Assembly (NCBI GenBank): GCA_016932095.1
Contig: JAFGDN010000025.1
Coordinates: forward strand, 1-47,900
Source of the DNA: Sedimentisphaerales bacterium
GTDB taxonomy: Bacteria; Planctomycetota; Phycisphaerae; Sedimentisphaerales; Anaerobacaceae
Reading direction: 5' to 3'
DNA: 47,900 nt
Shown in pieces: positions 1 through 47,900 of the stretch. The notes under the pieces are model-generated. The model saw only the letters and a program-made list of their open reading frames with translations, was not told the origin of the DNA and made no database searches. Within the stretch, counting starts at the first letter, position 1. Every line of letters starts with the position of its first letter. Made by a program: the position numbers and the translations under genes.

Positions 1-1
1 C

Positions 2-328
2 AAAATCTTAGAAGTCGAAGAAAACGCGAGCAAAGAGACGCTTAAGAAAGCATACAGGCAGGCGTCGCTGAAGTATCACCCGGACCACAATCCGGACGAC
101 ACAGACGCCGGAAAGAAATTTGCGCTCATTAAGTGCTCATACGAGCTTCTGGCGGAAGACAAGCCCTGTCCGAAGTTGTTAGAGGAAATCAATTTATGGC
201 CAGGCGTTCCTGAGGACGATAAATACAAACTCGATAATCCATGGGGCCACTTTTTATGGTGGCGTGAGAAATTTTTTCATTCTGAAAAGGAGAAGAAGTC
301 AAATGGCAAACGCTCTTCTTGTATTTAA
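2..328 (+). CDS. J-domain (DnaJ-like) protein, 3' part
   Basis: The window opens inside this gene; 108 codons remain before TAA at 326-328. Fragment residues 1-45 look like helices II-IV of a J domain, with the diagnostic HPD tripeptide (YHPDHNP, fragment residues 25-31) that stimulates Hsp70 ATPase activity in this family. The remaining ~60 residues are Trp- and charge-rich (PWGHFLWWREKFF) and show no Gly/Phe linker or CxxCxGxG zinc domain, so this is a short J-domain co-chaperone and not full DnaJ. Its last 26 nt overlap the start of the DsrE gene in another frame, which suggests co-transcription. The 5' end is outside the window. Confidence 0.8.
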   Translation, partial: KILEVEENASKETLKKAYRQASLKYHPDHNPDDTDAGKKFALIKCSYELLAEDKPCPKLLEEINLWPGVPEDDKYKLDNPWGHFLWWREKFFHSEKEKKSNGKRSSCI

Positions 329-659
329 CAGAAATCCATACGACGGCACAGATGTAACCTGGAATGGTCTTCGGCTGGCGGAACAGTTACTTAATGCCGG
401 TTTGGAAGTGAATATATTTTTAATGAACGATTCAGTCGATTTGGCTCGCGATGCAACCAAGGCGCCTGAAGGATATTTTGATTTAGGAAAGATGCTGAAG
501 GAACTGATAGCCAGAGGCGTCCCTGTTAAAGTATGCGGCACCTGCAAGGCACGCTGCGGCATTCACAAGGGAGAGCCATATTTTGAAGGAGCTCATGAAG
601 CAAAGATGACCGAGTTAGCTCAATGGTTCAAAGAAGCTGATAAGATTATTTCATTTTAA
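303..659 (+). CDS. DsrE/DsrF-like sulfur-relay family protein
   Basis: The 118-residue product matches the DsrE fold: N-terminal strand ALLVFNRNPYDGTD, a central amphipathic region, and a Cys-rich loop KVCGTCKARCGI at about residues 77-88, where DsrE proteins carry the persulfide-bearing cysteine. The family transfers sulfur from thiol carriers in the cytoplasm; the partner is not visible here. I chose ATG 303 over the upstream ATG 264 because AAGGAG (287-292) is correctly spaced for 303 and the extra N-terminus (RNFFILKRRRSQ) is not family-like. The gene overlaps the J-domain gene and leads into the downstream cofactor/Fe-S genes. The specific physiological donor is unknown. Confidence 0.8.
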   Translation: MANALLVFNRNPYDGTDVTWNGLRLAEQLLNAGLEVNIFLMNDSVDLARDATKAPEGYFDLGKMLKELIARGVPVKVCGTCKARCGIHKGEPYFEGAHEAKMTELAQWFKEADKIISF

Positions 660-685
660 GTGCTGCTAAACAATGGTTAACCGGT

Positions 686-1315
686 ATGAATAAATATCTG
701 CAATCCTGCAAAACGGAATTCTGGGAACAGGTCTTCAAGGCCGAGACGGACTATATTATTCGGGAATTAGAGGGGGCCAAAGACGTTTTAAGCGTCGGCT
801 GCGGCCCGGCGATTATAGAGGCGGGGCTGGCCGAACACGGTTTTAATATCACGGGACTTGATATTTCCGAAGAAGCCCTGCAATGCGCCCCTGACGGAAT
901 GCGAACAATAGTCGGCTCGGCTGAAACTATGAGTTTCCCGGCATCCTGTTTCGACGCGGTCATTTATGTAGTTTCTCTGCAATTCATCGAAAACTATAAA
1001 CAGGCGATTAAGCAGACGGCGCGTGTTTTAAGAGCCGATGGTAAGTTCCTGGCGTTGCTGCTCAATCCCTGCTCCGGGTTCTTTAAGGAAAAAACCAAAA
1101 ATCCAGCTTCCTATATAAACAAGATTCGGCATACGGACTTAACGGAGATTGAGAGAACGGCTGCTGAGTATTTCTCTGTTCAAACAGAATATTTTTTAGG
1201 AACCAGGGGTGCGGAAACATTTCAAACCCGGACCCCTGACTTAGCGGCCCTTTACGTTATAAAAGGGATAAAAAGAGAGCCATTACAGGCGAAGGGGGCC
1301 GCTTTCAAGAGGTGA
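686..1315 (+). CDS. Class I SAM-dependent methyltransferase
   Basis: The 209-residue protein has the Rossmann-type methyltransferase motifs in order: motif I VLSVGCGPAIIEAGLA (about 34-49), the acidic ribose-binding ITGLDIS (55-61), an SAE motif near residue 78, motif IV-like FDAVIYVVSLQFI (89-101) and post-motif ARVLRADGKFLALLL. This places it in the Methyltransf_11/25 group acting on small molecules or lipids; the substrate cannot be read from the sequence. The ribosome-binding site before ATG 686 is weak. The ABC ATPase follows 10 nt downstream, so the protein may modify a compound handled by that exporter, which is inference. Confidence 0.8.
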   Translation: MNKYLQSCKTEFWEQVFKAETDYIIRELEGAKDVLSVGCGPAIIEAGLAEHGFNITGLDISEEALQCAPDGMRTIVGSAETMSFPASCFDAVIYVVSLQFIENYKQAIKQTARVLRADGKFLALLLNPCSGFFKEKTKNPASYINKIRHTDLTEIERTAAEYFSVQTEYFLGTRGAETFQTRTPDLAALYVIKGIKREPLQAKGAAFKR

Positions 1316-1325
1316 ATCGAGACGT

Positions 1326-2084
1326 ATGGAGAATGTGATTTACGTTAAGGAATTGACAAAGCGATTCGGGGATTTTACCGCCGTTGACGGAATCGGCTTC
1401 GAAGTGAGAAAAGGAGAGGTTTTCGGATTTCTCGGGCCAAACGGTGCGGGAAAGACCACAACCATAAGGATGCTTACGGGGCTTTCCAAACCAACGTGCG
1501 GAAGCGCATCTGTTCTGGGGCTTGATATCAAGTCGGAAATAATAAATGTAAAGAAGCGCATAGGTGTAGTTCCGGAAATTTCCAATCTTTATGATGAATT
1601 AAGCGGTTTTGACAACCTGCTTTTTATGGCCCAGCTTTATGGTGTCCCTCGCACTCAAAGGAAAAGAAGAGCAGAAGAATTATTGAAAACCTTCCGGCTT
1701 TACGAGCGCAAAGACGGCCTCTTCCGCACCTTTTCGAGGGGTATGAAGCGGGCCCTGGCAATTGCGGCGGCTTTAATTCATAATCCTGAAGTTATCTTTC
1801 TCGATGAACCTACAGTCGGCCTGGATGTAGTAGCCGCCCGATCTTTGCGTAATTTGATATCTAATTTTCGCCGGCAGGGAATAACCATTTTTCATACAAC
1901 CCATTATTTAGAAGAGGCAGACCTTTTGTGTGACCGAGTAGCTGTTCTCGTAAAAGGCAAAATCCTGACAATTGACACTCCTGAGGCCTTAAAGAGCAAA
2001 ACCAATAAGAAATCCCTGGAAGAGGCATTTATGAAGATTACCGGTCTGGAGCCGGATGTTATGGCTATTGAAAAAGGAAAGTAA
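1326..2084 (+). CDS. ABC-2 type transporter ATP-binding protein
   Basis: The 252-residue nucleotide-binding subunit has Walker A GPNGAGKT (37-44), a degenerate signature FSRGMK in place of LSGGQ (136-141), Walker B VIFLDEP (156-162) and H-loop H194 in HTTHYLEEAD. The pattern is that of the DrrA/NatA/CcmA exporter ATPases that pair with a separate ABC-2 permease. GAGGTG at 1308-1313, inside the end of the methyltransferase gene, serves ATG 1326. The permease gene follows immediately. Substrate unknown; lipid, polysaccharide or drug export are all possible. Confidence 0.9.
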   Translation: MENVIYVKELTKRFGDFTAVDGIGFEVRKGEVFGFLGPNGAGKTTTIRMLTGLSKPTCGSASVLGLDIKSEIINVKKRIGVVPEISNLYDELSGFDNLLFMAQLYGVPRTQRKRRAEELLKTFRLYERKDGLFRTFSRGMKRALAIAAALIHNPEVIFLDEPTVGLDVVAARSLRNLISNFRRQGITIFHTTHYLEEADLLCDRVAVLVKGKILTIDTPEALKSKTNKKSLEEAFMKITGLEPDVMAIEKGK

Positions 2085-2085
2085 G

Positions 2086-2814
2086 ATGTGGCGCGACAAT
2101 TTACGAGGTATTTATTATATTGCCTTAAAAGATTTAAAGACATACTACCTCAAGGGCTCGGCAGTCAGTTGGGGGATTGTTTTCCCGATTACCTGGATTT
2201 TAGCTTTTTATCTGAGAAATCCGCAGGATTTTAAGGAATTAGTGCCCGGATTAATTGCGATGACGATTCTCTTCAGCACTACTGCCACTGAAACAGTGGT
2301 TATAAACTTCGAACTGCGACTCGGCTCCCTGGAAAGATTGCTTTTAGCGCCCATTGATATATCGGCAGTGCTTCTTGGGAAAGTGCTCGGAGGCGTTGTT
2401 TTTGGTTTCGTGATGACAGCGGTAGCAACAATAGGTTCTGTGGTTATGCTTGGGCTTCACCCCAACGTACTTTACCTTATCATAATAATAATTCCTTCGC
2501 TGTTTGTTTTCTCGTCTCTCGGCGCCTTTTTATGCTTGACGGTGAGAGAAGTTTTTGAAGCTCAAACACTGTTAAACTTGCCGCGTTTCTTAATGGTGTT
2601 TTTAAGCGGAGTTATCTACCCAATTTCAAAAATGCCTTTAGCGTTACAGTATTTTTCTTATCTACTGCCTCTTACTTATACTGTGTATGGACTTCAATTA
2701 TCATTTTCAGCTGCATCAAGTAAAATGGTTTTTCTTTATACTTTAATACTTACCAGCTTTTTTATGATTTTTACTGTCCCGGCGGTGATGTTATTCCGCA
2801 AAAAATTTGAGTAG
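2086..2814 (+). CDS. ABC-2 type transporter permease
   Basis: The 242-residue integral membrane protein has about six hydrophobic segments (first WGIVFPITWILAFYL, last TLILTSFFMIFTVPAVML) and the ABC-2 layout with a loop containing LERLLLAPID, a typical coupling-helix-like element. ATG 2086 lies 1 nt after the stop of the ATPase gene and has AAGGAAAG in front of it, so I prefer it to the upstream ATG 2056, which would overlap the ATPase and add a hydrophilic stretch. The pair would form a (NBD-TMD)2 exporter in the cytoplasmic membrane. Confidence 0.87.
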   Translation: MWRDNLRGIYYIALKDLKTYYLKGSAVSWGIVFPITWILAFYLRNPQDFKELVPGLIAMTILFSTTATETVVINFELRLGSLERLLLAPIDISAVLLGKVLGGVVFGFVMTAVATIGSVVMLGLHPNVLYLIIIIIPSLFVFSSLGAFLCLTVREVFEAQTLLNLPRFLMVFLSGVIYPISKMPLALQYFSYLLPLTYTVYGLQLSFSAASSKMVFLYTLILTSFFMIFTVPAVMLFRKKFE

Positions 2815-2822
2815 GAAACAAG

Positions 2823-3734
2823 ATGAAAGAAATAGTTGTAATCAGCGGCAAGGGCGGCACAGGCAAGACGAGCATTACCGCCTCGCTTGCAGCACTTGCG
2901 CAAAATGCGGTCTTTGTCGATTGTGATGTCGATGCCGCTGACCTGCATTTGCTTTTACGGCCTAAAATTGAGTTAACCAGCGACTTTTCCGGCGGCAAAA
3001 AGGCAAGCATCATAACAGCCAAATGCATCGGCTGCGGGAAGTGCCGAGATGTCTGCAATTTCGATGCGCCGAAACCGGGCGGACCAGGCAATGATATAGT
3101 CGAAAAGACATACTCAATCGACCCTGTCGCCTGTGAGGGTTGCAGTGTATGCGTGGAGTTTTGCCCTGCAAAGGCAATCGAATTCGAAAACGTAATAAAC
3201 GGCCAGTGGTTCATATCGCAGACGCGTTTTAGACCAATGGTTCACGCAAAGCTCGGTATCGCCGAAGAAAACAGCGGCAAACTTGTTACGCTGGTCCGCA
3301 AAGAGGCAAAACGGATTGCAGCCGAACAACATAAGGAGTTCATAATTGTGGATGGTTCTCCCGGCATAGGATGCCCCGTCATCGCTTCAATCACTGGTGC
3401 GGATTTGGCATTGATTGTAACCGAGCCGACTATGTCGGCCCTGCACGACCTCAATAGAATCGCCGAGCTAACAGGTCATTTCAACATCCCGACTGCCATC
3501 TGCATCAACAAATACGACATCAATCCCGAACTGTCGGACTCAATTGAAAAAGATGCAAAAGCAAAAAACCTTAACGTTGTGAGCAGAATACCCTACGATA
3601 CACAGGTAACCAAGGCACAGCTCGATGCAAAAACTATCGTTGAATATGGCCGAGGCCCTCTTAAAAAACAGATTGAATCACTATGGCAGTCAATAATCCG
3701 GATGCTGCACGCTAAAAACAACTGGGAAAACTAA
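2823..3734 (+). CDS. MinD-superfamily P-loop ATPase with inserted 2x[4Fe-4S] ferredoxin domain
   Basis: The 303-residue protein starts with a deviant Walker A SGKGGTGKTS (residues 8-17), then carries an inserted bacterial ferredoxin module with Cys 68/71/74/78 and Cys 104/107/110/114 (CIGCGKC..C and CEGCSVC..C), and closes with the Mrp/MinD-type VDGSPGIGCPV switch and NKYD base-recognition motif. This architecture is widespread in anaerobes beside Mrp, NifX-like and DUF134 genes and is assumed to act in Fe-S or metallocofactor assembly; its exact reaction is not established. AGGAAACAAG precedes ATG 2823. The paralogous Mrp gene follows after 2 nt. Confidence 0.88.
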   Translation: MKEIVVISGKGGTGKTSITASLAALAQNAVFVDCDVDAADLHLLLRPKIELTSDFSGGKKASIITAKCIGCGKCRDVCNFDAPKPGGPGNDIVEKTYSIDPVACEGCSVCVEFCPAKAIEFENVINGQWFISQTRFRPMVHAKLGIAEENSGKLVTLVRKEAKRIAAEQHKEFIIVDGSPGIGCPVIASITGADLALIVTEPTMSALHDLNRIAELTGHFNIPTAICINKYDINPELSDSIEKDAKAKNLNVVSRIPYDTQVTKAQLDAKTIVEYGRGPLKKQIESLWQSIIRMLHAKNNWEN

Positions 3735-3736
3735 TA

Positions 3737-4870
3737 ATGAAAAACATTAAGCACAAAATTCTGGTTCTCAGCGGCAAAGGCGGCGTAGGCAAAAGCACTA
3801 TCGCGGCCAACCTGGCAGTGTGGTTGTCTATGGAGAACGGCAACACAGGGCTGCTTGACATCGATATTCACGGCCCCAGCGTTCCTAAACTGCTGGGACT
3901 CGAGCAGAAAACCCTGAATCAGCAGGACGAAAAAATCATTCCCGCCAAATACGAGCAAATGCTCAAGGTGATAAGTATCGGTTTTCTCCTCCGCAGCAAA
4001 GACGATGCGGTTATCTGGCGAGGCCCGATGAAACACAACATTATCAACAATTTTGTCTCGGACGTATCCTGGGGCGAGCTGAATTATCTCGTTGTGGATT
4101 GCCCTCCGGGAACAGGTGACGAGCACATTTCAATCGCGCAGCTAATACCCGGAATCGACGGTGCGGTAATCGTCACAACCCCTCAGCAGCTCTCTGTAAT
4201 CGATGTCAAAAAATGCGTAACCTTCTGCAGACAATTGAACATACCCGTTCTCGGCGTAATCGAGAATATGGCAGGATTTGTCTGCCCGAACTGCGGCCAA
4301 AAAACCGAGATATTCACAGGCAAAAGCGGAAAAGAAACCGCTGCGGAGCTCGGCGCACCGTTTTTAGGCAGCATACCGCTGGACCCATATTTGGCCCTAA
4401 CCAGCGACATCGGCAAACCGCTAATACGTTCCGATATTCAAAGCCCAACTAAAAAAGCAATGCAGTTTACGTTCGAAAGATTGATGGAAAATATGGAGAT
4501 TCCAAAAATAAAAATGGAGGCAAAAAATAATATGAAAATCGCAATACCAATAACAAACGGAAAATTATCCTCTCACTTCGGCCACTGTGAACAGTTCGCG
4601 GTCATTGACGTCGATGCCGGCAGCAAAAGCATCGCCAAGACCGAAATGTTAACGCCCCCGGCGCACGAGCCGGGCGTGCTCCCAAAATGGCTAAGCGAAA
4701 TGGGAGTCAATCTAGTAATTGCCGGCGGATTGGGTCAAAGAGCCCAACAACTGTTTAAAGAAAATAACATAGCTGTTATTGTCGGTGCTCCGTCTGATAT
4801 GCCCGAGAATATCGTTACTGCTTATCTCGGCAAAAGTTTACAGACCGGTGATAATGTCTGCGACCATTAA
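3737..4870 (+). CDS. mrp: Mrp/NBP35 Fe-S carrier ATPase fused to NifX/NifB-type dinitrogenase cofactor domain
   Basis: Residues 1-260 are a Mrp (ApbC/NBP35) Fe-S cluster carrier: P-loop SGKGGVGKST (12-21), DCPPGTGDEH (121-130) and the cluster-binding CPNCG with C183 and C186. Residues 266-377 form a separate NifX/NifB-like domain beginning MKIAIPITNG and containing SHFGHCEQF, related to proteins that hold nitrogenase FeMo-cofactor precursors. The linker encodes a consensus GGAGG (4516-4520) 11 nt before an in-frame ATG (4532), so the C-terminal domain might also be made alone. Clustering with the ferredoxin-type MinD protein and DUF134 supports a role in metallocluster handling. Confidence 0.9.
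   Translation: MKNIKHKILVLSGKGGVGKSTIAANLAVWLSMENGNTGLLDIDIHGPSVPKLLGLEQKTLNQQDEKIIPAKYEQMLKVISIGFLLRSKDDAVIWRGPMKHNIINNFVSDVSWGELNYLVVDCPPGTGDEHISIAQLIPGIDGAVIVTTPQQLSVIDVKKCVTFCRQLNIPVLGVIENMAGFVCPNCGQKTEIFTGKSGKETAAELGAPFLGSIPLDPYLALTSDIGKPLIRSDIQSPTKKAMQFTFERLMENMEIPKIKMEAKNNMKIAIPITNGKLSSHFGHCEQFAVIDVDAGSKSIAKTEMLTPPAHEPGVLPKWLSEMGVNLVIAGGLGQRAQQLFKENNIAVIVGAPSDMPENIVTAYLGKSLQTGDNVCDH
4516..4534 (+). promoter_or_regulatory. Internal ribosome-binding site and start codon inside mrp fusion gene
   Basis: GGAGG at 4516-4520 is followed after 11 nt by ATG 4532-4534, in frame with the fusion (codon 266) and exactly at the first residue of the NifX-like domain. The site could produce a free 112-residue NifX-like protein. 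That two products are made is inference. Confidence 0.45.
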
Positions 4871-4948
4871 ACGGATGTTTTCATTGTTGCTTCACTTGTT
4901 CACAAAGCAACTATGAGATATATTTTTTGACGTAACAGGTGGATGGAT

Positions 4949-5413
4949 ATGATAATTGATGCATACGATAAGAAAATCAGCAATATATGCGACCTCGTCC
5001 ATAATAAATGCATCGTGTGCGGCGCATCGAATCCGAGGGGATTACACTTGAAATTCGAAGTAGCCGGCGACGGAAGTGTAAAAGCGGACTTTCAGTGCGA
5101 CGGGAGTTTTGAAGGATACTCCGGCTCGCTGCACGGCGGCGTGATAATGTCTATCTTTGACGGGGCAATGGGACATTGTATGTTTGCCCGCGGACAGACG
5201 GCGGTAACCGTTGAGATGACGACCAGATTTCGTCAACCCATCCTGACCGGACGAGATGCAACAGTATCTGCACATATTACCCGTGTTTCGCATCCCTTAT
5301 ACCTGTTGAAGGCGGAAATCATTCAGGACGGCAGAGTCAAGGCAACTGCCGACGGCAAATTCTACGACCAGCCAAAACTTGCCGACGAGACGGAGCAGTT
5401 TAATGAGCGATGA
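4949..5413 (+). CDS. PaaI/YbgC-like hotdog-fold thioesterase
   Basis: The 154-residue product has the hotdog signature HGGVIMSIFDGAMGH at roughly residues 64-78, in which the Asp/Gly helix cap binds the acyl-CoA thioester, followed by the strands VEMTTRFRQPI and ATVSAHITRV. An N-terminal CIVCGASNPRGL with two cysteines precedes the fold and is common in this uncharacterised subgroup. I prefer ATG 4949 to 4943 because AGGTGG (4937-4942) abuts the earlier ATG. The gene overlaps the next one by 11 nt. Acyl substrate unknown. Confidence 0.82.
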   Translation: MIIDAYDKKISNICDLVHNKCIVCGASNPRGLHLKFEVAGDGSVKADFQCDGSFEGYSGSLHGGVIMSIFDGAMGHCMFARGQTAVTVEMTTRFRQPILTGRDATVSAHITRVSHPLYLLKAEIIQDGRVKATADGKFYDQPKLADETEQFNER

Positions 5414-6230
5414 CATTCGTATAACAGTACTCATTGACGATAAAGCGTCAAGACCCGGCTTGAAAGCAGGACATGGTTTGTCGCTATGGATTGAGCACAG
5501 AGAAAAAAGAATTCTCTTTGATACCGGCCAGAGCGGTATAGTTGTAGAAAATGCAAAAAAACTTGGCGTTGATTTAGCCGATACCGATGCGGTTGTTATA
5601 AGTCACGGTCATTATGACCATACCGGCGGTTTGTCTGCCGTTCTCGATATTGCGACCAAGGCGAAAATTTATTTGCATCCCGCGGCAATCGTAACAAAGT
5701 TCAGTCAAAAAGCGTCAACGACAAAATCGATTGGTATGTCCGTCTCTGCAAAAAAGGCAATTCAAGGCCGTAATGTTATCTGGACAGTAACCCCTGCCCA
5801 ATTATTTCCGGAAATGGCAGTAACCGGACAGGTGCCGCGTAAAAATACCTTTGAAGACGCCGGCGGCCCCTTTTTTCTCGATAAAAACCGCCAAAAAGCT
5901 GATGAATTGTTAGACGACCAATCGTTGTTTATCGAATCAGCTAAGGGACTGATTGTCATTTTAGGTTGTGCTCATTCGGGGGTGGTCAATATTCTGAATT
6001 ATGCAACAAAGCTAACGGGGCAAAATAATATCTACGGAATTATAGGCGGAATGCATCTTCTCAACGCTAAAGATGCACGAATATCAAATACAATAGATGC
6101 TTTCAGAAGTTATGATGCTCAAAAAATTGCACCGTTGCATTGCACTGGTCAAAATGCCCTGGATGAAATTAAAAAAACCTTTCCCGACCGGTTTCTGTCT
6201 CTGGAAACAGGTTCAAAAATCTGTTTTTAA
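5403..6230 (+). CDS. Metallo-beta-lactamase-fold hydrolase, dihydropterin/RFAP synthase-like family
   Basis: The 275-residue protein contains the MBL metal motif SHGHYDHTGG (HxHxDH) near residues 71-80, then GCAHSGVVNI and GGMHLL, the metal-ligand positions of the archaeal-type 7,8-dihydropterin-6-methyl-4-(ribofuranosyl)aminobenzene phosphate synthase-like subgroup. Enzymatic function in bacteria is uncertain. ATG 5403 was chosen over 5379: it begins MSDDIRITVLID, the family start, and overlaps the thioesterase stop by 11 nt, a pattern of coupled translation. This subgroup is often found beside Mrp and NifX-like genes. Confidence 0.85.
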   Translation: MSDDIRITVLIDDKASRPGLKAGHGLSLWIEHREKRILFDTGQSGIVVENAKKLGVDLADTDAVVISHGHYDHTGGLSAVLDIATKAKIYLHPAAIVTKFSQKASTTKSIGMSVSAKKAIQGRNVIWTVTPAQLFPEMAVTGQVPRKNTFEDAGGPFFLDKNRQKADELLDDQSLFIESAKGLIVILGCAHSGVVNILNYATKLTGQNNIYGIIGGMHLLNAKDARISNTIDAFRSYDAQKIAPLHCTGQNALDEIKKTFPDRFLSLETGSKICF

Positions 6231-6318
6231 TGGAATTTATCGAACCGGAGATTGAAAGGAAAGGTTTATCGGTTTGGACAAGGGAAAACCGGAAATAACA
6301 GAAAGATGAGATTTTCAA

Positions 6319-6675
6319 ATGCCGAGACCTTATAATTTCAGACGTGTATGTCGTCTGCCACAGAGCAGTTTCTTTAAGCCGAGGGGAATTCCTCTTTCGA
6401 CGCTGCAGCACGTTTTCCTGACAATCGATGAGTTTGAGGCAGTTCGCCTTGCTGATTTAGAAGGGCTTTACCAGGAGGACGCTGCTGCCAGGATGAATGT
6501 ATCACGCCAGACCTTCGGCCGAATACTTGAATCGGCACATAAAAAAATCGCGGACGCGCTGGTCCACGGCAAGGCGTTATCAATAGAAGGCGGGCCTTAC
6601 GAGCTTGACCCTCGCATGGGTCATCCTGGTCAAATGGGAGGTAATCGTTTCAGAGGTGGTCGCGGCGGCGGCTGA
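6319..6675 (+). CDS. DUF134 (UPF0251) family DNA-binding protein
   Basis: The 118-residue protein matches DUF134 over most of its length: N-terminal MPRPYNFRRVC, then LTIDEFEAVRLADLEGLYQ and the helix-turn-helix QEDAAARMNVSRQTFGRIL (about 52-70), and a Gly/Arg-rich tail. Members carry a sigma-70 region 4-like HTH and are nearly always adjacent to NifX-like or Mrp-type ATPase genes, so it probably regulates this cluster; that is inference. It lies 88 nt after the MBL gene and ends 30 nt before the convergent radical SAM gene, with no obvious terminator between them. Confidence 0.87.
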   Translation: MPRPYNFRRVCRLPQSSFFKPRGIPLSTLQHVFLTIDEFEAVRLADLEGLYQEDAAARMNVSRQTFGRILESAHKKIADALVHGKALSIEGGPYELDPRMGHPGQMGGNRFRGGRGGG

Positions 6676-6705
6676 TGCCATCGCGGGGGGCGAGGGCTTT
6701 AAATA

Positions 6706-7743
6706 TCACCCCAAATCGACGCCGGCGATTCCGGTCCCGCAATCGGGGCATTTTGAGTCCTTTATTTTGTTCGATGTGACGTTATAGCCGATGCGTTCGA
6801 TGAGGATGCGGCCGCAATTATAGCAATATGTGTTTTCCCGACTGGAGCCGGGGATGTTGCCTAAGTAAACGTAGTGCAGGCCTGCCTGCTTGCCTATTTC
6901 GTATGCCCGCTGGAGTGATTCGAGCGGGGTGGGCACGGAACCGGAGAATTTATACTGGGGGTAGAACCGGCTGACGTGCCAGGGGAAGTCGGGGCCTGCC
7001 GTTGTAACAAGAAATTCGGTAAGGCGTTTCAGCTCTTCTTCCGAATCGTTCTCATCGGGCACAAGCAGGGTTGTTGTCTCAAGCCAGATATTTGTGTGTC
7101 TAGCGATGTACTCGATGGTATCGAGGACGGGCTGGAGTTTCGCTTTGCATAATCGGTGGTAATAATCCTCGCTGAACGCCTTCAAATCGATGTTTATGCC
7201 GTCAAGCCATTCGGCGGCGAAATCAATGGCCTCTTTCGTCTGGTAGCCGTTGCTTACAAAAACGTTGGCAAGGCCATGCTGTCTGGCCAATTTGCCGCAG
7301 TCGGTGCACAATTCCATAAAAACAGTCGGTTCGGTATATGTATAGGCGATGCTTTTGCAGCCATAGCGGGTTGCGGCATTGACGATTTGTTCGGGTGAGA
7401 TTGCCTGGCCGTCGATTTCGCCCGTCTCGACGACTGCCTGGCTGATTTGCCAGTTCTGACAGAATTCGCAGCAAAAATTACAGCCCATTGTCGCGATTGA
7501 AAAGCTTTTGCTTCCCGGCTGGAAATGAAACAGGGGCTTTTTCTCAATCGGGTCGGGATTGGCCGATACGACCTTATCGTAATTGAGCGAATACAACACT
7601 CCCCCGATATTTTTTCGGACGCCGCATCGGCCGATTTTGCCGTCGTGTATGAGGCACCTGTGCTCACACAGAAAGCACTGTGTCTTTTTGCCTTCATCCG
7701 GCGTCCAGAGCACGGCTTGTTTAGGATGTTTTTCTACTGTCAT
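6706..7743 (-). CDS. amrS: AmrS-type radical SAM protein (AmmeMemoRadiSam system)
   Basis: The 345-residue protein has an N-terminal Cys-rich segment (CFLCEHRCLIHDGKIGRCGV) and a radical SAM cluster CNFCCEFC (Cx3Cx2C), then the family segments YTEPTVFMEL, VSNGY, WLDGINIDLKAF and a C-terminal CYNCGRILIER. These are characteristic of AmrS, found beside AmmeMemoRadiSam A and B (MEMO-like) genes in many anaerobes; neither partner is in this window. I chose ATG 7743 because GAAGG sits 8 nt upstream; a TTG at 7758 would add five residues. The reaction has not been established for this protein. Confidence 0.88.
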   Translation of the reverse strand: MTVEKHPKQAVLWTPDEGKKTQCFLCEHRCLIHDGKIGRCGVRKNIGGVLYSLNYDKVVSANPDPIEKKPLFHFQPGSKSFSIATMGCNFCCEFCQNWQISQAVVETGEIDGQAISPEQIVNAATRYGCKSIAYTYTEPTVFMELCTDCGKLARQHGLANVFVSNGYQTKEAIDFAAEWLDGINIDLKAFSEDYYHRLCKAKLQPVLDTIEYIARHTNIWLETTTLLVPDENDSEEELKRLTEFLVTTAGPDFPWHVSRFYPQYKFSGSVPTPLESLQRAYEIGKQAGLHYVYLGNIPGSSRENTYCYNCGRILIERIGYNVTSNKIKDSKCPDCGTGIAGVDLG

Positions 7744-7836
7744 CGGCTCTGCCTTCAAAACATCATGAGGTTTCGCCGAACCAGTATATTGAAAATGCCG
7801 GTCGAAATCAAATGCTGTCGGCTGTCCAAAGGCGGT

Positions 7837-8031
7837 TTATGCCCTTCCGATTCGCCGCAAATATGCCTTTGATTTTTTCAGGCCCATTCTGGAGGCTTTC
7901 TTTTTTACGGCGTCTGTCTTGCGTCCCACCTTTTTAGCGACTTTGGACGTCGGGTTGACCGGGAACAGCCGTTTGAGCAGGTTCAAATCCTTTTTGCTCC
8001 ATTTTCCCCTCGGAGTTCTTTTCTTTGCCAT
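7837..8031 (-). CDS. Small basic Myb/SANT-like HTH protein
   Basis: The 64-residue product is Lys/Arg-rich. It contains a tri-helical Myb/SANT-like pattern: KWSKKDLNLLKRLFP, then VAKKVGRKTDAVKKKASRMGL, where a conserved Trp starts helix 1 and the GRK.DAV..KA..MGL stretch forms the recognition helix, similar to small regulators with the pattern LGR..AV..KA..LGL. AGGGG about 8 nt before the ATG supports translation. It follows the divergently arranged region and is upstream of amrS on the same strand with a 93-nt gap. Target sites are unknown. Confidence 0.65.
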   Translation of the reverse strand: MAKKRTPRGKWSKKDLNLLKRLFPVNPTSKVAKKVGRKTDAVKKKASRMGLKKSKAYLRRIGRA

Positions 8032-8596
8032 TTGTGTCCCCTTTCACAAAAATATTTGGGTAAAACAGTCCACGAGCGAAGATTATATCTCCAACAAGGG
8101 ACAATTTACAATACTACATTTACGGTGTCAAGGATTTTGATGTTCAAAGTTATGGATTTTTTCATAAGTGCTGCTCCAGCAAGTCCCTCCGAGGCCGCAA
8201 ACAGCCATCGAGCGTTTGACCAACCCCTGCGAAAAGACGGACAACAGGAGGTCCGCCTGTCGGGGCGGCGGCCGGCTGAAGCGGATTAGTTTCTGTAATA
8301 CGCATCCTGATTTTTTCTCGTGCAGTGTTAAAGGCGGGCATAGCCCGCCCCGCAAAAACTCAGAGTTCGCCGGATTGTCGCGTTTCGCGATACCCTGCTT
8401 TAGAATGCGCGCGAGTTTTTTTCATAAACCGTATTATATCGTTACGCACGAGGGGTGCGTCTTGAATTGATTTGCCCCCCCTTTCTGAGGGGATTATGAC
8501 AAAAGTGCGTGCCATCCACGACCGCCACATTCGCGAATTAGCGCATCATTACTGGTAAAGTTTAAAGAGGTATCGTATATCTCAAAGGAGGCCGCA
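8032..8596. other. Gene-free intergenic stretch with short palindromes
   Basis: No reading frame here has a convincing start, ribosome-binding site or recognisable motif. The stretch holds a perfect 7-bp hairpin GGCGGGC-ATA-GCCCGCC (8333-8349) and a 5-bp one TCGCG-TTT-CGCGA (8378-8390), plus an imperfect palindrome around 8245-8259. These look like scattered intergenic palindromes and may serve as transcription stops or RNA structure. Confidence 0.5.
8333..8349. repeat. Short perfect hairpin (7-bp stem, 3-nt loop)
   Basis: GGCGGGC (8333-8339) and GCCCGCC (8343-8349) are exact inverted copies around ATA. No T-run follows on either strand, so it is not a standard intrinsic terminator. It may belong to a genome-wide intergenic palindrome family. 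Confidence 0.5.
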
Positions 8597-9160
8597 ATGA
8601 AACCATACAAACTTTTTCTCTTGCTTTTATTACTGACTTCGCTACTATCAGCGCAAAATAACAGCGGTGGAAAGGCCAAGAAGATGTCTAAACCAACAGC
8701 AAAACAAAAAAACCCGATGCAAAAGTTTAAGTTTCTATTAGGGGACTGGAACCTCGAATACAAAATCCCCAAAAGCTCGCTCAGCGAAGCGGCAACAGGG
8801 GAAGCGGGAACAGGGGCCGTCACTGGGACATTTAAAAGAGCATTAAACGACAAGTATGTATTTTTCGATTATTCCTGGTCTTCTTCTGATGTTTACGGCG
8901 ACGGCCAGGCACATGGAATCTTCGCCTGGGACGACAAGGCAAAGGTTTATAGATACTGGTGGTTCGAGAGTTCAGGCAATTTTGCGCAGGCCACGTGCAA
9001 TTTTATTGACGATAAAACCCTTTTTATGAATTGGCACGATACGCTTCTGACGCAGACATTTACAAAGACCGGCCCGGACAAAGTCATACTGAGAATGAAC
9101 CAGTCCCTCGGTGAAGACAAATCTGAATTAGTCCTGGAAGTGATACTTACAAGAAAATAG
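8597..9160 (+). CDS. Secreted DUF1579-like protein
   Basis: The 187-residue product starts with a Sec signal peptide (KPYKLFLLLLLLTSLLSA, cleavage near residue 19). A low-complexity basic linker follows, then a domain with FLLGDWNLEYKIP, KYVFFDYSW, HGIFAWDDKAKVYRYWWFES and LFMNWHD, the alternating Trp/aromatic strand pattern of DUF1579/lipocalin-like proteins of unknown function. A near-perfect AAAGGAGG lies 7-8 nt before ATG 8597. It ends convergently with tadA, separated by about 50 nt. The assignment rests on pattern, not on catalytic residues. Confidence 0.7.
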   Translation: MKPYKLFLLLLLLTSLLSAQNNSGGKAKKMSKPTAKQKNPMQKFKFLLGDWNLEYKIPKSSLSEAATGEAGTGAVTGTFKRALNDKYVFFDYSWSSSDVYGDGQAHGIFAWDDKAKVYRYWWFESSGNFAQATCNFIDDKTLFMNWHDTLLTQTFTKTGPDKVILRMNQSLGEDKSELVLEVILTRK

Positions 9161-9209
9161 GAACTGAAGGTTGTTACTGCTTCAACCTGGATGTTTACAA
9201 GCAACTTCC

Positions 9210-9692
9210 TCAGCGTTTTTTTGCAAAAAACTCCTGTAAAATTTGACTGCATTCCTCAGCCAAAATACCGCTTGTTACATCGACACGATGATTAAGGCGG
9301 CTGTCCTGAACGATATTATACAAAGATTTTACAGCGCCGGTTTTGGGGTCGTCACAGCCGTAAACCAGCCGGTCGATGCGGGCTAACACTAAAGCTCCGG
9401 CACACATACAGCAGGGTTCAAGGGTTACGTAAATCGTGCAGTCGTTGAGGTGCCAGTTTTCGAGGGCCGCTGCCGCTTGTGTGAGTGCGATGATTTCGGC
9501 GTGGGCGGTGGGGTCCTGCAATTGCTCCCTTTGGTTATATGCCTTTGCGATGATTTGGCCTTTATGGACGATTACCACCCCGATGGGCACATCGCCATTT
9601 TCCTCGGCGATTCTCGCCTGGTCGAGGGCGATACGCATATACTGCTCATCGGGAGAGGGTTTTGAAATTGAATTGGAAGCCGGCTCAATCAT
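9210..9692 (-). CDS. tadA: tRNA-specific adenosine deaminase TadA
   Basis: The 160-residue zinc deaminase has HAE at 64-66 (His ligand and catalytic Glu) and PCCMC at 93-97 (Cys ligands C94 and C97), plus GDVPIGVVIV and RIDRLVYGC, the TadA signature. It converts A34 to inosine in tRNA-Arg(ACG) so that one tRNA reads CGU/CGC/CGA. The N-terminal ~18 residues precede the usual family start (YMRIALDQA), so M19 is an alternative start; neither has a strong ribosome-binding site. The gene runs divergently from the integrated element, whose left boundary is about 100 bp upstream. Confidence 0.95.
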   Translation of the reverse strand: MIEPASNSISKPSPDEQYMRIALDQARIAEENGDVPIGVVIVHKGQIIAKAYNQREQLQDPTAHAEIIALTQAAAALENWHLNDCTIYVTLEPCCMCAGALVLARIDRLVYGCDDPKTGAVKSLYNIVQDSRLNHRVDVTSGILAEECSQILQEFFAKKR

Positions 9693-9773
9693 AATCGAAC
9701 GTTGAACAATGGAACAGTTGACCGCATTTGAGCATTTACATCTTCTCTACTGTTCACCTGCTCACCTGCTCTA

Positions 9774-9794
9774 TTTTTTGCCTTCGGCAAAAAA
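9774..9794 (-). terminator. Hairpin terminator, probably the native terminator of tRNA-Glu
   Basis: TTTTTTGCC (9774-9782) and GGCAAAAAA (9786-9794) form a 9-bp stem with a TTC loop and T-runs on both strands. It ends exactly where the left att core begins. Joining the flanks without the element puts this hairpin directly after the tRNA-Glu 3' end on the minus strand. It therefore looks like the tRNA terminator, now 11 kb from its gene. Confidence 0.65.
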
Positions 9795-9808
9795 TACCCC
9801 CAAGGGGA
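9795..9808. other. attL core (left 14-bp direct repeat)
   Basis: TACCCCCAAGGGGA is identical to 20791-20804. The next base differs (G here, C on the right), and TCGAA then matches again, as expected when the left copy continues into element sequence and the right into tRNA-Glu. Translated in the integrase frame it encodes YPQGE. Confidence 0.85.
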
Positions 9809-9995
9809 GTCGAATAAAATCTCACAAAGTTCGGCAGATACAAAACTTAGCGAAAGCTCAATTCCCGACAGGGTGCATAATACGGTGCATCATACCGAGG
9901 ACGGCAGTGACTTGCAACAGGTAATCGACGCCTGGCCAACACTGCCCGAGAACGTCAAATCGAAAATTATTGAGCTTATCAAGCTGGGGAAATGA
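9795..9995 (+). pseudogene. Split 3' end of the element integrase (free-form C-terminus)
   Basis: An open frame of 66 codons runs from the att core to TGA 9993-9995 and has no start codon of its own. It encodes YPQGESNK at the att core and ends with LQQVIDAWPTLPENVKSKII, resembling the C-terminal tail I associate with planctomycetal tyrosine integrases. The frame is the same as that of the integrase at the right att copy (TAC CCC CAA GGG). If the ends were joined in a circle, the integrase would read through attP into this segment and be 494 residues long instead of 460. It is thus a piece of a split gene and not ordinary decay; expression in the integrated state is unlikely. Confidence 0.75.
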
Positions 9996-9997
9996 TT

Positions 9998-10270
9998 ATG
10001 AAAAAGGCAGAATCAACTGAGCGTTTACTGAGCGTATTCGACGTGGCTATGAGGATTGGAGTTAATATAACAACAGTCAGGCGTCACATGCACGAGCTTA
10101 TGGCCAGCGGTTTACAGCGAGTAGAAATTGGTGGTAGAACGCGATTGATTCGGTTTAGAGAGGATTCACTAAACCGGATGATTCGCCGAGCGGTCGAGCG
10201 TGATGAACCGCTCATTAAAAATAGTTGTGTGCAGTCGGGGCCAGGTGTATCTGGTCCCGTGAATACTTGA
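9998..10270 (+). CDS. Small HTH DNA-binding protein, candidate excisionase/recombination directionality factor
   Basis: The ~90-residue basic protein has a helix-turn-helix pattern LLSVFDVAMRIGVNITTVRR (about residues 11-30), then a wing-like IGGRTRLIRF segment. This layout fits MerR-like/excisionase-type regulators. ATG 9998 has GGGGA 8 nt upstream; the earlier ATG 9992 overlaps the integrase-tail stop as ATGA. In the circular form it would follow integrase directly, which is the usual place for an excisionase; in the integrated form it is the first gene at the left end. Function is inferred from fold and position. Confidence 0.6.
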   Translation: MKKAESTERLLSVFDVAMRIGVNITTVRRHMHELMASGLQRVEIGGRTRLIRFREDSLNRMIRRAVERDEPLIKNSCVQSGPGVSGPVNT

Positions 10271-10278
10271 ACCCCGGG

Positions 10279-10302
10279 GCCCGCTGCGGGTTATCAGCGG
10301 GC
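10279..10302 (+). terminator. GC-rich hairpin after the HTH gene
   Basis: GCCCGCT (10279-10285) pairs with AGCGGGC (10296-10302) around a 10-nt loop, 8 nt after the HTH stop codon. A short A/T tract follows but not a strong T-run, so it may be a weak terminator or attenuator. Confidence 0.4.
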
Positions 10303-10328
10303 ATTTATAAAAAAGTGGAGAAACGACA

Positions 10329-10433
10329 ATGAAGAATGTAACATATACAGTCAGCGACGGTATTCAGATTTCGTATCCGTTCGTAGGTTGTGCGATAATG
10401 ATTGCCCTGATGCTTGTTTGGGCAATGGTTTAA
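10329..10433 (+). CDS. 34-residue single-span membrane peptide
   Basis: ATG 10329 is preceded by GGAG (10317-10320) at 8-nt spacing. The peptide has a polar N-terminus (KNVTYTVSDGIQISYP) and one hydrophobic helix (FVGCAIMIALMLVWAMV) that reaches the stop codon. Small membrane peptides in phages act, for example, in exclusion or lysis; nothing in this sequence decides the role. It is supported by the ribosome-binding site and helix and has not been recognised as a known family. Confidence 0.45.
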   Translation: MKNVTYTVSDGIQISYPFVGCAIMIALMLVWAMV

Positions 10434-10464
10434 TCAACTATCGGTCGGGAAGGTCGGCTTGCAA

Positions 10465-10529
10465 CCGGCTAAGTGGTTTGGCCTCTGGTAAGGATATCTG
10501 GTCCCCCTCCAGAGGTCAAGCCAGCCCGG
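10465..10529 (+). ncRNA. Long structured leader upstream of the next gene
   Basis: GGTTTGGCCTCTGG (10475-10488) pairs with CCAGAGGTCAAGCC (10509-10522) through 14 consecutive pairs (two G-U) around a 20-nt loop. CCGGCT (10465-10470) can extend the helix with AGCCCGG (10523-10529) across small bulges. It sits just before the putative ribosome-binding site AAAGGGG (10531-10537) of the gene starting at 10545. It could be a cis-regulatory RNA; no known riboswitch class is recognised. Confidence 0.4.
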
Positions 10530-10544
10530 CAAAGGGGCCAGAAT

Positions 10545-11159
10545 ATGAAAGTAACAAAAAAAGCAACAAAACACAGTCCAGCCGAGGTAAAGCATCGAAT
10601 AACCGATGAATTACAAAAGAGAGCAGGTTGGAAAAGAGTTTGGCCGATGTATCCATTCCGCGAGGGTTATATTAGCTGTGTATATGACCCTGATTTTCCT
10701 CAAGCGGGACCCAAACATGGCAAAGTGATTGACCCGCTTACAAAAGAACAAATCTGCTTTATGAAACAAATCCTGCAAGCTCCATTTAATTATTCTGCTT
10801 TAGGAGCTTTCCTTATCCAAAAATGCGGAGTTGCACAACTCGATAATTTGACTTGGCCAGATATCCTTTGGCATTTTGAGTATTATGCTCGAAGGGCTGA
10901 TGCCGACGCCGGCGGTCATAAAATTGAGTCATCATCGAAAATAAATCCAGAAGGCAGCAAGGAAGCCCAAGCTTTGATATGTTTAGTGGAGCATCCTGAG
11001 TGGTCTAATACGAAAATTGCCAAAGCGATAGGAGTAAATCGAACCACTTTATACAAATGGAAATTCTTCAAAGATTCAAGAAAACTTATGAAGGAAAAAG
11101 AGCGAAAAATCCCATATGGCAATAAAGATGAGACCGGCAAAATTGAAGCTTGGGACTGA
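10545..11159 (+). CDS. Hypothetical element protein with C-terminal helix-turn-helix
   Basis: The 204-residue protein is not assigned to a named family. Residues ~1-110 are mixed and aromatic (RVWPMYPFREGYISCVYDPD, ILWHFEYYARRADADAGG). The last third holds a resolvase/terminase-small-like HTH, WSNTKIAKAIGVNRTTLYKW. ATG 10545 was chosen over the upstream 10473 because AAAGGGG precedes it and the upstream extension overlaps a strong RNA hairpin. It lies in the early region, before the replication genes, so a regulator is plausible. Confidence 0.55.
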   Translation: MKVTKKATKHSPAEVKHRITDELQKRAGWKRVWPMYPFREGYISCVYDPDFPQAGPKHGKVIDPLTKEQICFMKQILQAPFNYSALGAFLIQKCGVAQLDNLTWPDILWHFEYYARRADADAGGHKIESSSKINPEGSKEAQALICLVEHPEWSNTKIAKAIGVNRTTLYKWKFFKDSRKLMKEKERKIPYGNKDETGKIEAWD

Positions 11160-11301
11160 AATAAGTAAGTCGATAGGCGACATTTTTGGCGACACTTCAA
11201 AATTATAACTGCTGATTTTGTAAAGAGTTATCATTTTTAGTTAGCAACACCCACGCTACATTCAGCCATTATTCAGATAATGTTAAGTTTTGGATGATGG
11301 T

Positions 11302-11487
11302 ATGAAGAACAATCAAAATATAACGGACGCCTTCAACAATCCTGTTGCGTGGTTTCTCATGCTGGAACGGGCTAAACAACTCCATAATTTTGAATTGGCC
11401 GCAAAGGCACTACGTGAACTTGAACGTTTGGGGGTCATAGTTAAATACCGCAAACCAATTTTGATGAGGGAGAGAATGCAAGGATGA
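11302..11487 (+). CDS. Small hypothetical element protein
   Basis: The 61-residue, mainly helical protein (PVAWFLMLERAKQLHNFEL, ALRELERLGVIVKY) has no recognised domain. ATG 11302 follows GGATGATGG; a TTG at 11290 would add four residues. Its last codons overlap the following excisionase-like gene by 4 nt, consistent with one early operon. Confidence 0.5.
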   Translation: MKNNQNITDAFNNPVAWFLMLERAKQLHNFELAAKALRELERLGVIVKYRKPILMRERMQG

Positions 11488-11687
11488 ATGCTGCCCCCTC
11501 AATTCTGCCCCGTCTCATCAAACCGAAAGAAGCATCGCTTTATATCGCCATCAGTGAGCGGACCCTATGGGGACTGACAAAGGCAGGAACTATCGCGGCT
11601 GTAAAAGTTGGCCGAGCCGTTCGCTATGACGTGAGGGACCTTGACCATTTCATCGAGCAGAGTAAGTCACGGGGGGAATCAAAATGA
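11484..11687 (+). CDS. HTH_17/excisionase-family DNA-binding protein
   Basis: The 67-residue product has the MerR-type winged helix used by excisionase-family proteins: LIKPKEASLYIAISERTLWG, then a wing AVKVGRAVRYDVRDLDHFIE. It overlaps the preceding gene by 4 nt. It is a second candidate, beside the 9998 gene, for the directionality factor, or it may regulate the early operon. The domain call is solid; the role is inferred. Confidence 0.75.
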   Translation: MNAAPSILPRLIKPKEASLYIAISERTLWGLTKAGTIAAVKVGRAVRYDVRDLDHFIEQSKSRGESK

Positions 11688-11709
11688 TGGGAGGCAGCCA
11701 GGGACGGCT

Positions 11710-12483
11710 ATGAGCGGTAATCGAATCACTTATGTTCGCATTCCGACAGCTCTATACTCAGTGGACGGTTTGACTACGTTGCAGGTCAATGTCTTAGCTT
11801 TGATTGTGGGTTTCGACCAAGACGGCTTACAGCTTTCAAGCGAAAAACTCGCTGACGTATTTGGAGTAACGCCGCGGGCCATCGACCAGGCGGTCAAAGT
11901 GATGACTCAAAAGGGATATATTCGGGACCTTGTTGGGCAGAGTGGCAAGCGTCGCAATCTTATTGCAACCCCTGAAATCTTTTCAGTGGTTAAGGGGGAG
12001 CAACCCCTGAAAAATATTCAGAGCATCCCCGAACAAAATTCGGAGCAACCTCTGAACGATTTTCGGAAGACCTCTGAAAAATGTTCAGTGACTACCAAAC
12101 AGAAACTCAATAAACAGAAGAGAACTAAAACGTTCAGCCCGATGTCTGACGAAGTTCGATTGTCGCAATTATTGCTTGATTTAATTCTTGCACGCAAAGG
12201 CGATTACAAACGCCCTGATATTCAAATATGGGCAAGATGTATCGACTTGATGATACACATTGACCGCCGGGACCCGAAACGTATTGAAGCCGTCATCAGG
12301 TGGTGCCAGGCGGATGCTGGCAACGGTAACGGATGGGCAGGTTGGCGGGATAATATTTTATCGACAGCAAAGCTCCGCGAAAAGTTTGATAAACTGGAGC
12401 TGGCAATGGAGAATGCACGCAATGACAGAAACACAGCAGCTCGGGGACGTTTTCAGGCAGCCCCCGACGCCCTCACAATCTGA
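11710..12483 (+). CDS. Phage-type replication initiator-like protein (winged helix)
   Basis: The 257-residue protein opens ITYVRIPTALYSVDGLTTLQ and has a winged-helix domain, LADVFGVTPRAIDQAVKVMT and KGYIRDL (about 55-85). A polar linker follows, then a C-terminal segment RIEAVIRWCQ..GWRDNILSTAKLREKFD, similar to the conserved C-terminus of phage O-like/DnaD-like replication proteins. ATG 11710 starts at the conserved part; 11641 would overlap the preceding HTH gene. The next gene, which overlaps by 62 nt, encodes a helicase loader, the usual pairing for initiating replication of a phage or satellite circle. Confidence 0.7.
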   Translation: MSGNRITYVRIPTALYSVDGLTTLQVNVLALIVGFDQDGLQLSSEKLADVFGVTPRAIDQAVKVMTQKGYIRDLVGQSGKRRNLIATPEIFSVVKGEQPLKNIQSIPEQNSEQPLNDFRKTSEKCSVTTKQKLNKQKRTKTFSPMSDEVRLSQLLLDLILARKGDYKRPDIQIWARCIDLMIHIDRRDPKRIEAVIRWCQADAGNGNGWAGWRDNILSTAKLREKFDKLELAMENARNDRNTAARGRFQAAPDALTI

Positions 12484-13207
12484 AAGGCGATGTAGTTGCG
12501 GTCAAGCTATCGAGCCGGTTGGCATTGGGACCTTTATTCATTGGCCTAAAAAATGCTCGCATTGTCGAACAGTAATAGAAGCTCAGGAGCGGCTCAGAGG
12601 TATTCGCATCGGGAGAGAGAGCAGACGGGATAAGCTCCGCGGCTTACTGAAACAAAAACCGGCACCGCTGGGTGAGGAAATCATACCGCCACTGTTTGAG
12701 AAATCACACTTACGTCGATTATCACCGAAACTCAGAGCTGCTATGCTGGGTCTGCCGACAGGTCGAGGCCTGTATTTATGGGGGCCGTGCGGAGTCGGTA
12801 AAACCTATTCGATGTCTGCTCTGATACGGCATTACGTTTTATCAGGATACCAGGTTGGCCGGGTGCAGTTCACGCGGCTGCTCAGAGAGCTTCGCGGATG
12901 CTATTCAGGTTCAGGAAGCGAGCATAAAATTTTGAAATGGGTTGAGAGTGTCCCCAGATTATTCATCGAGGATTTAGGGATTGCACAGGCCCGCGAGACG
13001 GAATTTGCGACGCGGGTGCTTTTAGAGGTTGTCGATTATCGGCTTGAGCATCGTTTACCGATGTTTGTCACCAGTAACAAATCGCTTGACGAAATTGAAT
13101 CGGCTTTTGGTGAACGCATCGGTAGCAGGTTGCACGCTGCCTGTATTGTTCTACCTGTTGGTGGAGCAGATAAGCGGCGATCCGGTCCAGAGAAAGGTTT
13201 ATTTTGA
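12422..13207 (+). CDS. DnaC/IstB-like AAA+ helicase loader with N-terminal zinc ribbon
   Basis: The 261-residue ATPase has Walker A GPCGVGKT (121-128), Walker B FIEDLG (181-186), sensor-1 FVTSNKS and a C-terminal arginine pair in GSRLH, as in DnaC/DnaI. The N-terminus carries a CxC...CxxC set (C24, C26, C45, C48) that could bind zinc, as in primosomal loaders. ATG 12422 was chosen because upstream codons would lie deep inside the initiator gene. With the initiator it should recruit the host replicative helicase to the element origin. IstB transposition proteins share the ATPase fold, but no transposase is present. Confidence 0.75.
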   Translation: MTETQQLGDVFRQPPTPSQSERRCSCGQAIEPVGIGTFIHWPKKCSHCRTVIEAQERLRGIRIGRESRRDKLRGLLKQKPAPLGEEIIPPLFEKSHLRRLSPKLRAAMLGLPTGRGLYLWGPCGVGKTYSMSALIRHYVLSGYQVGRVQFTRLLRELRGCYSGSGSEHKILKWVESVPRLFIEDLGIAQARETEFATRVLLEVVDYRLEHRLPMFVTSNKSLDEIESAFGERIGSRLHAACIVLPVGGADKRRSGPEKGLF

Positions 13208-13219
13208 GGAGTAAATATC

Positions 13220-15517
13220 ATGGCTACAATCGGCTCACTTGTTGTAAATCTTATCGCTAATACTTCGCTTTTCGATAGCGGGATGCGTAAGGGACAAACC
13301 GGCCTCAAGGGTTTCGTCGCCAGCATCGACAAGACACAACGTCAAGTAATGGGTTTCGCCAAAGCTATAACAGCCGTCGCCGGAATGGCCGGTTTGACAT
13401 ATCTGGTCAAGAAGACGATGGATTCAATTGAGGCAACTGCCCAATTATCCAACCGGCTTGGCATGGCTACAGAGGACCTAATATCGCTGCAATACGCGGC
13501 CGAACAATCCGGGATGGGCACCGAGGAGATGAACAATGCCCTTGAGACGTTTGTTCGGCGAATCGGTGAAGCCCAGAGCGGCGGCGGTGCAGCGGCCAAA
13601 ACTTTAAGAGAACTTGGTTTGTCAGCTCATCAAATAGCATCCACTGACCAAACAGAAAATCTTAAAATGTTTGCTGACCGGATAAATCAACTACCCACTG
13701 CTGCGGAGCGAGCGGCTGTGGCTTATGACCTGTTCGGTAAGAAAGGCCAGGAGATGCTTAACGTGCTGGCTGGAGGCAGTGCCGGCATCGAGGAGGCCCG
13801 CAAGCGAGCCGAGCAGCTGCGTATTACATTCTCTAATTTCGATGCCGCTAAAGTGAAGGTTGCAGTAGACAAACTATATGACGTCAAGAAAATCTTAACC
13901 GCCATCGCTGAGAAAGCGGTAATTGAATTGTCACCATCTATCGCGGCCGCTGCGGAAAAACTGATTGAATTTGTAATCGCCGGTGGGGATATGCGAGCAA
14001 AAATGATAGCTGGTATAAAAGATGTCACAATAGCATTCGCCTATCTCGGTAATGGCATAAAAGTCATCATAGGATATCTTGAAGGCGTAGCTGGAATAGG
14101 AGCAACGTTAGCTACTGGTTTTGCCGGGATTCTCTCTTCGATTGGTCTTGTCTCGAAAGAATACGTAGAGGGTATGGCTGATGTTGCGAATAAGCTGATT
14201 TTAGACGCTGGTAGAGTCATAGAGGAACAATTGCCATCCGAAAAAGTGGAGGCATGGTTCGCTGACCTCGACAAACGTTCTCAGAGCATAAAGAGTGAGC
14301 TTGAAAGGGCCGCTCAGATAGCAGCGGGCTTCCCAAAACTTACATTCGCCGATATCAAAATCACCGAAGGCCTGCAGGATATGCTCGATGCTCTTGAATT
14401 TGAATACGATATGCTGAAAAAGTCAAATCGTGAAAGGGAGAGAGCTATCAAGCTGTTAAGATTCAGGAATGAGCTCGACAAGGCATACAACGTCAAAATA
14501 TCTGGAAATCTACAGGGAATAGGTCCCCAAACCGAGGGATGGGATAAATTGACGGCCGTTCAGCAAAAGGCGATTTTGTTAGACCAGCAATATCAGGATG
14601 GTCTGGCAAAATATGAGGAGCGTATGACAGGATTTGACGCATTCACGTCTAAAATGCAGGATTGGGCCGAAAGTGCGTCAAACGTCTGGGCTAATATCGG
14701 AGATGTAGCTGCACAAGCTCTGGATGGAATCAGTGCCAAGTTGACTGAGTTGATTACAACGGGTAAAGCCAACTTTAAGGAATTTGCAGCTTCGGTTATG
14801 TCTGATTTGCTTCAAATGATGATACGTGCACAGATGGTTCAGATTTTACAGAACATACCAGGTATTGGCGGAATGTTTGGCGGGGGAGCTGGTGCAGCAG
14901 GACAATCGGCTGCTGCCTCACAGTTATCTGCATCAGCAACGATGTTAAATACGGCCGGCACGGTTTTGAACACCTCAGGGACAATGCTGAACTCCGCAGG
15001 AACAATGTTGAATACGTCGGCGATTAGTATGAATACAGCCGTTGCGTTAATGAATTCATCAGGACCTACACTTTTATCCGCAGCGATGATGCAGCAGACA
15101 TCATCAGCTCTGTTAAATACGGCAGCGGTGAATCTTATGGCCGCGGCTACTGCTCAAACGGCTCAGAATATTTCCGCTGCTGCCGGGGCAAAAGGTTTGG
15201 TATTAAAGGCCGGCAAATTGTTACCTTATGCCACAGGCGGTATAATCGATAGGCCCACATTTTTCCCAATGGCCAAGGGTAATATAGGGATGATGGGAGA
15301 GGCAGGGCCCGAGGCGATAATGCCTTTAACCCGGGGACGGGATGGGCGGTTAGGTGTGAGTGCTGATGGAGGCAGTCAACCACCCGTCAATGTCAAGATT
15401 ATAAACGTGTATGATAAAAAGCAAATGATTGATGCGATAGGGACGCCTGATGGCGAAAAGAAAATCTTAAACGTGCTGAGCAGAAACAAGGGTATCGTAA
15501 AAGGTATGCTGAATTAA
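13220..15517 (+). CDS. Phage tail tape measure protein (lambda gpH-like C-terminus)
   Basis: The 765-residue protein starts IGSLVVNLIANTSLFDSGM, typical of tape measures. It has long helical stretches, hydrophobic helices near 270-310, and the diagnostic C-terminal block MGEAGPEAIMPLTRGRDG followed by LGV. It would set the length of a siphophage-type tail tube; at the usual ~0.15 nm per residue the ruler predicts roughly 115 nm. Residues ~575-612 form a heptad-like repeat (NTAGTVL, NTSGTML, NSAGTML, NTSAISM). GAGGAGT precedes ATG 13220. It is unusual that no tube, terminator or assembly-chaperone gene accompanies it. Confidence 0.9.
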   Translation: MATIGSLVVNLIANTSLFDSGMRKGQTGLKGFVASIDKTQRQVMGFAKAITAVAGMAGLTYLVKKTMDSIEATAQLSNRLGMATEDLISLQYAAEQSGMGTEEMNNALETFVRRIGEAQSGGGAAAKTLRELGLSAHQIASTDQTENLKMFADRINQLPTAAERAAVAYDLFGKKGQEMLNVLAGGSAGIEEARKRAEQLRITFSNFDAAKVKVAVDKLYDVKKILTAIAEKAVIELSPSIAAAAEKLIEFVIAGGDMRAKMIAGIKDVTIAFAYLGNGIKVIIGYLEGVAGIGATLATGFAGILSSIGLVSKEYVEGMADVANKLILDAGRVIEEQLPSEKVEAWFADLDKRSQSIKSELERAAQIAAGFPKLTFADIKITEGLQDMLDALEFEYDMLKKSNRERERAIKLLRFRNELDKAYNVKISGNLQGIGPQTEGWDKLTAVQQKAILLDQQYQDGLAKYEERMTGFDAFTSKMQDWAESASNVWANIGDVAAQALDGISAKLTELITTGKANFKEFAASVMSDLLQMMIRAQMVQILQNIPGIGGMFGGGAGAAGQSAAASQLSASATMLNTAGTVLNTSGTMLNSAGTMLNTSAISMNTAVALMNSSGPTLLSAAMMQQTSSALLNTAAVNLMAAATAQTAQNISAAAGAKGLVLKAGKLLPYATGGIIDRPTFFPMAKGNIGMMGEAGPEAIMPLTRGRDGRLGVSADGGSQPPVNVKIINVYDKKQMIDAIGTPDGEKKILNVLSRNKGIVKGMLN
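14942..15060 (+). repeat. Degenerate 21-bp/7-residue repeat in the tape measure gene
   Basis: Consecutive 7-residue units NTAGTVL, NTSGTML, NSAGTML, NTSAISM and NTAVALM begin near codon 575. The Asn/Thr/Ser-rich face with a Leu/Met at every seventh position suggests a helical ruler segment that can change length by slippage. Confidence 0.6.
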
Positions 15518-15540
15518 CATACAGAAAGAAAGGGTTATCA

Positions 15541-15768
15541 ATGATATGGATTATAATAAACATCGCAATAATGGCAGCTCTCAGCTATGGCATTTCAGCT
15601 TTGATGTCTAAGGACCCAAAGAATTACAATCAGGACCCGTCTAAGGATATCGATGTTCCGACTGCAGACGAAGGCGTCGAGGTCCCTGTCTTGTTCGGCA
15701 CCAGACGTATCAAAGGGCCAAACGTGGTTTGGTGGGGTGACCTGAAAACCAAAGCGATTAGGAAATAA
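15541..15768 (+). CDS. Small phage tail-type protein fragment
   Basis: The 75-residue product has an N-terminal membrane-like helix (IWIIINIAIMAALSYGISAL) followed by VPTADEGVEVPVLFGTRRIK and GPNVVWWGDL. That stretch is familiar from larger phage tail/tip proteins; here the protein stops soon after, so it may be a truncated version or a natural short form. AAAGGG lies upstream of ATG 15541. It follows the tape measure by 23 nt and is probably in the same operon. Confidence 0.55.
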   Translation: MIWIIINIAIMAALSYGISALMSKDPKNYNQDPSKDIDVPTADEGVEVPVLFGTRRIKGPNVVWWGDLKTKAIRK

Positions 15769-15770
15769 TT

Positions 15771-16070
15771 GTGGACGATTTTCAAAAAGAATTTAACGAG
15801 CTTTGCAGAACCACAAGCACTCTTGAAGTGCAATTCGCTAATGCCCTGCAAAAAACTCATGGACTCGAACTCGGGACTCTGGACAATCTCTTGGGGGTAA
15901 AATCCCAGCTTGAATTGTTTATAGCAGATTTCGAGGATTCTATCCGCCTATTGAATGATGGAGAGCATGAAATCACCATTGATTACCTGTCAGAATGGAC
16001 TAATAGTTGTCGGGAAGCTTTGAAAAGAACAGAGGAAAAAATTGAAAAAGGTGATTACAAAACAGAGTGA
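15771..16070 (+). CDS. Hypothetical acidic helical element protein
   Basis: The 99-residue protein starts with GTG 15771, 2 nt after the preceding stop codon. It is acidic and predicted helical (DFQKEFNELCRTT, FIADFEDSIRLLND, REALKRTEEKIEKGD). No domain is recognised. Its place before the capsid gene could suit a scaffold or head-decoration role, but nothing in the sequence shows this. Confidence 0.5.
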   Translation: MDDFQKEFNELCRTTSTLEVQFANALQKTHGLELGTLDNLLGVKSQLELFIADFEDSIRLLNDGEHEITIDYLSEWTNSCREALKRTEEKIEKGDYKTE

Positions 16071-16072
16071 TT

Positions 16073-16196
16073 CACGCCACGGCGGTTTTGCTCTGATTTT
16101 TTTGTGGTTAGTTTATTGTGATGAAGTATTTTGCACGCCACGGCGGCTAAAGCTTCAAGGAAACAGAAATAATACTTTATCAAAAGGAGCTTTATT
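16073..16196 (+). repeat. Two copies of CACGCCACGGCGG before the capsid gene
   Basis: CACGCCACGGCGG occurs at 16073-16085 and 16134-16146. The second copy continues CTAAAGCTTCA, and a diverged form (GCCACGGCAACTAAAACTTCA) lies after the capsid gene at 17529-17549. The spacing is 48 bp and there are only two close copies, so it is not a CRISPR array. AAAAGGAG near 16182-16189 is the capsid ribosome-binding site. Confidence 0.55.
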
Positions 16197-17495
16197 ATGA
16201 AGATTTTAGCAGGTATGCGTAAAAAATTATATGACTTGAGCAAAATTGAAGATACACGCAGTTTGTCTGACGTGGAGCTTGCCGAGGTCGAGCGGCTTGA
16301 AAATGAAATTGTCAAGCGTAAAGAATTCCTCGAAAAGCAACGTCAACTCGATGTAGCTGATGACGGCGATGAAAGCCAGGATATCGGTATCGGTTTAGCA
16401 GCACCACCGAAGGGCAAAAAAGGCAAGGTGGATAACGGCGGCTTTGAGAATGCAGGTGAGTTCATGCAGGCCCTTTACCGCAAGTCACGTGGTGAAGGAT
16501 TTGATGACCGCTTGAGGAAATTGCAGGTTGCCGCGGTATCCAATTCGGATACAGGTGGGTTCGCGGTGCCGACGCAGTTTGTGCAGAGGGCTTTCGATAA
16601 CGGCCCTGCGGGGGAAAACGGCATTGTGCTGTTGAACCTGTGCGATAAGGTCCCGATGACCAGTGATAAGATGACTGCCCCAGGCCTGCAAAATAACAGC
16701 CACGCCGTTGCACCGTTCGGCATCGCGTGGTCACAGGTTAGCGAAAATGGGGACATTCCCGAAACCGATGTTGAGCTTCGAGCCATTCAGCTTGAGGCAT
16801 ATAAATCCGCCTGTTTGTTCTATGCCTCGAACGAATGGCTGGCTGATAGTGCTCCGTTTATGAGAAATCGGCTCAGCGAAATATTCAACAACTCGCTCCG
16901 TTGGTATATCGAGAACAAGATTATTACCGGCACGGGAGTTGGAATGCCAAAGGGTGCTCTCAATGCGGCTGCGACGTTGCAGATTAACAAGGAAACGGGG
17001 CAGGCAGCGGACACGATTATGACCGAGAATATCCTCAAGATGTGGGCCAGGTTGTTGCCTGGTAGTCATAGTCGGGCTATCTGGATGGCGAATCAGACGT
17101 GCTTCCCTGAGCTGGCAGCATTGAAGTTGATAATCAAGAACGTCGCCGGCACCGAGAACGTGGGTGGAAGCTTTGTGCCCCTGCTGCAAATCAACAACAG
17201 CGGCATCGCTGGCCAACCCGCGACAAGCATCCTCGGCCGGCCGTTACATTTCTCGGAGCACTTGCCGGTATTGGGCGATGCAGGGGATCTTATCCTAATC
17301 GACCCGCTGCTGTATGTTCTTGGTGACAGGCAGCAATTGGTCTTGGATGCAAGTCCGCATTTCAAATTCAATCAGGATAAGACAACATTCAGAGGCAAGG
17401 CAAGGTTTGATGGTGAGCCGGCATTGAGCAGCACGTTCACGCCAAAGAACGGTGACACGTGTGGCTGGTGTGTGAAGATACAGGCACGGACCTAA
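16197..17495 (+). CDS. HK97-fold major capsid protein
   Basis: The 432-residue protein has an N-terminal coiled coil (VELAEVERLENEIVKRKEFL) and an acidic linker like the HK97 delta/scaffold domain. The mature part begins after about residue 105 with the family start SNSDTGGFAVPTQFVQ. It contains the E-loop/spine-type segments GIAWSQVSENGDIPETD and TDVELRAIQLEAYKSAC, and a P-loop/axial region with LGRPLHFSEHLP and LILIDPLLYVLGDR. The family normally needs a protease to remove the delta domain; no protease gene is present. AAAAGGAG precedes ATG 16197. Flanked by short direct repeats. Confidence 0.93.
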   Translation: MKILAGMRKKLYDLSKIEDTRSLSDVELAEVERLENEIVKRKEFLEKQRQLDVADDGDESQDIGIGLAAPPKGKKGKVDNGGFENAGEFMQALYRKSRGEGFDDRLRKLQVAAVSNSDTGGFAVPTQFVQRAFDNGPAGENGIVLLNLCDKVPMTSDKMTAPGLQNNSHAVAPFGIAWSQVSENGDIPETDVELRAIQLEAYKSACLFYASNEWLADSAPFMRNRLSEIFNNSLRWYIENKIITGTGVGMPKGALNAAATLQINKETGQAADTIMTENILKMWARLLPGSHSRAIWMANQTCFPELAALKLIIKNVAGTENVGGSFVPLLQINNSGIAGQPATSILGRPLHFSEHLPVLGDAGDLILIDPLLYVLGDRQQLVLDASPHFKFNQDKTTFRGKARFDGEPALSSTFTPKNGDTCGWCVKIQART

Positions 17496-17691
17496 AATGG
17501 TCTGAGTTATCCTTGAGGGATTTGGTATGCCACGGCAACTAAAACTTCATTGATAGCTAACAGTTTCATTCTGACCTGTCAGGACTTGTAGTCATTGGCA
17601 GGGTAAAATCCTCTCTTAAACAGAGTGAGGGCGAAAAGGCAATGATAAAGCTTAAGTAGCCCTCACAATGTTATAAAGCGATGGGGCGACG

Positions 17692-17877
17692 ATGCGAAAA
17701 AGAGAGCCGGATGTTGTTGAGTTAGCTAAGAAACAGAGGCACTTGTATCTATTGCAAAAGGTCAAGCGGTGCCAGTTACTTAGCATACCAGAGATAGGTG
17801 AGCTTGAGTATTATGAACGCATTAGAGCAAACAACAACAAACGCAAGCGTGGCAGTAAGGCCCAAGACGTTCACTGA
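17692..17877 (+). CDS. Small basic hypothetical element protein
   Basis: The 61-residue basic protein (MRKREPDVVELAKKQRHLYL, NNNKRKRGSK) has no recognised domain. It overlaps the HNH gene by 65 nt in another frame. GGGGCGACG before the ATG is a moderate ribosome-binding site. It might be a head-associated DNA-binding protein, but that is not shown. Confidence 0.4.
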   Translation: MRKREPDVVELAKKQRHLYLLQKVKRCQLLSIPEIGELEYYERIRANNNKRKRGSKAQDVH

Positions 17878-18166
17878 GTTGAGGGAAGGGCAAAGGCACA
17901 GTCCAGTTGTTACTCGTGATAGTGCTTGTGAGCGTGGTTATAACTATCGCTGGCGTAAGGCACGCATTGCATACCTGATTAAGAACCCACTGTGTGTTGA
18001 GTGTGCGTCCGAAGGCCGCACTGAGCAGGCAGTGGTTGTTGACCACATCATTCCCCATAAAGGTAATCGTGAATTGTTTTGGAATAAGAACAATTGGCAG
18101 GGCTTATGTAAACGTCACCATGATATTAAAACTGCTAAACAAGATGGGGGATTCGGTCGCGTATGA
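17813..18166 (+). CDS. HNH endonuclease of the phage packaging type
   Basis: The 117-residue nuclease has the HNH core: CVEC (zinc ligands), VVVDHIIPHKGN, NWQGLCKRHHDIKTAKQDGG, with the catalytic His in DHIIPH and the closing CxxxHxxKT signature. HNH proteins of this size next to terminase small subunit genes are required with terminase for cos cleavage in HK97- and phiSLT-like phages. Start is ATG 17813; GTG 17798 is an alternative. A cos-like region and the terminase small subunit follow at once. Confidence 0.85.
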   Translation: MNALEQTTTNASVAVRPKTFTELREGQRHSPVVTRDSACERGYNYRWRKARIAYLIKNPLCVECASEGRTEQAVVVDHIIPHKGNRELFWNKNNWQGLCKRHHDIKTAKQDGGFGRV

Positions 18167-18211
18167 TTAAAGATAATTGTATATGTTCGTTGTCTTTAAT
18201 GTGCATAGGCA

Positions 18212-18301
18212 GGGGGGGACATAATCCCTACAGTCCGAGAATTTGTAGACCGCGTCCCAGCTCGCTCTTTTTTTTGTCAAAATTCGACAGGGGGGGGGTA
18301 A
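18212..18301. other. Candidate cos (packaging) site
   Basis: Between the HNH and terminase genes lies a ~90-bp stretch bounded by G-runs (18212-18218, seven G; 18290-18298, nine G). It contains ATAATCCCTACAGTC, GACCGCG and an 8-T run followed by GTCAAAATTCG. This arrangement resembles the region between HNH and P27-type small terminase genes of cos phages, where the cohesive-end site lies. The exact nick positions cannot be read from sequence. Confidence 0.5.
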
Positions 18302-18319
18302 AGGTGAAAAAGGACAATA

Positions 18320-18790
18320 ATGGGTAGGCCGAGAAAGCCAACAACACTGCTTAAAATACACGGAACTTTCCGTGAGGATAGACGTGCAACAGACGAACCG
18401 ATGCCAGCCATTGCTATTCCGTCGATGCCGAAATTTCTTAAGGGTGAAGCCGCTGCGGAGTGGGAGCGTGTCGCCCCGCTACTTGCCAAGATGAAATGTT
18501 TGACTGAATGGGATAGGTCACTGCTCGCGGCCTACTGTTTCGAATGGGGCGTTTACGTTGAGCTCTGTAAAAAGGTCAAGCTCAAAGACCTTACCATTAC
18601 CACGGTAAGCGGTAACAAGATTTATAATCCACTTTTAGCATCTCGAAACAAAGCATTGAGCAATCTAAAAGAGCTTGCCATTCAGTTCGGCTTAAGCCCG
18701 AGCTCGCGTTCACGGCTATCGGTCAGTGAAGAGGAAGAATCTAATCCGTTCCTTGCATTATTGCAACGAAGGGGTATACGGGGCAGTTGA
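18320..18790 (+). CDS. Phage terminase small subunit, P27 family
   Basis: The 156-residue protein opens with the P27 signature GRPRKPTTLLKIHGTFREDR and continues with FLKGEAAAEWERVAPLLAKM, LTEWDRSLLAAYC and KALSNLKELAIQFGLSPSSR, all typical of the family. It should recognise the adjacent cos-like site and select DNA for packaging. In phages it is followed by terminase large subunit; here only about 250 bp separate it from an unrelated gene, so the motor ATPase must come from elsewhere or is lost. AAGGAC precedes ATG 18320. Confidence 0.92.
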   Translation: MGRPRKPTTLLKIHGTFREDRRATDEPMPAIAIPSMPKFLKGEAAAEWERVAPLLAKMKCLTEWDRSLLAAYCFEWGVYVELCKKVKLKDLTITTVSGNKIYNPLLASRNKALSNLKELAIQFGLSPSSRSRLSVSEEEESNPFLALLQRRGIRGS

Positions 18791-18886
18791 CGCGGACTTT
18801 TTCGATTACAGGCGGTATTTTGTGCGTATTTTGGGGTTCTGGCAGGGAAGCCGACCGTTTTACAGGACGTGATTATTCAATAAAAT

Positions 18887-18915
18887 TTGGTGAACGGGTG
18901 AAAATTTGTTATACT
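18887..18915 (+). promoter_or_regulatory. Candidate promoter before the structured RNA
   Basis: TTGGTG (18887-18892) and TATACT (18910-18915) are separated by 17 bp. The -10 matches the sigma-70 consensus at five of six positions, the -35 at three. Initiation about seven bases downstream would place +1 at or next to the first base of the inverted repeat at 18922. Confidence 0.45.
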
Positions 18916-18921
18916 TTAAGT

Positions 18922-19015
18922 GTTAGAACCTTAAGATGCAATTCCACCGAACATTTATGGCCGGGCGTGGTTTGTCCGTAAGGGGCAGCCGTTCCTCGTA
19001 TCTTGAGGTTCTAAC
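18922..19015 (+). ncRNA. Candidate structured RNA closed by a 16-bp stem
   Basis: GTTAGAACCTTAAGAT (18922-18937) pairs with ATCTTGAGGTTCTAAC (19000-19015) over all 16 positions with a single G-U. The 62-nt loop is GC-rich and can form smaller helices (for example CCAC with GTGG and GAAC with GTTC). It sits in the leader of the gene at 19047, with a promoter just before it. It may be a leader regulator, a small RNA, or a DNA site such as an origin. No known family is recognised. Confidence 0.5.
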
Positions 19016-19046
19016 AACGACCGGCCGCTTCTATTTGGGGTGATTT

Positions 19047-19523
19047 ATGAGGAGCAATAAAAGAACGTTTTACGCAGAGGATTTAGGAGCTTGGGGATTC
19101 ACACAACAAGAGATTGACGCCCTTGTTCAAAAAGACGTCATAGCAGCGGCTAAGAAAATCGAAAATCCTGTTCTATTTACGTTTTCGCCCAAGGTGGTTC
19201 GCTGGCTTTTATATGCCTTAGAACATAAGACCACTAATCACCCTTGCGAGGGTATCGACCAAGAAAATCTAAACATAGACCTGAAATTTGCAAAAGCAGA
19301 ATTCGCCAAATATCCGGCTGGGCTTCACGGCCGTATCATCGAGGCCATATACAAGGACCTGCCTGAATTTGAGATTGAATGCAATAAAGAGAGAGAGGAA
19401 GAACGGCTCTGCAACGAATGGACGGCCCTCCTCGATAACAAAACAACGGACGAAATCAGGGCTATGATTACTCAAGTGAAAGCATGTGAACAAGGGCGGT
19501 GTGTAAATGGCAAGCGTAATTAG
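19047..19523 (+). CDS. Hypothetical element protein upstream of integrase
   Basis: The 158-residue, charged, mostly helical protein (FYAEDLGAWGFTQQEIDALV, PKVVRWLLYALEHK, CNKEREEERLCNEW) has no recognised domain. GGGGTG precedes ATG 19047. It overlaps the integrase start by 17 nt, so the two are probably co-translated, and its leader contains the 16-bp-stem RNA. A role tied to integration control is possible by position only. Confidence 0.6.
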   Translation: MRSNKRTFYAEDLGAWGFTQQEIDALVQKDVIAAAKKIENPVLFTFSPKVVRWLLYALEHKTTNHPCEGIDQENLNIDLKFAKAEFAKYPAGLHGRIIEAIYKDLPEFEIECNKEREEERLCNEWTALLDNKTTDEIRAMITQVKACEQGRCVNGKRN

Positions 19524-20889
19524 ACAAAAAACAGATAGCGGGATTCGATATCTAATCCAGCTTAGCCCGGGTGAAAACGAGGCACGGCCGAAAATCAGCT
19601 TGGGTTATGTAACCAAGAGCCAGGCCGAGGCCGCTAAGCTCAATATCGAAAGCGTTATCAAATGCAAAAACACGGGTGCCATAGTATCACCCGCGGTGCA
19701 GGAATGGCTGATAGGCATAGCCGACGGCCTTAGAAAACGCCTGACGGTCCTCAAAATTATCGAGTCGAAAAAAAGCGGCCCGAGCATCACGGTTGCTGAA
19801 TGGGTGAGCCGGTATATTCAAAGCCGTCCCGACGTCAAGGCAATTACGACGGGCAAGTGGCAGAACGCCGCGAATAAGCTCTCAGCTTTTTTCAGGGGGC
19901 AAAACATCGAGGACGTCACGGTTCAACAGGCAAAAGATTTCAGGGTTTATTTGAAATCGGACCAGCTCTCAGAGAATACCGTGCGGAGATTGATAGGTCT
20001 ATCCAGACAGTTTTTTAAGGCCGCGATTGACGCCGGCCGTCTGGATAAGAATCCGTTCGCGGGGCAGCCGATAGCAGTCAGGGCCAACCCGGCAAGGTTC
20101 TTTTACGTGGGGCAGGAAATGGCTTTGAAGGTCCTCGATGCTTGCCCGGATGCTCAATGGCGGCTCATATTTGGCCTGACAAGGTGGGGCGGCCTGCGTT
20201 GCCCCAGTGAGGTCCTTCGGCTCGAATGGCAGGACGTGGATTTTGAGCATGACCGCTTTACCGTTCACGCCTGTAAAACAGAACATCATGCCGATAGCGG
20301 CATCAGAACGGTCCCGATGTTTCCTGAGCTGAGGCCGTTGTTTCAAGATGCCTTTGACAAGGCCGAGGCGGGGGACGTTTATTGTATCACTCGTTATAGG
20401 GACAAATCGGTAAATTTACGGACAAGCATGTCGAAAATTATCCGCAGAGCTGGGCTTGAGGTTTGGCCGAAGATATTTCAGAATCTCAGGAGCACCCGGG
20501 AAACCGAGCTGTTCAAAATGACTCACGGCAACGTCAAGGCCGTCTGTAAATGGATAGGTAACAGTCCAGAGATTGCAATGCAGCATTACGCACAAGTCAC
20601 CGAAGCGGACATTCAGGAAGCGGCCAAGCTATCACTGATAAGCGATGCCGAAAGTCGGGTGCAAAAAACGGTGCATAATCCGGTGCAGACACCCGTTGCA
20701 ATGAATCGCACCGAGTCGCAAGCGATTGTTGTAAATCCTTGTGGTTACGAAACCAAGCGAGAGTTTGCGACATTGTGCGAAAATAAAAATTACCCCCAAG
20801 GGGACTCGAACCCCTGTCGCCGGGATGAGAACCCGGTATCCTGGGCCGCTAGACGATGGGGGCGGTTTTTATTTTCGATTTCAGTATAA
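19507..20889 (+). CDS. int: Tyrosine recombinase/phage integrase (integrated form)
   Basis: The 460-residue frame has a core-binding SAM-like domain (about 95-190: VAEWVSRYIQSRP, IEDVTVQQAKDFRVYLKSD) and a catalytic domain with Arg231 in WGGLRCPSEVLRLEW, Arg328 in QNLRSTRETEL (Gln325 replaces the usual His of HxxR), KWIGNSPE in place of the GHS region, and nucleophile Tyr361 in MQHYAQV. The att core falls at codons 429-433. Codons after that read antisense through tRNA-Glu and are host sequence, so the natural element product probably ends with the tail encoded at 9795-9995. It overlaps the upstream unknown gene. Confidence 0.93.
   Translation: MASVIRQKTDSGIRYLIQLSPGENEARPKISLGYVTKSQAEAAKLNIESVIKCKNTGAIVSPAVQEWLIGIADGLRKRLTVLKIIESKKSGPSITVAEWVSRYIQSRPDVKAITTGKWQNAANKLSAFFRGQNIEDVTVQQAKDFRVYLKSDQLSENTVRRLIGLSRQFFKAAIDAGRLDKNPFAGQPIAVRANPARFFYVGQEMALKVLDACPDAQWRLIFGLTRWGGLRCPSEVLRLEWQDVDFEHDRFTVHACKTEHHADSGIRTVPMFPELRPLFQDAFDKAEAGDVYCITRYRDKSVNLRTSMSKIIRRAGLEVWPKIFQNLRSTRETELFKMTHGNVKAVCKWIGNSPEIAMQHYAQVTEADIQEAAKLSLISDAESRVQKTVHNPVQTPVAMNRTESQAIVVNPCGYETKREFATLCENKNYPQGDSNPCRRDENPVSWAARRWGRFLFSISV
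20791..20804. other. attR core (right 14-bp direct repeat, in tRNA-Glu 3' end)
   Basis: TACCCCCAAGGGGA is identical to 9795-9808. It covers the discriminator base, the acceptor 3' strand and the first part of the T-arm of tRNA-Glu. Everything to the right is host sequence and the tRNA is intact. Confidence 0.87.
20791..20863 (-). tRNA. tRNA-Glu (anticodon CTC)
   Basis: On the minus strand the sequence folds as a 73-nt tRNA: acceptor GCCCCCA with TGGGGGT, anticodon stem CCGGG/CCCGG around loop TTCTCAT (anticodon CTC, plus positions 20827-20829), T-stem AGGGG/CCCCT with TTCGAGT loop, discriminator A, no encoded CCA. Its 3' end is the attachment site of the element. Confidence 0.95.
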
Positions 20890-20930
20890 CAAAAACCGCA
20901 GGAGGGTCAATATCTCGATGTTTACGAGGA

Positions 20931-20968
20931 TAAAAAAGACAGCCGGCAACATTTTTGCCGGCTGTCTT
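20931..20968 (-). terminator. Intrinsic terminator of the small membrane protein gene
   Basis: AAGACAGCCGGCAA (20936-20949) pairs perfectly with TTGCCGGCTGTCTT (20955-20968), a 14-bp stem with a 5-nt loop. On the minus strand it is followed by a T-run (complement of 20932-20937), so it ends transcription from the gene at 21000-21320. Confidence 0.85.
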
Positions 20969-20999
20969 GAATTTTGACTAAACGATAATGTTAATAGTT

Positions 21000-21320
21000 T
21001 TAATTTGCTGAGCCGACAAGCTGCTCGCTGGGAGCTCGCTTCTGGCTTGGCTGGCTCTCGGGCTGATTTTGGGCTCCATTTTGTTCCCCGAGCATTTTTT
21101 CAAGCTTTTCAATGCGCGCAGACATTTCTATTCGACGCTTCATCTCGCTGCCGCAGCCTATGAACATAAAGGCGGAATTGATGAGAAAGAGCAGATACGC
21201 CCACCAATGGGCGTTACTCCAGACCGGTTGTGGAGAGACAATAAACGGCAGTGCAACTATCAGAAGCGTGAACCCTATGATGTATTCAAATACAAATATT
21301 ATCTTTTTATCCGAAAACAT
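21000..21320 (-). CDS. Small membrane protein with C-terminal coiled coil
   Basis: The 106-residue protein has two transmembrane helices (FEYIIGFTLLIVALPFIV and WWAYLLFLINSAFMFIGC), then a short coiled coil (RIEMSARIEKLEKMLGEQ) and a Gln/Pro/Ser-rich tail. No family is recognised. GGGAGCTG precedes the ATG and a strong terminator follows the stop, so it is a single-gene transcription unit. Confidence 0.65.
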   Translation of the reverse strand: MFSDKKIIFVFEYIIGFTLLIVALPFIVSPQPVWSNAHWWAYLLFLINSAFMFIGCGSEMKRRIEMSARIEKLEKMLGEQNGAQNQPESQPSQKRAPSEQLVGSAN

Positions 21321-21558
21321 ACTCAGCTCCCTATTCGACTTTCCATCTGTTTTTTATCCGCCTTTTCCGGCATACCTTTGTTCCATCATACCAATCGGCA
21401 TTTATAGACCTCGATGTTAGAAACTTTAAGCTTCTTAAAAAGTAATAACCAAATTCCTCTAAAACAAAAATGTTTCTGAAATAATCGTGAAAAACGCATC
21501 CGTATTATAGGACGCTGGAACGAACCCTCAAAATTGTCCGAATAAAGGATACCCTTAC

Positions 21559-21632
21559 TGGCGGCGGTCGGAGTCGAACCGACGACCCTGGGCTTATGAA
21601 TCCCATGCTCTAACCAGCTGAGCTACACCGCC
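21559..21632 (-). tRNA. tRNA with anticodon CAT (Met, or Ile2)
   Basis: The minus strand gives a 74-nt tRNA: acceptor GGCGGTG with CGCCGCC (one G-U), D-arm GCTC..GAGC, anticodon loop TTCATAA (anticodon CAT at plus 21596-21598) closed by TGGG/CCCA with an A-G mismatch at 31-39, T-stem GTCGG/CCGAC, discriminator A. Elongator Met and lysidine-modified Ile2 share this anticodon and I cannot separate them by eye. Confidence 0.9.
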
Positions 21633-21861
21633 CGTCTAAACTAATCTATACGACATTTTCGTTCCCTGCAAGCAATTCTTTGACCAGGAATAAGCAGTGT
21701 AATTTTCTTGTTACTCTGGAGCAGGTTAAAGACACGACCTGTCTTCCCTGCCCCATAATTAGGGGTTTACAAAGAGTATATTAAATGGTTTAATGTGCAA
21801 TCAGCTTATGGAGGATATTAAGGTGCACGGAAAATGATGAGATGGCTTTGGGACAGGAGTT

Positions 21862-23733
21862 ATGCCGAACGATAACGGCGGCGAAAAAACGCAGATAACA
21901 ACCAGCAAGTCGTTTCTGGCTGTGGGGCCGACGCTGCATTACAGCCACGCCCACGTCATCACCTTCTGGCTGCTGACGGTGATTTCCTTTACCGGTGTTT
22001 GCCTGTTCTGGACGAAAATCCTTACCGGCTCGGGTTTTTCGTTCAATCTCGAATTGGCGACCTCTTCGAGGCACTGGCGTATTGGCCAGCTATTGTTGAC
22101 GGGGGTGAGCATTTTTGAATATCCCTGGCAGATTGTTGTGGTTTCGCTGCTTATGGCGACCCTGGCGGTCGTGCCGGTGCTGACAAGCCAGCTTTTGAGT
22201 TTCATTTACAGCGTGCCGATGATACTGGCCGTATTCTTTCTCGCGGATTTGCCGGCCTTTGCCGTTTGCCTGTTGATAAGCTGTATCGCAGTCGCGTGCC
22301 GGCCGTTACGGTTTCGTTCCCGTTTTGCCTCCATATTGCTGTGTATGCTTCCGCAGCTTTTATACTGGTTCTTTTACGGGGGGGCCAAAGGCGTTGAGCC
22401 GATTAAATGGGGTTTTTCATTTACGCCCTGGATTGCCGGCTGGCTCATAGGTCTTGGGATGGCCGGCTTCGTGATTGGAATCGGTCATTTTACACGCTAT
22501 AGACCGGGGATGATTTGGCTTTCCACGACAATCACGCTGGTCCTGGCGTTTCTGATTTTTTCTTTTTTGATTGGCTTCGATGAGCTGGATTACCAGCTTT
22601 ACGTCGCCCGCAACAATCCGGAGCAGATTTCAGAATTCCACGACCACAGCATCGAAAAAACGCTTGACCAGACAATTCGAAATCCCGGTGTCGTCAAATA
22701 TTTAAGCGGTTTTTTCTACCCTACGGAGTCGATAGCGCTGCGAAAAGAGCTAAAAGCAGAAATCAAGGCACAGCTTGTTCACGACCGCTGGCCGACCTGG
22801 TTTGCCGTTCCCGAACAACTTCGCTACCAGGAAAAAAGAGAATGGCTTTTCAGACAATGTGATTTGTTCATAACCGGCCGTCCAAAAAGCAAACGAATGC
22901 CGATTGCCCTGTATTATAAAGCGCTTTTGAGCGAATACGCCCCGGATTACCGCATCTTCGACGAGAAGGAAATTCTTCATTTTTACAGCGATTACCCCTT
23001 CGACCGCTCACGATTAATCTGGTATCGGCTCTACACAGAGTTCAGCACAAGCCCTGAATCGCTCGAAGCGCGCTGGCGCATAGCGATGCACTGGGCCGGC
23101 CAGGGCAAATTCGAAGAGGCCGACGCGATTATCGCCGACGCCCTTATGCTGCTCGGTGAGCGATTGAAAAATATCGAAAAGCAACAGCTACCCGAGGAGT
23201 CGCTTTTCAGCATATTCGCCCCCCCGCCTGATACGGTGATGACCGTCTCCAAGCTGACCGACCTTCAAAGAAAACTCAACCAGTTGCGCACGCTCATCAG
23301 CGCAGATAACCGCACGGACAGGCCCGATTCGGCGAATCGGCTGGCTCGTTTTGTTATGCTCAACACGAACAATCCCGGATACGCCGGCCAGCTTGACCAG
23401 TTGCTTTCGGAAATGGGCAAAAGCGACCCGCTGCGGGATAATATCCTTCTGGCACAGGTCAAACTGATAGCCGACGAGCAGCGCCGGGCCGAACGACTGT
23501 CTGAATTACACAATCAATACGCCAACACCGATGCCGGCTGCCTGGCGTTGTATGAGCTTGCCCTGCTGAAAATCCATTTTTGGCGTCAGCAGGACGAAAC
23601 CAACGCGGAGAGGAAAAAACAGTATCTGGCCGACGCACGGGCGACGCTCAATAATTTTATCAGAATGTATCCCAGCAGCTTTTGCGTCCATCAGGTCAGG
23701 AAGAATCTCGCCAGTTTGCCGGCCGCCGACTAA
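21862..23733 (+). CDS. Large membrane protein with cytoplasmic/periplasmic TPR-like C-terminus
   Basis: The 623-residue protein has about seven hydrophobic helices in residues 30-255 (for example VITFWLLTVISFTGVCLFW, WQIVVVSLLMATLAVVPVL, LSTTITLVLAFLIFSFLIG) and then a ~370-residue soluble helical region. That region has repeat-like segments typical of TPR/tol-pal-associated proteins: ALYYKALLSEY, SLEARWRIAMHWAGQGKFEE, GCLALYELALLK, NFIRMYPSSFCVHQVRKNL. No enzyme motif is seen. AGGAG lies just before ATG 21862. It may be a cell-envelope scaffold; the function is unknown. Confidence 0.65.
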   Translation: MPNDNGGEKTQITTSKSFLAVGPTLHYSHAHVITFWLLTVISFTGVCLFWTKILTGSGFSFNLELATSSRHWRIGQLLLTGVSIFEYPWQIVVVSLLMATLAVVPVLTSQLLSFIYSVPMILAVFFLADLPAFAVCLLISCIAVACRPLRFRSRFASILLCMLPQLLYWFFYGGAKGVEPIKWGFSFTPWIAGWLIGLGMAGFVIGIGHFTRYRPGMIWLSTTITLVLAFLIFSFLIGFDELDYQLYVARNNPEQISEFHDHSIEKTLDQTIRNPGVVKYLSGFFYPTESIALRKELKAEIKAQLVHDRWPTWFAVPEQLRYQEKREWLFRQCDLFITGRPKSKRMPIALYYKALLSEYAPDYRIFDEKEILHFYSDYPFDRSRLIWYRLYTEFSTSPESLEARWRIAMHWAGQGKFEEADAIIADALMLLGERLKNIEKQQLPEESLFSIFAPPPDTVMTVSKLTDLQRKLNQLRTLISADNRTDRPDSANRLARFVMLNTNNPGYAGQLDQLLSEMGKSDPLRDNILLAQVKLIADEQRRAERLSELHNQYANTDAGCLALYELALLKIHFWRQQDETNAERKKQYLADARATLNNFIRMYPSSFCVHQVRKNLASLPAAD

Positions 23734-23902
23734 CGACTAACCTCATATTTTTAACAAAAAAACATATCCTTACACACTTATTGAGATTCAAAAAGACATT
23801 TCCCTTGTGAAAAACCGCCGTGTTTGACTTTTTAACCGATTTTGCTATAATGCGGTGGTTGTATCAGATAGCGGCTATGGAGGGCGAAAGAATACAAGAG
23901 AA

Positions 23903-24940
23903 ATGGCAAAGATTATGGCTGGCGAGGGTGAAATACTACTGATAGGTAATCTCAAAGACGCGTTTTCGTCGGTATATACCGAGAATCCGAATATAAAGGT
24001 CTGTGCAAAAATATCGGACGGTATAGAGGCGGCCGGGAAATACCATTTCGAGACCGTAGCCGTCGTGATGGCCGACGCCTCAAAAAACCTGCGGACGGGA
24101 CTGGCAACCCTGCGAAAAAAAACAAACGCCCGAATCGTGCTTTTGGCGCGAATGTTCGAAGAGCCGACGGCAAGAGGACTTATTGACTCAGCGGGCAATG
24201 GTTCGGCTTTGGCGGATGACTATATAATATGCCCCGTCGGATTCGATAAATTCCGTCAGGACCTCATTTCGGAAAAACAGGCAGTCGATTTTCAGCAATT
24301 TCCGGCTCCCAATACCACGCTGCTCACAAAAATACACCGGCTCGAAAAACTTGCGACCGAGGACGATTTAACGGGGGTGAAAAACAGGAGATATATATTC
24401 GAGTTCGCCCGGCAGATTATCGAACGAGCGAAGAAAGAAAACGGACGGGTAACAGTGCTGATTTTCGATATAGACGACCTGAAACATTATAACGACGTTT
24501 ACGGCCACGCGGCGGGAGATGAGGTATTGAAACAGGCGGCGATTCTGATTCGCCGATGCTGCCGGAAGCACGACGTTGTCGGAAGAATAGGCGGCGACGA
24601 GTTCGCCGTTATTTTCTGGGGTGAGCCGCGAATCAACCCCCCTGTCGTAGGCAATGAAAGACGCTCCTTTGCCGAGCATCCCAAGGAGGCGATACTCATC
24701 GCCAGGCGATTCCGCAAAGAGCTTGAAAAGGCCGACCTGCACCTGCCCGGCGCAAAGAACAGCACGGTTCTTACCGTAAGCGGCGGCCTGGCCAGCTTTG
24801 ACAGAGACGGCTCCACCGCCCAGGAGCTTTTGGCCAGCGCCGACCAGGCATTGCTCGACGCCAAACGCAGCGGCAAAAACAGGGTTTATCTTGTCGGCCA
24901 TCCCGAAAACGACATTGATAAAATAGAACAATCCGATTAA
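23903..24940 (+). CDS. GGDEF diguanylate cyclase with I-site
   Basis: The C-terminal ~175 residues form a GGDEF domain: DDLTGVKNRRYIFEFA, FDIDDLKHYNDVYGHAAGDE, and the active-site RIGGDEF (GGDEF at 230-234 from this start). An RxxD motif (RKHD, 221-224) lies exactly five residues upstream, which is the allosteric inhibition site for c-di-GMP. The N-terminal ~125 residues (EILLIGNLKDAFSSVY) look like a receiver-like alpha/beta fold without an obvious phosphoacceptor Asp. It should make c-di-GMP from two GTP. The start is uncertain: ATG 23903 or 23915, or GTG 23855; none has a strong ribosome-binding site. Confidence 0.88.
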   Translation: MAKIMAGEGEILLIGNLKDAFSSVYTENPNIKVCAKISDGIEAAGKYHFETVAVVMADASKNLRTGLATLRKKTNARIVLLARMFEEPTARGLIDSAGNGSALADDYIICPVGFDKFRQDLISEKQAVDFQQFPAPNTTLLTKIHRLEKLATEDDLTGVKNRRYIFEFARQIIERAKKENGRVTVLIFDIDDLKHYNDVYGHAAGDEVLKQAAILIRRCCRKHDVVGRIGGDEFAVIFWGEPRINPPVVGNERRSFAEHPKEAILIARRFRKELEKADLHLPGAKNSTVLTVSGGLASFDRDGSTAQELLASADQALLDAKRSGKNRVYLVGHPENDIDKIEQSD

Positions 24941-24944
24941 ACGT

Positions 24945-26153
24945 TTACGACTTGAGCACGATTGTTTCGGTCGGGCCGAGTAGCTTATAACGGATGCCAC
25001 ACCAGGTTATTGTCCTGCCGAAAATGGATGACAAAATTAGAATAAGCATAAGCCAGGACCACAGCCAAAAGAACGCTATATCGACGATGGCTGCGACCCT
25101 GAGGTTTGACCAATCCTCAGCGAAGAGCTTGCAGGCCATACTTTGCCGAAGTATTGCTCTTGCGAACTGCATTATTAAAAATATAGTCGCCACCGCTACA
25201 AAAAGCCGGACGTGCGGCTTACTATTTACAGCCGCGTAGATTGACAAAGCCGCCATACCCCAAAGTCCTGCCAACGAATAAACACTGCTAAAAAGTCCTA
25301 AAAGCCAGGTTTTCGGCGCGGCCACTTTAGTGATTATGAATTGCCGCCTGCCGAACTCGAAAAGCTTGGCCCAGGTAGTCGATTCACGTGTGGCGACAAG
25401 ACAGCCAGGGACAAATTCCACTTTCCTGCCCGCGCCCTTCACCGCGCAGCCCAGCGATAAATCATCGCTGACCGCCTTTTGCCAGATTTTGTCTAATCCC
25501 AGCTCCCTGAACATCTTGACCCTGATTGCCATCGAGCCGCCCCAGGCCTGGTTGAAAATGGTATTGCCCATAAGCTGAGCGATTTTGGCGTTTATGGCAA
25601 CCAGCGCGAGCGTTGCAAAATTGTTCTTTTCAGGCACATACCAGCGATAGCCGGTAGTCGCACCGGTTTTTTCGAGCCGAAGCCGCTGGACTAAGCGGCC
25701 AAGCCAGGCGGGCTTTACGAAAATATCTGAATCGGCGAAGGCCAGCGCCTCAACGTCGCCGGGAATCTTTTGAGAGGCGTAAAGAAGGTTGTGGATTTTC
25801 TGACTACAGGCCTGACCGGCGCCGGATATGAGCACCTGAACATCTTTGGCTTTTGTCTGACCGGCCAAACGCTCCTTGATTTTACACAGCTTGTCGTATG
25901 CCGGGTCGCGCGAGTCGCCGACCACAAACCACAACAAATAATCATCGTAGTCCTGCCTGTAAAACGACGAGATATTCTGTTCAAAATTGGTATCGATGTT
26001 CTTACAGGGAATAATCAGCGCGACGCGGGGTTTGTATCGGCGCTTATTACTATTATATTTCTCAAGGGCGTAACGGTAGTTATTAAACACCATCAGAGAG
26101 AAAAACGCCTGCGAAAGTATCAATAGCCATGCGATATAAACGAACCATTCCAT
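24945..26153 (-). CDS. Membrane glycosyltransferase, GT2/GT21 (ceramide glucosyltransferase/HpnI-like)
   Basis: The 402-residue protein has an N-terminal membrane anchor (WFVYIAWLLILSQAFFSLMV), a GT-A domain with VALIIPCKN, the DxD-type FADSDIFVKP, the acceptor-region SDDLSLG, and FGRRQF as the Q/RxxRW-like motif, then three to four C-terminal helices. The arrangement matches the GT21-like group that glycosylates lipid acceptors such as ceramide or hopanoids. Donor and acceptor cannot be decided here. It ends a few bases from the diguanylate cyclase stop (convergent). Confidence 0.82.
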   Translation of the reverse strand: MEWFVYIAWLLILSQAFFSLMVFNNYRYALEKYNSNKRRYKPRVALIIPCKNIDTNFEQNISSFYRQDYDDYLLWFVVGDSRDPAYDKLCKIKERLAGQTKAKDVQVLISGAGQACSQKIHNLLYASQKIPGDVEALAFADSDIFVKPAWLGRLVQRLRLEKTGATTGYRWYVPEKNNFATLALVAINAKIAQLMGNTIFNQAWGGSMAIRVKMFRELGLDKIWQKAVSDDLSLGCAVKGAGRKVEFVPGCLVATRESTTWAKLFEFGRRQFIITKVAAPKTWLLGLFSSVYSLAGLWGMAALSIYAAVNSKPHVRLFVAVATIFLIMQFARAILRQSMACKLFAEDWSNLRVAAIVDIAFFWLWSWLMLILILSSIFGRTITWCGIRYKLLGPTETIVLKS

Positions 26154-26519
26154 AAGACCGGATTATCTTTCATCACCGGCCCTCTTGTCAATCAGGACGA
26201 TTTCAAACGCCGATTTTGGTCCGGAATATACCAGGCCGGCCGAATTACCCCGTTCAACGAACAAACAAACCTGAATTACGTAAATACAAGGTTTTTTATA
26301 TTTCCAAAGAGCCCTGCTATTAGCATTTATAATTACATATTCAGCTATTCTAATACCAATCCGGCTCTGAAATAAAAGAAGAACAATGTGCGCATAAACG
26401 TAACTCTCTTTATTACAAACTCTTACGTTAGTTTATAATCAGAAAAAAACACCCAAAATCGGGATTAGTGGCTATAAGGGATTGCAACGTAATATTCATT
26501 GTGATATACTTGGTTTTTT
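26154..26519. other. Intergenic region between glycosyltransferase and folC, with promoters
   Basis: This 366-bp AT-rich divergent region has no convincing gene. It holds a 7-bp inverted repeat AACGTAA/TTACGTT (26397-26403, 26423-26429), a perfect -10 box TATAAT (26434-26439) with a poor -35, and the stronger promoter described separately at 26482-26510. Confidence 0.5.
26482..26510 (+). promoter_or_regulatory. Sigma-70-like promoter of folC
   Basis: TTGCAA (26482-26487) and TATACT (26505-26510) have an optimal 17-bp spacer, with four and five of six consensus bases. The folC ATG at 26520 is only ten bases after the -10 box, so the transcript would be leaderless or nearly so; no ribosome-binding site is visible. 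Confidence 0.6.
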
Positions 26520-27938
26520 ATGGTTAAACTTGTTTCTAAAACTCGGAAGAAACAGTCAGGCGGTCGTAGTGTGTCCCGGCCGGCTGTAGTTACATCAAAA
26601 AAGCCCTTCAAGTCATACGACGAGGCGATAAAGTATCTCTATACCAAGACCGACTATGAGCAGGAAAAACACCTTCGGTATAACGTCGATACCTTCGACC
26701 TTAAGAGGATGGAGCGGCTGCTTTCGCTGGTCGGCAATCCACACAATAAATTCGATACAATCCATATAGCCGGCACAAAAGGTAAAGGCAGCACGGCAAC
26801 TATGCTTGCAAAGATGCTCGAAGCCAACGGCTACAAAGTCGGCCTCTATACATCTCCGCACGTCGTTGACCTGCACGAACGAATCAGAATCAACTCTGAA
26901 ATGATAACCAAATCGGCGATGCTCGGCCTCATTAACCGGGTGTATAAGCCGGTCGAAAAGATGGCGAAAGAACGATGCCCGACGTTTTTCGAGATAATGA
27001 CGGCCATTTCTTTTATGCACTTCGCCGATACAAAAGCCGACGTTGCGGTTGTAGAAACCGGCCTGGGCGGACGCCTCGACAGCACCAACGTAATCAAACC
27101 CAAGCTGGTGGGAATTACCAGCTTGAGCATCGACCATCAAAAGCAACTGGGGTCCACAATCGCCGAAATAGCCGGGGAGAAGGCCGGAATCTTCAAGCCG
27201 GGCGTGCCGATTATTACTGTGCAGCAGGACCCCGACGCCTTGCAGGTCCTCAAGACCCGCGCCGCGGCGGTCAAAGCGCATATTAGCATAACAGGCGTGG
27301 ATATCGACTTTTCACACAGGTTTGAAACCTCGCCCGAGCACGGACCGCATAACCGCGTATGCCTGACTACGCCGACAAGCAAATTCGAGCATCTGCGCGT
27401 CCCGCTTCACGGCATACACCAGGCAATCAACTGCGGTCTCGCGCTTGCAATGCTGGACAAGCTCAAAACAGTCGGCTACACGATTGACAACGAAAAGGCG
27501 GCCAAGGGACTCTCACAGGTCAAACTGGACGGCCGGATGGAGATGATATGTGAGGACCCGCGTATCCTTATCGACGCGGCCCACAACGCAGCGAGTATCC
27601 GGGCGCTTATGCACGCAATCGGGCAAAGCATTCCATACGATTCGATGATTGTGATATTCGGCTGTAACGAGGACAAGGACATTAAAGGAATGCTCCGCGA
27701 GCTTCAGTTTGGGGCCGATAAGGTCATATTTACACGCAGCAATTCCGTCAGGGCGGCATCACCCGATGAGCTGGCCGACCAATATATAGCCATATCAAAC
27801 AAAATGTGCCAAAGCGCTTTGAACCTGCCGGAAGCCCTTCGCCTGGCACGCAGCGCCGTAGGCAAAGAAGACCTCATCTGCATCACCGGCAGTTTCTACC
27901 TGATTGGCCAGGCCAAACTCCGCTTCCAGGCAAGCTAA
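26520..27938 (+). CDS. folC: Folylpolyglutamate synthase/dihydrofolate synthase FolC
   Basis: The 472-residue Mur-ligase-family enzyme adds glutamate to dihydropteroate/tetrahydrofolate using ATP. Visible are the P-loop IAGTKGKGSTATMLAKML (about 84-101), LYTSPHVVDLHERI, ETGLGGRLDSTNV, SIDHQKQLGSTIAEIAGEKA and the C-terminal ILIDAAHNAASIRAL. A 30-residue basic N-terminal extension (KLVSKTRKKQSGGRSVSRP) precedes the conserved SYDEAIKYLY; no ATG lies nearer to the conserved start. The stop overlaps that of the convergent apbE by 4 nt. Confidence 0.95.
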   Translation: MVKLVSKTRKKQSGGRSVSRPAVVTSKKPFKSYDEAIKYLYTKTDYEQEKHLRYNVDTFDLKRMERLLSLVGNPHNKFDTIHIAGTKGKGSTATMLAKMLEANGYKVGLYTSPHVVDLHERIRINSEMITKSAMLGLINRVYKPVEKMAKERCPTFFEIMTAISFMHFADTKADVAVVETGLGGRLDSTNVIKPKLVGITSLSIDHQKQLGSTIAEIAGEKAGIFKPGVPIITVQQDPDALQVLKTRAAAVKAHISITGVDIDFSHRFETSPEHGPHNRVCLTTPTSKFEHLRVPLHGIHQAINCGLALAMLDKLKTVGYTIDNEKAAKGLSQVKLDGRMEMICEDPRILIDAAHNAASIRALMHAIGQSIPYDSMIVIFGCNEDKDIKGMLRELQFGADKVIFTRSNSVRAASPDELADQYIAISNKMCQSALNLPEALRLARSAVGKEDLICITGSFYLIGQAKLRFQAS

Positions 27939-28798
27939 CGGTAAAATTCGGCGTTGTCCCATCGTCCGAACCGCAGCAAATTTCTCTCTTTGTCTTTCGG
28001 GATAATTATCGCGGAAGTATCTGCATTGGCCGCACAAAAGGAACGAACCTCATCAAGGGGCATCACCATAAAAGCGGTCGATAACGCATCGGCCTCGGCT
28101 GCCGTCTTCGCCGTTGCCCAGCCAGCCGATTTACCGTTTGCGGGCCTTCCCGAACGGGGGTTGATTATGTGCTTTCCCTTTTGCAAACCAGATGCGCTTA
28201 ACGCAATATCAGCCAAATGAATCTTCGCCAAAACACGGTTATCGGCCGGGTTTGAAATCGTTATCGGCCAGCCCAGCAAGCCCGGCGGTTTGCCAATCGC
28301 AAGAACCGTGCTCTGCCCTGCTGATATAAAAGCGGTTGTAATACCCCACTCGACAAGAACCTGTCTCATTTTGTCCGCGGCGTAGCCCTTGCCGATTGCG
28401 CCAAGGTCGATTTTAACGCCGTCGGCCCGTAATTCTATAATGTGCTCTGCTTCATTGAGCTTCAGCAGATTACTGCCCCTGTGCAAAGAACCGAACGCAA
28501 TATCGAACGCGCCGTTTGTCTGTCTGAACATCTCGACACCGCTTTGCAGACACTCGAAAGTCGATAGCCCGATTTGAAGAGGGCGACCTTTGCCGATGGA
28601 ATTGATGCGCGATACGTCGCTGTTTTCGATGAATCGGCTCAGATTGCTTTCGATTCGGTCAAGCGCCTCGAACGCCGCCTGTGCGGCCTGTTCGGCATAT
28701 AAGCCGTCTGCGTGAATTATGAACGCCTCGAAAGTCGCCGACATTGCGTCGTGCCCGAACTTGCGCAGATTTTCGATGCTTCGGATGTCAGCGTTCAT
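27935..28798 (-). CDS. apbE: FAD:protein FMN transferase (ApbE)
   Basis: The 287-residue protein has the ApbE motifs GHDAMSATFEAFI, LSRFIENSDVSRIN, the flavin-binding VKIDLGAIGKGYAADKM and C-terminal DALSTAFMVM; GKHIINPRSG matches the family's HIIDPRTG. It attaches FMN covalently to Ser/Thr of target proteins, usually on the outer side of the membrane. No signal peptide is seen from ATG 28798; a longer frame from 28930 would overlap the upstream gene by >130 nt. The gene overlaps the preceding Agl23-like gene by 11 nt. Its flavoprotein target is not in the window. Confidence 0.9.
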   Translation of the reverse strand: MNADIRSIENLRKFGHDAMSATFEAFIIHADGLYAEQAAQAAFEALDRIESNLSRFIENSDVSRINSIGKGRPLQIGLSTFECLQSGVEMFRQTNGAFDIAFGSLHRGSNLLKLNEAEHIIELRADGVKIDLGAIGKGYAADKMRQVLVEWGITTAFISAGQSTVLAIGKPPGLLGWPITISNPADNRVLAKIHLADIALSASGLQKGKHIINPRSGRPANGKSAGWATAKTAAEADALSTAFMVMPLDEVRSFCAANADTSAIIIPKDKERNLLRFGRWDNAEFYR

Positions 28799-30398
28799 TA
28801 TTCGATTCCAGCAGCTTATCGCTGAGGTCTTTCGTAATATAGCCGCGAATTTCGACGCCGGGACGAAGCTCGATATAGGTTTCAAACAAAGGAACATAAA
28901 GATTCTTCTCGCCGGCCGGTGAAATTTCATACAACCTGTTTATCAGCCGGTCTTCCAATTCGGCTGATGCGATTACAACCGGCGCGGGTTGTGTAATTTC
29001 ATTTACGTCGTTCCACCAGCCAACGTTTTTGAACCCGCGAAGATACCAGGGCAGCGGCCAGTAATCCCCGCCGGGACAAACCACCCATACCGGCTCAAAC
29101 CCTGTCGAGTCAGGCGGTAAGACATTCTTGATTCGCTCGGCAATTTTAACCACGTCTTTTGTCGGCTGGGAATAAACGTAAGGACTGGAAGGGTCTGTAT
29201 AGGAAATAAAACTTGCCGTGAACGCCTGCGTCGCAAGGTCAACGGCAACAAGCACAAAAAAAGCCCCTACGACCAAACGAGCCAGCATTCGCTCAATTAG
29301 TCCTATTATCGCAACAACGCCGACCGCCCCAAGCAAAATCATACCGTGATAAAAGCCGAGCAGGCACCACGGCGTTTTATACGGTATCGCTGAATAAACA
29401 ACGAGCATAACGGCCGTATAAAAAAGCAGGAAATCGAGCAGGCGTCTGTCGAGATTGCCCAGGCCCTTTCGCGCAATAATAAGAACTCCGCCTATACCAG
29501 CTAAAATCACTACAAATCCCTCCGTCCAGGGCGGCCCCATTTCAGATTTCGAAAAAATTAGTGTCCGGAGATAATAGTACCAGGGCTCAATATGATGCTG
29601 ATTAGCGCCGGCCCTGCTGAAAAATGCCGCATAAGCCCTGAAAGAATCCAGAACACCATCAGGATTAGTTAAAAACGACGAATAAAAAAGAGCCGAAACG
29701 CAAAAGGCCAAAACAACAGCCACAGCCAAATGCACCGCAGAGACAGCGGAGAACGCGGATTTCAATCTGTTTTCTTTCTCATCGGTCTCGGCGTGCTCGG
29801 CGGTAAATATATACCTGCGTGCCAACAAAGCGACAAGCATTGAGCCGAAGGCGATTATGCAGGTTTCTTTTGTGGCGTGGCAAAGGCCGGCGAAAAGCCC
29901 CGCTGATAAAGCCCATATCAATTTGCGGCTTCGAACGTATTTGTAGCCGGTGCACATTACGCCGAATGTAAAACAGACGAGCAGCATTTCCTGAATGTAA
30001 TACCGGCTGTAAAAAACAAACGCCGGTGAAATCGCAGTTAAGCCGGCGGCAATCAACGAAACGGGTCTGCCCAAACCGCCTACAAGCAACAAAGGCATTA
30101 CGACCAGCAATAAACCAAACACGACGGGCACAATGCGCATAGTCGATTCGGTAAGCGAGGCGTAAATGCCTTTGCCTGAAAGCAAGGCGGGAATGAGCGT
30201 AAAATAATTGAGCGTCGGCCCGTGAAAGTCGCCGGGGTCGTAACGGTATTCGTTTCGTTCGAGAAGCCGACCGAATTTATAAGCGTGGATGGCCTCGTCG
30301 CCGTGCATCGGGCGATTGTCTAAACGCCAGAGGCGCAAAATACCGGCGACAAGAATGATAACCAAAACCGCGAGCCAGAATTTTAGCGGCCATTTCAT
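28788..30398 (-). CDS. Agl23-like (TIGR03663) GT39-family membrane protein
   Basis: The 536-residue protein has about 11 hydrophobic helices and the GT39/PMT-type N-terminal loop RLDNRPMHGDEAIHAYKFG, followed by YRYDPGDFHGPTLNYF, which is characteristic of the TIGR03663 'flippase activity-associated Agl23' group. The acidic pair in GDEA sits where PMT-like transferases keep their catalytic Asp/Glu. The C-terminal ~110 residues are soluble and periplasmic. It starts within the ATGA that ends the lipoprotein gene and overlaps apbE. The glycosyl donor is probably polyprenyl-linked; substrate unknown. Confidence 0.85.
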   Translation of the reverse strand: MKWPLKFWLAVLVIILVAGILRLWRLDNRPMHGDEAIHAYKFGRLLERNEYRYDPGDFHGPTLNYFTLIPALLSGKGIYASLTESTMRIVPVVFGLLLVVMPLLLVGGLGRPVSLIAAGLTAISPAFVFYSRYYIQEMLLVCFTFGVMCTGYKYVRSRKLIWALSAGLFAGLCHATKETCIIAFGSMLVALLARRYIFTAEHAETDEKENRLKSAFSAVSAVHLAVAVVLAFCVSALFYSSFLTNPDGVLDSFRAYAAFFSRAGANQHHIEPWYYYLRTLIFSKSEMGPPWTEGFVVILAGIGGVLIIARKGLGNLDRRLLDFLLFYTAVMLVVYSAIPYKTPWCLLGFYHGMILLGAVGVVAIIGLIERMLARLVVGAFFVLVAVDLATQAFTASFISYTDPSSPYVYSQPTKDVVKIAERIKNVLPPDSTGFEPVWVVCPGGDYWPLPWYLRGFKNVGWWNDVNEITQPAPVVIASAELEDRLINRLYEISPAGEKNLYVPLFETYIELRPGVEIRGYITKDLSDKLLESNNER

Positions 30399-31222
30399 TT
30401 GGCGGGTGGATTCAACAAGCTCACCACAGGCATGCCGTAAACCTCGACCTCGATATAATTATTAAGGTCGTTGCTTGAATTGCCGTTGCTGAAACACCGA
30501 ACGTAGCGGCCAACAACGCCTTTGGCGTCAATAAGTTTCCCCTCGGCGGTCTCGACGTAACTTAAATTGTGCCCGACGCCGTAGCCGGAGGAATTGTCGT
30601 TATCGTTATTGAAAAGCGTGCGCACATTGGTGAGAAAATCGGCGTCGTCGGCAACTTGAACGACAACGTCCTTATAAACGCGGGCCTGCTTGTGATAATG
30701 CCAGATAAGTATTGCGAAAATATTATGCGGGCTGCCGAGGTCAATCATTATATGCTGGCCGCCCGGTCCTAATTCCACGAAACTGCCGTCGGACGCCTCT
30801 TTATCGCCGTCGGTGAGCATAGCGATTTCACCAATGATGGGCTGCTCATCTGAACTTGTTACCGGCTTGTGCAATGCAACGTTTGTCGTTCCCTTCGGCG
30901 CGTAAAACGGCTCACGGGGTTTACCCAGGGGTTTTTCGAGATTTGTTACGCCGTCAAACCGCTCAGGCGTGCCTATGAACATCGGCTTGGGCAGCACAAT
31001 TGGTATCGGCTCCGAACCGGCAAGGGGTAATGGTGTTTCGGCTTTGTTAACGTCCGGCGTAACCGCCGGTTTGGTTTCAGTGGTTTCTACTTTCGGCGCC
31101 GCGGTTGCCTGGGGCTGTTTTGTCTGCGTCGGGCTCTTTTTACAGGAGCCAGCCAACAAAACAAACCCCAGAACAACCATCAGAACAGTATTCACAATTA
31201 CGAAAACCTTTTTTTGAAACAT
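30395..31222 (-). CDS. Lipoprotein-like protein with discoidin-type domain
   Basis: The 275-residue protein has an N-terminal hydrophobic segment ending LLAGSCKKS, a possible lipobox with Cys28, although Ala at -3 is atypical. A Pro/Thr-rich linker (about 30-85) leads to a beta-rich domain (GTTNVALHKPVTSSDEQPII, FVELGPGGQHIMIDLGSP, IFAILIWHYHK, VGRYVRCFSNG) like F5/8 type C/discoidin carbohydrate-binding domains. It follows the Arg-rich miniprotein with no gap (TAA directly before ATG) and overlaps the next gene by 4 nt. It may bind glycans at the cell surface. Confidence 0.65.
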   Translation of the reverse strand: MFQKKVFVIVNTVLMVVLGFVLLAGSCKKSPTQTKQPQATAAPKVETTETKPAVTPDVNKAETPLPLAGSEPIPIVLPKPMFIGTPERFDGVTNLEKPLGKPREPFYAPKGTTNVALHKPVTSSDEQPIIGEIAMLTDGDKEASDGSFVELGPGGQHIMIDLGSPHNIFAILIWHYHKQARVYKDVVVQVADDADFLTNVRTLFNNDNDNSSGYGVGHNLSYVETAEGKLIDAKGVVGRYVRCFSNGNSSNDLNNYIEVEVYGMPVVSLLNPPAK

Positions 31223-31390
31223 TTACTTATGCTTTCGTGGCCTCCGTGAGTGTTTCCCATCAGATTTTCGATTAGCATCGAGAATAACTTCAGTTCGTCT
31301 TGACGTCGTAATGACTACTCGTCTTGGCCATCGAAATTTCCGACGAAGTCTACTCCAAAAGCCCGGTTTACGTCTACGTGCAAATCTCAT
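31223..31390 (-). CDS. 55-residue arginine-rich miniprotein
   Basis: The product (MRFARRRKPGFWSRLRR, then RWPRRVV, and a C-terminal HSRRPRKHK) contains 16 Arg and 6 Lys and only 3 acidic residues. A perfect AGGAGGT lies about 8 nt before the ATG, and the gene sits 16 nt after the xylose isomerase-like gene and directly before the lipoprotein gene, so it is very probably translated. The composition fits RNA-, DNA- or membrane-binding. No family is recognised. The start codon is set by the ribosome-binding site; a longer frame from 31456 would run into the upstream gene. Confidence 0.6.
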   Translation of the reverse strand: MRFARRRKPGFWSRLRRKFRWPRRVVITTSRRTEVILDANRKSDGKHSRRPRKHK

Positions 31391-31406
31391 GTTGCACCTC
31401 CTCTCC

Positions 31407-32537
31407 TTATTTATACATTTCGTCGAAATTTTTCTGAGCGGCGACAACCGCGGCACGCATCATATCCTCGGCCTTGGCGGTCTCGCGATCGGCAAGGGCA
31501 GCCATCAGGGCCTTTGTATCCAGGGCGGCGGCGGCCTTTTCGCAGGCCTCCCAGCTCAGGACGCTTCGGACGACCCTGTCGATACCCTGCTCGGCGTTGT
31601 CATAAGCGCGGGTCTGCATATCGTGGCCTTTCCAGCGTGCGTAACCTGCCTGCTGAATAAGTCCCGCTATGGCTATATTCATACCGTTTATTCTCGTGCC
31701 GTGGTCGATATCGTATTTGCCCGGCCCGCCTAAGATAATCCCGTCGTTGTAGCCCTGGCTGTTGAGGTGCATATGCACCATCATATCGTTGTCTAATTCC
31801 TCGACGCTGTCGTAAACGTGGTCAAGCCCAATCATTTCCGAATGGCCGAATTCCTTGTTGACGCCCTTGTTCTTCAGCGAGACGCCGAATTCCTTCTCGA
31901 TTTTCCTCCAGAACACAATAGCGCTTGCCACCGTCGGGATAAGCATCGCGGGGTGTCCTTCGTTTGGCTTCGGCTCGAAACCGATGCGAAGGTCGCCGCC
32001 TTTTTGCTGCTCGTATTTGCACAGGCCGGCCACGCTTTCCTTGAGGTTTTGATACATCTGCCGGACACCAATCGTCGCGATATCGTATCCGAACGAGCCG
32101 TTCCAGATAACAAACGCCGGCGCTTTTGCGGCATCCGGGTGCCACGCCTTCTTCAGCGTCCCGTATGCCAAATCAACCGTCTTTGTGCCCAACGCCTCAG
32201 CGGCCTTTCTCTCGTTTGCGTCGAGCGAAGCGATACCGCCGTAAGCAAAGTGAGCATGAGCGCCCGGCGTTATCATTGCCAAATATAACTTATTGCTCAC
32301 CAGCGCATCACAAACAGCGGCGGCGTTCTTGTCATCGACTTCCGCGTCATAATGCATCTCGATACCCAGTTCGACGTTACCCGGCATTCGCGGCCTAATC
32401 TTGTCGGCAACCAGTTTTATCATTTCGGGCGTGCCGAATTTGCCGCCCCACTCAGGCCGCATATCGCCGGGCACAAAGCCGCCTTTGCCCGGATTGAATG
32501 TCCATCTGCAAATACTGTGCAAAGATTTGTCCGCCAT
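31407..32537 (-). CDS. Xylose isomerase-like TIM-barrel protein
   Basis: The 376-residue protein has the metal-site motif of xylose isomerases, IGFEPKPNEGHPAM, with the conserved EPKP, followed by FGHSEMIGLDHV, VHMHLNSQGYNDGI and KYDIDHGTRIN. Canonical XylA carries WGGREG; here the equivalent segment reads IWNGSFGYD, so it is a divergent member. It would interconvert xylose and xylulose, or a related aldose/ketose pair. AAGGAG precedes the ATG. The kinase gene lies 43 nt upstream in the same direction, which supports a pentose pathway. Confidence 0.75.
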   Translation of the reverse strand: MADKSLHSICRWTFNPGKGGFVPGDMRPEWGGKFGTPEMIKLVADKIRPRMPGNVELGIEMHYDAEVDDKNAAAVCDALVSNKLYLAMITPGAHAHFAYGGIASLDANERKAAEALGTKTVDLAYGTLKKAWHPDAAKAPAFVIWNGSFGYDIATIGVRQMYQNLKESVAGLCKYEQQKGGDLRIGFEPKPNEGHPAMLIPTVASAIVFWRKIEKEFGVSLKNKGVNKEFGHSEMIGLDHVYDSVEELDNDMMVHMHLNSQGYNDGIILGGPGKYDIDHGTRINGMNIAIAGLIQQAGYARWKGHDMQTRAYDNAEQGIDRVVRSVLSWEACEKAAAALDTKALMAALADRETAKAEDMMRAAVVAAQKNFDEMYK

Positions 32538-32580
32538 TTCATTTTCTCCTTGTTCTAAGTTTCTGTTTCGTTAATGCCCG

Positions 32581-34065
32581 TTAAGATAATTGTTTTTTAA
32601 GGGCTTTTTCCCAGTTTTTATACGCATCAGCGTACGCCGATGATAATTTTTTGTTCGGTTCTACTGTTTTCACGGGCGCAAGACCCACAAAGGCGTCTTC
32701 CGGCCCCCTGTAAACGCCGGCCCCGATACCAGCTCCGCGGGCCGCCCCCTGTGAACCGTCTGTCTTATACAACTCGACAACCGAGCCGGTGACCGTCGCG
32801 AAGGCCTCGCCGAAAAGCTGGCTTAAAAACATATTGGCGTGACCCGCCCGCACCGTTTTGGCCTTGACGCCGAGTTTCCTCATTATTTCGACGCCGTAAT
32901 TAAGAGCGAATACAATGCCTTCCTGCGCTGCCCTCAATAGGTGTGCCCTGTTATGCATATTAAAATTCAGGCCGTGAAACGAAGCGCCGATATTGCGGTT
33001 TTCGAGCGTTCTTTCCGCGCCGTTTCCGAAGGGCAGAATCGCCAGCCCGTCCGAGCCGACCGGTGCATTCTGCGCCATTGCGTCCATCTCCTTGTAGTCG
33101 TTTGAGCCGGTGTTGTGCTTGAGCCAGCTATTTAGGATGCCCGTGCCGTTGACGCAAAGCAGCACGCCGTATCTTGGCTTTTTCGGCGTATGATTGACGT
33201 GGACAAACGTATTGACCCTCGATTTTGCGTCGTATTTGGCCTCAGCGGTAATACCGTAAACGACGCCCGACGTGCCCGCCGTCGCTGCGATTTCGCCCGG
33301 GTTAAGAACATTGAGCGACAGGGCGTTATTCGGCTGGTCGCCCGCCCTGTATGAAACAATAGTTCCGGCCTTTAATCCCAATGTATTTGCCGCCTCTTTG
33401 GTGAGATTGCCCTGGATTGAAAACGTCGGGACCACCTCGCCGATGAATTCCCGCGGTATCCGGTATTGCTTCATAACGATGTCGGCCAGACCCTGCTCCT
33501 TGAAATCCCACATAATCCCTTCCGAAAGCCCCGATGGTGTGGTCCTGATTTCGCCGGTCATTTTCATAGCGATGTAATCGCCCGGCAGCATCATCTTGTA
33601 AATCTTCGCGAACACCTTCGGCTCGTTGTCTTCGACCCATTTGAGCTTAGACGCTGTAAAGTTACCCGGTGAATTCAGCAGGTGTGAAAGGGCCTTTTTC
33701 TCGCCGATGCTTTTCAGCGCTCTTTTCCCGATTTCAACGGCCCGGCTGTCGCACCAGATTATCGAAGGCCTGAGAACCTCGTGTTTCTTGTCAACAATCA
33801 CAAGCCCGTGCATTTGATATGAGATACCGATTCCCCGTATGTCGCCTGGATTAAAGTTTGTCTGCGCCTTGATTTTCTGCGTCGCGGCAACGAGATTATC
33901 CCACCAGGTCTGCGGATTCTGTTCCGCCCAGCCGGGTTTTTTCGCCATAATTTCCAGCTCTTTTTCCGGCATAGTAGCTGAGGCAGTTGCTTTGCCTGTT
34001 TCGGCGTCTAATAACGTCGCCTTCACCGATGAACTTCCTACGTCATAACCTAACAATAATGCCAT
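32581..34065 (-). CDS. xylB: Xylulokinase-like FGGY sugar kinase
   Basis: The 494-residue kinase starts LLGYDVGSSSVKATLLD (ATPase fold phosphate-1 loop) and continues with GIGISYQMHGLVIVD, LRPSIIWCDSRA, ASKLKWVEDNEP, the DQ-type catalytic segment SYRAGDQPNNALSLNV and adenosine-site AATAGTSGVV. This fits FGGY kinases of the xylulokinase group, which phosphorylate D-xylulose for the pentose phosphate pathway. AAGGAGCGA precedes the ATG. Pairing with the isomerase gene supports the substrate. Confidence 0.85.
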   Translation of the reverse strand: MALLLGYDVGSSSVKATLLDAETGKATASATMPEKELEIMAKKPGWAEQNPQTWWDNLVAATQKIKAQTNFNPGDIRGIGISYQMHGLVIVDKKHEVLRPSIIWCDSRAVEIGKRALKSIGEKKALSHLLNSPGNFTASKLKWVEDNEPKVFAKIYKMMLPGDYIAMKMTGEIRTTPSGLSEGIMWDFKEQGLADIVMKQYRIPREFIGEVVPTFSIQGNLTKEAANTLGLKAGTIVSYRAGDQPNNALSLNVLNPGEIAATAGTSGVVYGITAEAKYDAKSRVNTFVHVNHTPKKPRYGVLLCVNGTGILNSWLKHNTGSNDYKEMDAMAQNAPVGSDGLAILPFGNGAERTLENRNIGASFHGLNFNMHNRAHLLRAAQEGIVFALNYGVEIMRKLGVKAKTVRAGHANMFLSQLFGEAFATVTGSVVELYKTDGSQGAARGAGIGAGVYRGPEDAFVGLAPVKTVEPNKKLSSAYADAYKNWEKALKKQLS

Positions 34066-34180
34066 TCATTCGCTCCTTAATACTATAAGGGTTTACAATG
34101 TTACACGGGTACCGGCTGCGGCCTGTTTCTTTATGGTTTTCAGGGCCTTAATACCGCTTCCGACGAGTTGTGCAATACTA

Positions 34181-35212
34181 CTATTTTTTCCTTATGGTGT
34201 CAATAAACGCCTTGATATTCTCCGTCGGGACGTTTTGCGGTATTCCCCCGCCGCAGGAGGCGATTATACCCCTTTTGTCGGAAAGCCGGCCTAACATATC
34301 CTTTGCCGACTGCGCCACCTGTTCCGGCGTCCCGGCCCCCAAGACGTCTCTGGGCGGGATATTGCCTAACAATGCGACTTTATTGCCGACAAGCTTTTTC
34401 ATCTGGGCTATATCGTGCTCGTGGCTGAAATTGAAAAGGTTTATGCCGACCTCGGCAAGGTGCGGCGCGCAAACCAGCCCGGGGGCGTCGTTGTGGAAAA
34501 ACCTGACATTGACCTTTCGGCAGTTGAAAATTTTCTGCAGACGCGGCTTCGCAAAAGCGATGAAATCCGGCTCGCCTAAAAAGCCCACGATATCATCGAG
34601 AACAAAAATCCCGTCGATAGTCGGGAAGGTATCCATCTGGAGGTTCAGCCAGTCAATGAGAAAATCGGTAATCATATCGAGAAAACGGTTTGCCTTTTCG
34701 GGGTCAATCTTGATACCCGTCAGAAATTCTGTTGTGCCCAACAGAAACGACGCGATATTAAGCGGCCCGCGAGCAACTGCGAATCGTATGGCGTGGCCTT
34801 TGCGTTCGATTTGCTTCTGAGCGTGCTTTAGCCGGTTAAGCATAAACGGCAGCAGGCCGTCCTTCGTCGGGTCGGGCTTGCTGATATTATCCGCGTTGGC
34901 TATATCGTTAATAATCGGGTGAGCAAACGGCAGGGCATTTGTCTCAAACGAACATTTCGTGCCGAAAGCAGACGGCTCCGTGCACATACCGAACTCAGAC
35001 CAGAATCCCGGCAGGAAAATCGCCTCGGGGAACGTTTCAATCGCCTTGAAATTGGCCTCCAGCCACATCTGCTCGCTCGAGAAATAATCCAAAGTCGTCA
35101 TACCGGCCCAGCCGGGAGTCCAGGGGCTGTCAATAATAAATCCAATCGGCATCTCATCTAAAGCTTTGCCGTTTACGGCGTCCAACAGTATTTTCCATTC
35201 TTTTTCAGTCAT
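34181..35212 (-). CDS. Uroporphyrinogen decarboxylase (URO-D)/methylcobalamin methyltransferase family protein
   Basis: The 343-residue TIM-barrel protein has the UroD/MtaA-like segments DSPWTPGWAGMTTLDY, FAVARGPLNIASFLLG, IFVLDDIVGFLGEP, FFHNDAPGLVCAPHLAEV and the C-terminal IIASCGGGIPQNVP with the Cys expected for zinc/thiol binding. In planctomycetes such genes are common in sugar clusters and are not haem enzymes. They may be corrinoid-dependent methyltransferases; no corrinoid protein is nearby. AGAGGAC precedes the ATG. Substrate unknown. Confidence 0.78.
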   Translation of the reverse strand: MTEKEWKILLDAVNGKALDEMPIGFIIDSPWTPGWAGMTTLDYFSSEQMWLEANFKAIETFPEAIFLPGFWSEFGMCTEPSAFGTKCSFETNALPFAHPIINDIANADNISKPDPTKDGLLPFMLNRLKHAQKQIERKGHAIRFAVARGPLNIASFLLGTTEFLTGIKIDPEKANRFLDMITDFLIDWLNLQMDTFPTIDGIFVLDDIVGFLGEPDFIAFAKPRLQKIFNCRKVNVRFFHNDAPGLVCAPHLAEVGINLFNFSHEHDIAQMKKLVGNKVALLGNIPPRDVLGAGTPEQVAQSAKDMLGRLSDKRGIIASCGGGIPQNVPTENIKAFIDTIRKK

Positions 35213-35252
35213 TTTTCGTCCTCTCTAAAAACCTCGAATTTCACAAATTTTC

Positions 35253-36542
35253 TCACAAATGCCACGGCGGCCTCATCGGCCGGGACAGCATTCTATTCGC
35301 CTGGTCATCGGAAATAAAGCATTCTTTTACGGTGTCCCACCGTAATTTTCTTCCCAGCATGACCGCTATACCCCCTATATGGCATACCGTCGCCGAGCGA
35401 TGACCCGTCTCGGCGTCGGCGACCGGCTGCGTCCTTTGCCTGACGCAATCGAGAAAGTTCTGCTGGTGGTCGCTGCTTCGGTAAAGATGAATTTCATTGG
35501 GGCTGATTTTTGACTGAATCAGCGATTGCGGTTCCGAGAAGAACCTGTTCCTGCTCACAAATATCCAGCCCCTGTCGCCCTCAAAACGCACGTGCGTCTC
35601 GGGGCCGTCGGGTTTGCCGGTCGAGCACAACAGCCGGACTCCGTTGGCGTAAGTATATTCGAGGTCATATCTCAATGGCGTCTCGAACAAACCTTCCTTT
35701 GGAAACTCAGCAGTCCCGCTTACCTCAACCGGTCCCGTCATATCCGCGTCGTTGCCCCACTGGGCGATATCGAGCATGTGAGCGCCCCAGTTGGTTAACT
35801 GCCCCGAACCGAAGCCGTAAAGGAAATGCCAGTTATAATGACATCCCTGCTCGATATAGGGTCTGTAAGGGGCAGGGCCTACCCATAAGTTGTAGTCCAG
35901 CCCGGCGGGGGGCGATTCGACTTTCCAGGTCAATGGGTTTGGATTGCGGTTTTCCGGGATTTCAACTTTGATTGTCCGCAGTTTGCCTATCCTGCCGTTT
36001 CGCACAAGCTCGCAGGCCAGCCGGAAGTTTTTGTCCGAACGCTGATGCGAGCCGGTCTGTAATACTCGCCCGTATCGCTTCACCGTATCGCACAGGGCCC
36101 TGCCCTCGGCGACGTTGTAGGCCAGGGGCTTTTCGCAATATACGTCCTTGCCCGCTTTAGCTGCCGTTATCGATATAAGGGCGTGCCAGTGGTCGGGCGT
36201 GCTGACGACCACGGCGTCGATGTCGTCTCTTGCCAGCAACTCGCGGAAGTCATTATATGACGACCCTTCCGGCAGTTTGGCCCTCCTGCGGGCCTGCTCA
36301 CGATGACTCAAATCCACGTCGCAAACCGCAACGATTTCGGCCAGGGGCTTATTTATAAATCCCCTTAGATTGAGAATGCCCTGGCTGCCCGTGCCGATTA
36401 TACCGATGGTGATACGGTTACTCGGGGCGTTTTCGCCGAATACCGAACTCGGCAAAACCAGAGGCATCGCATAAACCGCACCTGCGGCAATACCTTTTCG
36501 CAAAAACTCGCGTCTGGAGATTGACGCTGCGGCTTTACCCAT
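35253..36542 (-). CDS. Tat-exported Gfo/Idh/MocA oxidoreductase (paralogue 1)
   Basis: The 429-residue protein starts with a Tat signal SISRREFLRKGIAAGAVYAM, then a Rossmann domain (ITIGIIGTGSQGILNL), VVSTPDHWHALISITAAKAG and the Gfo/Idh signature VYCEKPLAYNVAEGRAL with the catalytic Lys. The C-terminal domain holds WGAHMLDIAQWG and ends NRMLSRPMRPPWHL. It should be a periplasmic, NAD(P)-bound sugar oxidoreductase. ATG 36542 overlaps the cytochrome stop by one base (TAATG), so the two are coupled. Confidence 0.9.
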   Translation of the reverse strand: MGKAAASISRREFLRKGIAAGAVYAMPLVLPSSVFGENAPSNRITIGIIGTGSQGILNLRGFINKPLAEIVAVCDVDLSHREQARRRAKLPEGSSYNDFRELLARDDIDAVVVSTPDHWHALISITAAKAGKDVYCEKPLAYNVAEGRALCDTVKRYGRVLQTGSHQRSDKNFRLACELVRNGRIGKLRTIKVEIPENRNPNPLTWKVESPPAGLDYNLWVGPAPYRPYIEQGCHYNWHFLYGFGSGQLTNWGAHMLDIAQWGNDADMTGPVEVSGTAEFPKEGLFETPLRYDLEYTYANGVRLLCSTGKPDGPETHVRFEGDRGWIFVSRNRFFSEPQSLIQSKISPNEIHLYRSSDHQQNFLDCVRQRTQPVADAETGHRSATVCHIGGIAVMLGRKLRWDTVKECFISDDQANRMLSRPMRPPWHL

Positions 36543-38881
36543 TACCTCTTTTCCCTTGTTATAAAATAAATAATCACGAACAACGAGAGGATTATCGCGC
36601 TGTAACGGTGAAGCAGCAAAAGGACCTCCTGGCCATACGTCCCGAAGAGATTGAACATACTCAAAATCGCGGTGAGAATCAGCGACATCGCCATAACCAG
36701 TATAACCCAGAAGCATATACGCTTTACGCTGAACTTAACAAGCCGGTTTTTGTCCGCCCACAGAACGGCCAACACAGCCATACAGCCGGCAAAAATCCCG
36801 CCCGTCGTTACGTGGGCCATCAGCCACCAGCCGCTTATCGACCCGTTCAGAATATACACGGGTATAAAGCCGGTCGCTGCCAGCGCTAAAAAGCAAAGGA
36901 ACGACAAAAGCAAAAGCGGCTTCTCGATGAGCAATGCCCGATGGGAAATTCCCCCGCCGGCAGCGAGCATCGAGTATCGAGTATCGAATATCGATATCGC
37001 CAATACACCGAAAATCAGCAATACAGACAAAATCGCGACAATCTTCAGCCAGGGCCTGAATAAAAACGAGAACGCAAACGCCTTTGTGTAAAGTTTCGGC
37101 AAATCCTCGAACTTAATCATTTCAGCGCTTGTAGCCGAAAGGGATTTTAACGGCGAATCAACCGGCAAAAGCCCGAATAAAAACGGCGAATCAGTCGAAT
37201 GGCAGTCCTCGCATTTACGAACGCCAAGCGATTGCGCTGCCGGCCTTACGTCGTGGGCAATCGGCCACATATATGGCTCGGCCACGGGATGCTCCGCTGA
37301 CGTGATTTGCCCGGCCCCTTCAAGCGAATATAACCGTCCTCCCGTGATATAAACCGGCTTTGCGCCGCGAACTTTATCGGCCAGTAAAGTCAGGATTTTG
37401 GCGATGTCTTCCTCTTTCAAATCGGGCCAGTCCCCGACTTTCGACAACGCGCTTCTCGTAATGACTTTCGACATCGCCGTTTTGACGGTATCCAGGTTCA
37501 AAGGCGTTACTGTATCGCCGGCCATTGCGGCCCAGTATGCGGGCCAGAATGCCTTGAATACCCCGATTTTGCCGTCTTGCCCCTTCGCGAAAACAGGATA
37601 CGTCAAATGAGGCAGCACGTCGCCGGACTTGTTCGACCCCGCTACGCCAAGCGCGTGGGCCCTGGCGGTCTTGGCTCGAATCGTTTTCGCCGCCGGCCAC
37701 GGTCCTGAATGACAGGCAGTGCAGGTTAACTTCTCAAAATGACTCGGCGGCAATCCTGCGTGTTTAGGAACTGGCGCGGTAAATCGACCGGCGTAAGGGG
37801 GACATTCTGCTTTTTTTATTCCGCCTGTTGTTTCAAAAAAGCTGAATGTCCCTTTTTCCAAATGGCATCCCTCGCAGGACGAAACCGCCGTTAACGGGTT
37901 ATTATTATCGTTCGCCTCGGTCGCGTAGCCGCGTGTGATATTATGTTCCAAGCCGTGGCGATGACAATCGACGCATTTCAAGCCGGCGCATAAATGAACG
38001 TCCTCATCCGCCTTCCACGGCTCGGTTTTGCCGTCGCGGACATCGATATTTGAATGACAGAAATAGCATCGCTGGTTGGGGATGGCCTTTGAAACGTCGA
38101 ACCGAACCCATTCGTTGTGTTTGAATAAATCCCTGTAATATTCTACGGATGGCGCCCTCAATTTCGAGTCGCCGGGCACATAAGGCGCCCGAAAATCATA
38201 ATTACTCAATCCCTCTGTTGTGCCGGTAACGTAAGCGAACTCACTCGAAGCCGTGGCCGCCCAGCGATAATTTCCCCGGTTAATCTGCACCGCCCAGCCG
38301 GCGGCGCTGCCCATATCCTGGGCGGGACTTATATTGTGACAGGCGAGGCAGTTTATCTCAAGCTTTCCCGTTATATCGACCCTGAGCGTCTCCTCGGGAT
38401 TGTCGGTCTTGTCCAGCATCTCGCCTATTCCGCCGCCGGGCATCTGCCTGCCGAAAATACTCAAAAATTCCATAGGCGTTATGCCCATTTGCTCCGGGTT
38501 AAACACCCCGGGCCACGCCCTGTATGATAAAGGAATCTGTGTCGCCGTCGCCGAATCCGCCAAAATCCAGGCCTGCCCGTTCCTGCCTGGAGGCACATTT
38601 GGGTCCGCCGCGTTAAAATGCCAGCCGGAACTTATGATATTGTAATCGTGACAGGCCCCGCAGGTCGCCTTCGTCGAGAACGGCAGCAACACCTCATCCG
38701 TCGGGAAAATCTGGTCCGGCTCTTTGCCGGGCAGTGGTTCGGCCAGCAATGGTATCAGGTGAATAAAGCCCGCCCTGGAGCCATCGGTAACATCGCCCAG
38801 CTTTTCATCCTCGACGGCTAAACCCGCCGTCGCCAGGATTGCCGACAATAAAATCGCTTTTATGATTATTCCTTTTTTCAC
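36542..38881 (-). CDS. Seven-haem cytochrome c with C-terminal membrane cytochrome-b-like module
   Basis: The 779-residue protein has a signal peptide (KKGIIIKAILLSAILATAG) and seven CxxCH haem-binding motifs (CGACH at 74-78, CLACH, CYFCH, CVDCH, CEGCH, CTACH, CEDCH). A C-terminal quarter contains about five membrane helices (WLKIVAILSVLLIFGVLAI through VLLLLHRYSAIILSLFVII). It resembles periplasmic electron carriers anchored in the membrane that exchange electrons with a quinone pool. The start is GTG 38881. It sits between two exported Gfo/Idh genes and overlaps one by a base. A heptamer repeat lies in its coding sequence near 36969-36996. Confidence 0.85.
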   Translation of the reverse strand: MKKGIIIKAILLSAILATAGLAVEDEKLGDVTDGSRAGFIHLIPLLAEPLPGKEPDQIFPTDEVLLPFSTKATCGACHDYNIISSGWHFNAADPNVPPGRNGQAWILADSATATQIPLSYRAWPGVFNPEQMGITPMEFLSIFGRQMPGGGIGEMLDKTDNPEETLRVDITGKLEINCLACHNISPAQDMGSAAGWAVQINRGNYRWAATASSEFAYVTGTTEGLSNYDFRAPYVPGDSKLRAPSVEYYRDLFKHNEWVRFDVSKAIPNQRCYFCHSNIDVRDGKTEPWKADEDVHLCAGLKCVDCHRHGLEHNITRGYATEANDNNNPLTAVSSCEGCHLEKGTFSFFETTGGIKKAECPPYAGRFTAPVPKHAGLPPSHFEKLTCTACHSGPWPAAKTIRAKTARAHALGVAGSNKSGDVLPHLTYPVFAKGQDGKIGVFKAFWPAYWAAMAGDTVTPLNLDTVKTAMSKVITRSALSKVGDWPDLKEEDIAKILTLLADKVRGAKPVYITGGRLYSLEGAGQITSAEHPVAEPYMWPIAHDVRPAAQSLGVRKCEDCHSTDSPFLFGLLPVDSPLKSLSATSAEMIKFEDLPKLYTKAFAFSFLFRPWLKIVAILSVLLIFGVLAISIFDTRYSMLAAGGGISHRALLIEKPLLLLSFLCFLALAATGFIPVYILNGSISGWWLMAHVTTGGIFAGCMAVLAVLWADKNRLVKFSVKRICFWVILVMAMSLILTAILSMFNLFGTYGQEVLLLLHRYSAIILSLFVIIYFITREKR
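36969..36996. repeat. ATCGAGT-type heptamer repeat inside the cytochrome gene
   Basis: Four 7-bp units (ATCGAGT, ATCGAGT, ATCGAAT, ATCGATA) occur in tandem. On the coding strand they encode part of IFDTRYSML, between membrane helices. It looks like an expanded simple repeat tolerated in a loop. Confidence 0.6.
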
Positions 38882-38900
38882 GCCTTCAATCCCTTTTTCA

Positions 38901-40259
38901 TCAGACCTTAAATTCTTCCGGCTTGAATTCCATACTGCAGCCGGCCTCTATCGCCTCATTGACCTTCAAAACGGTTATCGCGCTTTCATACGCGACATCA
39001 GGGGGGCAATTCAATTTTGCTTTTCCGCGTATGGCGTCGAAAAAATTCTCCAAATGCGGCTTATGATACGGCTCGGTCATCTCGACCGCCAGTTTATACT
39101 CATCCGGCTTAGGCGACTCGCGCACGTCAGCCAGAACGCCCGCCGGCTCTTCTGTCTTTTCTTCCTTTTTTTCAGCAGGCGCAATTACAAGCCCTCGCTT
39201 TACCCATTTATCCCACGCCGGCGCCGCTTTTTCACGGTAAACCTGTCCTCTGTAAGACGCTTCTGAAATGACCAGCGTCCCCTGGTCGCCCATAAAGACC
39301 TCGAAATAGCCCTGGCTGCTGTTTGTCGTAATCGTCTGGTAAAACGCCCTGACCGTGCCGTTTTTCGTCTCGTAACTATACACGGCCATTACGTTATCAT
39401 ACCACTGGTGAGTCGCCCTGTCGTAGTAATCCGTCCCGCCGGTCGCTACGACCGTTTTCGGCGTCGCGTCCAGAAACCAGTTATAAATATCAATCTGATG
39501 AGAGCCGAGGTCAACTATAGGCCCGCCGCCTAAGCCCTTATACCATCGCCAGTCGCGGAACTGCTCCATCGACTTATAGCCGTATTTATTCAGCGTCGCC
39601 TCATCGATACCCTTGCCCTGCGGGTAACCTCTCGCCGGCGCAACTGAACGGTTCCATTGTCCGTTAATCGTCGTCAGCCGGCCTAAAATCGATGCCTCCT
39701 TCAACAGCTTCTCATAACAATAAATATACCGCGGATTGCTTCTGCGCTGGTGGCCTATCTGTAACAGCTTTCCGGTCTCCCGGGCCGCCAATACCATTTG
39801 TCTTGCCCCCTCCAGCGTATTGGACATCTCCTTTTCGCAATAAACGTGCAGTCCTGCCCTGAGGCACGCGACTGTCTGCTCAGCGTGGCAAAAATCCGGC
39901 GTCGCGATTATGACCGCCTGCAGGTCCTTTTCCTCGTTCAGCATCTCCCTGTAATCGACGTAAACGTTGTGCTCGTGCTTGTATGCCTTGAGGAATCGCG
40001 ACTGGTTCTGCTGGTTATAAGCAGTCCATATATCGCAAAGTGCCCTGAAGCGAATCCCAGGGATTTTTACCGCCGATTCGAGAAGTATTCTGCCCTGGTC
40101 GCCAACGCCTATAATAGCGACGTTTATGTCGTCGGGTTTGTCTCCTGCTTGCGTTTGCGCGATAATCTCCGGCGAAAAAATCAATCCCGCCCCCACAGCA
40201 GCCGTCGAGCGTATAAACTGCCTTCTGTTTATTGCATTTGAATCGTTCTTCGAGCTCAT
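38901..40259 (-). CDS. Tat-exported Gfo/Idh/MocA oxidoreductase (paralogue 2)
   Basis: The 452-residue protein has a Tat-type N-terminus NRRQFIRSTAAVGAGLIF, Rossmann core INVAIIGVGDQGRILLES, IIATPDFCHAEQTVACLRAG and the catalytic-lysine signature VYCEKEMSNTLEGARQM (Met/Ser where paralogues have Pro/Leu). WYKGLGGGPIVDLGSHQIDI sits at the substrate side. An insertion with EKKEEKTEEPAG near residue 370 is unique to this copy. It follows the HEAT-repeat gene and precedes the cytochrome gene. The substrate probably differs from that of the other three copies. Confidence 0.88.
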   Translation of the reverse strand: MSSKNDSNAINRRQFIRSTAAVGAGLIFSPEIIAQTQAGDKPDDINVAIIGVGDQGRILLESAVKIPGIRFRALCDIWTAYNQQNQSRFLKAYKHEHNVYVDYREMLNEEKDLQAVIIATPDFCHAEQTVACLRAGLHVYCEKEMSNTLEGARQMVLAARETGKLLQIGHQRRSNPRYIYCYEKLLKEASILGRLTTINGQWNRSVAPARGYPQGKGIDEATLNKYGYKSMEQFRDWRWYKGLGGGPIVDLGSHQIDIYNWFLDATPKTVVATGGTDYYDRATHQWYDNVMAVYSYETKNGTVRAFYQTITTNSSQGYFEVFMGDQGTLVISEASYRGQVYREKAAPAWDKWVKRGLVIAPAEKKEEKTEEPAGVLADVRESPKPDEYKLAVEMTEPYHKPHLENFFDAIRGKAKLNCPPDVAYESAITVLKVNEAIEAGCSMEFKPEEFKV

Positions 40260-40322
40260 TGCAGCTTAATATAGTGAAATCCGCCCTTTATCGCAACCCC
40301 GCCGGCGGCAAGTATCTGAAAA

Positions 40323-42380
40323 TTACTTGCCCTGGTTTAGCAACTTCTGCGACTGCTCGCGTATGGATTCGTTTGTAGTTCCCGTCAGGACTTTCCGCAG
40401 CAATTCCTTCGCTTCCTGCGGGTTCTTTTGAATCGTCGAATAGGCGATTTTTACAACCGCCGCCTCGGCTTCCTGTTTAAGTTCCGTATCCGCAAGACAG
40501 CCGGCGGCTGTACGCATCGCCTCGATAGAGCCGACGTTCGCCAGCCCCGCCAGGACCATTCGCTTCTCCGTAGCACTTGGCGCAAGTATCATCGCCTCTT
40601 CATACATCTTTATCGTCTCTTCCGCGGTTCTGCTGCCCGGTAACCCCGCCAGCCGGATATAAGCACGCAAGGCAATCGCCTTATGCACTGCGTTAGCCGA
40701 TTCTTTTGCGACCTTAAGCAAGTCCTCAGCTGGCTCAGCCGTTGGCCAATCCGATAAAGCCCTTACAGCGGCGTCTTTAATCTTGTCGTCTTTGTCGTTT
40801 AGCCCTTCTCGCAAAACAGGCAGTGCCGCCGGGTCGCCGATTTTGCCTAAAACGCTCAATAGCGAGCATTTCGCATCTAAATCCTTAACTGTTGGTATTG
40901 CCGCGAGGACTTTTTGGGCCGGGTTTTTGTCCTCTGGTATCCTGCGTCCCACAGCGACCACCGTTTTCTCAAGCTCGCCGCGTTCGGTTCCAGACGCCGC
41001 TAATTGCAATTCGACCAATCCCGCCATTTCGCCCTCGCCTGCGAGATTTCGTAACGCCTTTATTGACTCGATTCGCACTAATTCGTCGGCGTCTTTGGCC
41101 TGCCTCATCAATTCAGGCGCCGCCGCCGTAATATTACGCCGGTCGCAACTGCGAATAAGCTCTAACCTTGCCTTCGGCTCTGCCTCAGCCAGCTTTTTAA
41201 GAATCGCCCGGTCAACGTCCGCTCCGCGAAGCCGATACAAACTTTCCTGTGCGGCACGCTGCTCTGGGCCGCTTGTCGTAATCGCGGCCTGCTCCAACAC
41301 TTCCAATGTCGATGTATCGCCCAATATCCCAATCGCGTATAACGCCGCAATGCGAACCGTTTTCTCAGCACTTTTCGCCGCCGCCAAAATCGCTGGCAGC
41401 GCCGCCCGCTCGCCGCATTCCGCCAGCATCGCGATTAACTGTATCTGCTGTTCTGTCGCCAGCGTCGGCAACTGTTCAGCAACCGCCTTTATCACATCTG
41501 TTGTAGCTATGTCCTTCAAAGTCGCTATCGCAACCGTCTGCATCGGCTTATCACCCGATTTAAGAATCTCAACTATTGTTTCGCTCGTTTTATCGCCGGC
41601 GGTCAAAATCATTCCCCTCACCGCCGCCGTCCTTATCGGCAGCGACTCAATAGGGGCGTATAACTGCTTATACATTGTAAACGCCTCGTCCTTTTGACCT
41701 TTGGCTGCAAGCCATTCCGCCTGTCGCAAATAGCTATCCAGCGCCGCCGTCCTTAGCTTTCCGGTTTCCTTTCCTACTGCTTTCGCTATCGCCTCAACTG
41801 CGCAGGGGTCGTCGATTCTACCCAGTGCCGCGACAGCTGAGATTGACGCCATTTGGTTGAAGTCCGAAATCACCCCGCTCAACAACCCAACCGCCTTCTT
41901 GTCGCCGCGAACGCCTATGGAATTTATTATCCCGATTTTCGCGCTCCCGCTCACCGCGCCAAGTGCCTCTCGCAACGCCTCGCCCGCCGCTTCGCCGGGT
42001 ATCCTTTCAAGTGCGTATCGGGCCATATCTGAATACTTGTCATTCGTCAGCATTGGGGCAAGGGCAGCCACCGACGCCTCCGTGCCTATAACGCTCAATT
42101 CCTGGCAGACAAACTGCTTGGCCGCGTATGTTGCGTCTGATTTGAGAAATTCATCGAGCTGCTTTTCGATTTCCTTAATCTCCGGCTTGCCGCTGGACTG
42201 GCGAATCATATCGCTGATTCTTGTTAGGTCCGCCCTGCTCTTCCCGTAATCGTATGTCCTGATTTTGTCTAATAACTGACCAAAGGCGTTTGCGTCTTCC
42301 GCTGCGTTTGCCCAATTACTGAAAAAACAACAGCACACAACAACGGCTATTATTGCTGAAACTTTTAACCGGCGACTCAT
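40323..42380 (-). CDS. Secreted HEAT-repeat protein
   Basis: The 685-residue protein begins with a signal peptide (SAIIAVVVCCCFFSNWANA) followed by many ~30-residue helical repeats of the HEAT/PBS lyase type, such as VRIAALYAIGILGDTSTLEV, DPAALPVLREGLNDKDDKI and KDAAVRALSDWPTAEPAEDL. Such repeats form scaffolds for protein binding; planctomycetal sugar clusters often pair them with ThuA and Gfo/Idh proteins. It lies 15 nt after the ThuA gene and shows no catalytic motif. Confidence 0.85.
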   Translation of the reverse strand: MSRRLKVSAIIAVVVCCCFFSNWANAAEDANAFGQLLDKIRTYDYGKSRADLTRISDMIRQSSGKPEIKEIEKQLDEFLKSDATYAAKQFVCQELSVIGTEASVAALAPMLTNDKYSDMARYALERIPGEAAGEALREALGAVSGSAKIGIINSIGVRGDKKAVGLLSGVISDFNQMASISAVAALGRIDDPCAVEAIAKAVGKETGKLRTAALDSYLRQAEWLAAKGQKDEAFTMYKQLYAPIESLPIRTAAVRGMILTAGDKTSETIVEILKSGDKPMQTVAIATLKDIATTDVIKAVAEQLPTLATEQQIQLIAMLAECGERAALPAILAAAKSAEKTVRIAALYAIGILGDTSTLEVLEQAAITTSGPEQRAAQESLYRLRGADVDRAILKKLAEAEPKARLELIRSCDRRNITAAAPELMRQAKDADELVRIESIKALRNLAGEGEMAGLVELQLAASGTERGELEKTVVAVGRRIPEDKNPAQKVLAAIPTVKDLDAKCSLLSVLGKIGDPAALPVLREGLNDKDDKIKDAAVRALSDWPTAEPAEDLLKVAKESANAVHKAIALRAYIRLAGLPGSRTAEETIKMYEEAMILAPSATEKRMVLAGLANVGSIEAMRTAAGCLADTELKQEAEAAVVKIAYSTIQKNPQEAKELLRKVLTGTTNESIREQSQKLLNQGK

Positions 42381-42394
42381 AGTTTTTTCCTTTC

Positions 42395-43303
42395 TTATTT
42401 GCCTTCTTTAACAGGCGTTGCGTCAACCTCCAGGTCTCCTAACGCAAACTGAATTCCGTCAAGGCAGTGCTGTAATATCGCGGGCCGATAAAACACCTCG
42501 TTATTATGACCAAGCCCGCAGTAAAATACCCTGCCCTTGTCGTAGTTTCTAATCCAGCTTACGGGCATATCGCGGTCGCTTTCCTTGGCTCCCCTTGCTT
42601 TCTTTGTGGCCGGGTCGTCAAAATCCAGCGTTAAAAGCACACGAGAGTTTCCCCTCAAATTGAGCATCTTCACCCGGTATATCTCATCCTTGATTTTAAA
42701 TCCCTCTTTATTGAAAGCCGCGTTTAACGGGTGCTCGGGCTCGACGTTCTTTATCGCCCACGTTCCCCCCGCCGTCCAGGGATGTCCGTCAAACGTCCCG
42801 CCGAACATTTCCGCCGCCTCGGGCCAGCCGTAAAAATTGTCTATGGCCGCGTGAAAGCCGATGACTCCTTTGCCCCCTTTTACAAAATCCATTATCGCCT
42901 GCCTTTGGCTCGGCTCATTGAAATCCAGATGGGTCGTATTGTTGAACACTATCGCGTCGTATTCCGCCAGTTTGTTGGCTTCAAAAACGCTCATATCGTC
43001 GCTTGTTACAACCTCGAATGCCCCTGTCTTTTTGCCCATTGTCTCAAGCATCTTATTCACAATCGGTATGCTCTCGTGAAAATAGCCCTCGCAGCGCCAG
43101 AACACTAAAATCTTCCTCGGCTTTTCGGGTTTTGCCTTTCCCTCCGCCGGCAGCGCCTTTTCTATCCATTCTGTTTCTTTCGCCCTTATCTCTCTCAACT
43201 GTTTTGGTGAACCCGCCGCCCGGCTGCTTCCGGCATAAATCCCCATAAAAACAATCGCTAACACAAAAACCACAATTATCGATAACGCTGTCATACGATT
43301 CAT
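42395..43303 (-). CDS. ThuA-domain protein
   Basis: The 302-residue protein has an N-terminal hydrophobic segment (ALSIIVVFVLAIVFMGIYAG, signal or anchor) and a ThuA/glutamine-amidotransferase-like domain: KILVFWRCEGYFHESIPIV, YDAIVFNNTTHLDF, GKGVIGFHAAIDNFYGWPE and VFYCGLGHNNEVF. ThuA proteins are linked to disaccharide utilisation (trehalose in rhizobia), but the reaction is not well defined. AAGGAGTG precedes the ATG. It is the first gene of the block before the structured intergenic region. Confidence 0.87.
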   Translation of the reverse strand: MNRMTALSIIVVFVLAIVFMGIYAGSSRAAGSPKQLREIRAKETEWIEKALPAEGKAKPEKPRKILVFWRCEGYFHESIPIVNKMLETMGKKTGAFEVVTSDDMSVFEANKLAEYDAIVFNNTTHLDFNEPSQRQAIMDFVKGGKGVIGFHAAIDNFYGWPEAAEMFGGTFDGHPWTAGGTWAIKNVEPEHPLNAAFNKEGFKIKDEIYRVKMLNLRGNSRVLLTLDFDDPATKKARGAKESDRDMPVSWIRNYDKGRVFYCGLGHNNEVFYRPAILQHCLDGIQFALGDLEVDATPVKEGK

Positions 43304-43335
43304 TTTTCACTCCTTTACGCTTTTCATATATCAAT

Positions 43336-43458
43336 AAACCGGTTGTGTTTTTCGTTCATCGGTTGCGCTGCTCGTTTCGTCAATCGTCTTTCGGTTACGT
43401 ATTAAACGTCGTTTTACGTTCTACGCAACCGTAACGAGCCGCGCAACCGCAACCGTTT
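43336..43458. repeat. Nested imperfect inverted repeats (GGTTGCG/CGCAACC family)
   Basis: Outer arms AAACCGGTTG (43336-43345) and CAACCGTTT (43450-43458), middle arms GGTTGCGCTGCTCGTT (43361-43376) and AACGAGCCGCGCAACC (43433-43448, one mismatch), and inner arms CGGTTACGT/ACGCAACCG (43392-43400, 43423-43431) nest concentrically. The whole 123 bp can fold into one long interrupted hairpin. It lies between two same-strand genes and could be a repetitive palindromic element or a transcript-processing or attenuation structure. Confidence 0.6.
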
Positions 43459-43471
43459 AACGCAACCTTCA

Positions 43472-44782
43472 TTATACCCGCCATGGACTTCGCATCGTTC
43501 TCGAAAGCAACCTGTTCGCTTCTTCGTCGCCGATAAATCTTTCCTTAACCGGGTCCCATTTCAACGGCCTGCCTAAGCGATGCGCGATAATGCCCAAATG
43601 ACAAACAGTCAGCGACCGGCAGCCGGTTTCAACGTCGCATATCGGCCTTTGCCTGCTCCTTATGCAATCAAGCCAGTCGCCGTAATGGTCATCGCTTTCA
43701 TAAAGCCGAGTATCGCTGCTGCCGAAACGCAGGCGAGTTAGCGTCTCGGGCCTGGTATTGAGAAACTCCCTGCTGACCTCGACCTCGCCTCTTGTGCCGG
43801 TAAACACTATCGCCTTATAATTCATCGAGTCGTCCCTGACCATTGTTATACCGTTCGAATACCGGTAAGTCAGTTGCCTAATATCTTTGCCGTTTTCGGG
43901 ATAAACTTCCACCGGCCCGCTTTCGTCCATTCCAAGCCCCCACTGGGCAATGTCAAAATGATGTGCGCCCCAGTCGGTCATTATCCCGCCTGCGTATTCC
44001 TCGTAATCGCGCCAGTGAGGCCAGCCCCTCGCGTCTATCGGCGGGGCTATCCGTGAATTATATGGCCGCCACTGCGCCGGGCCTAACCACATATCCCAGT
44101 CAAGCTCTGACGGCGTCGGCTCAGCAGGCAAATCACAGGCAACCGGATACATCGGGAACGACGAGGTTTTAATACCGACCCTGATGTTTTTCACTTCACC
44201 GATATAGCCATTGCGAACAAGCTCGCACGCCCTGCGAAATTTATAATCCGACCTCTGCATACTGCCCGTCTGAAACACCCGTTCATAACGCCTGGCCGCA
44301 TTCACTATTTGCCTCGCCTCGTCGATACTCAGCGCCAACGGCTTTTCGCAATATACGTCCATACCCCTCCTGCACGCCTCTATTGCCATTACTCCGTGCC
44401 AGTGCTCAGGCGCCGCAATCACTACCGCGTCAATATCGTCTCTGGCCAGTAATTCCCGAAAATCGTGGTAGCCGGTGCATCCTAATCGCTGCTCCGCGTA
44501 ATTTTCCCGAACCATTTCCAGCCCGCGCTCCAGTTTCTGCTTATCCACGTCGCATAAGGCCACAACCTGGCAATCAAACCGCTGTAAAATCTGACTTAAT
44601 AAGAATCTGCCCTGCATCCCAACCCCGATAAATCCCAGTGTAATTTTCTCGCTCGGCGTAACCTCATCTCCGAAGCCGGCTGCAAACGAGGGTATAACGT
44701 AAGGAATCCCCAGCGCCGCTAATGCAGAGCCGCCTATATTGCCAATAAACCGCCTTCTTGTTATTTTATCCTTAGTTGCCAT
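43472..44782 (-). CDS. Tat-exported Gfo/Idh/MocA oxidoreductase (paralogue 3)
   Basis: The 436-residue protein has Tat-type ITRRRFIGNIGGSALAALG, the Rossmann core ITLGFIGVGMQGRFLLSQ, VIAAPEHWHGVMAIEACRRG and VYCEKPLALSIDEARQI. Its substrate domain holds WDMWLGPAQWRPYNSR and WGAHHFDIAQWG and it ends NRLLSRTMRSPWRV, close to paralogues 1 and 4. It lies 11 nt after paralogue 4 in the same operon. Probably periplasmic and sugar-specific; the exact substrate is not visible. Confidence 0.9.
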   Translation of the reverse strand: MATKDKITRRRFIGNIGGSALAALGIPYVIPSFAAGFGDEVTPSEKITLGFIGVGMQGRFLLSQILQRFDCQVVALCDVDKQKLERGLEMVRENYAEQRLGCTGYHDFRELLARDDIDAVVIAAPEHWHGVMAIEACRRGMDVYCEKPLALSIDEARQIVNAARRYERVFQTGSMQRSDYKFRRACELVRNGYIGEVKNIRVGIKTSSFPMYPVACDLPAEPTPSELDWDMWLGPAQWRPYNSRIAPPIDARGWPHWRDYEEYAGGIMTDWGAHHFDIAQWGLGMDESGPVEVYPENGKDIRQLTYRYSNGITMVRDDSMNYKAIVFTGTRGEVEVSREFLNTRPETLTRLRFGSSDTRLYESDDHYGDWLDCIRSRQRPICDVETGCRSLTVCHLGIIAHRLGRPLKWDPVKERFIGDEEANRLLSRTMRSPWRV

Positions 44783-44793
44783 TCACTTAATCC

Positions 44794-46095
44794 CTATATA
44801 TACAAATGCCACGGGCTTCGCATCGGCCTCGACAATAACCTGTTCGCCTCATCATCGTTTATGAAAACTTCCTTTTCGGGGTCCCACCTCAGCTTCCTTT
44901 CAGTCAGCATCGCTATCTCGCCCAAAAGCCCCACGCTTATCGACCGATGCGCCGTTTCCGCCGGCGATATTGTTTCTTTTCGGCTCCTGACGCAATTCAG
45001 GAAGTTCTGCTGGTGGTCCCGGCTCTTGTAAAGCTGAATCTCATTGGGCCCGATTACCTCATTGAGAACACTTTCAGGCCTTGCTTTTATCGGCTGGTCT
45101 CGCGTAACGTGCAACTGGCCTTTATCGCCATACCAGCAAACGCCCATCCCGTTAGGCAATTGCCTGTCGTTGGCGATAATCATTATTAGCCCGTTTGCGT
45201 ATCTGGCCGTAATTTTATACTCCGAGGGCACGTTATACATCCCGTCTTTCGGGAAGTTTCCCCGCCCTTCAATCTCTACCGGCCCCGTCCTTTCGAGGCC
45301 TAGTCCCCAGTGAGCCGTATCTATATGATGACCCGCCCAGTCGGTAAGCTGCCCGCCCGAGTAATCCATCATCCATCGCCAGTGCCAGTGCATAACTCCC
45401 CGATACGGCTTCCACGGCGCTGGCCCTAACCAAAAATTCCAATCGACCCACTCCGGCGGCTGCTGCACCGGCTCCTGCCCCCGCGTGCCGCCCGTCGGCA
45501 GACCCACCTCGACCGTATGAACTTTGCCGATTCTGCCGTTGCGGACTAACTCGCAGGCCTGCCTGAAATGCCATACCGACCTCTGCCAGCTACCCGTCTG
45601 CCATATTATCCCGTATCGCCTCACCGCGTCTGCTATCGCCCTGCTCTCCCGTATCGTCCTGGCCATCGGCTTTTCACCGTAAATGTCCTTGCCCGCCCGC
45701 GCCCCCATAATCGCCGGTATCGAATGCCAGTGGTCAGGCACCGCTATCGAAAGCATATCAATATCGTTTCTCGCTATTACGTCGCGAAAATCCGAATACA
45801 TTTTGCAGTCGCTGTTGCCATATTGAAGGTCGACCTCTCTTTTGGCGTCCATCTGGCGTCTTTTGTCAACATCGCATACCGCCACGACCCGCGCCTCATC
45901 TTTGGCCAAAAACTCCTTCATATTCCACGTTCCCTGCGCACCTACACCGATACAGCCAAGCGTCAGCCGGTTACTCGGTAAATTCGCGCCTAATACGTTA
46001 GAGGGAATAATATAAGGAAAACTGAGCGCCCCCGCTGCCGCACCCGTTACCTTCTGTAAAAACCCGCGGCGACTTATTTTCTTGAATTGTCTCAC
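44794..46095 (-). CDS. Tat-exported Gfo/Idh/MocA oxidoreductase (paralogue 4)
   Basis: The 433-residue protein has Tat-type ISRRGFLQKVTGAAAGALS, Rossmann LTLGCIGVGAQGTWNMKEF, AVPDHWHSIPAIMGARAGKD with catalytic-site YGEKPMARTIRES (Gly where the other copies have Cys), VDWNFWLGPAPWKPYRG and WAGHHIDTAHWG, and ends NRLLSRPMRSPWHL. The start is GTG 46095 without a clear ribosome-binding site, possibly dependent on translation from the upstream isomerase gene, 17 nt away. Likely exported like its paralogues. Confidence 0.9.
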   Translation of the reverse strand: MRQFKKISRRGFLQKVTGAAAGALSFPYIIPSNVLGANLPSNRLTLGCIGVGAQGTWNMKEFLAKDEARVVAVCDVDKRRQMDAKREVDLQYGNSDCKMYSDFRDVIARNDIDMLSIAVPDHWHSIPAIMGARAGKDIYGEKPMARTIRESRAIADAVRRYGIIWQTGSWQRSVWHFRQACELVRNGRIGKVHTVEVGLPTGGTRGQEPVQQPPEWVDWNFWLGPAPWKPYRGVMHWHWRWMMDYSGGQLTDWAGHHIDTAHWGLGLERTGPVEIEGRGNFPKDGMYNVPSEYKITARYANGLIMIIANDRQLPNGMGVCWYGDKGQLHVTRDQPIKARPESVLNEVIGPNEIQLYKSRDHQQNFLNCVRSRKETISPAETAHRSISVGLLGEIAMLTERKLRWDPEKEVFINDDEANRLLSRPMRSPWHLYI

Positions 46096-46112
46096 GTTAT
46101 CAATACAGCTTT

Positions 46113-47111
46113 CTATTTATCAAATTGCGCGTCGAACGCCACTCCCGACGGCTTGAAGTCCATTTTCTTTACAAATTCGCAGGCCTCTTTTGCGCCGTGC
46201 TCCCTGTCCATCCGGCTGTCTTCCCATTCCACCGATAGCGGCCCCTGATAGCCGATGTCATTAAGGGCAACAATAATTTCCTCAAAATTTATATCGCCGT
46301 GCCCCGGCGAGCGGAAATCCCAGTATCTTCTCGCATCGCCGAATTCCGTATGTCCGCCGAAAACGCCTGCCGTCCAGTCGCCGTGCCCCCACCATGCGTC
46401 CTTTATATGCGTATGAAATATCTTGTTCCCGAACGTCCGTATGAACTTTACATAATCTACGCCCTGGTAGCCCAAATGGCTCGGGTCAAAATTGAACCCA
46501 AATGCCGGGTGGTTTTTCACCGCCTCCAGCGCGCGCTCGGCCGAGACGATATCGAACGCGATTTCCGTCGGGTGAACCTCCAATGCGAATTTGACGCCTT
46601 TCGACTTGAACGCATCCAAAATCGGCTTAAATCGCCTCCCGAACTCGCGGTAGCCCGCCTTAATCATATCCTTTGACACCGGCGGGAACGAATAAAGTAA
46701 ATGCCATATCGGGCTTCCCGTAAAGCCGTTGACAACCTTGACGCCTAATTTCTTCGCCGCTTTGGCCGTATCTATCAGTTTTTGCGCCGCCCTTTGTCGA
46801 ACGCCTTCCGGCTCGCCGTCGCCCCATACGTCGGCAGGCAGTATCGCCTTATGTCGCTCGTCGATTCTGTCGCAAACCGCCTGACCGATTAAATGCGTCG
46901 ATATCGCGAAAACCTTCAAGCCATACTTTTTCAGGATTTTCAGCCGGCCGTCACAGTATTTATCATCAGTGAGTGCCTTATCGACCTCGAAATGGTCGCC
47001 CCAGCACGCTAATTCCAGCCCGTCATACCCCCATTTTGCCGCCTTGTCCGCCAGAACCTCCAGCGGAAGGTCCGCCCACTGACCCGTGAATAATGTAACC
47101 GCCCTTGCCAT
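46113..47111 (-). CDS. Sugar phosphate isomerase/epimerase-family TIM-barrel protein
   Basis: The 332-residue AP-endonuclease-2-like barrel has metal-ligand segments [40 protein letters not shown] and [11 protein letters not shown], the Glu/Asp/His/Glu set of xylose isomerase-like epimerases. It probably acts on keto-sugars made by the adjacent Gfo/Idh dehydrogenases; such pairs interconvert 3-keto or inosose intermediates. AAGGAGAAGG precedes the ATG. It is the first gene of the minus-strand operon. Confidence 0.85.
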
Positions 47112-47495
47112 TTTCCTTCTCCTTAAACACTGACAGACACCAACTTTTTTTACTTTTTCCTTTTGCCTTTTTACTTTCTTCTGCTGTTTTTATCAAGCCC
47201 TTTCCCGCCCGCTCGCGGGCCGGCGTTTCCCCGGCAACTGCGTTAAGACAACCCCGAATTTCCAAATGACTTCGCTTTTTTTGTTGATATTGGTCAAATT
47301 TATGATAGCTTGAAAAACCGCGAAAAGCTGTTTCCGAAAAAGAGAAACCTCTCGAAATAGACGCTGTGATGAGCGGTCAGTGATTATGGAACGGACTTTT
47401 AACATGCGAAAGGAAGTGTACGGGAAAAAGCAAACTTCATTATAAGCTAACTTAAACATCAGAATTCATTTAACGCAGAAAAAGGAGAGAACTAA
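47112..47495. other. Divergent intergenic region before the CBM protein
   Basis: About 384 bp separate two divergently transcribed genes and should hold both promoters. A T-rich tract (47275-47285) and TATGAT (47301-47306) are seen, but no good -35 at the right distance, so I do not call a promoter. AAAGGAGAG at 47481-47489 is the ribosome-binding site of the downstream gene. No small gene is convincing. Confidence 0.45.
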
Positions 47496-47900
47496 ATGAA
47501 ACAATTAGCTTTTTTATCCTCAATTACTATGGTTGTATTGCTGGTCGCGGGCCTGATTGCCTCGCCGGCTTGCGCCGTTACTATCGGTGTCAGGGCACGC
47601 GGAACGGCAGGCAGTGAAAGCATTAATTTGACCGTAGGCGGGAGCACAATTGCCACCTGGACATTAACCACGAGTATGGCTACTCGCACGGCAACGACAT
47701 CCTTATCAGGCAGCTGTAATGTCGTATTTACAAATGACGCCAGCGGCAGGGACGTGCAGGTTGACTATATTACGGTGGACGGCTCCACGCGTCAGGCGGA
47801 AGACCAGGCCACAAATACGGGCGTCTGGCAGAACGGCTCCTGCGGCGGCTCATACAGCGAGTGGCTGCACTGCAACGGCTATATCAGTTTTGGCGACGTC
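47496..47900 (+). CDS. Secreted protein with xylan-type carbohydrate-binding module, 5' part
   Basis: The first 135 codons are present; the gene leaves the window. A Sec signal peptide (QLAFLSSITMVVLLVAGLIA, ending SPACA) is followed by a domain with IGVRARGTAGSESINLTVGG, TIATWTLTT, DVQVDYITVDGSTRQAEDQA and GVWQNGSCGGSYSEWLHCNG. This is the pattern of Ca-dependent xylan-binding modules (CBM36/CBM60-like). The remainder could be a glycoside hydrolase or a surface protein. AAAGGAGAG lies before ATG 47496. It runs divergently from the pentose cluster. Confidence 0.75.
   Translation, partial: MKQLAFLSSITMVVLLVAGLIASPACAVTIGVRARGTAGSESINLTVGGSTIATWTLTTSMATRTATTSLSGSCNVVFTNDASGRDVQVDYITVDGSTRQAEDQATNTGVWQNGSCGGSYSEWLHCNGYISFGDV

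Follow-up and report, generated by a model that had tools for sequence, protein, structure and literature searches.

The window analysed here, a 47,900-nucleotide stretch of a Sedimentisphaerales bacterium contig (JAFGDN010000025.1), contains an integrated, phage-like element of about 11 kb (9795-20804). It is bounded by two exact copies of a 14-bp att core, TACCCCCAAGGGGA, the left (distal) one at 9795-9808 and the right one at 20791-20804, both on the plus strand, and the copies stay alike beyond the repeat, agreeing at 19 of 20 positions when it is extended by sTCGAA. The right core forms the 3' end of the integration target, a tRNA-Glu(ctc) gene found by ARAGORN on the minus strand (20791-20863), and at the same time supplies codons 429-433 of int (19507-20889, plus strand), which encodes a tyrosine integrase of 460 residues in its integrated form. 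The product matches Pfam PF13102 and, above the cut-off, PF00589, as well as the PHROG integrase family phrog_1 (3.4e-31), and the active-site Arg, Lys, Arg and Tyr361 of a tyrosine recombinase are invariant in it. Its arm-binding, core-binding and catalytic regions are all complete upstream of the att core. Codon 429 begins at 20791, well downstream of Tyr361 and the other conserved positions, so the prophage enzyme retains the whole catalytic domain. Beyond the core, int reads on into the antisense strand of tRNA-Glu. The original prediction took the last 28 residues to be antisense tRNA, which is true only in part, the last eight codons (20864-20886) lying beyond the tRNA 5' end.

At the far end of the element the int frame continues. 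From 9795 it is open for 66 codons, ending in a TGA at 9993-9995, and this orphan int tail (9795-9995, plus strand) is identified by translation, by a tail profile and by its relatives. Within it, positions 9906-9989 encode a conserved motif, matched with an E value of 1.6e-10 by a profile that itself includes the window sequence. When the ends are simply joined, the int product becomes 494 residues long. Translation thus bore out the coordinates, common frame and two protein lengths originally predicted; only the extreme C-terminus needed correction, with seven residues (ELIKLGK), not six, following ...KSKII. A single 66-codon run is weak evidence, expected by chance in about 4% of cases if 3 of 64 codons are stops, and relatives were therefore examined.

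The other element genes include, by PHROG matches, helicase loaders, a tape measure, a major head protein, an HNH nuclease and a small terminase. Of the ten element ORFs compared with PHROGs, none was recognisable as a large terminase or portal gene, so that the element may be a defective prophage or a satellite. A 67-residue helix-turn-helix ORF (11484-11687, plus strand) is a candidate excisionase, matching TIGR01764 (excise, 6.1e-7, above its cut-off) and phrog_66 (1.2e-7). It is a better candidate than the 92-residue ORF that follows the tail (9992-10270, plus strand), which has weak winged-helix matches, all below curated cut-offs, and was rejected as an excisionase. The ATG of this latter ORF overlaps the tail stop at 9992-9995, so that int would be coupled to it in the circle; relatives have other ORFs after the tail. 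Directly beside the left core lies a perfect inverted repeat, TATTTTTTGCCTTCGGCAAAAAATA (9770-9795), which in the empty site would directly follow the tRNA-Glu 3' end and which integration shifts 11 kb away. Near the same end, a 160-residue ORF on the minus strand (9210-9692) resembles, by eye and from its CxxC and HAE motifs, a tRNA adenosine/cytidine deaminase.

Searching the joined protein against 392 planctomycetal genomes gave relatives in 47, and returned the window protein itself as two separate matches, residues 1-437 and 426-494. We sampled 60 of these relatives' integrases, each with 5' flanking sequence of as much as about 60 kb, together with the window. A tRNA gene was found beside int in 50 loci, the int ORF stopping within the antisense tRNA in 43 of them and running past it in five, and the tRNA targets of the sampled elements fell into 20 anticodon classes. 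In the 33 elements where a distal core copy could be placed, the window's among them, the int frame stayed open for at least 45 codons past that core in 28, against seven and six for the other two frames, and the median open length was 68 codons against 12 and 18. As judged from these sequences, the openness of the int frame is more than chance. In the remaining five elements the tail in the int frame is short or absent, and several phage integrases stop upstream of any att core, so the arrangement is not universal.

Most in-frame tails carry a common motif, DPDLxxLVxxWPxLPxxxRxxI, and 18 of them align as D-L-x-x-[LIV]-[VI]-x-x-W-x-x-L-[PS]-x-x-x-[RK]-x-x-[IL], the Trp being invariant and the Leu and Pro/Ser positions using many different codons. 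The corresponding profile matches 122 of the 392 genomes, and no Pfam model matches the tail. Homologous integrases could have ended near the core with no related tail, which would have spoken against the original prediction; instead a related, conserved tail is present among them. Wherever a tail hit lay on the same contig 2-45 kb from an integrase of this family, it was on the 5' side and the same strand (22 of 22). The closest relative found, in a Phycisphaerales genome (L245), has an integrase 80% identical to that of the window, a tRNA-Glu target, a 7.8-kb element and the same in-frame tail. Between these two the tail motif half gave a dN of 0.31 and a dS of 1.09, rough values from short sequences that, with the alignment, suggest purifying selection on the motif, and the tail as a whole has changed more rapidly than the catalytic domain.

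The case for integration itself as the cause of tail loss is strongest when phage contigs are set against bacterial genomes. We scanned IMG/VR with the int alignment and examined 43 of the 51 loci found, on contigs that are computational predictions. Six of the 43, corresponding to four distinct phages (L194, 496 residues; L201/L203; L205/L206; L210), carry int, core and tail as a single unbroken ORF and have no tRNA in the locus, whereas a fused tail is absent from all 80 bacterial genome loci, where 62 int ORFs stop in a tRNA and four run past it. The frame across attP is thus open, not closed, in related phage contigs, and a longer uninterrupted gene accompanies the free form in L194, L203, L205 and L210. 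The loci L205 and L206 are identical over 4507 bp, yet int occupies a different position in each of their 35.7-kb contigs, as would be expected of a genome that is circular or permuted. For the window element's own free form, IMG/VR queried with a single protein gave no confirmed relative, and phage and plasmid records gave weak partial matches or none. A DNA pattern built from the L194 core found no match. Comparative data strongly support the structural claim of two integrase forms set by integration, and we regard it as practically certain, from gene layout and sequence, that attP lies within int and that integration swaps the C-terminus. Given the four phages in which tail and int form one ORF, it is hard to credit that the orphan tail is a small gene of its own, or belongs to the following gene, and is continuous with int by accident. 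The overlap of the tail stop with the next ATG at 9992 would fit such a gene, but what follows the tail is not conserved, being an unrelated ORF in L245 and differing among the phage contigs.

The coding sequence on either side of the core also contains repeats that, by position and pairing, look like arm-type sites. In the window, 12-bp-spaced repeats inside the int coding sequence, GTGCAAAAAACGGTGCATAATCCGGTGCA (20659-20687, plus strand), are putative P-arm sites, and a matching repeat inside the tail coding sequence, GTGCATAATACGGTGCA (9873-9889, plus strand), is a putative P'-arm site; the match between the two sides has p=0.005 against codon shuffles. An exact pattern scan of the 33 elements detected P-side repeats in 14 and P'-side repeats in 10, where codon shuffling leads one to expect 0.28 and 0.08. 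A pattern-free comparison found 25 of 28 elements to have P/P' matches at p<=0.05, most of them lying between -100 and -160 and between +60 and +78. The repeat sequence varies among elements and matches within each. In L194 the arms are identical at 18 of 18 positions, and five more IMG/VR loci combine strong arm matches with divergent tails. An N-terminal beta-beta-beta-alpha region is predicted alongside significant paired repeats. With such repeats flanking the core in coding sequence, attP would lie entirely within the int gene. The core-and-arm half compared between the window and L245 has a low dS of 0.26, again a rough value from short sequences, as expected if its DNA is constrained.

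An AlphaFold2 model of L194, built on an alignment of 32 sequences, is confident in the arm-binding, core-binding and catalytic regions, is of low confidence at about residues 377-457, mostly the attP-encoded part, and places tail helices at 457-472 and 477-492. It predicts an architecture of catalytic domain, disordered attP-encoded linker and two-helix tail. Its best Foldseek matches are the Tn1549 integrase, lambda integrase and XerA.

The tail is found on more than one kind of integrase. A tail-bearing ORF (L148) led us to a second integrase family, whose members have no significant BLASTP similarity to the window integrase and in most loci examined end within antisense tRNAs. In all 16 cases where tail and integrase hits of this family lay 2-45 kb apart on one contig, the tail was on the 5' side and the strands agreed; pooled over both families the count is 38 of 38, the other three arrangements being absent. 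Thirteen second-family pairs had a clear shared core; in 12 the tail was in the int frame, and in 11 of these that frame was open along its whole length.

These results bear on whether the tail does anything. Int and attP are usually adjacent, and attP might simply overlap the 3' end of int to save space, the tail being tolerated read-through with no function. The completeness of the catalytic domain upstream of the core, the predicted disorder of the attP-encoded part and the relatives that stop upstream of the core are all in keeping with this. We nevertheless consider it unlikely, because a two-helix motif beyond the core is common to two distantly related integrase families, the frame is kept across many different tRNA cores and the motif has a dN/dS of about 0.28 in one pair. 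That the tail has a function in the integrase expressed from the free element is, in our view, very likely. Its function could be some other job in the full-length protein, such as setting stability or making contact with one of the free element's replication or packaging proteins, its loss from the prophage then being incidental. The tail is indeed short and without a Pfam match, and a similar motif ends at least one protein unlike an integrase; nearly every placed tail, though, is linked to an int by both its position and its frame, and we judge this explanation improbable.

The reading we prefer, and think probable as a whole, is that attP lies in int, that the tail is lost on integration and that integration would thereby limit itself. 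The whole attP would lie towards the 3' end of int, with the catalytic domain before it and the conserved two-helix tail after it. The sequences show that in the circle the gene encodes the full-length integrase (494 residues in the window) and that recombination with the tRNA gene splits it, replacing the tail with translated antisense tRNA and sparing the catalytic domain, while the detached tail stays behind at the opposite end of the integrated element. The form adapted for integration (attP x attB) would presumably be the full-length enzyme, expressed from DNA that is infecting the cell or has been excised. The prophage enzyme without its tail may be weaker or redirected, as reported for Mx8, making integration self-limiting and stabilising lysogeny, and excision, probably helped by an excisionase, perhaps the TIGR01764-type protein at 11484-11687, would rebuild the full-length gene. 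Whether the swap acts as a switch of integrase activity or direction is an even question; the conserved tail, the rough signs of purifying selection on its motif and the less active post-integration form reported for Mx8 all point that way. More tentatively, and with the balance leaning against it, the tail might be a portable C-terminal hairpin that reports integration state on at least two distantly related families, needed for integration and cut off by it, and so providing both self-limitation and control of direction.

The closest known system is that of myxophage Mx8 (and in part Mx9), in which attP likewise lies in the integrase gene at a tRNA-like core and integration swaps the C-terminus and leaves the catalytic domain. 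In Mx8, 112 residues are replaced by 13, converting IntP to IntX (PMC6070905, PMC4701971); the integrated form is given as less active (PMC4701971), and the arrangement is termed a molecular switch (PMC6070905). Both the window and Mx8 have the core within int downstream of the catalytic tyrosine (here codon 429 and Tyr361), and the Mx8 protein too has an antisense-tRNA-like stretch, STGLEPV, upstream of its tail. The two integrases are not close kin, BLASTP aligning them with an E value of 0.004 and 19% identity over 94 residues of the core-binding region; the tail motif was not recognised by eye in the Mx8 C-terminus, and Mx8 represents a single phage group, whereas the planctomycetal pattern is phylum-wide. 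Archaeal SSV integrases have the recombination site in the integrase gene, which is split on integration (PMC8371274). These suicidal integrases resemble the window in that respect, but there an N-terminal part is parted from the catalytic domain and the enzyme inactivated, while here only a C-terminal tail is exchanged; self-disrupting recombinases have been called exclusively archaeal (PMC8371274). Streptococcal ICEs at rumA are a further precedent for att inside an integrase gene, although they use serine integrases and a protein-gene target, and a conserved detachable tail has not been described for them. Some mycobacteriophages have integration-dependent immunity through attP in a repressor gene, integration altering the C-terminus of a regulatory protein. 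This analogy, drawn in the original prediction, is less close than Mx8, the altered protein being a repressor and not an integrase, and no repressor was found at the window's att site.

The Islander filter already makes an exception for integrases containing the att site (PMC4383910), and such placement is described as rare and confined to very few elements (PMC4701971). Our search, confined to open-licence literature and hence weak evidence, found no description of a phylum-wide set with a conserved detachable tail and coding-sequence arm sites, and brought up no useful precedent on SLP1, on planctomycetal islands or on similar systems. What is new here is the phylum-wide scale, the shared conserved tail and the embedded arm sites; att within an integrase gene is itself known. 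Among the relatives examined this is the usual arrangement across a bacterial phylum, seen in two integrase families and with many different tRNA genes as targets: in phages and small mobile elements of Planctomycetota, integrating cuts a conserved C-terminal hairpin off the integrase. Dozens of natural pairs of integrase forms are thereby available to probe how a C-terminal segment governs which way, and how strongly, tyrosine recombination runs. It also follows that integrases annotated from integrated elements of the phylum have antisense-tRNA C-termini (GLEPVTS, GDSNPC etc.) and lack their true ends, which is relevant when genome integrases are chosen as engineering tools.

Several loci depart from the usual layout. 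The ORF L148 (G306:C270) has int, core and tail in frame in a bacterial contig and was considered as a free form; this was rejected, its tail being the nearest 5' tail of the next int, and from the gene order it is more likely a tandem junction at which the int of one element runs on into the tail of the adjacent element. A tail also lies just 3' of int in four further contigs (G216:C39, G369:C2, G197:C83 and G025:C5) but, by coordinates, in another frame, which indicates that in-frame fusion is not automatic between different elements; among these five apparent tandem arrays the chimera is in frame in G306 only. In L144 (G110:C40) the tail motif forms the C-terminus of a 481-residue protein unlike an integrase, and these elements may use the hairpin in other proteins too. 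Finally, two second-family integrases (L337 and L331) seem to cross a core of the sense-strand tRNA instead of the antisense, and their tails are still in frame.

Follow-up and report, generated by a model that had tools for sequence, protein, structure and literature searches.

A planctomycete provirus-like element whose excision would restore a full-length integrase and an operon-type junction

When the attachment site of an integrative element lies inside its own integrase gene, what becomes of that gene, and of the gene that would follow it in the circle, as the element changes state? The question is raised by a locus in the window (the whole 47,900-nucleotide stretch of DNA that was analysed, from a Sedimentisphaerales bacterium), where a direct repeat search found an exact 14-nt att core, TACCCCCAAGGGGA, at 9795-9808 and at 20791-20804. 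Widened to 20 nt (9795-9814 and 20791-20810), the two copies have one mismatch, and the distance from the core at 9795 to the core at 20791 gives an element of 10,996 bp. The features that define its ends, and the integrase gene that they divide, are listed here.

9795-9814, + strand: attL core, which marks the element's left end, a direct repeat of 20791-20810
20791-20810, + strand: attR core, the repeat of attL, inside the 3' end of the tRNA-Glu gene and also inside the integrase frame
20791-20863, - strand: tRNA-Glu(CTC) gene, from a tRNA call, the integration target; its 3' end is the right copy of the core
19507-20889, + strand: tyrosine integrase gene (int), encoding 460 aa when integrated, the C-terminus then being tRNA-derived, and 494 aa in the reconstructed circle
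9815-9995, + strand: detached 3' tail of int, continuing its frame across the core and conserved in relatives

Matches in Pfam, PHROGs and NCBIfam give the element a phage-type gene content, with DnaD-like and DnaC-like replication proteins, a capsid protein, a tail assembly chaperone and a tape-measure match. An HNH nuclease, a small terminase subunit and the tyrosine integrase are also encoded. Judged by this content and by its ends, the locus is most likely a tRNA-integrating, provirus-like or phage-like element of a planctomycete host, with attP within the integrase gene. From 9795 to 20810 it measures merely 11 kb despite its replication, capsid, tail and small-terminase-type genes; it is possibly a reduced prophage or a satellite. 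Two different small-terminase-type proteins are present, a strong match to the P27 family at 18320-18790 and a weak match to phrog_7344:

10473-11159, + strand: 228-aa helix-turn-helix (HTH) protein, weakly like terminase small subunits (phrog_7344, E 4e-6)

A 158-aa protein directly upstream of int (19047-19523) has no Pfam, PHROGs or NCBIfam match.

The integrase itself matches Phage_integrase in Pfam with 36.0 bits, against a cut-off of 27.1. Its frame crosses the right core, enters the antisense strand of the tRNA gene and ends at 20889. When the element's ends are joined in silico at the core, the frame runs on through about 60 more codons to a TGA at 9993-9995, and the core mismatch makes one integrase residue either Asp or Glu, leaving the frame unaffected. 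A core inside the integrase frame and a replaced C-terminus (460 versus 494 aa), found likewise in five relatives, are the anatomy of an attP within int. A short repeat of the VQ/VH-N-x-V-H type is present both before the core (19507-20810) and in the tail (9815-9995), as it is in several relatives. A single-sequence structure model of the tail has three helices and is a poor model (63.7 pLDDT).

The five integrase relatives, from other genomes and 44-80% identical, were each found with both element ends. Their targets are tRNA-Glu, -Arg, -Lys, -Leu and -Val genes and their cores are 20-25 nt long. All five rebuild in frame, each regaining a conserved tail of 57-72 residues, with a common motif that resembles DLQQVI-x-AWP-x-LPE-x-IKAAIKALI. 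Because the relatives rebuild in frame with the same tail, and because tail ends abut start codons, the reconstruction is more than chance. Across the order, the tail profile matches in 107 of 161 genomes, nearly always in short separate frames; one sampled genome, G001, is of the same genus as that of the window. Mean entropy over 83 tails is 0.91, 0.60 and 1.51 bits at the first, second and third codon positions, and this pattern, in which the third position varies most, indicates that the tail is under selection as protein. By this measure it is a part of a protein that is kept by selection, though each chromosomal copy examined has it severed from its integrase. An antisense T-arm motif lies at most 330 nt upstream in 58 of the 83 tails, and inside the open frame in 53, counts that include non-independent loci since some tail loci share genomes. 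The upstream part of the tail frames is often an antisense T-arm peptide, and across elements all three reading frames of it are used.

Viral contigs, phage and plasmid records and a sample of 392 genomes of the phylum yielded no gene in which integrase and tail are uninterrupted, so the circular form was not seen directly. We infer that it exists, and that a long integrase with a different activity would be made from it. Long tail-containing frames at six loci, considered as possible fused integrases, were ruled out, none of them having the catalytic motif.

The rebuilt junction concerns a second gene as well.

9986-9990, + strand: Shine-Dalgarno-like GGGGA, read from the sequence, inside the last tail codons and 7 nt before the ATG at 9998
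9998-10270 (alternative start 9992), + strand: 90-aa HTH protein with weak HTH matches only

The initial annotation had the rebuilt int TGA overlap the ATG at 9992 as ATGA and end 2 nt before the ATG at 9998, and both coordinates and frame hold. The spacing of GGGGA makes 9998 the likelier start of the HTH gene, and Shine-Dalgarno-like sites are found at equivalent positions in the relatives. At tails of other loci, a start codon falls from -4 to +3 nt of the tail stop in 28 of 82, compared with 8.8% of control stops, and when a Shine-Dalgarno-like site is required as well this becomes 26 of 82 compared with 1.9%, the next frame counted being one of 60 codons or more and the control stops being any stop triplets, not real gene ends. 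With controls of this kind, the enrichment marks an ordinary operon junction and nothing special to coupling. The boundary between tail and next gene is, from its start-stop pattern, an operon-type junction, which is not proof of coupling. In two of six elements (G041 and G044) no frame of at least 45 codons lies within 100 nt behind the tail. A strong promoter between the att core and 9998 would count against the proposal that circularisation rebuilds an int-HTH operon; a consensus scan of the + strand found none there, with nothing above chance, which is weak evidence. The Shine-Dalgarno-like site and start codon lie on the HTH gene's side of the core, so this gene may be translatable without int, in the integrated state too. 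As for the operon proposal as a whole, its longer int frame and operon-type junction are backed by the relatives, and the excisionase identity that it gave to the HTH gene is not.

Division of an integrase gene by its own integration has precedents. Genes for SSV-type archaeal integrases are split in two when the element integrates at a tRNA gene, and in SSV the two halves are non-functional. Integration at a tRNA gene likewise divides the integrase gene of the window's element; unlike in SSV, the catalytic domain is whole in the integrated form. In Myxococcus phage Mx8, according to two secondary sources (PMC4701971, PMC6070905), attP lies inside the integrase coding sequence, and integration swaps 112 C-terminal residues for 13 and changes the behaviour of the integrase; streptococcal ICEs integrated in rumA likewise have att sites within the integrase. 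Integrases that reach across attP are provided for in Islander, which names SSV beside Mx8 (PMC4383910). By sequence, the window's element resembles Mx8 in having attP within int and a replaced C-terminus. It differs in its target, which is a tRNA-Glu gene here and a tRNA gene of various kinds in the relatives, in the lost piece, which is about 60 residues with a motif common to the planctomycete order, and in that the restored integrase end also abuts the next gene. The literature searched, which is incomplete in coverage, yielded no account of such an arrangement in Planctomycetes.

The reading that we favour, with a probability of roughly 0.8, is an Mx8-type switch of the integrase C-terminus that also restores an operon junction, the HTH gene coding more probably for a regulator or accessory protein than for a directionality factor. 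Integration at attP inside int would cut off the last ~60 integrase codons, which would remain at attL, and a short tRNA-derived C-terminus would take their place. Excision and circularisation would restore the full-length integrase, with the element's next gene directly behind it and the ribosome-binding-like site of that gene within the last integrase codons. That gene would then be co-transcribed with int in the circle and readable from the int mRNA, its translation probably being coupled.

The first gene behind the tail varies between elements, and includes HTH_Tnp_1/HTH_23-like proteins, a ~100-aa HTH family, a ~220-aa unknown protein, Terminase_2 small subunits, DUF5681 and others. A wider version of the favoured reading is tentative, and we would hold it as doubtful for now: throughout a large planctomycete element family, a double switch would operate in which excision both restores the full integrase and places the first gene (often of DNA-binding or packaging type) behind int for transcription and coupled translation; the product of that gene would then be made mainly in the circular state.

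If the HTH gene is not the directionality factor, a better candidate lies further into the element.

11484-11687, + strand: 67-aa excisionase-family protein, the best candidate directionality factor (TIGR01764, phrog_66, relatives upstream of int)

This protein passes TIGR01764 in NCBIfam narrowly, with 29.7 bits against a cut-off of 28.8, and matches phrog_66 in PHROGs with E 1.2e-7. Relatives of its gene are found upstream of int in 12 related elements, 157-1333 nt away in eleven and 2.9 kb away in one (L203 and G047, which are the same contig, are counted once), and this order is the same in the integrated and circular forms. Given its family score and its conservation with int, the suggestion that integration uncouples the directionality factor from its recombinase is not supported. 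Like other members of the excisionase family (TIGR01764/HTH_17), it is a small HTH protein of an integrative element and reaches the curated score, unlike the product of 9998-10270, which falls short of it.

On the evidence of that score and those upstream relatives, it is somewhat probable that 11484-11687 encodes the directionality factor and that the int-to-HTH junction serves the control of replication, packaging or immunity in the circular form. The occurrence of small terminase subunits among the first genes of other elements is consistent with this. Against it, the gene stands ~8 kb from int in the window, and HTH_17-type proteins can also be repressors, its role in directionality being that of a candidate by sequence.

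Could the tail and the adjacent start instead be relics, now functionless, of an element that has decayed? In other genomes some loci of the tail do have stops or lack a gene behind them, and the window's element is short for a phage, but its int frame, core, tail and HTH gene are all open and the tail evolves as protein, which makes such decay unlikely.

The HTH protein at 9998-10270 stays below every curated family cut-off: its HTH_17 match in Pfam is 16.5 bits, where 27 are needed, and TIGR01764 is not listed for it in NCBIfam. It is weakly like the excisionase/regulator family phrog_66 (E 3e-4), and has a weak profile match to chain 4j2n_A 'Gp37' (E 0.21). Its single-sequence model, examined for a winged-helix fold, is poor (mean pLDDT 48.7), with the order H-H-E-E-H. 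Relatives are present in 31 of the 161 genomes, away from integrase tails and in some cases directly upstream of primase-like genes. As the initial annotation allowed, homologues that never lie next to int would count against its reading; in this sample none was found beside an integrase tail or around related integrases outside the window at the sampled loci, where the window's gene is the sole member of its family in the slot behind the tail. These matches and neighbourhoods make a regulator or an accessory DNA-binding protein a likelier identity than a directionality factor. That it is nonetheless the directionality factor, silenced or uncoupled from int by integration, would suit a small DNA-binding protein directly behind the rebuilt int and with weak phrog_66 and 'Gp37' matches, but is highly improbable in view of its place under the Pfam and NCBIfam curated cut-offs, relatives that adjoin primase-like genes and not integrases or tails, the better excisionase candidate conserved with the integrase at 11484, and the expectation that a factor lost on integration would make excision harder to start.

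The favoured reading would make the Mx8-type switch, so far described for a few integrases, a feature of a widespread planctomycete family (Planctomycetota), and makes it testable whether the excision state controls the element's first operon. It also carries a caution for annotation: the integrated 460-aa frame would not be a complete integrase, nor the orphan tail a separate gene. The tail motif offers a handle, at the protein level, for finding where elements of this kind have their left ends. In one viral contig (L161, 3875-4087) the motif ends a short frame near a recombinase-like frame and away from this integrase, so the tail alone is no proof of this integrase family. At three further loci (L099, L118 and L124) two integrase tails lie close together, which suggests that elements stand in tandem or that old left ends persist at a single tRNA gene.
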